Virus record (IMG/VR): IMGVR_UViG_3300046387_000063
Coordinates: 1-44,824 of that record
Reading direction: 5' to 3' (one strand)
Source: a virus
DNA: 44,824 nucleotides
The notes beneath the pieces are model-generated. The model saw nothing but the letters and a program-made list of their open reading frames with translations, was not told the DNA's origin and ran no database searches. Shown here piece after piece: positions 1 to 44,824 of this stretch. Numbering within the stretch: the first letter of the stretch is position 1; the number at the start of each line of letters is the position of its first letter. The position numbers and the translations under genes are program-made.

Positions 1-1
1 A

Positions 2-223
2 AACTCTTTTATTGAAAACTCTACTGGTGCATTAAAGATTGCAACCGAAACCTCTGGTATTGCAGTTACAATTGGACACACAACATCAGAAGTTACAATC
101 GGAGATAATTTAAATATAACTGGAACACTTTCATTAGCTGGTACAGCAATTACAAAAACAGCAGCACAAATAAATACTTCTGCAACAACTGGATTAGCGG
201 TTGCAGTTGCAGTTGCATTATAA
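2..223 (+). CDS. 3' end of a fibre-like structural protein (partial)
   Basis: An open frame enters from the left edge and stops at 221-223, leaving 73 visible codons. The residues are rich in Thr, Ala, Ile and Gly with short beta-type repeats, as in the other fibre-like proteins of this locus. It ends in an alternating Ala/hydrophobic tail (AVAVAVAL) that resembles the ends of the 464-aa (13638) and 601-aa (21225) proteins. No start is visible, so length and anchor domain are unknown. A late-promoter octamer overlaps its stop codon, so it is probably the last gene of its transcription unit. Its role as a virion fibre or adhesin component is inferred from composition and neighbours. Confidence 0.75.
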   Translation, partial: NSFIENSTGALKIATETSGIAVTIGHTTSEVTIGDNLNITGTLSLAGTAITKTAAQINTSATTGLAVAVAVAL

Positions 224-226
224 ATA
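219..226 (+). promoter_or_regulatory. T4-type late promoter (TATAAATA)
   Basis: An exact TATAAATA octamer lies 16 nt before the ATG at 243 and overlaps the stop of the preceding gene. This is the -10-only late promoter recognised in T4 by RNA polymerase carrying gp55, and gp55 is encoded at 40919. Confidence 0.75.
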
Positions 227-242
227 GGACAAAGGAAGAAAT

Positions 243-569
243 ATGGCACAAGATTTTGAAAGAAACATTGCAAGAAATATAGGAACATCTGCATCAACTA
301 TTTTTACTGCTGATAGTGATGATGCTGTCGTAGGAATTAATCTTGCAAATGTTACATCTAATCAAATTAAAGCAAGTGTCTTTATAACAAGTAGTAGTGC
401 AGATTATTATCTTGTAAAAGATGCACCTATCCCTGCTTCATCAGCATTACAAATTTTAGATGGTGGTGCAAAGTTTGTTCTTCAAAGTGGAGATGCACTT
501 AAAGTTCAGTCAGATACAGCTAGTTCAATTGATGCTTGGATTTCAAGAGTTGATTCAATTAGTGAATAG
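243..569 (+). CDS. Small virion-type protein, paralogue of the protein at 15064
   Basis: 108 aa with no family I can name. It aligns with the 121-aa protein at 15064. Shared features are a VxGxxLxN stretch near residue 30, a central KD-x-PIP-xxS-x-L motif, and a closing VLxxGDxLxV stretch. The pattern suggests a small all-beta domain. Both paralogues are first genes behind a TATAAATA octamer and both are followed closely by a fibre gene beginning MPYIG. The start has a purine-rich ribosome site (AGGAAGAA). A structural role, perhaps a fibre-attachment or capping subunit, is inferred only from this pairing and the beta-rich composition. There is no signal peptide or membrane segment. Confidence 0.8.
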   Translation: MAQDFERNIARNIGTSASTIFTADSDDAVVGINLANVTSNQIKASVFITSSSADYYLVKDAPIPASSALQILDGGAKFVLQSGDALKVQSDTASSIDAWISRVDSISE

Positions 570-578
570 GAGTAATTA

Positions 579-3200
579 ATGCCTTACATAGGAAGTTCAA
601 TCGCTACAAATTATGGATCAACCATTAGAGATAACTTTACTGGTGATGGTAGTGCGACTGCATTTACTCTTTCAAGAAACGCAACAAGCGAAAATGATTT
701 AGAGGTTTTTATTGGAAACGTAAGACAACAGCCAGGAAGTGCATATACTGTTTCTGCAAACACTCTTACATTTACTGGTACTCCAGCAAACGGAGAAGTT
801 ATTTATGTCGTGCATCAAGGTGGTGCATTACAAACTGTAAAAGCTCCAGTAGATCATGGTTCAAGAGATTTTCGTTTATCTGGAGATGGTCAAAAGATTT
901 CTTTTGGTGTAGACAATGATGTAACAATGACTCATGTTACAGATAGTGGTATCGCATTTAAAAATGCAAACACTACTGACGATAAACCATTTACTTTAGT
1001 TTTACAAACTGGTGAAACAGATATTGCTGCAAGTGATAAACTTGGTGTTATTAATTTCCAAGCACCAGACGAAGCAACTGGTACAGATGCAATCCTTGTT
1101 GCTGCTGGTATAGAGGCAGTATCAGAGGGTGACTTTAGTGCATCAAGTAATGCAACAAAGTTATCTTTTTTAACTGGTTCAAGTGGAACTGCAACTGAAA
1201 AAATGTCAATATCCTCTGGTGGTAATGTTGCTGTTTCTGGTAACATGACTGTGGGTGGTAACTTAGATGTTACTGGTACAGTAAGTTTTAGTGAGAACAA
1301 TGTAACAGATGTTGGTATTATGAGTTTGGATACTCTTAGAGGTGATGCAGATACAGATACTTCAATATCTTTTTCTAATGATAATACAATGGTATTTGCA
1401 ACTGGTGGGTCAACTGCATTAACACTAGATGGTTCACAGAATACAACACTAGCAGGAACACTAACTGCTGTAACTTCTATCGGTATTGGTAGTGCAGTAC
1501 TAACTGAAGCAGAAATGGAAATGCTTGATGGTATTACTGCTGGAACTGCAGCTGCAAATAAAGCAGTAGTTCTTGATGGAAGTAAAAACATTGCGACAAT
1601 TGGAACTATTGGTTCTGGTAACATTACATCAAGTGGTACAATACAAGGTACAACAATTACTGCAACAACGGCCTTTGTTCCAGATGCATCAGACGGAGCT
1701 GCATTAGGAACAAGTTCTTTAGAGTTCTCTGATTTATTTCTCGCAGATGGGGCTGTTATTAATTTTGGTGCAGACCAAGATATTAATATTACTCATGTTG
1801 CTGATACTGGTCTTACTACAAATGCAGACTTTACTGTAGGAGATGACTTATTTGTTTCTGGTGGTCTTATTGACCTTAAAACAAATAGTGGTTCTGTTGC
1901 AACAATAAAGTTTTATTGTGAATCTGGTAACGCACACGCACAATCACTCGTAGCTGCACCACACTCTGAAGGTGCAACAAACACTCTTACTTTGCCAGGC
2001 ACAGGTGGAGATGCTCGTTTAGTATCAACATCTTCAACTGCAACTCTTACAAACAAAACACTTACAACTCCAGTAATCGCAGAGATTACCTCTGGTTCAA
2101 CTATAACATTAAATGCAACCACAGATATTGTTTTAGATGCTGATGGTGCCAATGTTACATTTAAAGACAATGGTACATCTATACTTGATATAGCTAATAA
2201 CTCTAGTGATGTCGAACTTACTGTAAGTGTAGCAGATAAAAATTTTAAAGTAAAAGGTACAGATGGTTCAAGTGCAATTACTGCTCTTGACATTGATATG
2301 GCTTTAGTTGGACAGGCTACATTTAGTGGTGCAGTAATTGCTGGTGGTGCAATAACTGGTGGTGGACTTTTAACTACTGGTGGTAACATTGTAATTCCTG
2401 ATGCTGGTACAATAGGTTCTGCCTCTGACACAGATGCAATTTCTATTTCTTCTGGTGGTGTGGTAAACATCTCTGCAACTACTGCTTCAACTAACTCAAC
2501 CTCTGGTGCATTGACAGTTGCTGGTGGTGCTGGTGTTGCTGCAGACCTATCAGTAGGAGATGACCTTAGACTTATATCAGATGGTGCAATTTTAAGTTTT
2601 GGTGCAGATGGTGATATTACTGTTACACACTCAGCTGATACTGGATTGACAACTAACGGAACATTTACTGGAACATCATTAATTGCAACAACTTCATTCT
2701 TACCAGATGCAAACGCTGGTGCAGATATTGGTACAACAAGTTTAGGTTTCGGTGATGTTTATATTGCAGACGATAAAAAGATTCAATTCGGTAATGACCA
2801 AGATGCAACTATAGAATATGATGAAGATGGTACTGATAAATTATCAATCGCTGGTGCTCAAGTTGTTTTTGGTAAATCAGTTCTTGGTTCAGTACAAACT
2901 GCAAATGCAACTGGAAGTACAACTCTAGACTTTGCAACATATCAAAATTTTCTATTGACTGCAACTGGTAATGTAACTTTGGCAAATCCAACAACTGAAA
3001 CTGTCGGTCAGTCTGGATATATAGTAATTAAACAAGATGGTACTGGAAGTAGAACATTATCAATAGGTACACAATACGTTACAGTTGGAGATGCAGCATA
3101 TGCTCTTTCAACTGCTGCAAACGCAATTGACCTCATTCCATATGTCGTTCAGGCAGATGGTGTTATACTTCTTGGAAATCCATCACTTGCTTTTGCATAA
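579..3200 (+). CDS. Large repeat-rich tail fibre/adhesin (MPYIG family)
   Basis: 873 aa. The N-terminal ~85 residues (MPYIG start, then FTGDGSATAFTL and an FIGNVRQQPGSAYTV stretch) match the N-termini of the proteins at 6649, 15431 and 18195, so this is probably the virion-anchoring domain. The rest is Gly/Thr/Ser/Ala-rich beta sequence built from modules found elsewhere in the locus: FQAPDE...AILV near residue 160, QGTTITATTAF-VPDASDG near 355, VIPDAG-x-IGSASD near 605, and a diverged VPDANAGAD copy near 708. TLTNKTL, a common phage-fibre motif, is also present. I see no S74 chaperone domain at its C-terminus. It likely assembles as a trimeric fibre that contacts the host surface. Trimerisation and receptor are inferred. 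Confidence 0.82.
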   Translation: MPYIGSSIATNYGSTIRDNFTGDGSATAFTLSRNATSENDLEVFIGNVRQQPGSAYTVSANTLTFTGTPANGEVIYVVHQGGALQTVKAPVDHGSRDFRLSGDGQKISFGVDNDVTMTHVTDSGIAFKNANTTDDKPFTLVLQTGETDIAASDKLGVINFQAPDEATGTDAILVAAGIEAVSEGDFSASSNATKLSFLTGSSGTATEKMSISSGGNVAVSGNMTVGGNLDVTGTVSFSENNVTDVGIMSLDTLRGDADTDTSISFSNDNTMVFATGGSTALTLDGSQNTTLAGTLTAVTSIGIGSAVLTEAEMEMLDGITAGTAAANKAVVLDGSKNIATIGTIGSGNITSSGTIQGTTITATTAFVPDASDGAALGTSSLEFSDLFLADGAVINFGADQDINITHVADTGLTTNADFTVGDDLFVSGGLIDLKTNSGSVATIKFYCESGNAHAQSLVAAPHSEGATNTLTLPGTGGDARLVSTSSTATLTNKTLTTPVIAEITSGSTITLNATTDIVLDADGANVTFKDNGTSILDIANNSSDVELTVSVADKNFKVKGTDGSSAITALDIDMALVGQATFSGAVIAGGAITGGGLLTTGGNIVIPDAGTIGSASDTDAISISSGGVVNISATTASTNSTSGALTVAGGAGVAADLSVGDDLRLISDGAILSFGADGDITVTHSADTGLTTNGTFTGTSLIATTSFLPDANAGADIGTTSLGFGDVYIADDKKIQFGNDQDATIEYDEDGTDKLSIAGAQVVFGKSVLGSVQTANATGSTTLDFATYQNFLLTATGNVTLANPTTETVGQSGYIVIKQDGTGSRTLSIGTQYVTVGDAAYALSTAANAIDLIPYVVQADGVILLGNPSLAFA

Positions 3201-3209
3201 GGATATAAC

Positions 3210-5771
3210 ATGAGTAATTTTGGAGACCACCCAGCAGGATTTTTTGGAGATAGTTCATTTTACAATGGAGTTGCTACAAACTCATTGAGATTAGATAAAG
3301 CTAGTAGTGCATACTTATATAGAACCCCATCAAGTGCAACTAATAGAAAAACATTTACTGTTAGCTTTTGGTATAAAACATCAATAGTTTTTGCTTCTAC
3401 AGCTAGTGACCAAAACAATCCTATATTCTATGCTGGTGCTGTAGGAACATCTCCAGTTTTTGCATTAAATGTGTCTGCTCAAGGTCAAGGAGCTACATCT
3501 GATACTCTAAATGAGATGCAATATTATGACTATGACAATGATGACGCTACAGACTATGGTTTAGAAACTAATAGTTCTTTTGCAGACCCATCAGCTTGGT
3601 ATCACCTAGTTTGGGCATTTGATACGACACAAGGTACAGAAGCAAACAGAGTAAAAGTTTATATAAATGGTGTACAACGTGCTTACACCGATATGAATCA
3701 ACATCATGGTGCAGTCGTACAAAATCGTGATCTTCAAATAAATGATGCACATCCACATTGGATTGGTAGAAATATTAATACAACCTCAAGATATATGAAT
3801 GGGTATTTAGCAGATTTTAACTTTATTGATGGTACACAATATGATGCTTCATATTTTGGTGAATTTAAAAATGGTATATGGATTCCAAAAGAGCCTAGTG
3901 TAACTTACGGAACAAATGGTTTTAGATTACAATTTAAAAACACAAGTGTAGGTAGTGGTTCATCAAGCACAATAGGTGCAGATACAAGTGGTAACAATAA
4001 TCATTTTACATCTAGTGGTATAGTCGCATCTGATTGTGCCATGCCTGATAGTCCAGAGAATAATTTTTGTACATTAAATCCATTAGACAATGATGGTAAT
4101 ACACGAACTGGACTTGGATTAACTGAAGGCAGTTTAAAAGGAGCATCAACTGTTAATGGTTGGGATAACGTCAGAAGCACTTTTACCATGCCTACTGGTA
4201 AATGGTACGTTGAACTTTTATCAACCTCTGGTATTGGTAATGGTAATTCACACTTTGCAATAATGCCTTCAGAAGATGCTATGGACTTTGGAGTCTCGTT
4301 AGGGTCAAATTTTCTAGGTTGGACTTCAACAGTTTGGGCATATTCTAGTAATGGTGGTTGGTATAACAACTATGCTGGAACTTCTAGTGCAGGCCAAGCA
4401 GGGTCAGATTCTACTAAATGGGCTGCTGATGCTATTGTAGCCTTAACTTTTGATGGTTCAACTTTGAAATTCTATAAGAATAATTCATTGATTCATACTA
4501 TAGGTTCAATACCAAGTGCAGACTATGCTATTGCAATAGGCTTTTATGATACTGATGAAAGTGGAATAATAAATTTTGGACAAGACAGTTCTTTTGCAGG
4601 AGCAGTAACAGCACAAGGCAACACAGATGCAAATGGTATAGGTGACTTTTACTATGAACCACCATCAGGCTTTCTAGCATTATGTTCAGCTAACCTACCA
4701 GAACCAACCATAGGGCCGAACTCTGCTACACAATCTGATGATTATTTTAAAACAGCTCTTTATACTGGTACTGGTTCTAGTGGAAATGCAATTAATACTG
4801 TAGGTTTTCAAACAGATTGGTTATGGATTAAAAGAAGAAATGGTGCAACATCACATAGACTTATAGATTCATCAAGAGGTGTTGATAGATATCTTTCATC
4901 TGATACAACAAATGCAGAAGATGATGCAACTGGTATTTTTACAAGTTTTGATAGTAATGGTTTTACAGTTGAAGGAACTGCTAATGCAACTAATGGTAAT
5001 AATAACCCCTATGTTTCTTGGAACTGGAAAGTAAATGGTGGCACAACAACTACTAATGATGCAAGTTCAACTGGTGTAGGAACTATAGATAGTGTAATAC
5101 AAGCAAATGCCACAGCAGGATTTAGTATTGTAACTTATACTGGTACTGGTAGCAATGGTACTATTGCACATGGATTAGGTGTTGCACCAGAAATGGTTTG
5201 GGTCAAATGCAGAAGTAGTTCTGGTGATTGGGCAGTTTATAGAACAGATATGCACGCCGTATCTGCAGCAAATAATTTACGTCTACACAGCAGTGCTGCT
5301 GTTTATTCTGCAGCTACAATGTGGAATAGCACAGCATCTACATCTACTGTATTTTCTGTTGGAACAAATTCAGATTCAAATGCTAGTTCTAGAACCTATG
5401 TTGCTTATTGTTTTGCAAGCATAGAAGGTTACTCTAAGGTAGGCAGTTATACTGGAAATGGAAATAATGATGGGCCTTTTGTCTCTACTGGATTTAAACC
5501 TGCTTGGGTTTTGATTAAAAATACTGCAAGAAGTGCTGATTGGAGAATAAATGATATTACAAGACAGGACAGAAATAATGCTGGTTATAGTAGTGCTCAT
5601 CTTTTACTTGCAAATTCAAATTCAGCAGAAATAACAAATGAATATGATATAGATTTTTTATCTAATGGGTTTAAATTAAGAAGTAGTGATGTTTATGAAA
5701 ATGGTAGTGGTGAACTATTTGTATATATGGCATTTGCCGAAGCACCATTTAAGTATTCAAATGCTCACTAA
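3210..5771 (+). CDS. LamG/SPRY-domain adhesin with three C-terminal repeats
   Basis: 853 aa. Residues ~25-225 look like a concanavalin/LamG lectin fold (FTVSFWYKTS, WYHLVWAFD, VKVYINGVQ). Residues ~325-460 look like a SPRY domain (GKWYVELLS, LTFDGSTLKFYKN, then YAIAIGFYD). The C-terminal third carries three diverged repeats near residues 511, 640 and 741. Each has a YTGTGS-like start and a hydrophobic W-x-x-I/V-K core, resembling the DUF7483-type repeats of marine phage proteins. It follows the 873-aa fibre by 9 nt with an AAGGAT ribosome site, so it is probably co-transcribed. Domain make-up points to carbohydrate or protein recognition at the tail tip. The ligand is unknown. Domain names are from memory of family patterns. 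Confidence 0.8.
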   Translation: MSNFGDHPAGFFGDSSFYNGVATNSLRLDKASSAYLYRTPSSATNRKTFTVSFWYKTSIVFASTASDQNNPIFYAGAVGTSPVFALNVSAQGQGATSDTLNEMQYYDYDNDDATDYGLETNSSFADPSAWYHLVWAFDTTQGTEANRVKVYINGVQRAYTDMNQHHGAVVQNRDLQINDAHPHWIGRNINTTSRYMNGYLADFNFIDGTQYDASYFGEFKNGIWIPKEPSVTYGTNGFRLQFKNTSVGSGSSSTIGADTSGNNNHFTSSGIVASDCAMPDSPENNFCTLNPLDNDGNTRTGLGLTEGSLKGASTVNGWDNVRSTFTMPTGKWYVELLSTSGIGNGNSHFAIMPSEDAMDFGVSLGSNFLGWTSTVWAYSSNGGWYNNYAGTSSAGQAGSDSTKWAADAIVALTFDGSTLKFYKNNSLIHTIGSIPSADYAIAIGFYDTDESGIINFGQDSSFAGAVTAQGNTDANGIGDFYYEPPSGFLALCSANLPEPTIGPNSATQSDDYFKTALYTGTGSSGNAINTVGFQTDWLWIKRRNGATSHRLIDSSRGVDRYLSSDTTNAEDDATGIFTSFDSNGFTVEGTANATNGNNNPYVSWNWKVNGGTTTTNDASSTGVGTIDSVIQANATAGFSIVTYTGTGSNGTIAHGLGVAPEMVWVKCRSSSGDWAVYRTDMHAVSAANNLRLHSSAAVYSAATMWNSTASTSTVFSVGTNSDSNASSRTYVAYCFASIEGYSKVGSYTGNGNNDGPFVSTGFKPAWVLIKNTARSADWRINDITRQDRNNAGYSSAHLLLANSNSAEITNEYDIDFLSNGFKLRSSDVYENGSGELFVYMAFAEAPFKYSNAH

Positions 5772-5777
5772 AAGTCT

Positions 5778-5785
5778 TATAAATA
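5778..5785 (+). promoter_or_regulatory. T4-type late promoter (TATAAATA)
   Basis: An exact octamer in the 39-nt gap after the LamG/SPRY gene, 25 nt before the ATG at 5811. A good ribosome site (TTAGGAGAA) lies between. Confidence 0.75.
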
Positions 5786-5810
5786 TAAGAAAAGAATTAG
5801 GAGAACAATA

Positions 5811-6626
5811 ATGCCTTGGAAAACAGCAGATGGAACATACCTCAAAGAAGGTAGAGGCTGGACAGATAGTGACGGCATTAAACATCCATCTAATTGGATA
5901 ATATGGTCTGAAGATTATAAAAAGAATACAATGAATCTTACATGGGAAGAACCATTAGAGCCATTCGATAGTTTTTATTATTTGGGTTGGAACTCTGATG
6001 GAGATGCATTACTACCAAAACCAGTTGCAGATTTAAAAACAACTTTAGTATCACAAGCAAAACAAATGTCAGCAAATATGCTTTCAGATTCAGATTGGTA
6101 TGTTGTTCGCAAGACTGAAACTGATGTTGCAGTTCCAGCAGAGATTACTGCATACAGAACTGCCGTAAGAACAAACTATGGTTCACTCAAAACTGCAATT
6201 AATGATGCCTCTGATATTGCTGGATTACAAGCAATATATACATCAACTGATGGTGCATCATCAACTGCAAAAGAAATAGATGCAACAAAGTCAAGTGTCG
6301 TAAGTACTTCTGGAAATACAATTACAATTGCAAATCATGGTTTTGTAGATGACGAACAAGTTTACTATGATGTAGGATTAAACTCTGATGATGAAAATGC
6401 AGCAGTCATAGGTGGTCTTAAAAATGAATCCTCTTACTTTGTACACTCTGCGACAACAAATACATTTAAACTTTCTGAATCACATAGTAACTGTGGAGAT
6501 GCAGCTGTGGTATCATTAACTGGACTATCTTCAGATGGTACAAAACAAACATTCACTTCACGAGGTAAACCAGGCAAAGGTCAAACATGGCCCGATAATC
6601 GTATGCCGAAGTATGATGGTGCATAA
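5811..6626 (+). CDS. Tail fibre-associated structural protein
   Basis: 271 aa in three visible parts. Residues 1-70 are Trp-rich (KEGRGWTDSDG, SNWIIWSEDY). Residues ~75-140 resemble the helical region of phage tail-fibre-assembly and XkdW-like proteins (SDSDWYVVRKTE, then a YRTAVRTNY segment). Residues ~150-240 match a small beta domain widespread in phage structural proteins (IANHGFVDDEQVYYD ... SSYFVHSATTNTFKL). It sits alone behind a late octamer and before the 1180-aa fibre gene. It is most likely a virion component or assembly factor for a neighbouring fibre. The exact role is not determinable from sequence. Confidence 0.75.
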   Translation: MPWKTADGTYLKEGRGWTDSDGIKHPSNWIIWSEDYKKNTMNLTWEEPLEPFDSFYYLGWNSDGDALLPKPVADLKTTLVSQAKQMSANMLSDSDWYVVRKTETDVAVPAEITAYRTAVRTNYGSLKTAINDASDIAGLQAIYTSTDGASSTAKEIDATKSSVVSTSGNTITIANHGFVDDEQVYYDVGLNSDDENAAVIGGLKNESSYFVHSATTNTFKLSESHSNCGDAAVVSLTGLSSDGTKQTFTSRGKPGKGQTWPDNRMPKYDGA

Positions 6627-6629
6627 ATA
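6622..6629 (+). promoter_or_regulatory. Variant late promoter (CATAAATA)
   Basis: CATAAATA overlaps the stop of the 271-aa gene and lies 19 nt before the ATG at 6649. It differs from the T4 late octamer at the first base. Position and spacing match the exact copies, so it is probably functional but weaker evidence. Confidence 0.45.
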
Positions 6630-6648
6630 AATAAAAAAGGATTAAGGT

Positions 6649-9600
6649 ATGCCATATATTGGAAAAAGTACAGACGGATTTGGAATCAGAGAAAGATTTA
6701 CTTATGTAGTTTCTGCTGGTGCAACATCTATTAGTGGTGCAGATGCAAACGGAAGAACTCTTACATTTGAAGACCCAGAATACGTTGACGTTTTTTTAAA
6801 TGGTGTTCGTCTTAAAAAAGATACAGACTATAATTTAAATACTGCGAATACTATTTCTAGTCTTGCGGCTCTTGTTGCAGATGATGAGATAGAAGTAATT
6901 GTCAATGACGTATTCACTCTTGCAGATATGGTAAGTGCAAACAATGGTGGTGACTTTCGTGGTAATATTGCAATCGCAAAAGATAGTGGAGTTTTATCTT
7001 TTGGTTTAGATAAAGAGATTACACTAACTCATAGTGCTGATGCTGGACTGATATTAAAACACGCTGCAACAGCAGATGATTCGTTTCCTAATCTTCTTCT
7101 TCAAACTGGTGATACTGATATTGCAGTCAATGATGTATTAGGTAGTATACAGTTTCAAGCACCAGACGAGGGTACTGGAACAGATGCGATACTCGTTGGT
7201 GCTGCAATCCAAGCAATATCAGAGGGTGACTTTAGTTCCTCAAATAATGCAACAAAATTAAGTTTTCAAACTGGTGCATCTGAAGCTGCAGCAGAAAAGA
7301 TGTCTTTGAGTTCTGCTGGTGTTCTTACTGTTTCAAGTAATATTGTAAGTAGTGGTACTATTACTGGTGGGGGTTTACTCACAACTGGTGGAAGTATTGT
7401 TATACCAGATGATGGTAATATTGGTTCTGCAAGTGATACAAATGCAATCGCAATATCTTCTGCTGGTGTTGTTACTATATCTACAAATACAGATGCAACG
7501 AACTCTACAAGTGGTGCTTTGGTTGCACATTCTGCTGGATTTGCAGATGATGTTTATGTGGGTGATGGACTTTTTGTTACTGGTGCGATTACTGGTTCTG
7601 GTGCAGTTCAAGGTACGACAATAACTGCAACTACTGCTTTCGTTCCAGATGCAAGTGATGGAGCCGCACTTGGTACAACCTCACTAGAATTTAGTGATTT
7701 GTTTCTTGCTGATGGTGCTGTTATTAACTTTGGTGCAGACCAAGATATCAATATCACTCATGTTGCAGACACAGGATTAACAACAAACGGATCATTTACT
7801 GCAAGTGGAACAATGCAAGGTACAACGATTACTGCAACTACAGCATTTGTGCCAGACGCTTCAGATGGAGCTGCGTTAGGTTCTGCAACATTAGAGTTCT
7901 CTGACTTATTTCTTGCAGATGGTGGAGAAGTAAAGTTTGGCGCAGACCAAGACGTATTACTAAGACACGACCACAACTCTGGTCTTATCATTGATAGAAC
8001 AAATACTTCTGATAACTCTCCTACGACTTTAACACTACAAACTGCTGAAACAGATATTCAGGCAGATGATGTTATAGGTACAATTAATTTTCAGGCACCT
8101 GATGAGGGAACTGGTACAGATGCAATACTTGTTGCTGCTGGAATTGATGCAGTATCAGAGGGTGATTTCAGTTCAAGTAATAACGCAACCAAACTCGTAT
8201 TCAAAACTGCAGCTTCTGAAACTGCTTCTAGTAAAGCAACTTTAAGTTCAACTGGTGTATTTACTGCTTCAAGTAATATTATAACTGGTGGAACTTTTAG
8301 TGGTGGTAATGTAGTTATTCCAGATGCTGGTAATATTGGTTCTGCATCAGATACAGATGCTATTTCAATATCAAGTGGTGGAGTTGTTACATTTAGTCAG
8401 GCAGTTTCTGGAACTTCTGCTGACTTTGATGGTGGTATTACAGTAGACAATATAACCATAGATGGCACAGAGATAGATTTATCTAGTGGTGATTTTACAC
8501 TAGATGTGGCAGGAAATATTTTTTTAAATGCCGATGGTGGTGATATAAGGCTTGTAGATGATTCAACACAATTTGGTTTGCTTCAAAATAATTCAAGTGA
8601 TTTTGTAATTCAAAGTAGTGTTTCAAATAAAGATATACTTTTAAAAGGCAATGATGATGGTAGTGGTGTAACTGCTCTTACTCTTGATATGTCAGATGCT
8701 GGTAAAGCACTATTTAATGCTGGTGCTACTTTTGCATCAAAAGTTTCTATAACTACTGCTGATAACTCTCCACAACTAGAATTAATATCCACAGATGCAG
8801 ATGCTAATATCGGCCCTCATTTAGTTTTATATAGAAACTCTGGTAGTCCTGCTGATGCTGATTTGTTAGGAGAGGTAGATTTTAGAGGTCGTAATGATAA
8901 TAGTCAAGATGTAGACTATGTTACATTAAATGGAAAAATAATTGATGCTACTGATGGTACTGAAGATGGTCAACTCATAATACAAACTATGGAGAATGGT
9001 TCAGTTGTTAGTAAAATAGATTTTCTGCCTGGGTCAACTGTGGTTAATCAAGATGGTGCTAATGTAGATTTTCGTGTTGAGGGTAATGCAGATGCAAATC
9101 TATTTGTAGTAGATGCTGACGAAGATGCAGTACGAATTAAAACCACAAATCATTATGCTGCGTTAACAATAGAAAATGATGATGCCGGTGCTCAAGAAAG
9201 AGCTTTATATGCTTCTGTAACTGCATCAAGTGGTACAAGTGCAAACAATGTAGCTTTGTTTTCTGCAACAAATTCAAATTTTACAGGTTCAGCAGTTCGC
9301 ATACATCTTGAAAATCCAAATTCAGCCCAAAAATTGATACAATGCACAGTAACAGGTAGTAATACAGATGTATTTACTGTAGATAAAGATGGAGAATCTT
9401 TTTTTAAAAGTAATATGGGTATAAGACAAGCTGCCACCAATTCAGCATTAAGTGTTACTGAAACTGGGGGTGGTGAAACTATAGCAAACTTTAAAAATAA
9501 TGCTGGGTCAAATCCAAATGGTCTATATGTAGACTTTTCAGATGGTGCTCCAGATGATAATTCAAATTATGCTTTTAGATTTGAAGATAGCAGCACAGAT

Positions 9601-10191
9601 AGAATAATTATTTATTCAGATGGAGATATTTACAACCATGATGGAACTTATGCACAGTTTTCAGATGAAAGAATAAAAGACAATATAACAGATGCTAATG
9701 CTCAATGGAATGACATTAAGGCAATGAGGTTTGTTAATTATCAAAGAAAAGATGATATATTACAATATGGTGAAGATAAAGCAAAAGTACAGCTTGGTTT
9801 AATTGGTCAAGAGTTAGAAAAAGTTAGTCCTAATCTTGTAAGACAAGTAGAACCAAATGCAAGTGATATAAGACACTCATCCGAACTAGGCACACTATAC
9901 ACTTCAGATGATGCAGAAACTAAAGATGGTAATGATGCAGTTTTATATACTAAAGATGATATCGAAGTTGAACTAGGTCAAGCAAAAGTAGGCGATGTTA
10001 AAACTGAAGCAACACATTCTAAAAAAGTAGGTGATATTAAAGAAACTAAAGATAAAGTAAAAGGTGTTGCTTATTCTGTCCTCTACATGAAAGCAGTCAA
10101 GGCACTACAAGAAGCTATGACAAGAATAGAAACATTAGAATCATCAAATACAGCACTTGCTGCAAGAATTAAAGCATTAGAAGATGCATAG
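6649..10191 (+). CDS. Giant tail fibre with C-terminal S74 intramolecular chaperone
   Basis: 1180 aa, the largest gene here. It has an MPYIG-type N-terminal anchor (residues 1-95). A long beta-repeat shaft follows with two FQAPDE modules (near 170 and 480), two QGTTITATTAF-VPDASDG modules (near 321 and 390), VIPDAGNIGSASD near 555, and a DNITIDGTEIDLSSG module near 600. The last ~175 residues are a Peptidase_S74 domain: FSDERIKDNI with the predicted cleavage Ser at 1005, LGLIGQELEKV, then YMKAVKALQEA and a terminal coiled coil. In endosialidase-type fibres this domain trimerises the shaft and then cleaves itself off before the Ser. A 75-bp stretch at 8281 is identical to one in the next fibre gene. 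Confidence 0.88.
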   Translation: MPYIGKSTDGFGIRERFTYVVSAGATSISGADANGRTLTFEDPEYVDVFLNGVRLKKDTDYNLNTANTISSLAALVADDEIEVIVNDVFTLADMVSANNGGDFRGNIAIAKDSGVLSFGLDKEITLTHSADAGLILKHAATADDSFPNLLLQTGDTDIAVNDVLGSIQFQAPDEGTGTDAILVGAAIQAISEGDFSSSNNATKLSFQTGASEAAAEKMSLSSAGVLTVSSNIVSSGTITGGGLLTTGGSIVIPDDGNIGSASDTNAIAISSAGVVTISTNTDATNSTSGALVAHSAGFADDVYVGDGLFVTGAITGSGAVQGTTITATTAFVPDASDGAALGTTSLEFSDLFLADGAVINFGADQDINITHVADTGLTTNGSFTASGTMQGTTITATTAFVPDASDGAALGSATLEFSDLFLADGGEVKFGADQDVLLRHDHNSGLIIDRTNTSDNSPTTLTLQTAETDIQADDVIGTINFQAPDEGTGTDAILVAAGIDAVSEGDFSSSNNATKLVFKTAASETASSKATLSSTGVFTASSNIITGGTFSGGNVVIPDAGNIGSASDTDAISISSGGVVTFSQAVSGTSADFDGGITVDNITIDGTEIDLSSGDFTLDVAGNIFLNADGGDIRLVDDSTQFGLLQNNSSDFVIQSSVSNKDILLKGNDDGSGVTALTLDMSDAGKALFNAGATFASKVSITTADNSPQLELISTDADANIGPHLVLYRNSGSPADADLLGEVDFRGRNDNSQDVDYVTLNGKIIDATDGTEDGQLIIQTMENGSVVSKIDFLPGSTVVNQDGANVDFRVEGNADANLFVVDADEDAVRIKTTNHYAALTIENDDAGAQERALYASVTASSGTSANNVALFSATNSNFTGSAVRIHLENPNSAQKLIQCTVTGSNTDVFTVDKDGESFFKSNMGIRQAATNSALSVTETGGGETIANFKNNAGSNPNGLYVDFSDGAPDDNSNYAFRFEDSSTDRIIIYSDGDIYNHDGTYAQFSDERIKDNITDANAQWNDIKAMRFVNYQRKDDILQYGEDKAKVQLGLIGQELEKVSPNLVRQVEPNASDIRHSSELGTLYTSDDAETKDGNDAVLYTKDDIEVELGQAKVGDVKTEATHSKKVGDIKETKDKVKGVAYSVLYMKAVKALQEAMTRIETLESSNTALAARIKALEDA
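8281..8355. repeat. 75-bp perfect direct repeat, copy 1
   Basis: These 75 bases are identical, base for base, to 10854-10928 in the neighbouring fibre gene and in the same reading frame. They encode a GGTFSGGNVVIPDAGNIG-type module. The flanking bases differ on both sides. Other copies of the module in the locus are similar in protein but diverged in DNA. Confidence 0.9.
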
Positions 10192-10201
10192 TAAAATAGA
10201 T

Positions 10202-10209
10202 TATAAATA
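10202..10209 (+). promoter_or_regulatory. T4-type late promoter (TATAAATA)
   Basis: An exact octamer 38 nt before the ATG at 10248, in the gap after the 1180-aa fibre gene. The leader contains a GAAGGAGAAAA ribosome site. Confidence 0.75.
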
Positions 10210-10247
10210 GAAGTGACAATATATAAAACCTTGAAGGAGAAAACAAT

Positions 10248-10505
10248 ATGTCAGATGTGATTAATATTAATGGTACAAAATATACTGAAGAAGATTTTAA
10301 CGAAGAACAAAGTTATTTTATCAAACAGATTCGTTCTTTGAAAGCACAGATTGGAAATAAGAAGTTTGAGTTAGATCAACTTCAAGTTGCAGAAAACGCT
10401 TTCACAAACGCATTTATGGTTTCAATGAAAGCATCAGAAGATGCAAAAACAGAAACCGAAGTGAAGACAGACGAACCTGTAGAGGTAAACGCTGAAACAA
10501 AATAA
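10248..10505 (+). CDS. Small coiled-coil protein, DUF6447-like
   Basis: 85 aa. The N-terminus (ININGTKYTEEDFNEEQ) followed by a helical stretch to about residue 60 (IRSLKAQIGNKKFELDQL, then VAENAFTNAF) resembles the DUF6447 family of small phage proteins. The C-terminal 20 residues are acidic and Thr/Glu-rich. It is first behind a late octamer and 12 nt before the 953-aa S74 fibre gene. It may act as a fibre-specific assembly helper, as small coiled-coil chaperones do in T4, but this is inference from context. A strong ribosome site precedes the ATG. Confidence 0.8.
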   Translation: MSDVININGTKYTEEDFNEEQSYFIKQIRSLKAQIGNKKFELDQLQVAENAFTNAFMVSMKASEDAKTETEVKTDEPVEVNAETK

Positions 10506-10517
10506 AGGTAGTCGAGT

Positions 10518-13379
10518 ATGGCACTAAGTAGAATTACAGAGGCAGTCGCAAGTTTTACCGACTTGACGATTGGAGATGATTTAACTTTAACTGATGATTT
10601 GTTGATGGCATCTGATGCTAACATCATTAAGTTTGGTGCTGATGCTGACGTAACTTTAACTCATGTACATAATACTGGATTACTCTTAAATAGCACAAGT
10701 GTAATCCAGTTTAATGATTCAAGTCAAAACATTGGAGCTCCAAATGCAACAACTTTGGACATCAATGCAGATGCCGAAATAGAATTAAACACAACTCTAG
10801 TAGATGTCAACGCAAACCTAGATGTAGATGGAACTATTGTTGCTTCTGGAACAATAACTGGTGGAACTTTTAGTGGTGGTAATGTAGTTATTCCAGATGC
10901 TGGTAATATTGGTTCTGCATCAGATACAAATGCCATAGGAATTTCCTCTGGTGGTGTAGTTTCTATTACAGCAACTACTGCTAATACAAGTGCATCTAAT
11001 GGTGCATTAACAGTTGCTGGTGGTGTTGGAATTGCAGCTGACTTATCTGTAGGTGATGATTTAAGACTTATATCTGATGCTGCTGTGTTAAATTTTGGTG
11101 CAGATAATGATGTAACACTTACTCATGTTGCAGACACAGGTCTTCTACTAAACAGTTCAAGAAAACTTCAATTCTCTGGTGCTAATGACAGCATTCATTC
11201 AGATGGTTCTAAACTAATTCTAACATCTAATGGTGTAGCATTTAGTTTACCAACTGCTGATGGAAGTTCTGGACAAACATTAGTAACCAATGGTAGTGGA
11301 GTATTATCTTTTGCAGCTGCGAGTTCAAACACTCCATCAAGTGCAGATGGACAAGCATTAGGTAGTGCAAGTTTAGAGTGGTCAGACTTATTCCTCGCAG
11401 ATGGTGGTCAAATTTTATTTGGTAACGACCAAGAAATTACTTTAACACATGATGCTGATGTTGGGTTAAAATTAAAACATACTGCAACTGCTGACGATAA
11501 ACCAATTGTTCTTACTTTACAAACTGGTGAAACTGACATGGCTGCAAATGATGTCATGGGTGCAATTAGATTTCAGGCACCAGATGAGGGAACTGGAACA
11601 GATGCTATCTTGGTTGCAGCTGCAATTCAAGCAGTATCAGAGGGTGACTTTAGTGCATCTTCAAACGCAACAAGATTAGAATTTCATACTGGTGCAAGTG
11701 AAGCTGCATCATCTAAGATGACACTAAGTTCTGCTGGACTACTCACAATTGCAGATGATTTGATGATTAAAGATGGTGGAACTATCGGTGTTGCTTCAAC
11801 TAATGATGCAATTACAATTTCATCTGCTGGTATTGTAACATTCAAAGATGATATACTAATCAAAGATGGTGGAACTATTGGTTCTGCAAGTGATGCTGAT
11901 GCAATAACAATTGCTGCAAACGGACAACTCACACTAACTCAAACATTAATAGGAACAGCATTAGATATCTCTGGTGATATGGACATTGATGGTACTTCAA
12001 ACATGGATGTAATTGATGTTGATGGTACAGCTAACTTTGCTGGAGATGTTACTATCGCTACTGGTGCTGATTTGATTACTGCTACAGCAGGAGCTTCTAA
12101 CGTAAGAATAGGTGTCAATGCAGGCGACTCTATTACGAGTGGTACTAATTATAATGTGGTAGTTGGAGATGAAGCAGGTACAAATCTTGATGGTGGAGAT
12201 TCTAATACTTTAATAGGCTACAAAGCTGGAAACGCAGTTACGGCTGGTGGGTCTAATACAGCAGTTGGTTATGAAGCACTTATGACAGAAGATGCAAATG
12301 GCACTAATGTTGCAGTAGGAACTGGAGCATTAAGAACACAAAACGCTGGAGCAGATGCGAATAATGTAGCAATAGGTCATACGGCTGGTTATAATTTAAC
12401 AACAGGAAAACTTCATACTCTAGTTGGAGCTGGTGCTGGACTTGCATTGACAACAGGAGGTTCTGCTGCAGCGGTTGGATATCAATCCTTGTATAATTCC
12501 CAAGATGGTGGTGGCAATAATGCATTTGGATACAGAGCAGGATATAATATTACAAGTGGTAACAGAAATATTGCGATTGGTGAACAAGGTATGTATGGTT
12601 TAACAACCGCTAATGATTGTATTGGTATGGGTCAACAATCATTTTATGCCACTTGTACTGGTAGTTCAAATATAGGAATGGGATATCGTTCTTTTTTTAG
12701 TGCAACTAGTGGTCATAGTAATGTGGGTATTGGCCATCAAACTTTAGAAGATTTAAGTTCAGCAGATGAGAGTGTTGCTATAGGTTATAGAGCATTACCT
12801 CATGTGTCTGTAAGTGATTCAAACATAGGAATTGGTGCTAAAACTGGAGATGGAATTCGTGGTACTGGTTTAACAAATGGAACAGCAAATATTTTAATTG
12901 GTAGAGAAGCAGACACTAATGCGGCAGATACAGATTATAGTATTGTAATGGGCGTTCATGCAGTTGCTAAAGGTTCTTCTACTGGTTTCATAAGTCCTAA
13001 TGATGGTGCAGTTTATCAAGGAAATAATTCTTCAAGTTGGTCTACAACCTCTGACAGAAGAATAAAAAAGAATATTGTTGATAACACAGTAGGACTAGAT
13101 GCTATAAATAAAGTTCAAGTGAAAAACTTTGAATATCGTACAGAAGATGAAATAACAGAAGTTCCAAGTCATGCTAGGATTAATAAAGAGGGTGTTCAAC
13201 TGGGTGTTATAGCACAAGAAATACAAACTATATTACCAGATATGGTAAATGAAGAAAGTACAGGTGTTTTAAGTGTTAATCCAGATAATATGACTTGGTA
13301 TTTAGTTAATGCAGTACAAGAGTTATCGGCAAAGAATGATGCACTTGAAGCACGAATAAAAGAATTAGAGGGAAACTAA
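10518..13379 (+). CDS. Tail fibre with YadA-like segment and S74 chaperone
   Basis: 953 aa. Instead of the MPYIG anchor it starts MALSRITEAVASF, resembling the short anchor type at 17051. Residues ~25-520 are shared fibre modules (VIPDAGNIGSASD, FQAPDEGTGTDAIL, QFNDSSQN). Residues ~525-815 are roughly 14 short repeats of the form N-x-x-[IVL]-G-x-x-[AS]-G (for example SNTAVGYEAL and SNIGMGYRSF), the pattern of YadA-like trimeric adhesin head beta-rolls. The C-terminus is a Peptidase_S74 domain with TSDRRIKKNI (predicted cleavage Ser 845), LGVIAQEIQ and a terminal coiled coil. It is probably a trimeric receptor-binding fibre matured by self-cleavage. Trimer and receptor are inferred. Confidence 0.87.
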   Translation: MALSRITEAVASFTDLTIGDDLTLTDDLLMASDANIIKFGADADVTLTHVHNTGLLLNSTSVIQFNDSSQNIGAPNATTLDINADAEIELNTTLVDVNANLDVDGTIVASGTITGGTFSGGNVVIPDAGNIGSASDTNAIGISSGGVVSITATTANTSASNGALTVAGGVGIAADLSVGDDLRLISDAAVLNFGADNDVTLTHVADTGLLLNSSRKLQFSGANDSIHSDGSKLILTSNGVAFSLPTADGSSGQTLVTNGSGVLSFAAASSNTPSSADGQALGSASLEWSDLFLADGGQILFGNDQEITLTHDADVGLKLKHTATADDKPIVLTLQTGETDMAANDVMGAIRFQAPDEGTGTDAILVAAAIQAVSEGDFSASSNATRLEFHTGASEAASSKMTLSSAGLLTIADDLMIKDGGTIGVASTNDAITISSAGIVTFKDDILIKDGGTIGSASDADAITIAANGQLTLTQTLIGTALDISGDMDIDGTSNMDVIDVDGTANFAGDVTIATGADLITATAGASNVRIGVNAGDSITSGTNYNVVVGDEAGTNLDGGDSNTLIGYKAGNAVTAGGSNTAVGYEALMTEDANGTNVAVGTGALRTQNAGADANNVAIGHTAGYNLTTGKLHTLVGAGAGLALTTGGSAAAVGYQSLYNSQDGGGNNAFGYRAGYNITSGNRNIAIGEQGMYGLTTANDCIGMGQQSFYATCTGSSNIGMGYRSFFSATSGHSNVGIGHQTLEDLSSADESVAIGYRALPHVSVSDSNIGIGAKTGDGIRGTGLTNGTANILIGREADTNAADTDYSIVMGVHAVAKGSSTGFISPNDGAVYQGNNSSSWSTTSDRRIKKNIVDNTVGLDAINKVQVKNFEYRTEDEITEVPSHARINKEGVQLGVIAQEIQTILPDMVNEESTGVLSVNPDNMTWYLVNAVQELSAKNDALEARIKELEGN
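10854..10928. repeat. 75-bp perfect direct repeat, copy 2
   Basis: Identical to 8281-8355, in the same strand and frame, 2.57 kb apart. The first mismatch on the right is G versus A in the next codon. It offers a direct substrate for homologous recombination between the two fibre genes. Confidence 0.9.
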
Positions 13380-13622
13380 ATGTCAGACCAATATACAAAA
13401 GAAGAAATAGCAAAGAACTATACAACTATGGGTCATAGTGTAGACCTTATTAACGGATTAATTGCTGGAACTGCAAGAGAACTTTACTCAACAGAAGAAA
13501 AAAAAGAATGTATGAGTAGAAATATAGAACATTTAGAAATTATGAAAACACAAGACTATTGGACAACAGAAGATATGACAGCAGTAAATAAAGCTATTAC
13601 TGATGGTAAAGAGTATTTATAG
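13380..13622 (+). CDS. Small acidic protein of unknown function
   Basis: 80 aa, largely helical by composition (YTKEEIAKNYTTMGHS, then EEKKECMSRNIEHLEIM). I do not recognise the family. The ATG immediately follows the TAA of the 953-aa fibre gene with no gap, so translation is probably coupled, and the next fibre gene begins 15 nt after its stop. It is one of seven small genes alternating with fibre genes in this locus. A chaperone or adaptor role is possible but unproven. There is no membrane segment or signal peptide. Confidence 0.75.
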   Translation: MSDQYTKEEIAKNYTTMGHSVDLINGLIAGTARELYSTEEKKECMSRNIEHLEIMKTQDYWTTEDMTAVNKAITDGKEYL

Positions 13623-13637
13623 AAAAAGGATTAACTA

Positions 13638-15032
13638 ATGAGTAGAGCAAGAAATAGAGCAGACGGAGATTTCGGTGATTTAGATGTTACCAATATAGGA
13701 GCCGTATCATTAGACTCTATTAAGGGTGATGCAGATGGTAATACCTCACTTGCATTTTCTGGTTCTGATATAATTACCATTACAACTGGAGGAACTGCAG
13801 CTGCAACCTTTAATGCTTCTCAAGTATTTACTGCTGCTGGAAAAATAATCACAGACGATACTACCGAAGCAACATCTACTACAGATGGTTCATTACAAAC
13901 TGATGGTGGTTTATCTATAGTTAAAGATGCAGTCTTTGGTGATGATGTTAAATTATTATCAGATGCTTCTGTTCTTTCTTTCGGTGCAGATTCAGATGTA
14001 ACTCTTACTCATGTCGCTGATACTGGAATACTTCTTAATAGTACAATGGCAATACAGTTTAATGATGCATCTCAATTTATTAATGCACCTAGTGCTACTG
14101 TATTGGACATTAATGCAACTGATGAAATAGAACTAAACGCAACTCTAGTAGATGTGAACGCAAACATAAATGTACAAGGAACTTATATTGGTGGTGGACT
14201 TATGCAAACTGGTGGCAGTATTGTTATACCTGATGCTGGTAATATTGGTTCTGCAAGTGATACTGATTCTATAGCAATTGCAAGTGATGGTGTAGTAACA
14301 CTTACACAAAAACTAATCGGTACAGAATTAGATATCTCTGGTAATATGGATATTGATGGTACATCAAACTTAGATGTGGTTGATATAGATGGTGCAGTTG
14401 ATATGGCATCAACACTTCAAGTTGATGGTGCAATAACTGGTTCATCAACTATTCAAGGTACAACAATTACTGCAACTACAGCATTTGTACCAGATGCTTC
14501 AGACGGAGCTGCACTTGGTACAAGTTCTTTAGAATTTTCAGATTTATTTTTAGCAGACGCTTCAACAATTCAATTTGGTGCAGACCAAGATGTAACTCTT
14601 ACTCATGTTGCTGATACTGGACTATTACTAAACGGAACAAGTCAATTACAATTCAATGATGCAAGTCAAAATATAACTGCTCCAAGTGCAACAGTACTAG
14701 ACATTAATGCGACAGATGAAATAGAATTAAATGCAACATTAATAGATATAAATGGTAATGTAGAAATACTGGGTACAACAACTCAAACTGGTATTTCAAC
14801 CTCTACTGCAAAAGATGTATTCAATGCTGGATTGTCGGTAAAGAATGGTTCAACTTCAGCAGGATTTGTAGAGTTTTTTGAAGATAGTGATAATGGAACA
14901 AACAAGTTAACTTTGATTGGCCCTGCCTCATCTGGGGATATTACAGTAACATTACCTAGTAGTGCAGGCACAGTTGCGTTAACTACTGATATTGCTGATG
15001 AAGCAACTGCACTTGCGATTGCGTTAGGTTAA
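13638..15032 (+). CDS. Fibre-like structural protein, modular
   Basis: 464 aa with a short distinct N-terminus (MSRARNRADGDFGDLDVTN). It then consists of modules shared with the 953-aa and 873-aa proteins: two copies of THVADTG-I/L-LLN ... QFNDASQ ... VLDINATDEIELNATL, one VIPDAGNIGSASD and one QGTTITATTAF-VPDASDG. No S74 domain is present. It ends TALAIALG, the same alternating Ala/hydrophobic tail as two other proteins here. It is the last gene before the late octamer at 15036. Probably a fibre or adhesin subunit; whether it forms its own fibre or docks to another is unknown. Confidence 0.8.
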   Translation: MSRARNRADGDFGDLDVTNIGAVSLDSIKGDADGNTSLAFSGSDIITITTGGTAAATFNASQVFTAAGKIITDDTTEATSTTDGSLQTDGGLSIVKDAVFGDDVKLLSDASVLSFGADSDVTLTHVADTGILLNSTMAIQFNDASQFINAPSATVLDINATDEIELNATLVDVNANINVQGTYIGGGLMQTGGSIVIPDAGNIGSASDTDSIAIASDGVVTLTQKLIGTELDISGNMDIDGTSNLDVVDIDGAVDMASTLQVDGAITGSSTIQGTTITATTAFVPDASDGAALGTSSLEFSDLFLADASTIQFGADQDVTLTHVADTGLLLNGTSQLQFNDASQNITAPSATVLDINATDEIELNATLIDINGNVEILGTTTQTGISTSTAKDVFNAGLSVKNGSTSAGFVEFFEDSDNGTNKLTLIGPASSGDITVTLPSSAGTVALTTDIADEATALAIALG

Positions 15033-15035
15033 AGT

Positions 15036-15043
15036 TATAAATA
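15036..15043 (+). promoter_or_regulatory. T4-type late promoter (TATAAATA)
   Basis: An exact octamer 20 nt before the ATG at 15064. An AAAGGAATAAAA ribosome site lies between. It heads a seven-gene run (15064 to 21183) in which no further late octamer is seen. Confidence 0.75.
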
Positions 15044-15063
15044 GGAAGATAAAGGAATAAAAC

Positions 15064-15429
15064 ATGGCAAACACATTTAAAGTAGTTACATTTGCAGCAG
15101 AACCAAATTCAGCAGGTACTCCATACACAATATATACTGCGGCTGGTAGTACAACCACAATTGTTCTTGGTTTGATATTGACAAATATTCATACTGCACA
15201 AGTAACAGCAGAACTTGAACTTGTAAGTACAACTGGAAGTAGAGGTGGTGCAAATAACGTAACAAACGGAACATCATTTCTTGCAAAAGATGTACCAATT
15301 CCAGTTGGTTCTAGTTTGGAATTACTTGCTGGTAACAAAGTAGTTTTGGAAACTGGTGATGTACTAAGAGTGGATTGTTCAGTTGCTGATAAACTAAGTG
15401 GAACATTAAGTATCATGGAGATAACATAA
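15064..15429 (+). CDS. Small virion-type protein, paralogue of the protein at 243
   Basis: 121 aa, predicted all-beta, unknown family. It aligns with the 108-aa protein at 243 over most of its length, sharing LxLTN/LANV near residue 40, KDVPIP-xxS-LELL near 78, and VLETGDVLRV near 98. It carries an extra Gly/Asn-rich loop near 60-70 absent from the paralogue. Context is the same: first gene after a late octamer and directly before an MPYIG-type fibre gene (1 nt between stop and ATG). The duplicated cassette suggests the small protein works with, or attaches, the fibre that follows. That role is inference. Confidence 0.8.
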   Translation: MANTFKVVTFAAEPNSAGTPYTIYTAAGSTTTIVLGLILTNIHTAQVTAELELVSTTGSRGGANNVTNGTSFLAKDVPIPVGSSLELLAGNKVVLETGDVLRVDCSVADKLSGTLSIMEIT

Positions 15430-15430
15430 T

Positions 15431-17041
15431 ATGCCGTATATTGGAAACCCATCTGCTCAGAGATTTACTTCTCCAAGAGCTGCATCAGTTTTTTCTGGTG
15501 ATGGTTCTACGACTGCATTTACCTTAGAAGAAGCAGTCGCAACTGATGAAGATATTCTTGTATCAGTTGATGGTGTTATCCAAGAACCCTCTGTCGCATA
15601 TGCAGTAAGTAGTGGAACTACTTTAACATTCACAGCTGCACCCTCAAGTAATTCTGGAAATAATATTTTCGTATATTATATTGCACGAACTCTAGGTTCA
15701 GTATCAATGCCTGATGGTCAAAATGTAAATGCTGCAAATTTTAGTGCATCTGGAACAGGTGCAATTACAGGAAACACAACTGTAGGTGGTACACTTGGTG
15801 TTACTGGTGCTGTAACTGCAAATGCTGGTGTAGTTGTAGACAACATCACAATAGATGGAACAGAAATTGACTTATCTAGTGGTGACCTAACTATAGATGT
15901 TGCAGGTTCTATTATACTTGATGCAGGAGGTGATGGACAAATAGAATTTGCAGATACTGGTACAACATTTGGAATCCTTTATGACACAAGTAATGATTTT
16001 GGAATTTATTCTACTGTACAAGACAAAGATATAAAATTTCAAGGTAATGATGGTGGTTCTGTAATAACTGCTCTTACACTTGATATGTCAGATGCTGGAG
16101 CAGCAATTTTTAATGGAAAAATTCATGGTGCTTCAGGTACGTCTTTGCAATTACAATCAGCATCAGGTGGTGCATTTATAGTAAGTACAAACGGAGCAAA
16201 CGAAAGATTGCGTATTACTAGTGCCGGCAACCTTCAAGTAGCTACCACAATATCCCCTGCTAACTTAGTAGATACTACTAATGGTGAGGGTCTAGGATAT
16301 CAGGCAGGTGACTTTTTAGGAATAACTAGAGATGGTGGTGGTGTTATGCACCTAAACAGACTTTCTAGTGATGGAGAAATAGTTACATTTCGTCACGATG
16401 CTTCTGCTGAAGGTAATATTTCTATATCAGGTGGTACAGTTTCATATAACGCATTTAGTGGTTCGCATTGGAGTAGACTTACAGACAATTCAAAACCAAC
16501 AATACTAAAAGGAACTGTAATAGAAACTATTGATGAGATGTGTGATTGGTATCAAGCACAAATTACAGTACCAAAAACAGATGATACTGACGAATATATA
16601 ATTAAAAAATCTATTGCATTACCAGATGGTAAAAAAGTAGGAGATACAATATCCTACACACACGAAAAGGTGACTTATGATAATGCAGTTATAGTAAAAG
16701 AAAACGACAACAAACACACTAAATGTAAAATATCAGATACAGAAGATAGCAAAAGAGTTTATGGAGTATTTGCAGCTTGGGACAATGATGACGATACAAT
16801 AAATGATATGTATGTAACTGCTGTTGGTACTCATGTAGTAAGAATAAACAAAGATATAACAGTTGCAGCAGGAGATTTACTAGTATCTAATGGAGATGGT
16901 ACTGCAAAAAAATTGAGTGGTGATACTTCAATGACTGCTGATGTTTACAGTTCAATTATAGGTAAAGTATTAACAAACATCAAACAAGAAACATATGATG
17001 ACGATAGTTATACTGTTCCTTGTGCATTGTATTGTGGCTAG
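15431..17041 (+). CDS. Tail fibre (MPYIG family) with distinct C-terminal module
   Basis: 536 aa. Residues 1-95 are the MPYIG anchor (FSGDGSTTAFTL, VDGVIQEPSVAY). Residues ~135-230 repeat the DNITIDGTEIDLSSG ... ALTLDMSDAG module of the 1180-aa fibre. The last ~190 residues are different, charged and globular (GTVIETIDEMCDWYQ, YGVFAAWDNDDDTINDMYV, then a DITVAAGDLLVSNGDG stretch, ending VPCALYCG). I recall this type of C-terminal module from marine phage fibres, and it sits where S74 domains sit in sister genes. It may be an alternative intramolecular chaperone or the receptor-binding tip. I cannot name a catalytic residue. Confidence 0.8.
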   Translation: MPYIGNPSAQRFTSPRAASVFSGDGSTTAFTLEEAVATDEDILVSVDGVIQEPSVAYAVSSGTTLTFTAAPSSNSGNNIFVYYIARTLGSVSMPDGQNVNAANFSASGTGAITGNTTVGGTLGVTGAVTANAGVVVDNITIDGTEIDLSSGDLTIDVAGSIILDAGGDGQIEFADTGTTFGILYDTSNDFGIYSTVQDKDIKFQGNDGGSVITALTLDMSDAGAAIFNGKIHGASGTSLQLQSASGGAFIVSTNGANERLRITSAGNLQVATTISPANLVDTTNGEGLGYQAGDFLGITRDGGGVMHLNRLSSDGEIVTFRHDASAEGNISISGGTVSYNAFSGSHWSRLTDNSKPTILKGTVIETIDEMCDWYQAQITVPKTDDTDEYIIKKSIALPDGKKVGDTISYTHEKVTYDNAVIVKENDNKHTKCKISDTEDSKRVYGVFAAWDNDDDTINDMYVTAVGTHVVRINKDITVAAGDLLVSNGDGTAKKLSGDTSMTADVYSSIIGKVLTNIKQETYDDDSYTVPCALYCG

Positions 17042-17050
17042 GAGTAACGA

Positions 17051-17884
17051 ATGGCATTAACAAAAATAGGTAAAGAAGGAATATCTAATATAAGCAATTC
17101 TAGTGACGCAACTGCCATCACAATAGATTCTTCAGAAAATGTTTTAGTGGCGAAAACTGCAACTAACTATCAAACTGTAGGTGTTGAAGCTAAATCAACT
17201 GGACAATTATGGGCAACTGCTGATGGTAACAATCCGATTCTTGCAGCAAGAAAATCAAGTGATGGTAAGATACAAACATTTTATAAAGATACTACAGAAG
17301 TAGGAAATATTGGTGCAGTTGATGGTGATTTATATTTAGGAACTGGAAGTAAAGGTATAAGATTTATAGATGCTAATAGTGCTATAATTCCTGCCGATCC
17401 ATCATCTAGTGGAGCAACAAATACTAATGCTATAGATTTAGGTGCAAGTTTTGGAACTTTCAAAGACCTCTATCTATCAGGTGGTGCATTTATAGGTGGT
17501 ACTGGTTCAGCAAATAAACTTGCCGATTATGAAGAAGGCACATTTAGCTGTACAACTAGTCAATCAGGCTATGCTATACAAGCACAACATGGAAGATACA
17601 CAAAAATTGGTCAATTAGTTCATATTAATTTCAAAGTTAATTTTAATGCAGTTGATACTATTAATTCAACTGTAACTATAGCAGGATTACCTTTTACTGT
17701 TAGCAGTATTCAATCTAGTGGTGTTGTTAGAGAATCAAGTAATACTGGTGCAATTTATGTTGTTAATGTTTCACCATCTGGTACTCAATTTTCAATGAAC
17801 TCAATGGATAATGTATCAAATGGTAGTACTAGAACTATTGCAACTAATGAAAATTATATTGGTTCATTTATTTATCATGTATAG
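17051..17884 (+). CDS. Short tail fibre/tip-like protein
   Basis: 277 aa. The N-terminus MALTKIGKEGISNISNSS resembles the short anchor of the 953-aa fibre (MALSRITEA). The middle carries a DGDLYLGTGSKGIRF shaft-like segment and a NAIDLGAS-x-GTFKDLYLSGG motif also common in marine phage fibres. The C-terminal ~115 residues (from ADYEEGTFSCTT through YTKIGQLVHINFKV to SFIYHV) look like a compact beta-sandwich tip domain that I have seen in other phage fibres. A GAGTAACG ribosome site precedes it. It is likely a receptor-contacting subunit and part of the run transcribed from the octamer at 15036. Confidence 0.78.
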   Translation: MALTKIGKEGISNISNSSDATAITIDSSENVLVAKTATNYQTVGVEAKSTGQLWATADGNNPILAARKSSDGKIQTFYKDTTEVGNIGAVDGDLYLGTGSKGIRFIDANSAIIPADPSSSGATNTNAIDLGASFGTFKDLYLSGGAFIGGTGSANKLADYEEGTFSCTTSQSGYAIQAQHGRYTKIGQLVHINFKVNFNAVDTINSTVTIAGLPFTVSSIQSSGVVRESSNTGAIYVVNVSPSGTQFSMNSMDNVSNGSTRTIATNENYIGSFIYHV

Positions 17885-17900
17885 TTTAGAGGAGTAAAAA

Positions 17901-18191
17901 ATGGCGATAACAAAATCAATAGAGATACCAAAAATAGAAGTCGTAGGCAGTTGGAATGTCCAAGTTGCCGTAGACACAGTCATCAAAGAAGATGGCACAG
18001 AAATTAGTAGATCAAGGCATAGGCACGTTCTTGCACCATGCACATCATCTAAAGATAGTGATGACAAGTGGACACACACAGACACCGACATAAGTTCAGA
18101 AGCTACCGAAGTACAAGCAGTAGCCAATGCAGTATGGACAGATACAGTCAAAGCTAATTACAAAACATTTGTGGAATCACAAGGGAAATAA
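17901..18191 (+). CDS. Small conserved-type protein of unknown function
   Basis: 96 aa. It has alternating beta segments (SIEIPKIEVVGSWNVQVAVD) followed by a charged His/Arg loop (SRSRHRHVLAP) and a C-terminal helix (ATEVQAVANAVWTDTVKANY). The C-terminal part resembles segments in small proteins found beside tail fibre genes of marine phages, but I cannot name the family. The ribosome site is strong (TTTAGAGGAGTAAAAA). It sits 16 nt after one fibre gene and 3 nt before the next. A structural or assembly role is inferred from position only. Confidence 0.75.
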   Translation: MAITKSIEIPKIEVVGSWNVQVAVDTVIKEDGTEISRSRHRHVLAPCTSSKDSDDKWTHTDTDISSEATEVQAVANAVWTDTVKANYKTFVESQGK

Positions 18192-18194
18192 ACA

Positions 18195-19763
18195 ATGTAT
18201 ATAGGAACACAACCATATCAAGGATTTAGGGCAAGACACACATATACTGCGACTGCTGGTCAAACTAGTTTTAGTGGTGCTGGTGCAGAGAATGTAACTC
18301 TGACTTATTCAGATGAGATGTACATTGACGTATATCAGAATGGTGTCAAACTAAGTCCTGCTGACTATACTGCAACAAGTGGTACGACAGTAGTTCTTGC
18401 TACTGGTGCAACTGTAAATGATATCGTTGAGGTTGTCAAGTATGATGCGTTTAGTGTTGCAGATACAGTAAGTGCAAAAGATGGTGGTGGATTTGGTGGT
18501 AACATATCAACAAGTGGAACTCTTGATGTAACTGGTGTTGCAACTGCAGCTACTTTTGAACCAGATGGTGACACAGCTGCTGGTGATAACGCAGCAATTG
18601 GATTTACATCTACAGAGGGTCTTATACTTACTGGACAAGGTAGTACAGCTGATGTAACTATTAAAAATGATGCTGATGCAACAGTTATGCAAATACTTAC
18701 TGGAACAGATGATGTAGTTTTTACAGATGACATTGATTTAAATTCTGATTCTGCCAAAATAACCTTTGGTGGGTCAAGTGAAACAATAATCCTTGAGCAC
18801 GTTGCTGATACTGGTCTTAATTTACAAGGAAGTGGAACAAATACAAACTTTAGTCTTTTAGCATTTCATACATCAAATGGTACAGTTCCAGATTTAAGAC
18901 TTGGGAAATCAAGTAATAATACAGTAGGAACATTTGCTGAAACAGCAAGTGGAGAAGCATTAGGTCAAATTAGATTTACTGGTCAAGATTCTAATAATGC
19001 CACAAGAGAAGGTGCAATGATATCTGTAGACCAATCTGCTAGTTCTACTGGTTCAACTGTTCCTTCAGATATGAAATTTAGTACAACAGGTACAGAACGA
19101 TATCGCATTGACAGTAGTGGCAATCACAGATGGCAACATACTAGTGGAGACCCTTCTTCATTTAGTAGTAGTGCGATTGGATTTCAAATTACCACAACTG
19201 GACAATTTGTTACTGCAACTACAGGTAATACTGGTTATGTAAATAGAACTAATTACAGTAGTGGAACAATTTATTATAACGTTTTTCTAATCAATGGTAG
19301 TAGCACAGTTGGTTCTATAACTTATAATGGAAGTGCTACAGCTTTTAATACAAGTTCAGACTATAGATTAAAAGAATCAGTAACTTATGACTTTGATGCT
19401 ACATCAAGATTAAAGCAACTTAAACCATCACGATTTAATTTTATAGGTAAGTCAGAAACAGTAGATGGATTTTTAGCACATGAAGTATCATCAATAGTGC
19501 CTGAAGCAATTACTGGTGCAAAAGATGGCACAGAAGATATAGGAACTGTCAAAGCAGAAGATGGCACTATAGTTCATACAGATATTGCTGAAGATAAATT
19601 TCCATTAGAAGAAAATCAAACATGGACAAAAACAGGCACACAACCAGTCTATCAACAAATTGACCAAAGCAAACTAGTGCCTTTACTCACAAAAGCATTG
19701 CAAGAACAACAAGCTACAATAGAAGCATTGACAGCTAGAATTACAGCATTGGAGAGTGCATAA
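18195..19763 (+). CDS. Tail fibre (MYIG family) with S74 chaperone domain
   Basis: 522 aa. The N-terminal anchor (MYIGTQPYQGFRARHTY, then YIDVYQNGVKLSPADY) is a diverged relative of the MPYIG anchors and closest to that of the 1180-aa protein. A shaft of ~250 residues follows, containing THVADTGLNLQG-like and FTGQDSNNATREGAM segments. The last ~135 residues are Peptidase_S74: SSDYRLKESV with predicted cleavage Ser 388, FLAHEVSSIVPEAITG, then a terminal helix with LVPLLTKALQEQQ. It should trimerise and self-cleave. This is the third S74 fibre in 13 kb. Its TAA shares an A with the next ATG (TAATG). Confidence 0.87.
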   Translation: MYIGTQPYQGFRARHTYTATAGQTSFSGAGAENVTLTYSDEMYIDVYQNGVKLSPADYTATSGTTVVLATGATVNDIVEVVKYDAFSVADTVSAKDGGGFGGNISTSGTLDVTGVATAATFEPDGDTAAGDNAAIGFTSTEGLILTGQGSTADVTIKNDADATVMQILTGTDDVVFTDDIDLNSDSAKITFGGSSETIILEHVADTGLNLQGSGTNTNFSLLAFHTSNGTVPDLRLGKSSNNTVGTFAETASGEALGQIRFTGQDSNNATREGAMISVDQSASSTGSTVPSDMKFSTTGTERYRIDSSGNHRWQHTSGDPSSFSSSAIGFQITTTGQFVTATTGNTGYVNRTNYSSGTIYYNVFLINGSSTVGSITYNGSATAFNTSSDYRLKESVTYDFDATSRLKQLKPSRFNFIGKSETVDGFLAHEVSSIVPEAITGAKDGTEDIGTVKAEDGTIVHTDIAEDKFPLEENQTWTKTGTQPVYQQIDQSKLVPLLTKALQEQQATIEALTARITALESA

Positions 19764-20998
19764 TGACTAGAGCATCAGATACAGCAAGACTATTAGGAGC
19801 AGGTGGCACATTAAATGGAGCTTTATCTGTAGATACTATAAGTGAAAAAACTTCTGGTAGTGGTGTTACTATAGATAGCCTTAACGTAAAAGATGGTGGT
19901 ATTGGTGGTCATCAGATTGGTGGGCGAAGAAATATTGCAATCAATGGTGCTATGCAAGTGGCACAGAGAGGAACAACAACTGGTCAAGGTGGTGCTGAAG
20001 CCATGTCTGCTGTAGATAGATTTAAACTTTTTGGTGGTAGCACAGCAGGTAGACTTACATCTTCACAAGATTCTGATTCTCCAATAGGCTTTGGTAATTC
20101 ATTAAAACTAGATTGCACAACTGCCGATACTTCTGTCGCAGCAGGTGAATTTCTTTTGTTAGAACAAAGGATAGAGGGTCAAGATTTACAACAATTAAAA
20201 TATAATCAATCAAGTGCAGAAACTTCAACAATAAGTTTTTATGTAAAAGGTAACGCTGCAGCACAATATACATTTGCTTTACAATATCATTTATCAGGTG
20301 GTACTGCTCGTTGGTTTACAAAAGGATTTGCAGTAACAACATCATGGAATAGAATAAGTATTACAATTCCAGGCGATACACAAGCAAGTAGTGGTTCTGA
20401 TTATGGTATAGCTGACGATAATGCTAATGGTGCAAATTTAATGATTTGGTTACATGGTGGTACTAACTTTTCTAGTGGCACTCATCAAGATACAGCTTGG
20501 GCAGATAGAGATTACACTAAACTATTCCAAGATAATCAAACATCTTTTTATGATAGCACAGATAGAACATTTTTTATAACTGGGTTTCAATTTGAATTAG
20601 GCTCACAAGCCACACCATTTGAGCATAGGTCATTTGGGGAAGAACTACAACTATGTCAAAGGTATTTTGAAAAAAGTTATAATGCTGGAGTTGCACCAGC
20701 TTCTGACACAAGTGGTGGTTTAGTAACAACAGATACTATGGCAGGTGATACAACAACTTCTTATTTGGCACATCAATTAAGATATCGTGTTGCTAAAAGG
20801 GCAGCACCAACAGTTGTAATATATGACCAAGCAGAAACAAGTGGTAAGCTGTCATCTCATGTTACAGGAGTTGCTGTTAATAATGGTCAAACAGCTTCAA
20901 CAGAACACGCTGGTGATAAGAGTATATCTGTTCTTAGAGCAAGTGGTGATGCTGCAAATGGATTCAGATATCATTATACTGCTGATGCAGAACTGTAG
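19763..20998 (+). CDS. Fibre-associated protein with lectin/CBM-like jelly-roll
   Basis: 411 aa. The N-terminus (MTRASDTARLLGAGGTL) resembles the short anchors of the non-MPYIG fibres. From about residue 50 to 300 the pattern is that of a carbohydrate-binding-module-like beta-sandwich common in phage tail proteins (NIAINGAMQVAQRGTT, SFYVKGNAAAQYTFALQYH, FFITGFQFELGSQATPFEHR, LCQRYFEKSY). The QRYF/EKSY segment is typical of such phage domains. It overlaps the S74 fibre gene by one base, so translation is probably coupled. It probably binds surface glycans; the ligand is unknown. Confidence 0.8.
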   Translation: MTRASDTARLLGAGGTLNGALSVDTISEKTSGSGVTIDSLNVKDGGIGGHQIGGRRNIAINGAMQVAQRGTTTGQGGAEAMSAVDRFKLFGGSTAGRLTSSQDSDSPIGFGNSLKLDCTTADTSVAAGEFLLLEQRIEGQDLQQLKYNQSSAETSTISFYVKGNAAAQYTFALQYHLSGGTARWFTKGFAVTTSWNRISITIPGDTQASSGSDYGIADDNANGANLMIWLHGGTNFSSGTHQDTAWADRDYTKLFQDNQTSFYDSTDRTFFITGFQFELGSQATPFEHRSFGEELQLCQRYFEKSYNAGVAPASDTSGGLVTTDTMAGDTTTSYLAHQLRYRVAKRAAPTVVIYDQAETSGKLSSHVTGVAVNNGQTASTEHAGDKSISVLRASGDAANGFRYHYTADAEL

Positions 20999-21006
20999 GA
21001 GTTATT

Positions 21007-21183
21007 ATGAATATTAAAAGTGTTAAAAAACAAAAAGACCAGTTTAATAACGAAACCAATGTTCTTTATGTAATTACTGAAGATGATGTTGTCACTTTCG
21101 TTCCTACAGACCAATTAAATACAGACTACCAAGCAATCCAAGAATGGGTAGCTGAAGGCAACACAATAGAGGATGCTGATTAG
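21007..21183 (+). CDS. 58-aa fibre-locus protein
   Basis: A short gene starting at ATG 21007 with a TAGGAGTTATT ribosome site 8 nt after the stop of the 411-aa gene, and ending TAG at 21181-21183. The protein starts MNIKSVKKQKDQF and ends with YQAIQEWVAEGNTIEDAD. Endings of this YQAI-x-x-WVAEGN-x-I type recur in small phage tail-associated proteins, which supports it as a real gene. Its good ribosome site, full-length use of the gap, and the late octamer right after it fit as well. It is probably the last cistron of the 15064-21183 run. Function unknown. Confidence 0.75.
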   Translation: MNIKSVKKQKDQFNNETNVLYVITEDDVVTFVPTDQLNTDYQAIQEWVAEGNTIEDAD

Positions 21184-21198
21184 AGGTATTTCCCTTAT

Positions 21199-21206
21199 TA
21201 TAAATA
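21199..21206 (+). promoter_or_regulatory. T4-type late promoter (TATAAATA)
   Basis: An exact octamer in the 41-nt gap after the 58-aa gene, 18 nt before the ATG at 21225, with an AAAGGGGAA ribosome site between. Confidence 0.78.
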
Positions 21207-21224
21207 CTAACAAAGGGGAATATT

Positions 21225-23030
21225 ATGCCATCTCAACAACTTGAGTTGAAATCAGACATTACCAATCTTTTCAAAGACCTAGAGTCTATTGCAAAAGATA
21301 CTAAAGTCCATGCACCTCATGTTCCCAAGATAGAACAAACAGACATTACAGAACTTTTTAGTGGACTCAATGAAGCTCACGAAGAAGCAAAGATTGAGGT
21401 TGAGTTACGTTTATCACTAGAAGAAAAAAATGAGTTAGACATAATTACTAGTCTTGCAGATACCTTTAGTGAAATTACAAAACCAGAAGAACAACAGAAA
21501 CCAGTTGATGAGAGTGTAGACATTCAAGCACTTGAAGAATTGTTTTCTACAATAACAGAACCAAATTCTGAAGATATTGTTGTTGATGAGATTAAGGTAG
21601 ACACGATATCTGAAGAACCTACTTCAGTAGAGAAAACTGCAAGTATGATTGACAAAGCGATTATTCATCTGGATAGTCTAGAAGAAAAGACCGAAATTTC
21701 AGAAGAAGTCAATCAGATTGCAACTCTACGAAAAGAATTTGATAACTTTAGATCACTCATTTCACAACAAATTGCATCATCACAAATGTCTGGTGCTGGT
21801 GGCGGTGAAGTTAGACTTGAGTTTATGGATGATGTCGATAGAGACTCAGTAAAAGTAGATGGTAAGTTTTTAAAATATCAAGCATCTACTGGTAAGTTTA
21901 TTGGTGCAGATACAGTATCAATAACAGATGAACAACTAGAAGATGTTGTTGGTGCAATGGTAAGTAGTAATACTGAAAGTGGTATTTCAGTTGCTTATGA
22001 TGACACAAACGGAAAGTTAAATTTTACAGTTGGTACACTTAATCAAGACACAACTGGTAATGCATCTACAGCAACTGTATTAGAAACTGCGAGAACCATA
22101 GGTGGTGTATCATTTAATGGTTCTGCAAACATTGACCTGCCGGGCGTTAATAGTGCTGGTAATCAGAACACAACTGGTTCTGCTGCAACTCTAACAACTG
22201 CAAGAACTATCGGTGGAGTTTCTTTTGATGGGTCTGCAAATATAAATCTTCCTGGCGTAAATACTTCTGGAAGTCAAGACACAAGTGGAAACTCTGCAAC
22301 TGCTACTGCACTCGAAACTGCACGAACAATACATGGTGTATCTTTTGATGGTTCTGCAAATATAGATTTATCTGAAGTTGTCCAAGATACTGTAGGTGCA
22401 ATGTTCAGTAGTAATACAGAAACAGGCATTACTGTAACATATCAAGATGCCGATGGCACTATTGATTTAGTAATTGGAACTCTGAATCAAGATACTACTG
22501 GAAATGCATCTACTGCTACTGCACTTGAAACAGCTAGAACAATACATGGAGTTTCTTTTGATGGTAGTGCAAATATAGATTTATCAGAGGTCATTCAAGA
22601 TACTGTGGGTGCAATGTTTAGTAGTAATACTGAAACAGATATTGCAGTTACATATCAAGATAGTGATGGAACGATAGACTTAGTTGTAAGTGGAATATCT
22701 GGAAATGCTGGAACAGCAACAGCTCTGGAGACTGCAAGAACAATAGCAGGTGTATCATTTGATGGAACTGCGAACATTAGCATTGCAAGTACAAATCTAT
22801 CAGACACAAGTTCAATTGTACTGCTGACTTCTTCACAGACATTAACAAACAAGACTTTAACAAGTCCAGTTATAAATACTGGGTTAAGTGGTTCTGCATT
22901 TTTAGACGAAGATGATATGTCAAGCAACTCTGCAACAAAGGTTGCATCACAACAATCAATTAAAGCTTTCGTTGATGCAGTAGAATCAAGGACTAGAGCA
23001 TTTGCAATTGCAATTGGTGCTGGACTTTAA
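21225..23030 (+). CDS. Long structural protein with helical N-terminus and fibre repeats
   Basis: 601 aa. Residues 1-190 are unlike any other protein of the locus: acidic, helical, with repeated D-I-T-x-LF-x-L motifs (SDITNLFKDLE, TDITELFSGLN) and a coiled-coil stretch (EEVNQIATLRKEFDNFRSL). From about residue 195 it becomes a beta-rich fibre with five diverged ARTIxGVSFDGSANI repeats, a motif known from phage fibre shafts, including two tandem 71-residue units. A TLTNKTLTSPVI motif follows and it ends with AFAIAIGAGL. It lies alone behind a late octamer, just before neck gene 13. Possibly a whisker/collar-type or tail-attached fibre whose helical N-terminus binds the virion. That placement is inference. 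Confidence 0.8.
   Translation: MPSQQLELKSDITNLFKDLESIAKDTKVHAPHVPKIEQTDITELFSGLNEAHEEAKIEVELRLSLEEKNELDIITSLADTFSEITKPEEQQKPVDESVDIQALEELFSTITEPNSEDIVVDEIKVDTISEEPTSVEKTASMIDKAIIHLDSLEEKTEISEEVNQIATLRKEFDNFRSLISQQIASSQMSGAGGGEVRLEFMDDVDRDSVKVDGKFLKYQASTGKFIGADTVSITDEQLEDVVGAMVSSNTESGISVAYDDTNGKLNFTVGTLNQDTTGNASTATVLETARTIGGVSFNGSANIDLPGVNSAGNQNTTGSAATLTTARTIGGVSFDGSANINLPGVNTSGSQDTSGNSATATALETARTIHGVSFDGSANIDLSEVVQDTVGAMFSSNTETGITVTYQDADGTIDLVIGTLNQDTTGNASTATALETARTIHGVSFDGSANIDLSEVIQDTVGAMFSSNTETDIAVTYQDSDGTIDLVVSGISGNAGTATALETARTIAGVSFDGTANISIASTNLSDTSSIVLLTSSQTLTNKTLTSPVINTGLSGSAFLDEDDMSSNSATKVASQQSIKAFVDAVESRTRAFAIAIGAGL
22302..22727. repeat. Two tandem 213-bp (71-codon) coding repeats
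   Basis: 22302-22514 and 22515-22727 encode near-identical units starting ATALETARTIHGVSFDG and including QDTVGAMFSSNTET. DNA differences are largely third-position, so the protein is conserved while the DNA has diverged. Shorter partial copies precede them from about 22071. Confidence 0.8.
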
Positions 23031-23035
23031 TATTG

Positions 23036-23043
23036 ACTAAATA
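23036..23043 (+). promoter_or_regulatory. Variant late promoter (ACTAAATA)
   Basis: ACTAAATA lies 18 nt before gene 13. The same variant, also followed by GTA, sits 22 nt before gene 20 at 30934. Two matching copies at the expected spacing support a real CTAAATA-type late promoter. Confidence 0.5.
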
Positions 23044-23061
23044 GTAGATAAAGGAAAAAAG

Positions 23062-23874
23062 ATGGCAATACCAAGTTCAAAATCAACATTTAAATCATAT
23101 TGTCTAAGGGCTTTAGGTTTTGGTGTCATTGATATTAACGTATCTGATGACCAAGCAGATGACAGAATAGATGAAGCATTACAATATTTTTCTCATTATC
23201 ATTATGATGGTATTGAGAAAATGTATCTTAAATATCAAGTAACGGCTGATGATATTGCAAGAGCAAAAACTAATGATACAACAAGTGCAACTGATACTTC
23301 AGATAGTTCTATAACTGCATCTTTTAGTGAGGGTAAAGGTTTTATTCCTATGCCTTCTTCTATTATTTCAGTTTTAAATATTTTTCCATTTGATAATACT
23401 GCAACAAATAATATGTTTGATATTCGTTATCAACTTAGATTAAACGACCTCTATGATTTTAGTTCTACTTCAGTTGTACACTACGAAATGACTATGCAAC
23501 ATTTAGATTTTCTTTCTCATATCTTAGTAGGAGAAAAACCTTTACGTTTCCAAGAACATCAAAATCGTTTATACATTGATATGGATTGGGATAATGATAT
23601 CACCGAAGGCGAATATTTAATTATTGAATGTTATCGTAAGTTAGACCCAAACACATACACAGATATGTATGATGACATTTATCTAAAAAGATATGCAACT
23701 GCTTTAATCAAAAGACAATGGGGTGCAAATCTTTCCAAGTTTAATGGAGTTCAAATGCTTGGTGGAGTAGAGATGAATGGTGCAGAAATATTTTCACAAG
23801 CAACGGAAGAAATAAGAGATTTAGAAGAAAAGATGCTATTGCAAGAACCACCTATAGATATGTTTAAGGGTTAG
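23062..23874 (+). CDS. gp13: Neck protein gp13
   Basis: 270 aa, T4 gp13-type neck protein, which with gp14 closes the filled head and makes the tail attachment site. The family signature is clear at the N-terminus (YCLRALGFGVIDINVSDDQ, then DRIDEALQYFSHYH), matching marine T4-like gp13 proteins. It is shorter than T4 gp13 (309 aa), as usual for marine relatives. An AAAGGAAAAAAG ribosome site sets the ATG. It opens the 13-14-15-16-17 block and its order is canonical. Confidence 0.9.
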   Translation: MAIPSSKSTFKSYCLRALGFGVIDINVSDDQADDRIDEALQYFSHYHYDGIEKMYLKYQVTADDIARAKTNDTTSATDTSDSSITASFSEGKGFIPMPSSIISVLNIFPFDNTATNNMFDIRYQLRLNDLYDFSSTSVVHYEMTMQHLDFLSHILVGEKPLRFQEHQNRLYIDMDWDNDITEGEYLIIECYRKLDPNTYTDMYDDIYLKRYATALIKRQWGANLSKFNGVQMLGGVEMNGAEIFSQATEEIRDLEEKMLLQEPPIDMFKG

Positions 23875-23878
23875 ATAA

Positions 23879-24775
23879 ATGGCTGTTAATAGTGCATTTC
23901 ATACAAGTAATCTTCACTCAATCGCAACAGAGAGAAGTTTATATCAAAATCTAGTCAAGGAAGCAATTCAGATTTATGGACATGATGTATATTATGTCAA
24001 TCGTGAAACTGTTGCACTTGATAATGTTTTAGGTGAAGATGCATTATCTAAATACACAAACGCAGAACCAATCGAAATGTATGTAGAAGATGGAGCTGGA
24101 TTTGGTGGAGATAAAGAAATCATCTCACAGTTCGGTTTAGAAAATCGTAACGAGATTACATTTGTAGTTTCCAAAGAACGATTTCAAGAGATGGACAGTC
24201 AAATTAATTTAGAGGAAGGTGAGGGTTCTATTGCACTAGAAGATGGAAGTATAGACCAAACTGGTAACTCATCTAATCTTACAACACTTACTGGTAACTA
24301 TTACATACTACAAGATACAGCTACAACTGATGCAGACAGACCACAAGAGGGAGATTTAGTTTATCACCCTATCTTTGCAAAGATGTTTGAGATTAACTTT
24401 GTAGACCATGATGAACCTTTTTATCAACTGGATAATAACCCAGTATATAAATTAAGATGTAAACAATTTGAGTATGCTTCAGAAGTTATTGACACAGGTA
24501 TTGCAACTATTGATGCAATAGAGGGTGACTTAACTACAGATGCAAGAGCATATCAATTTACAATAGAAGACGGAACAGATACCACAACTGGTTCTATCCA
24601 GTTAGAAAATGCAGCCGATACTGGTGATGCATCTTATCTAATTTCAGAAGAATATATAGTAGGTGATTATGATACAGATAAGACTTCACAAAACGAATTA
24701 TTCGACCAACTTGACGATACAGTATTAGATTTTACTGAATCAAATCCATTTGGTGATGTAGGGAGTGCCACATAA
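23879..24775 (+). CDS. gp14: Neck protein gp14
   Basis: 298 aa (T4 gp14 is 256). The N-terminal half matches marine gp14: FHTSNLHSIATERSLYQNLV, then IQIYGHDVYYVNRETV and a GAGFGGDKEIISQFGLE segment. gp14 sits with gp13 between portal and tail. It starts 4 nt after gene 13, with only a weak ribosome site in the end of that gene, so coupled translation is likely. The C-terminal third is acidic and lower in complexity. Its TAA overlaps the ATG of gene 15 (TAATG). Identity rests on sequence pattern plus synteny. Confidence 0.88.
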   Translation: MAVNSAFHTSNLHSIATERSLYQNLVKEAIQIYGHDVYYVNRETVALDNVLGEDALSKYTNAEPIEMYVEDGAGFGGDKEIISQFGLENRNEITFVVSKERFQEMDSQINLEEGEGSIALEDGSIDQTGNSSNLTTLTGNYYILQDTATTDADRPQEGDLVYHPIFAKMFEINFVDHDEPFYQLDNNPVYKLRCKQFEYASEVIDTGIATIDAIEGDLTTDARAYQFTIEDGTDTTTGSIQLENAADTGDASYLISEEYIVGDYDTDKTSQNELFDQLDDTVLDFTESNPFGDVGSAT

Positions 24776-25590
24776 TGTTAGGACAACAATTTTACCACGA
24801 AACAGTTAGAAACGTAATCGTTGCGTTTGGAACTATGTTTAACAATATTCAGATTGTTCGTAAGGACAATTCTGGAAATATAACTCAATCAATGAAAGTA
24901 CCACTTGCATATGGGCCTAAACAAAAATGGTTAGCTCGTTTAGACCAAGACCCATCACTTGCAAGTGCAGCTGCAATTACTTTACCAAGACTAGGTTTTG
25001 AAATTGGTTCATTGACATATGATTCTACTCGTAAATTAAATCGTGTACAAAAATTTAAAAAAGTAAAAAGTTCCAGTTCAAATGCAAATAAACTGGACAC
25101 ACAGTTTATGCCCGTTCCTTATAATATGGATATCACTCTGTACGCAATGGCAAAGAACTCTGATGATGCGTTACAGATAGTAGAACAGATACTACCATTC
25201 TTTCAACCAGACTATACACTTACACTTAATGATATGGCAGATATGGGTATCAAAAGAGATGTGCCTATTATTCTTAATGATGTAGGTTATGAAGATAATT
25301 ATCAAGGAGATTTTGAAAGTCGTAGAGCAATAATCTATACTATGGGTTTCACTACAAAGTTTTACCTATACGGCCCAGTTACTTCTTCAAGTGTTATCAA
25401 AACTGTACAAGTAGACCAATACACAGACTTACCAGCAGTTACACCTACAAGAGAACAAAGATATTCAGTCACACCTACGCCTGCAAGTGCAGATGCAGAT
25501 GATGATTTTGGATTCAATGAAACTAGTTCTTTCTTTCAAGATGCAAAGAACTTTGATACAACTAGTGGATCAGATGTTAAAAAAGGTTAG
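24775..25590 (+). CDS. gp15: Tail terminator/sheath stabiliser gp15
   Basis: 271 aa, essentially the T4 gp15 length (272). gp15 caps the finished tail and joins it to the head. The N-terminus (MLGQQFYHETVRNVIVAFGTMFNNI), the PLAYGPKQKWLARLDQDP stretch near residue 45 and the VPYNMDITLYAMAKNSDDALQI stretch near 115 are the family's hallmark segments. A Ser/Asp-rich tail of ~35 residues follows. The start overlaps the stop of gene 14 by one base. Confidence 0.92.
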   Translation: MLGQQFYHETVRNVIVAFGTMFNNIQIVRKDNSGNITQSMKVPLAYGPKQKWLARLDQDPSLASAAAITLPRLGFEIGSLTYDSTRKLNRVQKFKKVKSSSSNANKLDTQFMPVPYNMDITLYAMAKNSDDALQIVEQILPFFQPDYTLTLNDMADMGIKRDVPIILNDVGYEDNYQGDFESRRAIIYTMGFTTKFYLYGPVTSSSVIKTVQVDQYTDLPAVTPTREQRYSVTPTPASADADDDFGFNETSSFFQDAKNFDTTSGSDVKKG

Positions 25591-25592
25591 TT

Positions 25593-26012
25593 ATGAAAGA
25601 CCCATTTTCCAGTATAGATAAAGCTCTTGGTGTATTTGATCCAGTAGAAACTGCAATCCAACAAAATAATATTACAGTTCCTAAAAAAGTTGTCCAAAGT
25701 AATGAAGACGATATAGAAAATGATTATAAATATCAACGAGAAAATTTCTACGGACTTGTTGAAAGAGGTCAAGATGCTATAGATGGTATTTTAGAACTTG
25801 CAAAAGAGGGTGAACACCCAAGAGCATATGAAGTTGCTGGAAATCTCATTAAACAAGTGGCTGAGGTTACGGAGAAATTAGGTGACTTACAAGAGAAAAT
25901 GCGAAAACTTAAAGAAGTTCCTAATTCTGCACCCAAGAATGTCACTAATGCATTGTTTGTTGGTTCGACTGCTGAATTACAGAAAATGCTAAAAGGTAAG
26001 AGTGATGAGTGA
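25593..26012 (+). CDS. gp16: Terminase small subunit gp16
   Basis: 139 aa (T4 gp16 is 164). It starts 2 nt after gene 15 and its 3' end overlaps gene 17, the standard T4-like arrangement. The N-terminal half is acidic and likely flexible. The C-terminal half is a long helical hairpin (YGLVERGQDAIDGILELAKE, then VAEVTEKLGDLQEKMRKLKE), as expected for the oligomerising core. It would form a ring that regulates the gp17 motor and recognises DNA concatemers. The assignment rests mainly on synteny and helical pattern. Confidence 0.85.
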   Translation: MKDPFSSIDKALGVFDPVETAIQQNNITVPKKVVQSNEDDIENDYKYQRENFYGLVERGQDAIDGILELAKEGEHPRAYEVAGNLIKQVAEVTEKLGDLQEKMRKLKEVPNSAPKNVTNALFVGSTAELQKMLKGKSDE

Positions 26013-27648
26013 TGCTACATATCTTGGAAATCCTAATCTCAAAAGAGCGAATGTTCAACAAGAGTGGACTAAGAAACAACTGTTTGAGTACAAGCGATGT
26101 ATGGAAGACCCTCTGTACTTCATACAGAGTTATGTAAAAATTGTATCACTTGATGAGGGTTTAGTACCTTTTAAAATGTACCCCTTTCAAAAAGAAATGG
26201 TTGGTACATTTCATAATAATCGTTTTACTATTTGTAAACTACCCAGACAGTCTGGTAAATCTACCACTATGGTTTCTTATCTATTACACTATGCGTTGTT
26301 TAACCCTAGTGTAAACATTGCTATACTTGCAAACAAGGCTGCAACTGCAAGAGATTTGTTAGGAAGACTGCAACTTGCATATGAACATCTACCAAAGTGG
26401 TTGCAACAAGGAGTTATGTCTTGGAATAAAGGTTCTCTGGAACTAGAGAATGGGTCTAAAATACTTGCTTCCTCGACCTCTGCGAGTGCTGTGAGGGGTG
26501 GAAGTTACAACATCATATTCTTAGACGAGTTTGCTTATGTACCATCAAATGTTGCAGAACAATTTTTTAGTTCTGTGTATCCAACCATTTCTTCTGGACA
26601 ATCCACAAAAGTGATGATAGTAAGTACTCCTCATGGTATGAATATGTTCTATAAAATATGGACAGATGCAGAAGAAAAACGAAATAGTTATATTCCTATT
26701 GAAGTTCATTGGTCAGAAGTACCAGGCCGTGATGAGAAATGGAAAAAAGAAACTATTGCAAATACAAGTGAACAACAGTTTAATACAGAGTTTGAGTGCG
26801 AGTTTTTAGGTTCTATAGATACTTTGATATCTCCCTCAACATTAAGACGATTGACATATAGAACACCAGAACAATCTAATGCTGGTGTAGATATATACGA
26901 AAGACCTTTAGAAGATCACACATATGTACTAACAGCTGATGTATCCAGAGGAACATCAAATGATTATTCTGCATTTATTGTTTTTGATGTTACATCAGTT
27001 CCTTATCGTATGGTTGCAAAATTTAGAGATAATGAAATAAAACCTTTACTTTTTCCACAAAAAATACATCAAATCGCAAAAGTATATAATCAAGCATTTG
27101 TTTTAGTAGAAGTGAATGATATTGGAGAACAAGTTGCAAACGCAATGCAGTATGACATGGAATATGATAATATGATGATGGCATCTATGAGAGGTCGTGC
27201 TGGTCAAATACTTGGTGGTGGATTTTCTGGTGGTAGAGCTCAATTGGGTGTGAGAACCACAAAGGCAGTTAAGAAGATAGGTTGTTCTAATTTAAAACAA
27301 TTGATAGAAGATAATAAACTCATAGTAGAAGATTTTGATGTAATTAATGAATTATCTACATTTATTGTTAAAGGGTCATCACATGAAGCAGATGATGGTT
27401 GTAATGATGATATGGTTGCGTGTTTATTTATATTTGCGTGGTGTACTGACCAAACTTATTTTAAAGAACTTACAAACAATGATATACGAGAACAGATGTA
27501 TAGAGAAAGTCAAGACCAACTAGAACAAGATATGGCTCCTTTTGGTTTTGTTATCAATGGTTTAGAAGATGATAATATTGGAACTGCGATTGACGAATAC
27601 GGAACAAGATGGAGTCCTATAGTAAGACAATATGATACTGATTGGTAA
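26005..27648 (+). CDS. gp17: Terminase large subunit gp17
   Basis: 547 aa packaging ATPase/nuclease that drives DNA into the prohead through the gp20 portal. The ATPase domain shows Walker A RQSGKSTT (81-88), Walker B IIFLDE (170-175) and STPHG motif III (207-211). The C-terminal RNase H-like nuclease shows TADVSRG (Asp 312), the VEVND segment (Glu 369) and a final acidic pair (Asp 468/469), matching the metal-binding triad of T4 gp17. I place the start at the ATG at 26005, with an AAAGGTAAG ribosome site, overlapping gene 16 by 8 nt. A GTG one codon upstream is less likely. No intein or intron interrupts it. Confidence 0.96.
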   Translation: MSDATYLGNPNLKRANVQQEWTKKQLFEYKRCMEDPLYFIQSYVKIVSLDEGLVPFKMYPFQKEMVGTFHNNRFTICKLPRQSGKSTTMVSYLLHYALFNPSVNIAILANKAATARDLLGRLQLAYEHLPKWLQQGVMSWNKGSLELENGSKILASSTSASAVRGGSYNIIFLDEFAYVPSNVAEQFFSSVYPTISSGQSTKVMIVSTPHGMNMFYKIWTDAEEKRNSYIPIEVHWSEVPGRDEKWKKETIANTSEQQFNTEFECEFLGSIDTLISPSTLRRLTYRTPEQSNAGVDIYERPLEDHTYVLTADVSRGTSNDYSAFIVFDVTSVPYRMVAKFRDNEIKPLLFPQKIHQIAKVYNQAFVLVEVNDIGEQVANAMQYDMEYDNMMMASMRGRAGQILGGGFSGGRAQLGVRTTKAVKKIGCSNLKQLIEDNKLIVEDFDVINELSTFIVKGSSHEADDGCNDDMVACLFIFAWCTDQTYFKELTNNDIREQMYRESQDQLEQDMAPFGFVINGLEDDNIGTAIDEYGTRWSPIVRQYDTDW

Positions 27649-27803
27649 TGGAAAGTCCTTGTGTTCAAATCTGTAAACTTATAGATAGTGTGTGTATTGG
27701 TTGTTTAAGAACAAGTGAAGAAATAACTATGTGGTCAAAGTACACAGATGAAGAAAGAGAAACTATTATTAAAGAAATTCAATCAAGTCGTTGTCGAGTT
27801 TAA
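27648..27803 (+). CDS. DUF1289 family small cysteine protein
   Basis: 51 aa. Starts at the ATG overlapping the gene 17 stop (TAATG at 27646-27650) and stops TAA at 27801-27803. The sequence carries the DUF1289 pattern: SPCVQIC near the N-terminus, then CIGC, then a LRTSEEITMWSKYTDEER helix. Cys 5, 9, 16 and 19 form the C-x3-C-x6-C-x2-C metal-site spacing. DUF1289 proteins are short, mainly proteobacterial, and of unproven function, with metal or Fe-S binding suspected. Coupling to gene 17 suggests late expression. Its last 35 bases overlap the convergent gene on the other strand. Probably an acquired host-type gene. Confidence 0.8.
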   Translation: MESPCVQICKLIDSVCIGCLRTSEEITMWSKYTDEERETIIKEIQSSRCRV

Positions 27804-28068
27804 TCCAACAATTAGAACAAACTACTTTACATTGATTCATTAATTTATGTACTTGTTTTCTACTTTCGTCATTCGTACCAACTCGTTTCGCTTGTTTACG
27901 AATTTCTACATCATGGGGATAAAGTTTTAAACATACAGTTTCACTTTCTCCACAATGAATACAATGTTCATTATTAAGATGTGTATTCAACCATGCAACT
28001 CGTTTTCGGTAGTTCCTACGAGCTACCTTTTTGATTGTGTCTTTATATTTTTCATAATGTGTTGTCAT
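27769..28068 (-). CDS. HNH-like zinc-binding protein (degenerate), reverse strand
   Basis: 99 aa, the only convincing minus-strand gene here. Residues 1-30 are basic (KKVARRNYRKRVAW). CIHC (36-39) and CSNC (84-87) form a treble-clef-like zinc site. Between them LYPHD (49-53) stands where HNH proteins have their first catalytic His, and LMNQCKVVCSNCWIK resembles the closing HNH segment (usual pattern C-x-x-C-H-R). The final His is replaced by Trp 88, so nuclease activity is doubtful. It may instead be a DNA- or RNA-binding remnant of a mobile HNH gene. A perfect minus-strand TATAAATA lies 5 nt before the ATG. Confidence 0.7.
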   Translation of the reverse strand: MTTHYEKYKDTIKKVARRNYRKRVAWLNTHLNNEHCIHCGESETVCLKLYPHDVEIRKQAKRVGTNDESRKQVHKLMNQCKVVCSNCWIKLDNDLIEFL

Positions 28069-28073
28069 ATGAT

Positions 28074-28081
28074 TATTTATA
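28074..28081 (-). promoter_or_regulatory. Minus-strand late promoter abutting the start codon
   Basis: The plus strand reads TATTTATA, so the minus strand carries an exact TATAAATA followed by ATCAT and then ATG. Only 5 nt separate octamer and ATG, so a T4-like start site would fall at or beside the A of the ATG, with no room for a ribosome site. Confidence 0.6.
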
Positions 28082-28124
28082 AGTTTTGTTACATATAAAA
28101 GTGGGTTTTTAGAAACTTCATTTT

Positions 28125-28132
28125 TATAAATA
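28125..28132 (+). promoter_or_regulatory. T4-type late promoter for gene 18 (TATAAATA)
   Basis: An exact octamer 42 nt before the gene 18 ATG, the longest leader of the set. The leader holds a perfect 10-base palindrome (AGAGTACTCT, 28145-28154) and an AAGGAG ribosome site. It lies back-to-back with the minus-strand octamer at 28074. Confidence 0.78.
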
Positions 28133-28174
28133 TAAGGAAATAAGAGAGTACTCTAAAATTAAGGAGCAAAAATC

Positions 28175-30394
28175 ATGTCATTTTTAGTCTCGCCTGGTGT
28201 TCATGTCAGGGAAATAGATTTAACAAATGTCGTTCCAGCAGTTGCCACCTCTATTGGTGCAATCGCAGGCGCATTTGAAAAAGGCCCAGTTAGTTCTGTG
28301 ACAACTATTACGTCAGAAGAACAATTGGTACAAACATTCGGAAAACCACAAACATCAAGTAATCAGTTTGAAACATTTTTTTCTGCTGCAAACTTTTTGC
28401 AATATGGTGATAATTTAAAAGTAGTAAGAGCAGAAAGTGGATTATTAAATGCTGGTGCAAACTCTGGTATATTAATTAGAGATGATGACCACTACCAAGC
28501 ATCTTTCCAAGATGGTTCTGGTTCTCATGGAGAATGGGCTGCAAGAACTGCTGGAACTCATGGTAACGGAATTGGTGTTGACATTTGTTCAAGTGCAAGA
28601 GCATTTAAACAACCACTAGGTACATTGAACTTAGTGAATGGTGCTGGTGCAGTTGGTGACTTATCAATAACAGTTGACAACCAAGATGCAACAGATGCTA
28701 CAATCGCAGTTGGTGACATCATTTCTTTCCAAACAAATAACTCTGTTACTGCAACTGTAAATGGTGCAATCACAGTTGCAACCAAAAACTTAACAGTTGA
28801 CGGAAACTCTGGTACAATCGAAGTTGGACAAAGAGTTATCGGTGCTGGTATATCAGATGGAGATGTAGTTGTTAAAGTTGCAACAGTAACTTCACAGACT
28901 GCATTAATACTCGATAAACCAATCATAGTTGGAAATGACGTACCTCTTGCATTTACAACTGATGCACAAGTAGAATCAAAAGGTGAGGAATATGAAGTAA
29001 CTTCTGTTTCAAGTGAAGACTTAACAATTCGTTTATTAGATGATCCTGCTGGTGCTGGACTACAAACTGTAATTCCAGACAACTCATTTATTACAAGACG
29101 TTGGAGATTTTCTGACTTATTTGATGAGGCTCCTGGCACTTCTGCATATGCAACTCAAAATGCTCGTGGAGAAAAAGATGAAATCCATGTTGCAGTATAT
29201 GACACAGTTGGTAATATTACAGGAAATGCTGTTGGTGTTGCTGGACAAAGAACAGCTGCAGTAATGGAAAGATTTCCAAATATGTCATTGAATCCAAATG
29301 GTAAAACACCACAAGGTTCTAATAACTATTATGTAGATGTTATCTTTGCAAAATCACAGTTTATCTACTGGACAGATCATCTTTCTGCTGGTTCTAACTG
29401 GGGAACAGATATTGCATCTGGTACAGATTACACATTAGTATCTGGTGTTGATGTTTCTACATTAACTGGTGGTACTGATGACTATGCACTAACTAATGGT
29501 GAAATCGCACTTGCATATGATAAATTTAATGATACAGAATCATTAGATATCAACTTAGTTATCGGTGGTTCTTCAAGTACTGCTGCTGATACTGCTGCAA
29601 ATATGGACACTCATGTAACAATGATTACAGACCTTGTAGAAAGTCGTAGAGATTGTGTGGGATTTGTTTCTCCATATCGAGCTGCAACAGTTGGTGTTTC
29701 ATCTTCAATTACTGCAACAAAGAATGTAATTGATGGTTTTGATTTATGTCCAAGTTCATCATATATGGTTTTTGATAGTGGTTACAAGTATATGTACGAC
29801 AAGTATAGTGATGTGTATAGATTTGTTCCATTAAACGCAGATATCGCTGGACTTTGTGCATTTACAGATAATATTGCAGAAAGTTTCTTCTCTCCTGCTG
29901 GATTTAACAGAGGAAATATTCGTGGTGCAGTTAAGTTGTCTTACAACCCTACAAAGGCAGAAAGAGATCAACTTTACAAAAAACGAGTTAACCCTGTAAC
30001 TAACTTTCCTGGGCAAGGAGTTTGTCTTTTCGGAGATAAAACTGCATTAACAAAACCAAGTGCGTTTGATAGAATTAACGTAAGACGATTATTCTTACTT
30101 CTAGAAAAGGCAATTGCGACTGCTGCTAAGTTCCAACTCTTTGAGTTCAATGATGAATTTACAAGAGCACAATTTAGAAACTTAGTAGAACCATTCTTGA
30201 GAGATATTCAAGGTAGACGAGGTATTACAGACTTTAGTTTAAAGTGTGACGATACTAATAATACTGGAGAAGTCATTGACAGGAATGAATTTATCGCAGA
30301 TATTTTCATCAAACCTGCTAGGTCAGTCAACTTTATTACACTAAACTTTATCGCAGTACGAACTGGGGTTGCGTTTAGTGAGGTAGGAGGTTAA
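28175..30394 (+). CDS. gp18: Tail sheath protein gp18
   Basis: 739 aa contractile sheath subunit, longer than T4 gp18 (659 aa). The N-terminus is diagnostic (FLVSPGVHVREIDLTNVVPA, then IGAIAGAFEKGPV). So is the C-terminal domain (FDRINVRRLFLLLEKAIAT, then FEFNDEFTRAQFRNLVEPFL and FIKPARSVNFITLNFIAVRT), which forms the conserved core that handles contraction. Residues ~140-310 form an inserted, Gly/Thr/Val-rich protruding region, probably surface exposed on the sheath and accounting for the extra length. It heads a late unit with gene 19, which starts 2 nt after it. Confidence 0.96.
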   Translation: MSFLVSPGVHVREIDLTNVVPAVATSIGAIAGAFEKGPVSSVTTITSEEQLVQTFGKPQTSSNQFETFFSAANFLQYGDNLKVVRAESGLLNAGANSGILIRDDDHYQASFQDGSGSHGEWAARTAGTHGNGIGVDICSSARAFKQPLGTLNLVNGAGAVGDLSITVDNQDATDATIAVGDIISFQTNNSVTATVNGAITVATKNLTVDGNSGTIEVGQRVIGAGISDGDVVVKVATVTSQTALILDKPIIVGNDVPLAFTTDAQVESKGEEYEVTSVSSEDLTIRLLDDPAGAGLQTVIPDNSFITRRWRFSDLFDEAPGTSAYATQNARGEKDEIHVAVYDTVGNITGNAVGVAGQRTAAVMERFPNMSLNPNGKTPQGSNNYYVDVIFAKSQFIYWTDHLSAGSNWGTDIASGTDYTLVSGVDVSTLTGGTDDYALTNGEIALAYDKFNDTESLDINLVIGGSSSTAADTAANMDTHVTMITDLVESRRDCVGFVSPYRAATVGVSSSITATKNVIDGFDLCPSSSYMVFDSGYKYMYDKYSDVYRFVPLNADIAGLCAFTDNIAESFFSPAGFNRGNIRGAVKLSYNPTKAERDQLYKKRVNPVTNFPGQGVCLFGDKTALTKPSAFDRINVRRLFLLLEKAIATAAKFQLFEFNDEFTRAQFRNLVEPFLRDIQGRRGITDFSLKCDDTNNTGEVIDRNEFIADIFIKPARSVNFITLNFIAVRTGVAFSEVGG

Positions 30395-30396
30395 TC

Positions 30397-30930
30397 ATGG
30401 CACAGATAGATGACTTTAAAGCAAACTTAATCGGTGGTGGTGCAAGAGCTAATCAGTTTAGAATAACAATTACTCCACCGCCTGGCATTGCAATTGGACT
30501 AGATGTTCGTAGAACTTCATTTTTAGTATCTGCTGCAGCTATCCCATCAATTGAAATGGCATTTATTCCAGTACCATTTAGAGGAAGAAATATCTTCTAT
30601 CCTGGCGATAGACCAGACCCAGGCGACTGGACAACAACTTTCTATAATGATACAGACTTTATGATACGAAATGCAATGGAAAGATGGTCTAATGGTATTA
30701 ACGATTTCGCAAACAATACTGGACTTACAAACCCTGCTGATTTTCAAACTGATTTACAAGTAGAACAGTTAGATAGAGATGATACAATTCTAAAGACATA
30801 TCTCCTTAGAAATTGTTTTCCAACTAGTATTGCTGAAATTGGATTGGACATGAGTTCAAATGACGCTATTGAAACATTTGGAGTAACTTGGAAGTATACA
30901 CACTTAGAAGCTTCTGGTGTTAATTTCTAA
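30397..30930 (+). CDS. gp19: Tail tube protein gp19
   Basis: 177 aa (T4 gp19 is 163). It polymerises into the inner tail tube inside the gp18 sheath. Family features are visible: ANQFRITITPPPGIAI near the N-terminus, VSAAAIPSIEMAFIPVPFRGR near residue 45, a GDRPDPGDWTTTFYND stretch near 70, and the closing TFGVTWKYTHLE strand. It starts 2 nt after gene 18 with a GTAGGAGG ribosome site located in the end of that gene. The order sheath-tube-portal is canonical. Confidence 0.95.
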   Translation: MAQIDDFKANLIGGGARANQFRITITPPPGIAIGLDVRRTSFLVSAAAIPSIEMAFIPVPFRGRNIFYPGDRPDPGDWTTTFYNDTDFMIRNAMERWSNGINDFANNTGLTNPADFQTDLQVEQLDRDDTILKTYLLRNCFPTSIAEIGLDMSSNDAIETFGVTWKYTHLEASGVNF

Positions 30931-30933
30931 CCT

Positions 30934-30941
30934 ACTAAATA
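30934..30941 (+). promoter_or_regulatory. Variant late promoter for gene 20 (ACTAAATA)
   Basis: ACTAAATAGTA lies 22 nt before gene 20 and matches the variant before gene 13. A TAGTAGGAG ribosome site follows. Confidence 0.5.
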
Positions 30942-30963
30942 GTACACAATAGTAGGAGATATT

Positions 30964-32556
30964 ATGGCGGAATTATTTGGTTTCAAATTTGAAAGAATAA
31001 AAGACTCTGGCTCTCAAGAGAAGTTTACTGAACCTAGTTCAGAAGACGGAACTCTTGAGGTCGCTGGAGGCGGTTTTTATGGACAACTTCTAGATACTGA
31101 TGGTAGAGAACGAACCGAGCAAGACTTGATTCGTAGATATCGTGATATTGCACAACAACCAGAGTGCGATAGTGCGATTGAAGATATCATTAATGAGGGT
31201 ATTGTTTCAAACGAAAAAGACCAAGCAGTTGCTATTGAGTTAGATAGACTCGTTATGCCTAAAAGAATCAAAGAAAGAATTAGAGAAGAATTTGATTCTG
31301 TTTTACAGCTTCTAGATTTTGATACAAAAGGCCATGATATATTCAGACGTTGGTATGTTGATGGTAGACTATTTTATCATAAAGTTATTGACCAAAAAAA
31401 TCCACGAAAAGGTATTCAAGAGTTACGATACATTGAACCTAAAAAAATTCGTAGGGTTAAAGAAGTAAAGAAAGATGTAAAAAAAGGAACTAGTGTACAA
31501 TTAGTTAAAAATGTAAACGAATACTATCTTTATAATGACAAAGGCCTTAAAACTGGAACTACTGAAGGTATTAAGATATCTCCAGACTCTATTACTTATT
31601 GTCCAAGTGGATTAATAGATCAAAACAAAGGTCATGTACTTTCACATCTACATAAGGCAATCAAACCAGTTAATCAACTACGCATGATTGAAGATGCGTT
31701 AGTTATTTACAGAATTTCAAGAGCTCCAGAAAGACGTATCTTTTATATTGATGTTGGTAATCTACCAAAGATAAAGGCAGAACAATATCTAAAAGATGTT
31801 ATGAATAGATATAGAAATAAATTAGTTTATGATGCATCATCTGGTGAGATACGAGATGACAGAAATCATATGTCTATGTTAGAAGATTTCTGGTTGCCAA
31901 GACGAGAGGGTGGTCGTGGTACAGAGATTACTACTTTGCCTGGTGGTTCTAATCTTGGTGAAATAGATGACATAGAATACTTCAAGAAAAAACTATATCG
32001 TTCTTTGAACGTACCAATTTCAAGGTTAGAGGCAGAGGCTGGTTTTAGTCTTGGTCGTTCTACAGAGATTACAAGAGATGAACTTAAATTTACGAAGTTT
32101 GTACAGAGGTTAAGAAAGAAATTTACACCTCTGTTTACTGATATTTTAAAAACACAACTTATTCTCAAAGGTGTAATTACCATAGAGGATTGGAAAAAGA
32201 TGTCGCAACATATTCAGTACGACTTCTTACAAGACGGACACTTTGCAGAACTCAAGAAAGCAGAGTTGATGGAAGATAGAATTAATGCATTAGGTTCTAT
32301 TGAAAGTTATATTGGTACATTTTTTAGTAAACAATGGGTACAGAAAAACGTACTAAATCTTTCTGATAGAGAAATTGATGATATGCAGAAACAAATGAAC
32401 ATAGAAGCTGGACTTGACCCAGATGAGGGTGGAGTTGATGTACCAGATGGTGGAGATGGAATTACAAGATATCCTTCCATTGATGGTGCTCCAATCCCAG
32501 CAGATGATGTTGCTAAATTAAAAGGTGAAACACCACCAGAAAATGGAGATAAATAA
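30964..32556 (+). CDS. gp20: Portal protein gp20
   Basis: 530 aa (T4 gp20 is 524), the dodecameric head vertex through which DNA passes. Marine gp20 markers are present: DLIRRYRDIAQQPECDSAIEDI near residue 55, RLVMPKRIKERIREEF near 95, RAPERRIFYIDVGNLPKIKAEQYL near 255, then GGRGTEITTLPGG and RSLNVPISRLEAEAGFSLGR. The last ~50 residues are Pro/Gly/Asp-rich and probably disordered. It starts a unit of portal, core proteins and protease. Its TAA overlaps the ATG of the next small gene. Confidence 0.96.
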   Translation: MAELFGFKFERIKDSGSQEKFTEPSSEDGTLEVAGGGFYGQLLDTDGRERTEQDLIRRYRDIAQQPECDSAIEDIINEGIVSNEKDQAVAIELDRLVMPKRIKERIREEFDSVLQLLDFDTKGHDIFRRWYVDGRLFYHKVIDQKNPRKGIQELRYIEPKKIRRVKEVKKDVKKGTSVQLVKNVNEYYLYNDKGLKTGTTEGIKISPDSITYCPSGLIDQNKGHVLSHLHKAIKPVNQLRMIEDALVIYRISRAPERRIFYIDVGNLPKIKAEQYLKDVMNRYRNKLVYDASSGEIRDDRNHMSMLEDFWLPRREGGRGTEITTLPGGSNLGEIDDIEYFKKKLYRSLNVPISRLEAEAGFSLGRSTEITRDELKFTKFVQRLRKKFTPLFTDILKTQLILKGVITIEDWKKMSQHIQYDFLQDGHFAELKKAELMEDRINALGSIESYIGTFFSKQWVQKNVLNLSDREIDDMQKQMNIEAGLDPDEGGVDVPDGGDGITRYPSIDGAPIPADDVAKLKGETPPENGDK

Positions 32557-32735
32557 TGAGTGCAGAAAATTTCGTAGATGAACTACAAAAAGGTAATAAC
32601 TTAGGTGCTGAAGATGCATTTAAAAGTGCAATGACAGATAGAGTTGCACAATCACTAGAAGCAAAAAGAAAAGAGGTCGCTGGTTCTTTCGTAAAGAATC
32701 ATATACCAGAAGTAGAGGAAGATGAAACAGTTTAA
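32556..32735 (+). CDS. Prohead core protein, gp67-like
   Basis: 59 aa, starting at the ATG in TAATG at the end of gene 20 and ending TAA at 32733-32735. The protein (MSAENFVDELQKGNNLG, then an AFKSAMTDRVAQSLEAKRKE helix, ending in an acidic EVEEDETV tail) has the layout of T4 gp67, the small acidic prohead core protein encoded just after gene 20. Position, size, charge and the F-x-x-A-M-x-x-R-V helix all fit. It should sit in the scaffold core and be degraded by gp21 at maturation. Named by synteny and pattern, not by search. Confidence 0.72.
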   Translation: MSAENFVDELQKGNNLGAEDAFKSAMTDRVAQSLEAKRKEVAGSFVKNHIPEVEEDETV

Positions 32736-32967
32736 TTCATTCTATACATCTCTCCCAGAGAAAGATGAACACAAGAAATCAAAACAGTATAAGAAACTTT
32801 CTCCGAAAATGAAAGATGCTGTTGATGATATTTTTGGTAAAATGGACTCTAAACCTTCAGATTTCCTAAATACTTTTGAAAAAACTATTAATCAAGTATC
32901 TAAAAAATATAAGGTGCCAGAAAAGGAACTTATGGGATATTTTGAAAAAGAAATGTTAGCATTTTAA
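32722..32967 (+). CDS. Small helical protein in the gp68 position
   Basis: 81 aa, Lys-rich and helical (DEHKKSKQYKKLSPKMKDAVDDI, split by a Met, then FLNTFEKTINQVSKKY). It overlaps the gp67-like gene by 14 nt in another frame, so expression is probably coupled. In T4 gene 68, another prohead core protein, lies here, but this protein is shorter than T4 gp68 (141 aa) and I see no clear sequence match. It could be a core protein or an unrelated small virion protein. A GAGGAAGATG ribosome site lies inside the upstream gene. Confidence 0.7.
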   Translation: MKQFNSFYTSLPEKDEHKKSKQYKKLSPKMKDAVDDIFGKMDSKPSDFLNTFEKTINQVSKKYKVPEKELMGYFEKEMLAF

Positions 32968-32978
32968 GGAGTTAAATA

Positions 32979-33398
32979 ATGTCATTCGTAACAACAACAT
33001 TGAGAGATACAGTAGTCAATGCACCCAAAGCTGGTGGAATGGTAACAGTAAAAGCAGTTTTTGATAATGATACTGCAACCAATCTTATTCTAGACGGACA
33101 TAGTTTAGATGGTTTTGCGAATGGAGCAAAGGTAGATTTACTAAGAGCATGGTGGTCTTTTACTCAAGGTACTGCTGCTGGAAATACTGGAGATTGTATT
33201 ATTGAATTTAAAGGTGCATCATCTGATGTTGTTGCATTACATCTTGCTGGAACTGGACACTATGATGGTTCTGCTGGTGCAATCAAAGCAGCTGCAACAA
33301 ACACAACTGCAACATCTTCTGATATCACAGCAGAAACTAGAGGAACATCTGGTTTTGTAATTTTAGAACTTAGAAAAGATGAAGCATATACTACATAA
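32979..33398 (+). CDS. Beta-rich virion-type protein of unknown function
   Basis: 139 aa. Ala/Gly/Thr-rich, predicted mostly beta, with segments MVTVKAVFDNDTATNLILDG, KVDLLRAWWSFTQG and GFVILELRKDEAYTT. There is no helix-rich core-protein character. It lies between the core-protein genes and the prohead protease gene, where T4 has nothing of this type. Composition resembles the small beta proteins of the fibre locus and head-decoration proteins of other phages. A head-surface role is one option. It has a TTAAGGAGTTAAATA ribosome site, among the best in the window, which suggests abundant product. Confidence 0.72.
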   Translation: MSFVTTTLRDTVVNAPKAGGMVTVKAVFDNDTATNLILDGHSLDGFANGAKVDLLRAWWSFTQGTAAGNTGDCIIEFKGASSDVVALHLAGTGHYDGSAGAIKAAATNTTATSSDITAETRGTSGFVILELRKDEAYTT

Positions 33399-33409
33399 AG
33401 GATAGAACT

Positions 33410-34075
33410 ATGGGTTATACATTAAAATTAATATCAGAACATATTGACCATGCTACTGATTATCTAATCGAACAAGATGAAAAGTCTGGTAAGAAAAACT
33501 ATAAGATAAAAGGTATTTTCATGCAGGCTGATATTAAAAATCGTAATGGTCGTATGTACCCAAAAGAAATACTTATGAAAGAAGTAAATCGTTACAATAA
33601 AGAATATGTAAGTGAGAATCGTGCATTTGGAGAGTTAGGACACCCAGACGGGCCTACTGTTAATCTTGAAAGAGCATCTCACATGATTACTTCTTTACAA
33701 CCAGAAGGTAATAATTTTATCGGAGAAGCAAAGATACTTTCAACCCCTATGGGTGAGATTGTAAAGTCTTTGATGGATGATGGTGCTAAATTAGGAGTAT
33801 CATCTAGAGGCATGGGAAGTTTAGACCAGAAAAATGGTGCAAACGTAGTGAGAAAAGACTTTTACCTTGCAACTGCAGCTGATATTGTTGCAGACCCATC
33901 TGCTCCCAACGCATTTGTTGAGGGTATTATGGAGGGTAAAGAGTGGATTTGGAACAACGGATTAATACAAGAAGCCGAAGTTCAACAAATCAAAGATAAC
34001 ATAGAAGAAAATCACAGAACTAATAATTCTGCAGCGGATAGTTTAGAGTTCGCTAGATTTCTTCAAAAGTTATAA
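33410..34075 (+). CDS. gp21: Prohead protease gp21
   Basis: 221 aa (T4 gp21 is 212), the serine protease that processes scaffold and capsid proteins after prohead assembly. The herpesvirus-assemblin-like fold's key segments are visible: FGELGHPDG with the catalytic His 78, LGVSSRGMG with Ser 131/132, and ADIVADPSAP (Asp 158 or 162). KGIFMQADIKNRNGRMYPKE near residue 34 is the standard opening. The C-terminal ~40 residues are acidic. It is the last gene of the portal unit; a late octamer follows for gene 22. Confidence 0.95.
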   Translation: MGYTLKLISEHIDHATDYLIEQDEKSGKKNYKIKGIFMQADIKNRNGRMYPKEILMKEVNRYNKEYVSENRAFGELGHPDGPTVNLERASHMITSLQPEGNNFIGEAKILSTPMGEIVKSLMDDGAKLGVSSRGMGSLDQKNGANVVRKDFYLATAADIVADPSAPNAFVEGIMEGKEWIWNNGLIQEAEVQQIKDNIEENHRTNNSAADSLEFARFLQKL

Positions 34076-34077
34076 TT

Positions 34078-34085
34078 TATAAATA
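34078..34085 (+). promoter_or_regulatory. T4-type late promoter for gene 22 (TATAAATA)
   Basis: An exact octamer in the 44-nt gap between genes 21 and 22, 34 nt before the ATG. An AATAAGGAGAAAA ribosome site follows. Confidence 0.8.
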
Positions 34086-34119
34086 ACTTGTATAAACATT
34101 TAATAAGGAGAAAATCCCC

Positions 34120-35403
34120 ATGGCAAATGAATTAGATAAAACCATTGAGGAATTAGAAGCAGAAGTACTTAGTGAATTGGAAGAAGCTAATGGTGCAGAT
34201 GCTCCTATGAAATCAGCTGGTAAAGCCGACCCTATGGACAAATCAGAAGCTGAAGTCCAAGACACAGGAAACCCTGTTGTTAAACCAGATCAAAAAGATG
34301 CACCATCTAAAAAGACTGTTGCAAAAGCAAAAGAAATCGGTGGAGATGCACAACAAAAGGGCGAGGGTAAACCAGACTCTATGGATACAGGCAATGATGG
34401 CATGAAAAAGGTTGCAAAACCTCTCGCTGCTGGATTTGAAGCAGAAGGTGAAGAAGTCATTTCTGAAATGGAAAAAATGGAAATGATGAAAAAAGAAATG
34501 GCAAAAATGACTAAATCAGAAATGGCTGCCAAAATGCAAGAAATGATGAAAGGTGCTAAGAAAGAGCAACTTATGGCAATGTATAATGGTATGCAAAAAG
34601 AAATGTCACACGAAGAAATGTCACCAGAGGACAAAGAGAAAAAAGAATCTGTTGAAAATCGTTTGAAGTCTATTGATGTATCTGAGCACGTCAACGCATT
34701 AATGAATGGTGAGGGTGACCTTTCCGAAGAATTTAAGAGAAAAGCTGCAACTGTGTTTGAAGCTGCTGTTAAATCAAAAGTTCGTTCTGAAGTAGAAAGA
34801 ATGGAAGACGAATATAAATCTGAACTGGAAGAAAATATAAACGCAACTAAGGATGAGTTAACTGAAAAGGTTGATTCATACATGAATTATGTTGTTGAAG
34901 AATGGATGAAAGAGAACGAGTTAGCAATCGAAAGAGGCCTAAAAGGTGAGATTGCAGAAGACTTTATCTCTGGTTTAAAACAATTGTTTGAAGACCACTA
35001 TGTTGATGTTCCAGATGAAAAATATGATGTGTTAGAAGCACAATCAGAAAAGATTTCAGAACTAGAAGGTAGAATTAATGAGATGATGGAAGAGCAAATC
35101 CAGACAAAAACTCAAAATGCTACTCTAGTAAAGGAACAGGTAATGTCAGAACTATCTTCAGACCTTGCCGAAACAGAGATTGAAAAGTTTAAGTCACTTA
35201 TCGAAGATGTAGATTTTACTAACGAAGAATCTTATCGTGAGAAACTTGGTACTTTAAAGGAAAGTTATTTCCCAAAGAGTGCTCCAGTTGTGACTGAAGC
35301 AATTGATGATGTAGAAACTGGTATCGCACAGGACATTGACACTTCCGACTCAATGGCTGCATATATGTCCGCTATTGGTCGAACAGTTAATAGTGCAAAA
35401 TAA
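34120..35403 (+). CDS. gp22: Prohead scaffold protein gp22
   Basis: 427 aa, well above T4 gp22 (269 aa). It is the main core scaffold, later degraded by gp21. The protein is very acidic/basic and helical. Residues ~30-110 are a disordered Lys/Asp/Pro/Gly-rich linker. Residues ~112-170 are strikingly Met-rich (EMEKMEMMKKEMAKM, then MAAKMQEMMKG). Residues ~180-350 match the conserved scaffold part (SEEFKRKAATVFEAAVKSKV, then VEEWMKENELAIERGLKGE), with coiled coils. Its position between protease and capsid genes, each with its own late promoter, fits high-level expression. Confidence 0.93.
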   Translation: MANELDKTIEELEAEVLSELEEANGADAPMKSAGKADPMDKSEAEVQDTGNPVVKPDQKDAPSKKTVAKAKEIGGDAQQKGEGKPDSMDTGNDGMKKVAKPLAAGFEAEGEEVISEMEKMEMMKKEMAKMTKSEMAAKMQEMMKGAKKEQLMAMYNGMQKEMSHEEMSPEDKEKKESVENRLKSIDVSEHVNALMNGEGDLSEEFKRKAATVFEAAVKSKVRSEVERMEDEYKSELEENINATKDELTEKVDSYMNYVVEEWMKENELAIERGLKGEIAEDFISGLKQLFEDHYVDVPDEKYDVLEAQSEKISELEGRINEMMEEQIQTKTQNATLVKEQVMSELSSDLAETEIEKFKSLIEDVDFTNEESYREKLGTLKESYFPKSAPVVTEAIDDVETGIAQDIDTSDSMAAYMSAIGRTVNSAK

Positions 35404-35410
35404 ACAATTT

Positions 35411-35418
35411 TATAAATA
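35411..35418 (+). promoter_or_regulatory. T4-type late promoter for gene 23 (TATAAATA)
   Basis: An exact octamer 24 nt before the capsid gene, followed by an AAAAGGAGAAAC ribosome site. Confidence 0.82.
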
Positions 35419-35442
35419 GTAGAAAATTAAAAGGAGAAACAA

Positions 35443-36783
35443 ATGTTTCAAACAGAACATCTACAAGAAAAGTGGTCGCCAGTCCTTCAACACCCTGATT
35501 TACCAGAAATCAAGGATAGTTACAGGCGTGCCGTCACTACAATCATCTTAGAGAACCAAGAGAAAGCTCTTAAAGAAGACAAGAACTTCCTTACAGAAAC
35601 TGCCCCAACATCATTTATCGGTGGTAACGCTGCACTAGATACATGGGATCCAATTTTGATCTCACTAGTAAGACGTTCTATGCCTAATCTTATCGCATAT
35701 GACATCTGTGGTGTACAACCAATGACTGGCCCAACAGGTCTTATCTTTGCAATGAGAGCAAGATTTGCATCTATGGATGGTGCAGAAGCACTTGCAGACG
35801 AGGCAATGCCTGGTAATGCAGATGCATCTAACCAAAACGCTGCTGGTACAATCGGTGGTGGAGATGTTGGTGCAACAGAAACTAACCCTGCTGTACTAAA
35901 CGACAGTCCTGCTGGAACTTATACTAGTGCAACTGGTATGACAACAGTACAAGGTGAGGCACTTGGTGACTCTGGTACAAACGCTTTCGGTGAAATGGCG
36001 TTCTCAATTGAAAAGCATACTGTTACTGCTGTAACAAGAGCTTTAAAAGCTGAGTACACTATGGAACTTGCACAAGACTTAAAAGCAATTCATGGTCTTG
36101 ATGCTGAAACAGAACTTGCAAATATCTTATCTGCTGAGATTCTTGCAGAGATTAACAGAGAAGTTGTAAGAAACATCTACGTTTCTGCCGTAAAAGGTGC
36201 TCAAGTAAATACAACTACTGCTGGTATCTTTGACTTAGACACAGACTCAAATGGTAGATGGTCAGTTGAAAAATTCAAAGGACTAATGTTTGCGATTGAG
36301 AGAGATGCTAACGCTATCGGTCAACAAACTCGTAGAGGAAAAGGTAACATGATCCTTTGTTCTGCTGATGTTGCATCTGCATTACAAATGGCTGGTGTTC
36401 TAGACTATACTCCTGCTCTAAATAACAACTTAAATGTTGACGATACTTCAACAACATTTGCTGGTGTTATGAACGGAAGATACAAAGTATATGTAGACCC
36501 ATATGCTGCTAACGTATCTGCATCACAATACTACGTTGTAGGTTATAAGGGAACTTCCCCATATGACGCTGGAATGTTCTACTGTCCATATGTACCATTG
36601 CAAATGGTTCGTGCAGTTGGTGAAAATTCATTTCAACCAAAAATTGGTTTCAAGACAAGATATGGTATCGCTGCAAACCCATTCCATACTGGAACAGTTG
36701 CTGCTGCAGCTGATGGTGCGATTTCTATCTCATCTGCTACTAACAAGTATTACAGAAAAGTTAAAGTTTCTAACCTTATGTAA
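35443..36783 (+). CDS. gp23: Major capsid protein gp23
   Basis: 446 aa HK97-fold capsid protein, the usual size for marine T4-like phages (T4 gp23 is 521). Markers are the N-terminal EKWSPVLQHPDLPEI, then AALDTWDPILISLVRRSMPN, DICGVQPMTGPTGLIFAMR and, late, an ENSFQPKIGFKTRYGI stretch. FLTE (49-52) matches the gp21 cleavage rule (Leu/Ile-x-Glu), so the mature chain may start at Thr 53. It has its own late promoter and ends 21 nt before a strong terminator, so it is set up for very high monocistronic expression. Confidence 0.97.
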   Translation: MFQTEHLQEKWSPVLQHPDLPEIKDSYRRAVTTIILENQEKALKEDKNFLTETAPTSFIGGNAALDTWDPILISLVRRSMPNLIAYDICGVQPMTGPTGLIFAMRARFASMDGAEALADEAMPGNADASNQNAAGTIGGGDVGATETNPAVLNDSPAGTYTSATGMTTVQGEALGDSGTNAFGEMAFSIEKHTVTAVTRALKAEYTMELAQDLKAIHGLDAETELANILSAEILAEINREVVRNIYVSAVKGAQVNTTTAGIFDLDTDSNGRWSVEKFKGLMFAIERDANAIGQQTRRGKGNMILCSADVASALQMAGVLDYTPALNNNLNVDDTSTTFAGVMNGRYKVYVDPYAANVSASQYYVVGYKGTSPYDAGMFYCPYVPLQMVRAVGENSFQPKIGFKTRYGIAANPFHTGTVAAAADGAISISSATNKYYRKVKVSNLM

Positions 36784-36804
36784 AATACTTAACCAACCTA
36801 AGAG

Positions 36805-36830
36805 AGAGGGGTTTATCCCCTCTTTTTTTT
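36805..36830 (+). terminator. Intrinsic terminator after the capsid gene
   Basis: AGAGGGG and CCCCTCT form a 7-bp stem around a TTTAT loop, followed by an uninterrupted run of eight T at 36823-36830. The stem could extend by a few weaker pairs. It is the only convincing intrinsic terminator in the window and lies 21 nt after the gene 23 stop. Confidence 0.92.
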
Positions 36831-36832
36831 GT

Positions 36833-36840
36833 TATAAATA
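36833..36840 (+). promoter_or_regulatory. Late promoter abutting the start codon (TATAAATA)
   Basis: An exact octamer starting 2 nt after the terminator T-run and ending 5 nt before the ATG at 36846 (TATAAATA-CTAGT-ATG). No ribosome site can fit. The 5-nt spacing equals that of the minus-strand gene at 28068. Confidence 0.65.
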
Positions 36841-36845
36841 CTAGT

Positions 36846-37430
36846 ATGACAACATTAACCTCGCCACTAAACAGACAACCAGATAAGTTGGATTATAGTA
36901 GTCCGACTCAGTTTAGGTTTATGATTAATCAACTACCAAAGGTGCAGTTCTTTACAACTGCAGCTAACATTCCAGATATATCTTTAGGTGAAGCAGTAAT
37001 ACCTACACCATATAAAGACATACCTATTATGGGAGATAAAATTACTTTTGGTAATTTAGATGTGAGTTTTATTGTTGATGAGTACTTAGAAAACTATGTA
37101 TCAATACACAACTGGTTAATAGGTATCGGTTTCCCAAAGAATAGAACACAGTTTAGTTCTTTTAGAAGTGATACCTCAAATAATCCAACATCTGCAAAAA
37201 CTGTATCTACTGACAGAGTGGGTACTGCAACAGCAGATAGAGGAATGTATTCTGATGCAACACTTACAATTCTATCAAACAAAAATAATCCTTTGGTAGA
37301 AGTTCGTTTTTCAGATTTATTTCCAGTATCTTTAAGTGCATTGAGTTATAATAATCAGGCTACAGATGTAGATTATTTGACAGCAGAGATTAGTTTTCGT
37401 TATAAATTATATGAGATAGTGACTTTATAA
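36846..37430 (+). CDS. Tail tube-fold protein (gp3/gp54/gp19-like), tail completion
   Basis: 194 aa. Segments SPTQFRFMINQLPKVQFF, ISLGEAVIPTPYKDIPIMGD, NLDVSFIVDEYLENYVSIHNW and the final LTAEISFRYKLYEI strand are typical of the tail-tube-like fold used by tube (gp19), tube initiator (gp54) and tail-completion proteins. Marine T4-like phages commonly place a gene called gp3 (tail completion and sheath stabiliser) between capsid gene and uvsY, so that name is most likely, but sequence alone does not separate the options. No Shine-Dalgarno precedes it and the late octamer ends 5 nt from the ATG. The next Met (26) lies inside the conserved QFRFMIN motif, so the upstream start is preferred. Confidence 0.85.
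   Translation: MTTLTSPLNRQPDKLDYSSPTQFRFMINQLPKVQFFTTAANIPDISLGEAVIPTPYKDIPIMGDKITFGNLDVSFIVDEYLENYVSIHNWLIGIGFPKNRTQFSSFRSDTSNNPTSAKTVSTDRVGTATADRGMYSDATLTILSNKNNPLVEVRFSDLFPVSLSALSYNNQATDVDYLTAEISFRYKLYEIVTL
37377..37406 (+). promoter_or_regulatory. Sigma70-like promoter before uvsY
   Basis: TTGACA (37377-37382), an 18-bp spacer and TATAAA (37401-37406), 34 nt before the uvsY ATG, inside the 3' end of the preceding gene. The -35 is perfect and the -10 matches 5 of 6. It would let the recombination operon be transcribed before the late phase. Confidence 0.55.
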
Positions 37431-37440
37431 GTGAGATAAA

Positions 37441-37872
37441 ATGACCCTTGATGAATTGAAGTTACAAGTCCAAAAGGACTTGAAAGTTGATGATGAACAC
37501 CTAGATACAGAATCATTAAAGAACCAAGAAATAAAAGCAACTTACCTAGACCACAAATCTAGATACGAACTTCTTTTGTATAGAGCAAAAGGAGATTACA
37601 AACGATTGTATCGTGAAAAGTGGGAATATTATGGTGGTAAGGCTGATGCAAAAGTATATGCATCTAAACCATTTGACCTCAAAGTATTAAAGACAGACTT
37701 ATCAGTATATATTACATCTGATGAAGAAGTTATAGATGCAGAGAATAAAATTGGTTATTTAGAAACAGTTGTAGATTATATCAAAGGGGTTATCAAGTCA
37801 GTTGATAATCGTGGATGGGATATTAAAAATGCAATTGAATGGAAGAAATTTGAAGCAGGAGCATCTTACTAA
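37441..37872 (+). CDS. uvsY: Recombination mediator UvsY
   Basis: 143 aa (T4 UvsY is 137). UvsY loads the UvsX recombinase onto single-stranded DNA coated with gp32. The pattern matches: LDELKLQVQKDLKVDDEHL at the start, YLDHKSRYELLLYRAKGDYKRL, then REKWEYYGGKADAKVY, and a closing VKSVDNRGWDIKNAIEWKKFEAG. The YYGGKAD stretch corresponds to YYSGRGD of T4 UvsY. It opens a tightly overlapping five-gene operon (uvsY, two oxygenases, uvsW, unknown). Its stop overlaps the next ATG (TAATG). Confidence 0.93.
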   Translation: MTLDELKLQVQKDLKVDDEHLDTESLKNQEIKATYLDHKSRYELLLYRAKGDYKRLYREKWEYYGGKADAKVYASKPFDLKVLKTDLSVYITSDEEVIDAENKIGYLETVVDYIKGVIKSVDNRGWDIKNAIEWKKFEAGASY

Positions 37873-38369
37873 TGATAGAATTTACAGATAATTTTTTAGA
37901 AGAACATATTGCACAATTGATTGATATGCAACTAAGAGAAGTATCATGGAAATATGATTACGACTCAGTAAAGAATGGTAAAAATAAACATTGGCACGTT
38001 TTCTTAGGACATAATGTAGGAGAACTGGGAGATTTTGTTCCCATCTGGAATCAGATTAGTGATAGATATAATTATGAAATGGAAAGAGCTTATCTTAATG
38101 CACACACACATGGAATAGAACCACATATACACAGAGATGATGGGGATATGACTTTTATTTACTATCCAAGAATGGACTGGAGAATAGATTGGGGTGGTGG
38201 AACAGCAATCTATGATAACGAATTAAATAATATTACACATCATATTAACTATAAAGGTAATAGATTAATTAAGTTTCCAGCAAATCTACCACATCAAGCT
38301 CAACCAGTAAGTCGTGAATGTTACCAGTTACGAACTTGTGTTGTATTTAAAACAAAGAGAAAAAAATGA
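37872..38369 (+). CDS. 2OG-Fe(II) oxygenase (prolyl hydroxylase-like) 1
   Basis: 165 aa. The double-stranded beta-helix metal triad is visible: HRD (His 87, Asp 89) within HIHRDDGD, and His 141 in NLPHQAQP, with Arg 148 or 154 placed to hold 2-oxoglutarate. FIYYPRMDW and GGGTAIYDN, then RLIKFPANLPH, match small phage 2OG oxygenases related to prolyl 4-hydroxylase. It would use O2 and 2-oxoglutarate to hydroxylate a protein, nucleic acid or small molecule. The substrate is unknown. It overlaps uvsY (TAATG) and the next oxygenase gene (ATGA), so all are translated together. Confidence 0.85.
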   Translation: MIEFTDNFLEEHIAQLIDMQLREVSWKYDYDSVKNGKNKHWHVFLGHNVGELGDFVPIWNQISDRYNYEMERAYLNAHTHGIEPHIHRDDGDMTFIYYPRMDWRIDWGGGTAIYDNELNNITHHINYKGNRLIKFPANLPHQAQPVSRECYQLRTCVVFKTKRKK

Positions 38370-38899
38370 ACTATTCAGTAATAAATTTTCCAAATGATTT
38401 AATCCAAGATGTATTAAGAAACAAAGAAGACACCTTGACAAAAGGTAATATTAATGATGAAAGTGGATTGACAAAAAGAAACTCTAGTGTATCATGGATA
38501 AAGGATAGGACTATATGTCAAAGAGTTTTTTCTGTAATGAAAAATAAAGCAGAAGATTTCTCAAATCTTTATATCGATAATATAGAACCTTTACAATATT
38601 CTGAATACGATACAAATCAAGAATATGGGTGGCATCAAGATTTAAATAATAAACCTTATTCAGATGGTAGAATTAGAAAAATATCTTTTTCTATATTTTT
38701 AAATGATAACTTTGAGGGTGGTGAGTTTGATTTAGAAATACATGGGCCTGATGCAAAACCAAGATATATATCAGAGTGGAAACGAAGTAACGAGAACTGT
38801 ATATTATTTCATTCAGATATGTGGCACAGAGTAAGACCAGTAAAGTCTGGTATAAGAAAAAGTATAGTAGGGTGGTTATTAGGCCCAAAGGTTAGATAA
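38366..38899 (+). CDS. 2OG-Fe(II) oxygenase (PKHD-type) 2
   Basis: 177 aa. The metal site reads WHQD (His 90, Asp 92) and HSDMWHRV (His 154), and Arg 164 in SGIRKSIVGWLLGP binds 2-oxoglutarate. KISFSIFLNDNFEGGEFDLE is the typical core strand pair. It belongs to the PKHD/prolyl hydroxylase-like group common in marine T4-like phages and is clearly not a recent duplicate of the preceding oxygenase, since they share little beyond the metal motif. It starts in an ATGA overlap and ends in a TAATG overlap with uvsW. Substrate unknown. Confidence 0.88.
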   Translation: MNYSVINFPNDLIQDVLRNKEDTLTKGNINDESGLTKRNSSVSWIKDRTICQRVFSVMKNKAEDFSNLYIDNIEPLQYSEYDTNQEYGWHQDLNNKPYSDGRIRKISFSIFLNDNFEGGEFDLEIHGPDAKPRYISEWKRSNENCILFHSDMWHRVRPVKSGIRKSIVGWLLGPKVR

Positions 38900-40350
38900 T
38901 GAAAATCTCAAAAGTTAATGAGGTCTATTTAGAGTTAGAGGTAGACGAAGATGTTTCTAGGGAATTATCTGATTATTTTACTTTTGAAGTGCCTGGTGCA
39001 AAGTTTATGCCACAATATCGTAATCGTATGTGGGATGGAAAGATACGATTGTTCTCACCAAGAAATGGTAGAATATATGTTGGACTTTTGCCTTACATAA
39101 AAGAATACTGTACAAAAAAATCAATTGAATATATAATAGAAAAAGGAGTAGAAAATGACAGGAATGTTCCTTGTGAGAGCGTTAGAGATTTCGCAGAGTC
39201 CTTACGACCCAAGAGCAGGGGAAACCCCATACAATTTCGTGATTACCAAATTGATGCAATCTGGCATGCTATACAGTCAAATCGTTGTCTTCTTTTGTCT
39301 CCTACTGCTTCAGGTAAATCACTCATAATCTATACACTTGTTAGGTATTATAACCTAATGAACCTCAAGACACTTATACTTGTACCTACTACATCATTAG
39401 TCGAACAGATGTATTCTGATTTTATTGACTATGGGTGGGAGGACAAATATATCCACAGAGTATATGCTGGTATGGACAAAGGTTCTAAAAAACCTGTAGT
39501 GATATCGACATGGCAATCTATTTACAAACTACATAGACCTTACTTTGCACAATATGGTTGCATTATAGGAGATGAAGCTCATCTATTTAAAGCAAAATCT
39601 CTGACTGACATTATGGCGAAATCAGGGGAAGTCAGGTACAGGTTTGGATTAACTGGAACACTTGATGGCACACAAACACATAGACTTGTACTTGAGGGTC
39701 TATTCGGTCAAGTTAAGAAGATTATTTCAACGAAGGAGTTAATTGACAGGGGAACTCTTGCAAAATTAGAGATTGATTGTATAGTACTTAAACATACAGA
39801 AGAAGAAGCCAAGAGAGTAAGATATTATAGATATGCAGAAGAAATAAACTATCTGGTTTCACACGCTAAAAGAAATAAGTTTATAGAAAAGTTATGTGCT
39901 AATCTAAAAGGAAATACATTATTACTTTTTCAATTGGTTGAAAAACATGGAGTTTTATTGTATAATGAAATAAAAACACTTGACAGAAAAGTATTCTTTG
40001 TGTATGGTGGAACGACCACAGAAGCTAGGGAGAAGATTCGTGCAATTACAGAAAAAGAAAAAGATGCGATTATCGTTGCATCATATGGTACGTTCTCTAC
40101 TGGTATTAACATTAGGGCTATCAATAATATCGTGTTCGCAAGTCCATCAAAAAGTAGAATACGAGTGCTACAGTCGATTGGTAGAGGACTACGACAAAGC
40201 GAAGATAAAACAAAAGTTAAATTATTTGATGTGTCGGATAACATTTCCTACAAGTCTAGACAAAATTTTACCTACAGACATTTTTTACAACGACTAAATA
40301 TCTATAAGGAAGAACAATTTAAATACGAAATCAATAGGATAAATCTATGA
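38899..40350 (+). CDS. uvsW: Recombination helicase UvsW
   Basis: 483 aa superfamily 2 helicase (T4 UvsW is about 500). It unwinds R-loops and branched DNA and helps switch replication from origin-driven to recombination-driven. Motifs in order are the N-terminal FEVPGAKFMPQYRNRMWDGKI domain, RDYQIDA (Q-like, near 114), Walker A SPTASGKS (134-141), DEAH (225-228), LTGTL (251-255) and a late QSIGRGLRQ motif VI. TTTEAREKIRAI and YGTFSTGINIRAINN precede motif VI. It overlaps both neighbours by 1 and 4 nt. Confidence 0.95.
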   Translation: MKISKVNEVYLELEVDEDVSRELSDYFTFEVPGAKFMPQYRNRMWDGKIRLFSPRNGRIYVGLLPYIKEYCTKKSIEYIIEKGVENDRNVPCESVRDFAESLRPKSRGNPIQFRDYQIDAIWHAIQSNRCLLLSPTASGKSLIIYTLVRYYNLMNLKTLILVPTTSLVEQMYSDFIDYGWEDKYIHRVYAGMDKGSKKPVVISTWQSIYKLHRPYFAQYGCIIGDEAHLFKAKSLTDIMAKSGEVRYRFGLTGTLDGTQTHRLVLEGLFGQVKKIISTKELIDRGTLAKLEIDCIVLKHTEEEAKRVRYYRYAEEINYLVSHAKRNKFIEKLCANLKGNTLLLFQLVEKHGVLLYNEIKTLDRKVFFVYGGTTTEAREKIRAITEKEKDAIIVASYGTFSTGINIRAINNIVFASPSKSRIRVLQSIGRGLRQSEDKTKVKLFDVSDNISYKSRQNFTYRHFLQRLNIYKEEQFKYEINRINL

Positions 40351-40781
40351 GTACTCAAGTAATAAAATTATCGAATGGTGAAGATATAGTTTGTCGAGTT
40401 CATAAAAGTAAAAATTCAATTGAAACAAATAAATTAAAAGTAAGTTCACCATTAAAAATGGATACAGTAACAAAAGAAACTGACAGAGGTTTTGTAGACT
40501 CTTTAGCTCTAACTAGATGGATTCAACCTTATTCAGATGAAAATGTCTTTGACATTGAAAGACAATCTATAGTTATAATGACACCAGCAAGTGTTGGATT
40601 GTCCAGATACTATGAATATGTTCTTGATAATTTAGGTCAATCCAAATTACAAAAAATAGTTCCCACTAAAAAAGAATTACAAAAAATTGAAGAAGAAGAA
40701 ATAGATTTAGAAGATGAGATATTCTCAGCTGAAGATTTGCAAGAAATACTTAGTAAATTTACTAAAAAGACTATACATTAG
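40347..40781 (+). CDS. Conserved-type protein between uvsW and 55, possibly Sm-like
   Basis: 144 aa. The N-terminal ~70 residues (VIKLSNGEDIVCRVHKSKN, then LKVSSPLKMDTV) are beta-rich and recall small Sm/Hfq-like barrels. The middle ALTRWIQPYSDENVFDIE and VIMTPASVGLSRYYEYVLD segments are typical of a protein found at this spot in marine T4-like phages. The C-terminal 35 residues are acidic and helical. It starts in an ATGA overlap with uvsW. The RNA-binding idea is inference; a small replication or recombination accessory is equally possible. Confidence 0.72.
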   Translation: MSTQVIKLSNGEDIVCRVHKSKNSIETNKLKVSSPLKMDTVTKETDRGFVDSLALTRWIQPYSDENVFDIERQSIVIMTPASVGLSRYYEYVLDNLGQSKLQKIVPTKKELQKIEEEEIDLEDEIFSAEDLQEILSKFTKKTIH

Positions 40782-40860
40782 ATATTATTCTGATGAGTCA
40801 CAATAGTGATTATACACGATTTTCAGAAAGAGTCAACCCCAAAATATATTTAATTCTATC

Positions 40861-40889
40861 TTGACAAAAGTATCAAAATTGTATATAAT
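40861..40889 (+). promoter_or_regulatory. Consensus sigma70 promoter before gene 55
   Basis: TTGACA (40861-40866), exactly 17 bp, then TATAAT (40884-40889). Both hexamers are perfect. It sits in the only sizeable intergenic gap of the right half (40782-40918), 29 nt before the gene 55 ATG. It should be read by host RNA polymerase early in infection. Confidence 0.88.
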
Positions 40890-40918
40890 GAGTACAATAT
40901 GTTTAAAAAGGAATCCCT

Positions 40919-41458
40919 ATGGCAAAAGCAAAAGGCGCTCATTATGTAGATAACAAGAAGTTCCATCAAGCAATGATTGATTGGAAAGAGAAATGTAAAG
41001 ATGCAGAAGAAGCTGGAGATGAAGTTCCCCAGATTACTGACTATATTGGTTCATGTTTTCTGAAGATTGCAAACGGACTTTCATATAGACCAAACTTTAT
41101 TAACTACACATATAGACAAGAAATGATATCTGATGGTATAGAAAACTGTTTACAGTACATACACAACTTTAATCCAGAGAAATCTAAGAATCCATTTGCA
41201 TATTTTACACAGATAATCTATTATGCATTTATTCGTAGAATACAGAAAGAAAAGAAACAAACTCATGTAAAACATAGAATGATTGAGAAACAAGAATATA
41301 TGCCATATGTTACAATGGATGGAGATCAAACAAATTATTCTGTAAGTGGTTTTGATATAAATGTAATGGTGCCTGATGAGGCTGTATATAAACCAAAGAA
41401 AAAAGAAACCAAAGATGACCCAAAAGGTCTTGAAAATTTTATGGATACTGACGATTGA
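40919..41458 (+). CDS. gp55: Late sigma factor gp55
   Basis: 179 aa (T4 gp55 is 185), the highly diverged sigma70-family factor that directs host RNA polymerase to TATAAATA late promoters. Matching segments are TDYIGSCFLKIANGLSYRPNF, DGIENCLQYIHNFNPEKSKNPFAYF and IIYYAFIRRIQKEKKQ, the sigma-region-2-like core that binds polymerase and the -10 octamer. The C-terminal tail (ending GLENFMDTDD) fits the sliding-clamp-binding region of gp55. An AAAAAGGAA ribosome site sets the ATG. It heads the 55-47-46-methyltransferase unit behind a perfect host-type promoter. Confidence 0.95.
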   Translation: MAKAKGAHYVDNKKFHQAMIDWKEKCKDAEEAGDEVPQITDYIGSCFLKIANGLSYRPNFINYTYRQEMISDGIENCLQYIHNFNPEKSKNPFAYFTQIIYYAFIRRIQKEKKQTHVKHRMIEKQEYMPYVTMDGDQTNYSVSGFDINVMVPDEAVYKPKKKETKDDPKGLENFMDTDD

Positions 41459-42516
41459 AAATTGCGATAATTACTGACACTCACTTTGGTGCTAGAAACG
41501 ATAATAATAACTTCAACGAATACTTCTACAAATTCTATGAAGAACAATTTTTTCCATATCTAAAAGAACACAATATTAAAGATTGTATTCATTTAGGTGA
41601 TATTATGGATAGAAGAAAATATGTATCTTATAGAATAGCAAAAGATTTTCGTGAAAGATTTATTTTACCTTTTTCTCAACTAGGAGTTAATCTTCATGTT
41701 CTAGTTGGAAACCACGATACCTATTTTAAAAATACAAATGAAGTTAACTCTGTAGAGGAGTTAATTGGTAATAGGTATGATAATATAAAAATCTATCCAG
41801 AGGCTGAAGAAGTTACATTTGACAATTTGAATGTTTTGTTTCTGCCTTGGATTAATGCAACAAATCATGCATCTACAATGTCTGCAATAGAAAAATCAAA
41901 AGCAGAAATGTGTATGGGTCATTTAGAGATTGCTGGTTTTGAAATGATGAAAGGTATGAAGAACGAACATGGAATTAATAAATCTATTTTTACAAAATTT
42001 GATACAGTTTTTAGTGGGCATTTCCATCACAAATCTGATGATGGTCACATCTATTACTTGGGTAGTCCATATGAGTTTTATTGGAATGATTGTGAAGATA
42101 GAAAAGGATTTCATGTACTCGACACAGAGAGTAGGAGCTTGGATAGAATAATCAATCCTAGAACTATTCACAAGAAGATATATTATGATGACACTCAAAA
42201 CGATTACAAGTCACACGACTTAGAACAATACAAAGATAATTATGTTAAGGTAATCGTAGTTAATAAGAAAGATTTGTATCAGTTCGACCAGTTTACTGAA
42301 AGATTACTCAAAGCAGATTCACATGAAGTAAAAATCATAGAAGACTTTTCTGACTTAGATGCAAACACAGTATCAGATGATATTGTAGAAAACACACAAG
42401 ACACTATGACACTTCTAAGTAAATACATTGATGAGTTAGATGTTACACTAGATAAAGGTAGACTCAAAAATCTACAAAGACAACTATATACAGAAGCCCA
42501 GGATTTAGAGATTTGA
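41455..42516 (+). CDS. gp47: Recombination nuclease subunit gp47 (Mre11-like)
   Basis: 353 aa (T4 gp47 is 339). Metallophosphoesterase motifs appear in order: DTHFG (Asp 8, His 10), HLGDIMDRR, VGNHDTY, MGHLE and SGHFHH, then YLGSPYE. It pairs with gp46 to resect double-strand ends for recombination. The start is TTG at 41455, overlapping the gene 55 stop (TTGA). It gives MKIAIITDTHFG, placing the first motif exactly where the family has it, and no ATG alternative exists before that motif. Confidence 0.94.
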   Translation: MKIAIITDTHFGARNDNNNFNEYFYKFYEEQFFPYLKEHNIKDCIHLGDIMDRRKYVSYRIAKDFRERFILPFSQLGVNLHVLVGNHDTYFKNTNEVNSVEELIGNRYDNIKIYPEAEEVTFDNLNVLFLPWINATNHASTMSAIEKSKAEMCMGHLEIAGFEMMKGMKNEHGINKSIFTKFDTVFSGHFHHKSDDGHIYYLGSPYEFYWNDCEDRKGFHVLDTESRSLDRIINPRTIHKKIYYDDTQNDYKSHDLEQYKDNYVKVIVVNKKDLYQFDQFTERLLKADSHEVKIIEDFSDLDANTVSDDIVENTQDTMTLLSKYIDELDVTLDKGRLKNLQRQLYTEAQDLEI

Positions 42517-44222
42517 TTAATTTTAAGTATGTGAGATGGAAGAACTTTCTTTCAACTGGAAACCAACCTACAGAAATTCAACTAGATAAAAACCCTACCA
42601 CTCTTATCATTGGTGAGAATGGTGCTGGTAAATCTACAGTACTAGATGCAATTTGTTTTGGTTTGTTTGGTAAACCATTTCGTTCTATTAGTAAAAATCA
42701 AATGGTTAATTCTATTAATAATGGTGCAACTATGGTAGAGGTTGAGTTTTCTATTGGAACTGTACAATATAAAGTAGTTCGTGGCATCAAACCAAATAAG
42801 TTTGAGATATATCAAAATGATAAGATGATGAACCTTGAAGCAAATGTTCGTGATTATCAAAAGATACTAGAACAACAAATACTAAAATTAAACTATAGTT
42901 CTTTTACACAAGTTGTTATACTTGGTAGTGCATCATGGGCTCCATTTATGCAACTTAAAACAAAACACAGACGAGAAGTTGTAGAAGAAATATTAGATAT
43001 TAAAATCTTTTCTACTATGAATCTCATTCTAAAACAAAAGTTAAAAACTGTACTTGAAGATATTCGTGATATAGAACATCAATATGATTTGGTGCAATCG
43101 AAAATTAGTATGCAAGAAACTCATATCAAAGGTATGAAAGAAAACAAAAACAAAATCATTGAACAAAAAGAAAAACAAATTAAAGAAAACAAAATAGAGT
43201 TACAAAAAAGAAAAGAGAAAGAAAACCTATTACAATATGAAAATAATGACTTACTAGAAAATATGGCTGGTGAGAATAAAGTTACTGATAAGAAAGATAA
43301 ACTAAAAGATATTCACTTTAAACTAAAAGACAAACATAGTCGTGAAAGTAAAATGATTACTTTTTATGAAGAAAATGATGAGTGTCCAACTTGTGAACAA
43401 CTTATTAGTTTTAATTTTAAAGAGAAAAAAATAAAACAAAATCAAACATCAGTAAAACTACTTGACGAGGGATTATTAAAACTTACAGATGAAATGTCTA
43501 AAGTAGATGTTAAGTTAAAAGAATATAAGACAATAGCAAAACATATAAGAGATAACGAAGTTCTTATTGCACAAACTAATACATCTATTTTAGAACTAGA
43601 AAAGTTTAATGTAAAACTACAAACTGAAATTAATGGATATAAGACAGATAGTAAAGAAGAAACTGATACAGATAAATTAAAAGATTTAGAAGAAAACTTA
43701 GAAAGTATATCTAAACAAAAAACTAAATTAAAAGAAGATAAGATATACTATGAAGCTGCAAGAAGTATGTTGATGGATACTGGAATCAAGACTAAGATTA
43801 TTAAACAGTATTTGCCTATAATGAATAAGTTGATAAACAAGTATCTAACTTCTATGGAATTTTATGTGAACTTCACTCTTGATGAAAACTTTGAGGAAAC
43901 AATCAAGTCACGATATCGTGATGAGTTTTCTTATGCATCATTTAGTGAGGGTGAGAAAATGCGAATAGACCTTGCATTACTCTTTACATGGAGAGCTATT
44001 GCTAAGATGAAAAACTCTACAAATACTAATCTACTTATGTTAGATGAAATATTTGATAGTTCATTAGATGGTACTGGAACTGATGAGTTCCTAAAAATAT
44101 TGAATACATTGAGTGGAGAAAATGTATTTGTAATAAGTCATAAACAAGATGCTCTTGCTGACAAGTTTAGAGAAACCATCAAGTTTGAAAAGATAAGGAA
44201 TTTTAGTCATGTTGCTACTTAA
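42513..44222 (+). CDS. gp46: Recombination nuclease subunit gp46 (Rad50-like)
   Basis: 569 aa (T4 gp46 is 560), an SMC/Rad50-type ATPase. Walker A GENGAGKS (34-41), a long coiled coil from about 180 to 430 broken by the zinc hook CPTC (Cys 291, Cys 294), the signature FSEGEKMRIDLALLF and Walker B LLMLDEIFDSSLD are all visible, followed by VISHKQD (switch His). It starts at TTG 42513 in a TTGA overlap with the gene 47 stop, the same device as at gene 47. The 3' end overlaps the methyltransferase gene by 14 nt. Confidence 0.95.
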   Translation: MINFKYVRWKNFLSTGNQPTEIQLDKNPTTLIIGENGAGKSTVLDAICFGLFGKPFRSISKNQMVNSINNGATMVEVEFSIGTVQYKVVRGIKPNKFEIYQNDKMMNLEANVRDYQKILEQQILKLNYSSFTQVVILGSASWAPFMQLKTKHRREVVEEILDIKIFSTMNLILKQKLKTVLEDIRDIEHQYDLVQSKISMQETHIKGMKENKNKIIEQKEKQIKENKIELQKRKEKENLLQYENNDLLENMAGENKVTDKKDKLKDIHFKLKDKHSRESKMITFYEENDECPTCEQLISFNFKEKKIKQNQTSVKLLDEGLLKLTDEMSKVDVKLKEYKTIAKHIRDNEVLIAQTNTSILELEKFNVKLQTEINGYKTDSKEETDTDKLKDLEENLESISKQKTKLKEDKIYYEAARSMLMDTGIKTKIIKQYLPIMNKLINKYLTSMEFYVNFTLDENFEETIKSRYRDEFSYASFSEGEKMRIDLALLFTWRAIAKMKNSTNTNLLMLDEIFDSSLDGTGTDEFLKILNTLSGENVFVISHKQDALADKFRETIKFEKIRNFSHVAT

Positions 44223-44824
44223 CGGAGATTGCATTGAAGAAATGCAGAAACTAATTGATGATGGAGTACAAGTGGATTCAGTTGTTACTGACCCACCATA
44301 TCACTTGACATCTATTGTAAAACGATTTGGTAAAGAAAACTCTGCACCAGCACAGTTTGGAACAGATGGTGCATATGCAAGAGCATCAACTGGATTTATG
44401 GGTAAAGAGTGGGATGGTGGAGATATTGCATTTAGACCAGAAACTTGGGAACTTGCATTGAAACTATTGAAGCCAGGTGGACATCTACTTGCATTTTCTG
44501 CTTCTCGTAATTATCATAGAATGGCAGTTGCAATCGAAGATGCTGGTTTTGAGATTCGTGACCAGATGATGTGGTTATATGGAAGTGGTTTTCCTAAAAG
44601 TCAGAATATGGGAAAAGCAATAGATAAAAAACAAGGCAATGATAGAGAAGTTTTAGGTACAAAAATTACTAACGTAGGTATGCAAGGTAACAATTTTAAA
44701 AGAGGTTCTAAGTCTGGAGAAGTTGAAGTTACAAAAGGTAACTCTGAATGGGAAGGCTGGGGAACTGCATTGAAACCAGCACATGAACCTATAGTGATGG
44801 CAAGAAAACCTTTATCAGAAAGTT
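44209..44824 (+). CDS. DNA (N4/N6) methyltransferase, beta-type order (partial, runs off right edge)
   Basis: 205 codons are visible; the frame is open at the window end. It starts MLLLNGDCIEEMQKL with catalytic DPPY at 29-32, followed by GFMGKEWDGG, LKPGGHLLAFSASRNYHRMA and MMWLYGSGFPKSQNMGKAID, then GWGTALKPAHEPIVMARKP. That is the pattern of phage site-specific methyltransferases that modify exocyclic amino groups of A or C. Catalytic motif before the SAM-binding motif is the beta-class order. The SAM FxGxG motif should lie beyond the edge. No partner restriction enzyme is visible, so protection of phage DNA or regulation is likelier than a restriction system. The ATG lies inside gene 46. 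Confidence 0.88.
   Translation, partial: MLLLNGDCIEEMQKLIDDGVQVDSVVTDPPYHLTSIVKRFGKENSAPAQFGTDGAYARASTGFMGKEWDGGDIAFRPETWELALKLLKPGGHLLAFSASRNYHRMAVAIEDAGFEIRDQMMWLYGSGFPKSQNMGKAIDKKQGNDREVLGTKITNVGMQGNNFKRGSKSGEVEVTKGNSEWEGWGTALKPAHEPIVMARKPLSES

Follow-up and report, generated by a model that had tools for sequence, protein, structure and literature searches.

The gp3-like tail completion gene that follows the capsid gene in the 44,824-nucleotide stretch of DNA from a marine T4-like phage analysed here (the window) is predicted to be expressed from a late message that begins at its AUG, with neither a 5' untranslated region nor a Shine-Dalgarno (SD) sequence, and comparison with related phages supports this reading well. 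The features on which it is based are collected in Table 1. The upstream gene encodes the gp23 capsid protein (Pfam Gp23, E 1e-144) and its stop codon lies at 36783. It is followed by an intrinsic terminator, which ranks first among 16 terminator-like sites in the region and whose stem (36800-36828) has a folding energy of -17.9 kcal/mol (z -3.4). After the T run come the two bases GT, the octamer TATAAATA, the five bases CTAGT and the ATG, and reading of the window revealed no SD-like 4-mer between the terminator and this ATG. The preliminary description of the DNA had given the same order of elements and the same lack of an SD, and the sequence confirms it; the terminator that it had noted is also present, but its start at 36805 falls 5 nt within the stem.

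The gp3-like reading frame matches PHROG_45 (tail tube/gp3-type, E 4e-34) and is annotated as 'tail completion' in cultured relatives, the closest of which by capsid identity are Pelagibacter phage Mosig (73%), Methylophilales phage Melnitz (72%) and Pelagibacter phage HTVC008M (68%). It is barely conceivable that the true start is instead an internal ATG at 36922 (MINQLP), which would give a leader of about 76 nt with a weak SD-like AGG in TTTAGGTTTATG: relatives carry Ser, Gly, Thr or Asn in place of the corresponding methionine, and it is the first methionine together with the RQP..LDY segment that is conserved.

Table 1. Positions in the window of the gp3 junction and of the elements compared with it.
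Feature	Position	Strand	Details
HNH-endonuclease-like ORF, 99 aa, predicted leaderless	27769..28068	-	PHROG_3106, E 1.6e-4
Second 5-nt late promoter, TATAAATA-ATCAT-ATG	28066..28081	-	octamer from 28081, ATG at 28068
Capsid late promoter and 24-nt spacer with SD (contrast)	35411..35442	+	SD AAGGAG 35431-35436; capsid ATG 35443
Intrinsic terminator after capsid gene	36800..36830	+	12-bp stem, 5-nt loop, 8-T tail 36823-36830
T4-type late promoter octamer TATAAATA	36833..36840	+	sequence; enrichment in window; phage-encoded gp55-type sigma factor
5-nt spacer CTAGT, -1 base a pyrimidine	36841..36845	+	length 5 in 69/83 rows; -1 pyrimidine at 50/50 sites
Predicted transcription start, A of AUG	36846..36846	+	sixth base after octamer
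gp3-like tail completion protein, 194 aa, without SD	36846..37430	+	ORF, profile match, annotation of relatives
gp55-type late sigma factor	40919..41458	+	PHROG_234, E 4e-64

The window holds 15 copies of the octamer where 5.6 would be expected, none of 100 shuffles has as many, and most copies on the plus strand lie 16-42 nt upstream of SD-led late genes, including those for the capsid and the sheath. An octamer enriched before late genes and a gp55-type sigma factor encoded by the phage itself identify these sites as T4-type late promoters. They share with the gp55/gp33/gp45-dependent late promoters of T4 the octamer, the type of sigma factor, the expected start six bases on and the late virion genes served. 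In T4, roughly one helical turn separates the late TATA box from the transcription start downstream of it, the box beginning at -13 (PMC2988020); +1 would therefore be the sixth base after the octamer, here the A of the ATG. This base is A at 71% and a purine at 80% of 156 SD-led late promoters of related phages; at octamers without a gene the values are 34% and 51%. The usual bacterial start context has a pyrimidine at -1 and a purine at +1. All 50 of the 5-nt sites that had not been selected by pattern have T or C at -1, against 45% pyrimidine at SD-led promoters. The start could nevertheless be off by one base, leaving a leader of 0-1 nt.

The start codon itself points in the same direction. 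Loci with 5-nt spacing that were not fetched by ATG patterns open with ATG in 62 cases and with GTG or TTG in none, which is what a need for a 5'-terminal AUG in translation would predict (PMC4965119; PMC4633059). E. coli ribosomes bind a message that offers no more than such an AUG (PMC4965119). A point against the leaderless reading is that E. coli translates leaderless messages less efficiently than those with a leader (PMC4633059; PMC4965119).

The preliminary description had named promoter-to-ATG spacing in related phages as a check on a leaderless start, and the relatives bear the proposal out. For this comparison 80 IMG/VR relatives were fetched, giving 83 rows with the window and the cultured phages included. 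The distance from octamer to ATG is exactly 5 nt in 69 of the 83 rows, despite widely varying terminator and spacer sequences. The arrangement that it had regarded as speaking against the idea, a longer spacer with a ribosome site, does exist in the other 14 rows, all of which have an SD, but it is confined to a nested clade and isolated cases: 12 have a longer leader of the TATAAATAGTATTAGAGGTAAATAAATG type, one (L080) has a different upstream gene and no octamer, and the last is Melnitz. These SD-led relatives are a natural contrast to the 5-nt junctions, and the nested clade indicates that leaderlessness is dispensable for gp3. The gp3 tree requires at least 4 changes between the two states. 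Two 5-nt junctions (L071, at 4973, and L072) are nested within the SD-leader clade as a possible reversion, so that the switch may run both ways.

Some junctions depart from the common form in other respects. In one gp3 clade (L067, L073, L078, L081 and L082) the octamer has decayed to CTAAATA with the 5-nt spacing still exact, and the gp3 gene of HTVC008M (L086, near 25820) likewise combines CTAAATA with exact 5-nt spacing, as a variant late promoter. In Melnitz (L089:19968-20040) the 5-nt ATG starts a mini-ORF of 8 codons (MKRENICL), which overlaps the SD-led start of gp3; it is possibly a relic of a leaderless start, with translational coupling.

The 5-nt spacing also stands out as a class. 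When the distance to an ATG opening an ORF of at least 60 aa was plotted for gp3-type loci and cultured genomes, the distribution was bimodal, with 27 cases at 5 nt (none with an SD), none at 6-7 nt, and nearly all cases at 15 nt or more with an SD. A control with 30 permuted octamers predicts 0.5-0.7 cases at 5 nt. Among the matches listed for IMG/VR pattern loci, an ORF of at least 60 aa begins at the ATG in 100 of 117 at 5 nt (85%), 38 of 107 at 6 nt (36%) and 22 of 108 at 4 nt (20%), a comparison of the fraction of listed matches that open ORFs rather than of total counts. The associated probabilities (Poisson 6e-8 for the nine of the 27 5-nt cases that are not gp3; Fisher p 7e-15 and 9e-24 for 5 nt against 6 nt and 4 nt) overstate the number of independent events, because several of the sample sets are related by descent. 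The rates at 6 nt and 4 nt may include start sites wobbling by one base. Chance as the origin of the spacing is ruled out by the control octamers and by the 4-nt and 6-nt patterns. Small groups of T4-like genes with 6-nt or 4-nt spacing do occur in IMG/VR (for example a baseplate-wedge-like group beginning MASLFDTLQ, and gp2-like genes), and these may be leaderless with the start shifted by one base.

The leaderless late message put forward in the preliminary description is thus supported by the conserved spacing and by the absence of an SD at 5-nt sites as against its presence at sites with longer leaders, and further by the pyrimidine at -1, the exclusive use of ATG and the A-rich predicted +1 of SD-led promoters. 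It was also weighed against read-through. The capsid and gp3 genes lie on the same strand with a short intergenic gap, and terminators can leak, so gp3 might be expressed mainly from the capsid transcript on a leadered but SD-less RNA, with the octamer as a minor promoter. Such expression would require neither the exact 5-nt spacing nor the -1 pyrimidine, however, and a strong terminator is retained before the octamer in nearly all relatives while its sequence changes. Moreover, the window holds a second TATAAATA exactly 5 nt before an ATG, on the minus strand, at an HNH-endonuclease-like gene situated between the terminase and tail sheath genes, which shares the spacing without a same-strand gene just upstream. 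All 35 distinct junctions in relatives of this gene keep the 5 nt, with a spacer of variable sequence. Read-through as the main source of gp3 is accordingly very improbable.

A further reading, unlikely but less so than read-through, and one that could add to a leaderless start, is control of the kind known for T4 genes e and soc, in which the AUG of read-through RNA is buried in a hairpin, with the promoter sequence forming the 5' arm, and only RNA begun at the late promoter is translated. There is precedent in T4 e, soc, 49 and I-TevI (PMC3014915). The read-through RNA of the window is predicted to pair the AUG, and over 44 gp3 junctions the mean unpaired probability is 0.18 in read-through RNA against 0.80 in leaderless RNA. 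The pairing is unspecific, however: at 142 sites with 5-nt spacing, native and swapped downstream sequences give 0.34 and 0.36 (p 0.14), the TATA...TATG itself pairs weakly, and several relatives lack a stem. A conserved start-hiding hairpin was rejected, since the structure predicted in the window does no better than the swapped controls across these sites. T4 e, soc and 49 do resemble the present junction in having a promoter that directly adjoins the start of translation and sets late RNA apart from read-through RNA (PMC3014915), but late e messages keep their ribosome binding site, and the hairpin of the window type is not conserved beyond chance.

The leaderless arrangement has a restricted distribution among cultured phages. 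Matches to ATAAATA-N5-ATG fall on annotated CDS starts in 9 of 9 cases in HTVC008M (gp2, gp25, gp48, the tape measure, CsgF and others), 7 of 8 in Mosig and 3 of 4, plus one mini-ORF, in Melnitz. By these annotated starts the 5-nt class is common to cultured SAR11 and OM43 phages. T4, syn9, S-PM2 and P-SSM2 jointly have one annotated start among 7 matches (in P-SSM2, 1 of 2), with none among the matches in T4, syn9 and S-PM2, and KVP40, phiM12, S-PRM1 and Bellamy have no match at 5-nt spacing. T4 therefore differs from the phages described here, as no annotated CDS was found 5 nt after its octamer and neither of its two pattern matches marks a CDS start. A general T4 feature is ruled out, since T4, KVP40 and the cyanophages are essentially without the class. 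Both Mosig (L083:9932-10141) and HTVC008M (L086:41228-41431) encode a ribosomal protein bS21 of their own; this protein of the 30S subunit is located near the anti-SD and is possibly linked to SD-less translation.

Taken as a whole, the following scheme is very probably correct. The abundant capsid message would stop at the terminator, and a late RNA polymerase composed of the host core and the phage gp55-type sigma factor would bind TATAAATA beyond it. The first base of the RNA would then be the A of the gp3 start codon, at the sixth position after the octamer, and the 5'-terminal AUG would be recognised by ribosomes, by analogy 70S ribosomes with initiator tRNA. In T4-like phages of the SAR11/OM43 type, the gp3 gene would belong to a class of late genes expressed without leaders, many of them for low-copy virion proteins, with the capsid, scaffold, sheath and tube genes retaining SD leaders.

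It had also been suggested that a leaderless start keeps the dose of this protein low next to the capsid, and here the outcome is mixed. By PHROG class, the 122 proteins of the 5-nt set are rich in the DNA end protector gp2 (18), in members of the gp3/tube family (16) and in proteins of the baseplate wedge, and the 93 of the SD set in tube cap (12), major head (8), scaffold (7) and sheath proteins. By orthology in the relatives, none of 150 gp23, gp18, gp19 and gp22 genes is of the 5-nt type. The 5-nt share is 50/75 for gp3, 18/34 for gp2, 6/24 for gp25, 4/17 for gp20 and 4/26 for gp48, positive rates that are inflated because sampling favours gp3 and 5-nt sites; the zeros are not inflated. 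The high-copy zeros are consistent with the low-dose idea without proving it. On the other side, some low-copy genes are SD-led too: gp53 (0/25) and gp54 (0/32) are never of the 5-nt type, and since both are low-copy in T4, low copy number alone is not decisive. It is quite possible, though somewhat less likely than not, that in SAR11/OM43-type T4-like phages promoter-to-AUG spacing acts as an expression switch, with an exact 5 nt giving leaderless low-copy parts and SD leaders giving high-copy ones, so setting the ratios of virion proteins, and that lineages interconvert by small indels.

Leaderless messages are already known from phages (PMC4633059; PMC4965119). The junction described here shares with the leaderless mRNAs of lambda cI, P2, Tn1721 and mycobacteria a 5'-terminal AUG, here predicted, and the lack of an SD; unlike them, it belongs to a recurrent class, whose members lie at an exact distance from a single type of promoter and are largely virion genes. 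To our knowledge, the phage examples described so far are only scattered ones (lambda, P2), and among the open-access papers searched none was found that describes T4-like phages with leaderless late genes. In a published survey of SAR11 myophages, the approaches applied to cyanophages reportedly failed to locate late promoters (PMC7029224); a promoter lying right up against the AUG would be a plausible cause, among others. In the T4-like phages of SAR11 and OM43 bacteria, leaderless late genes would form a systematic class that can be recognised from the DNA sequence by itself, and HTVC008M and Mosig are cultured phages in which leaderless translation and its bearing on virion protein dosage would be testable.
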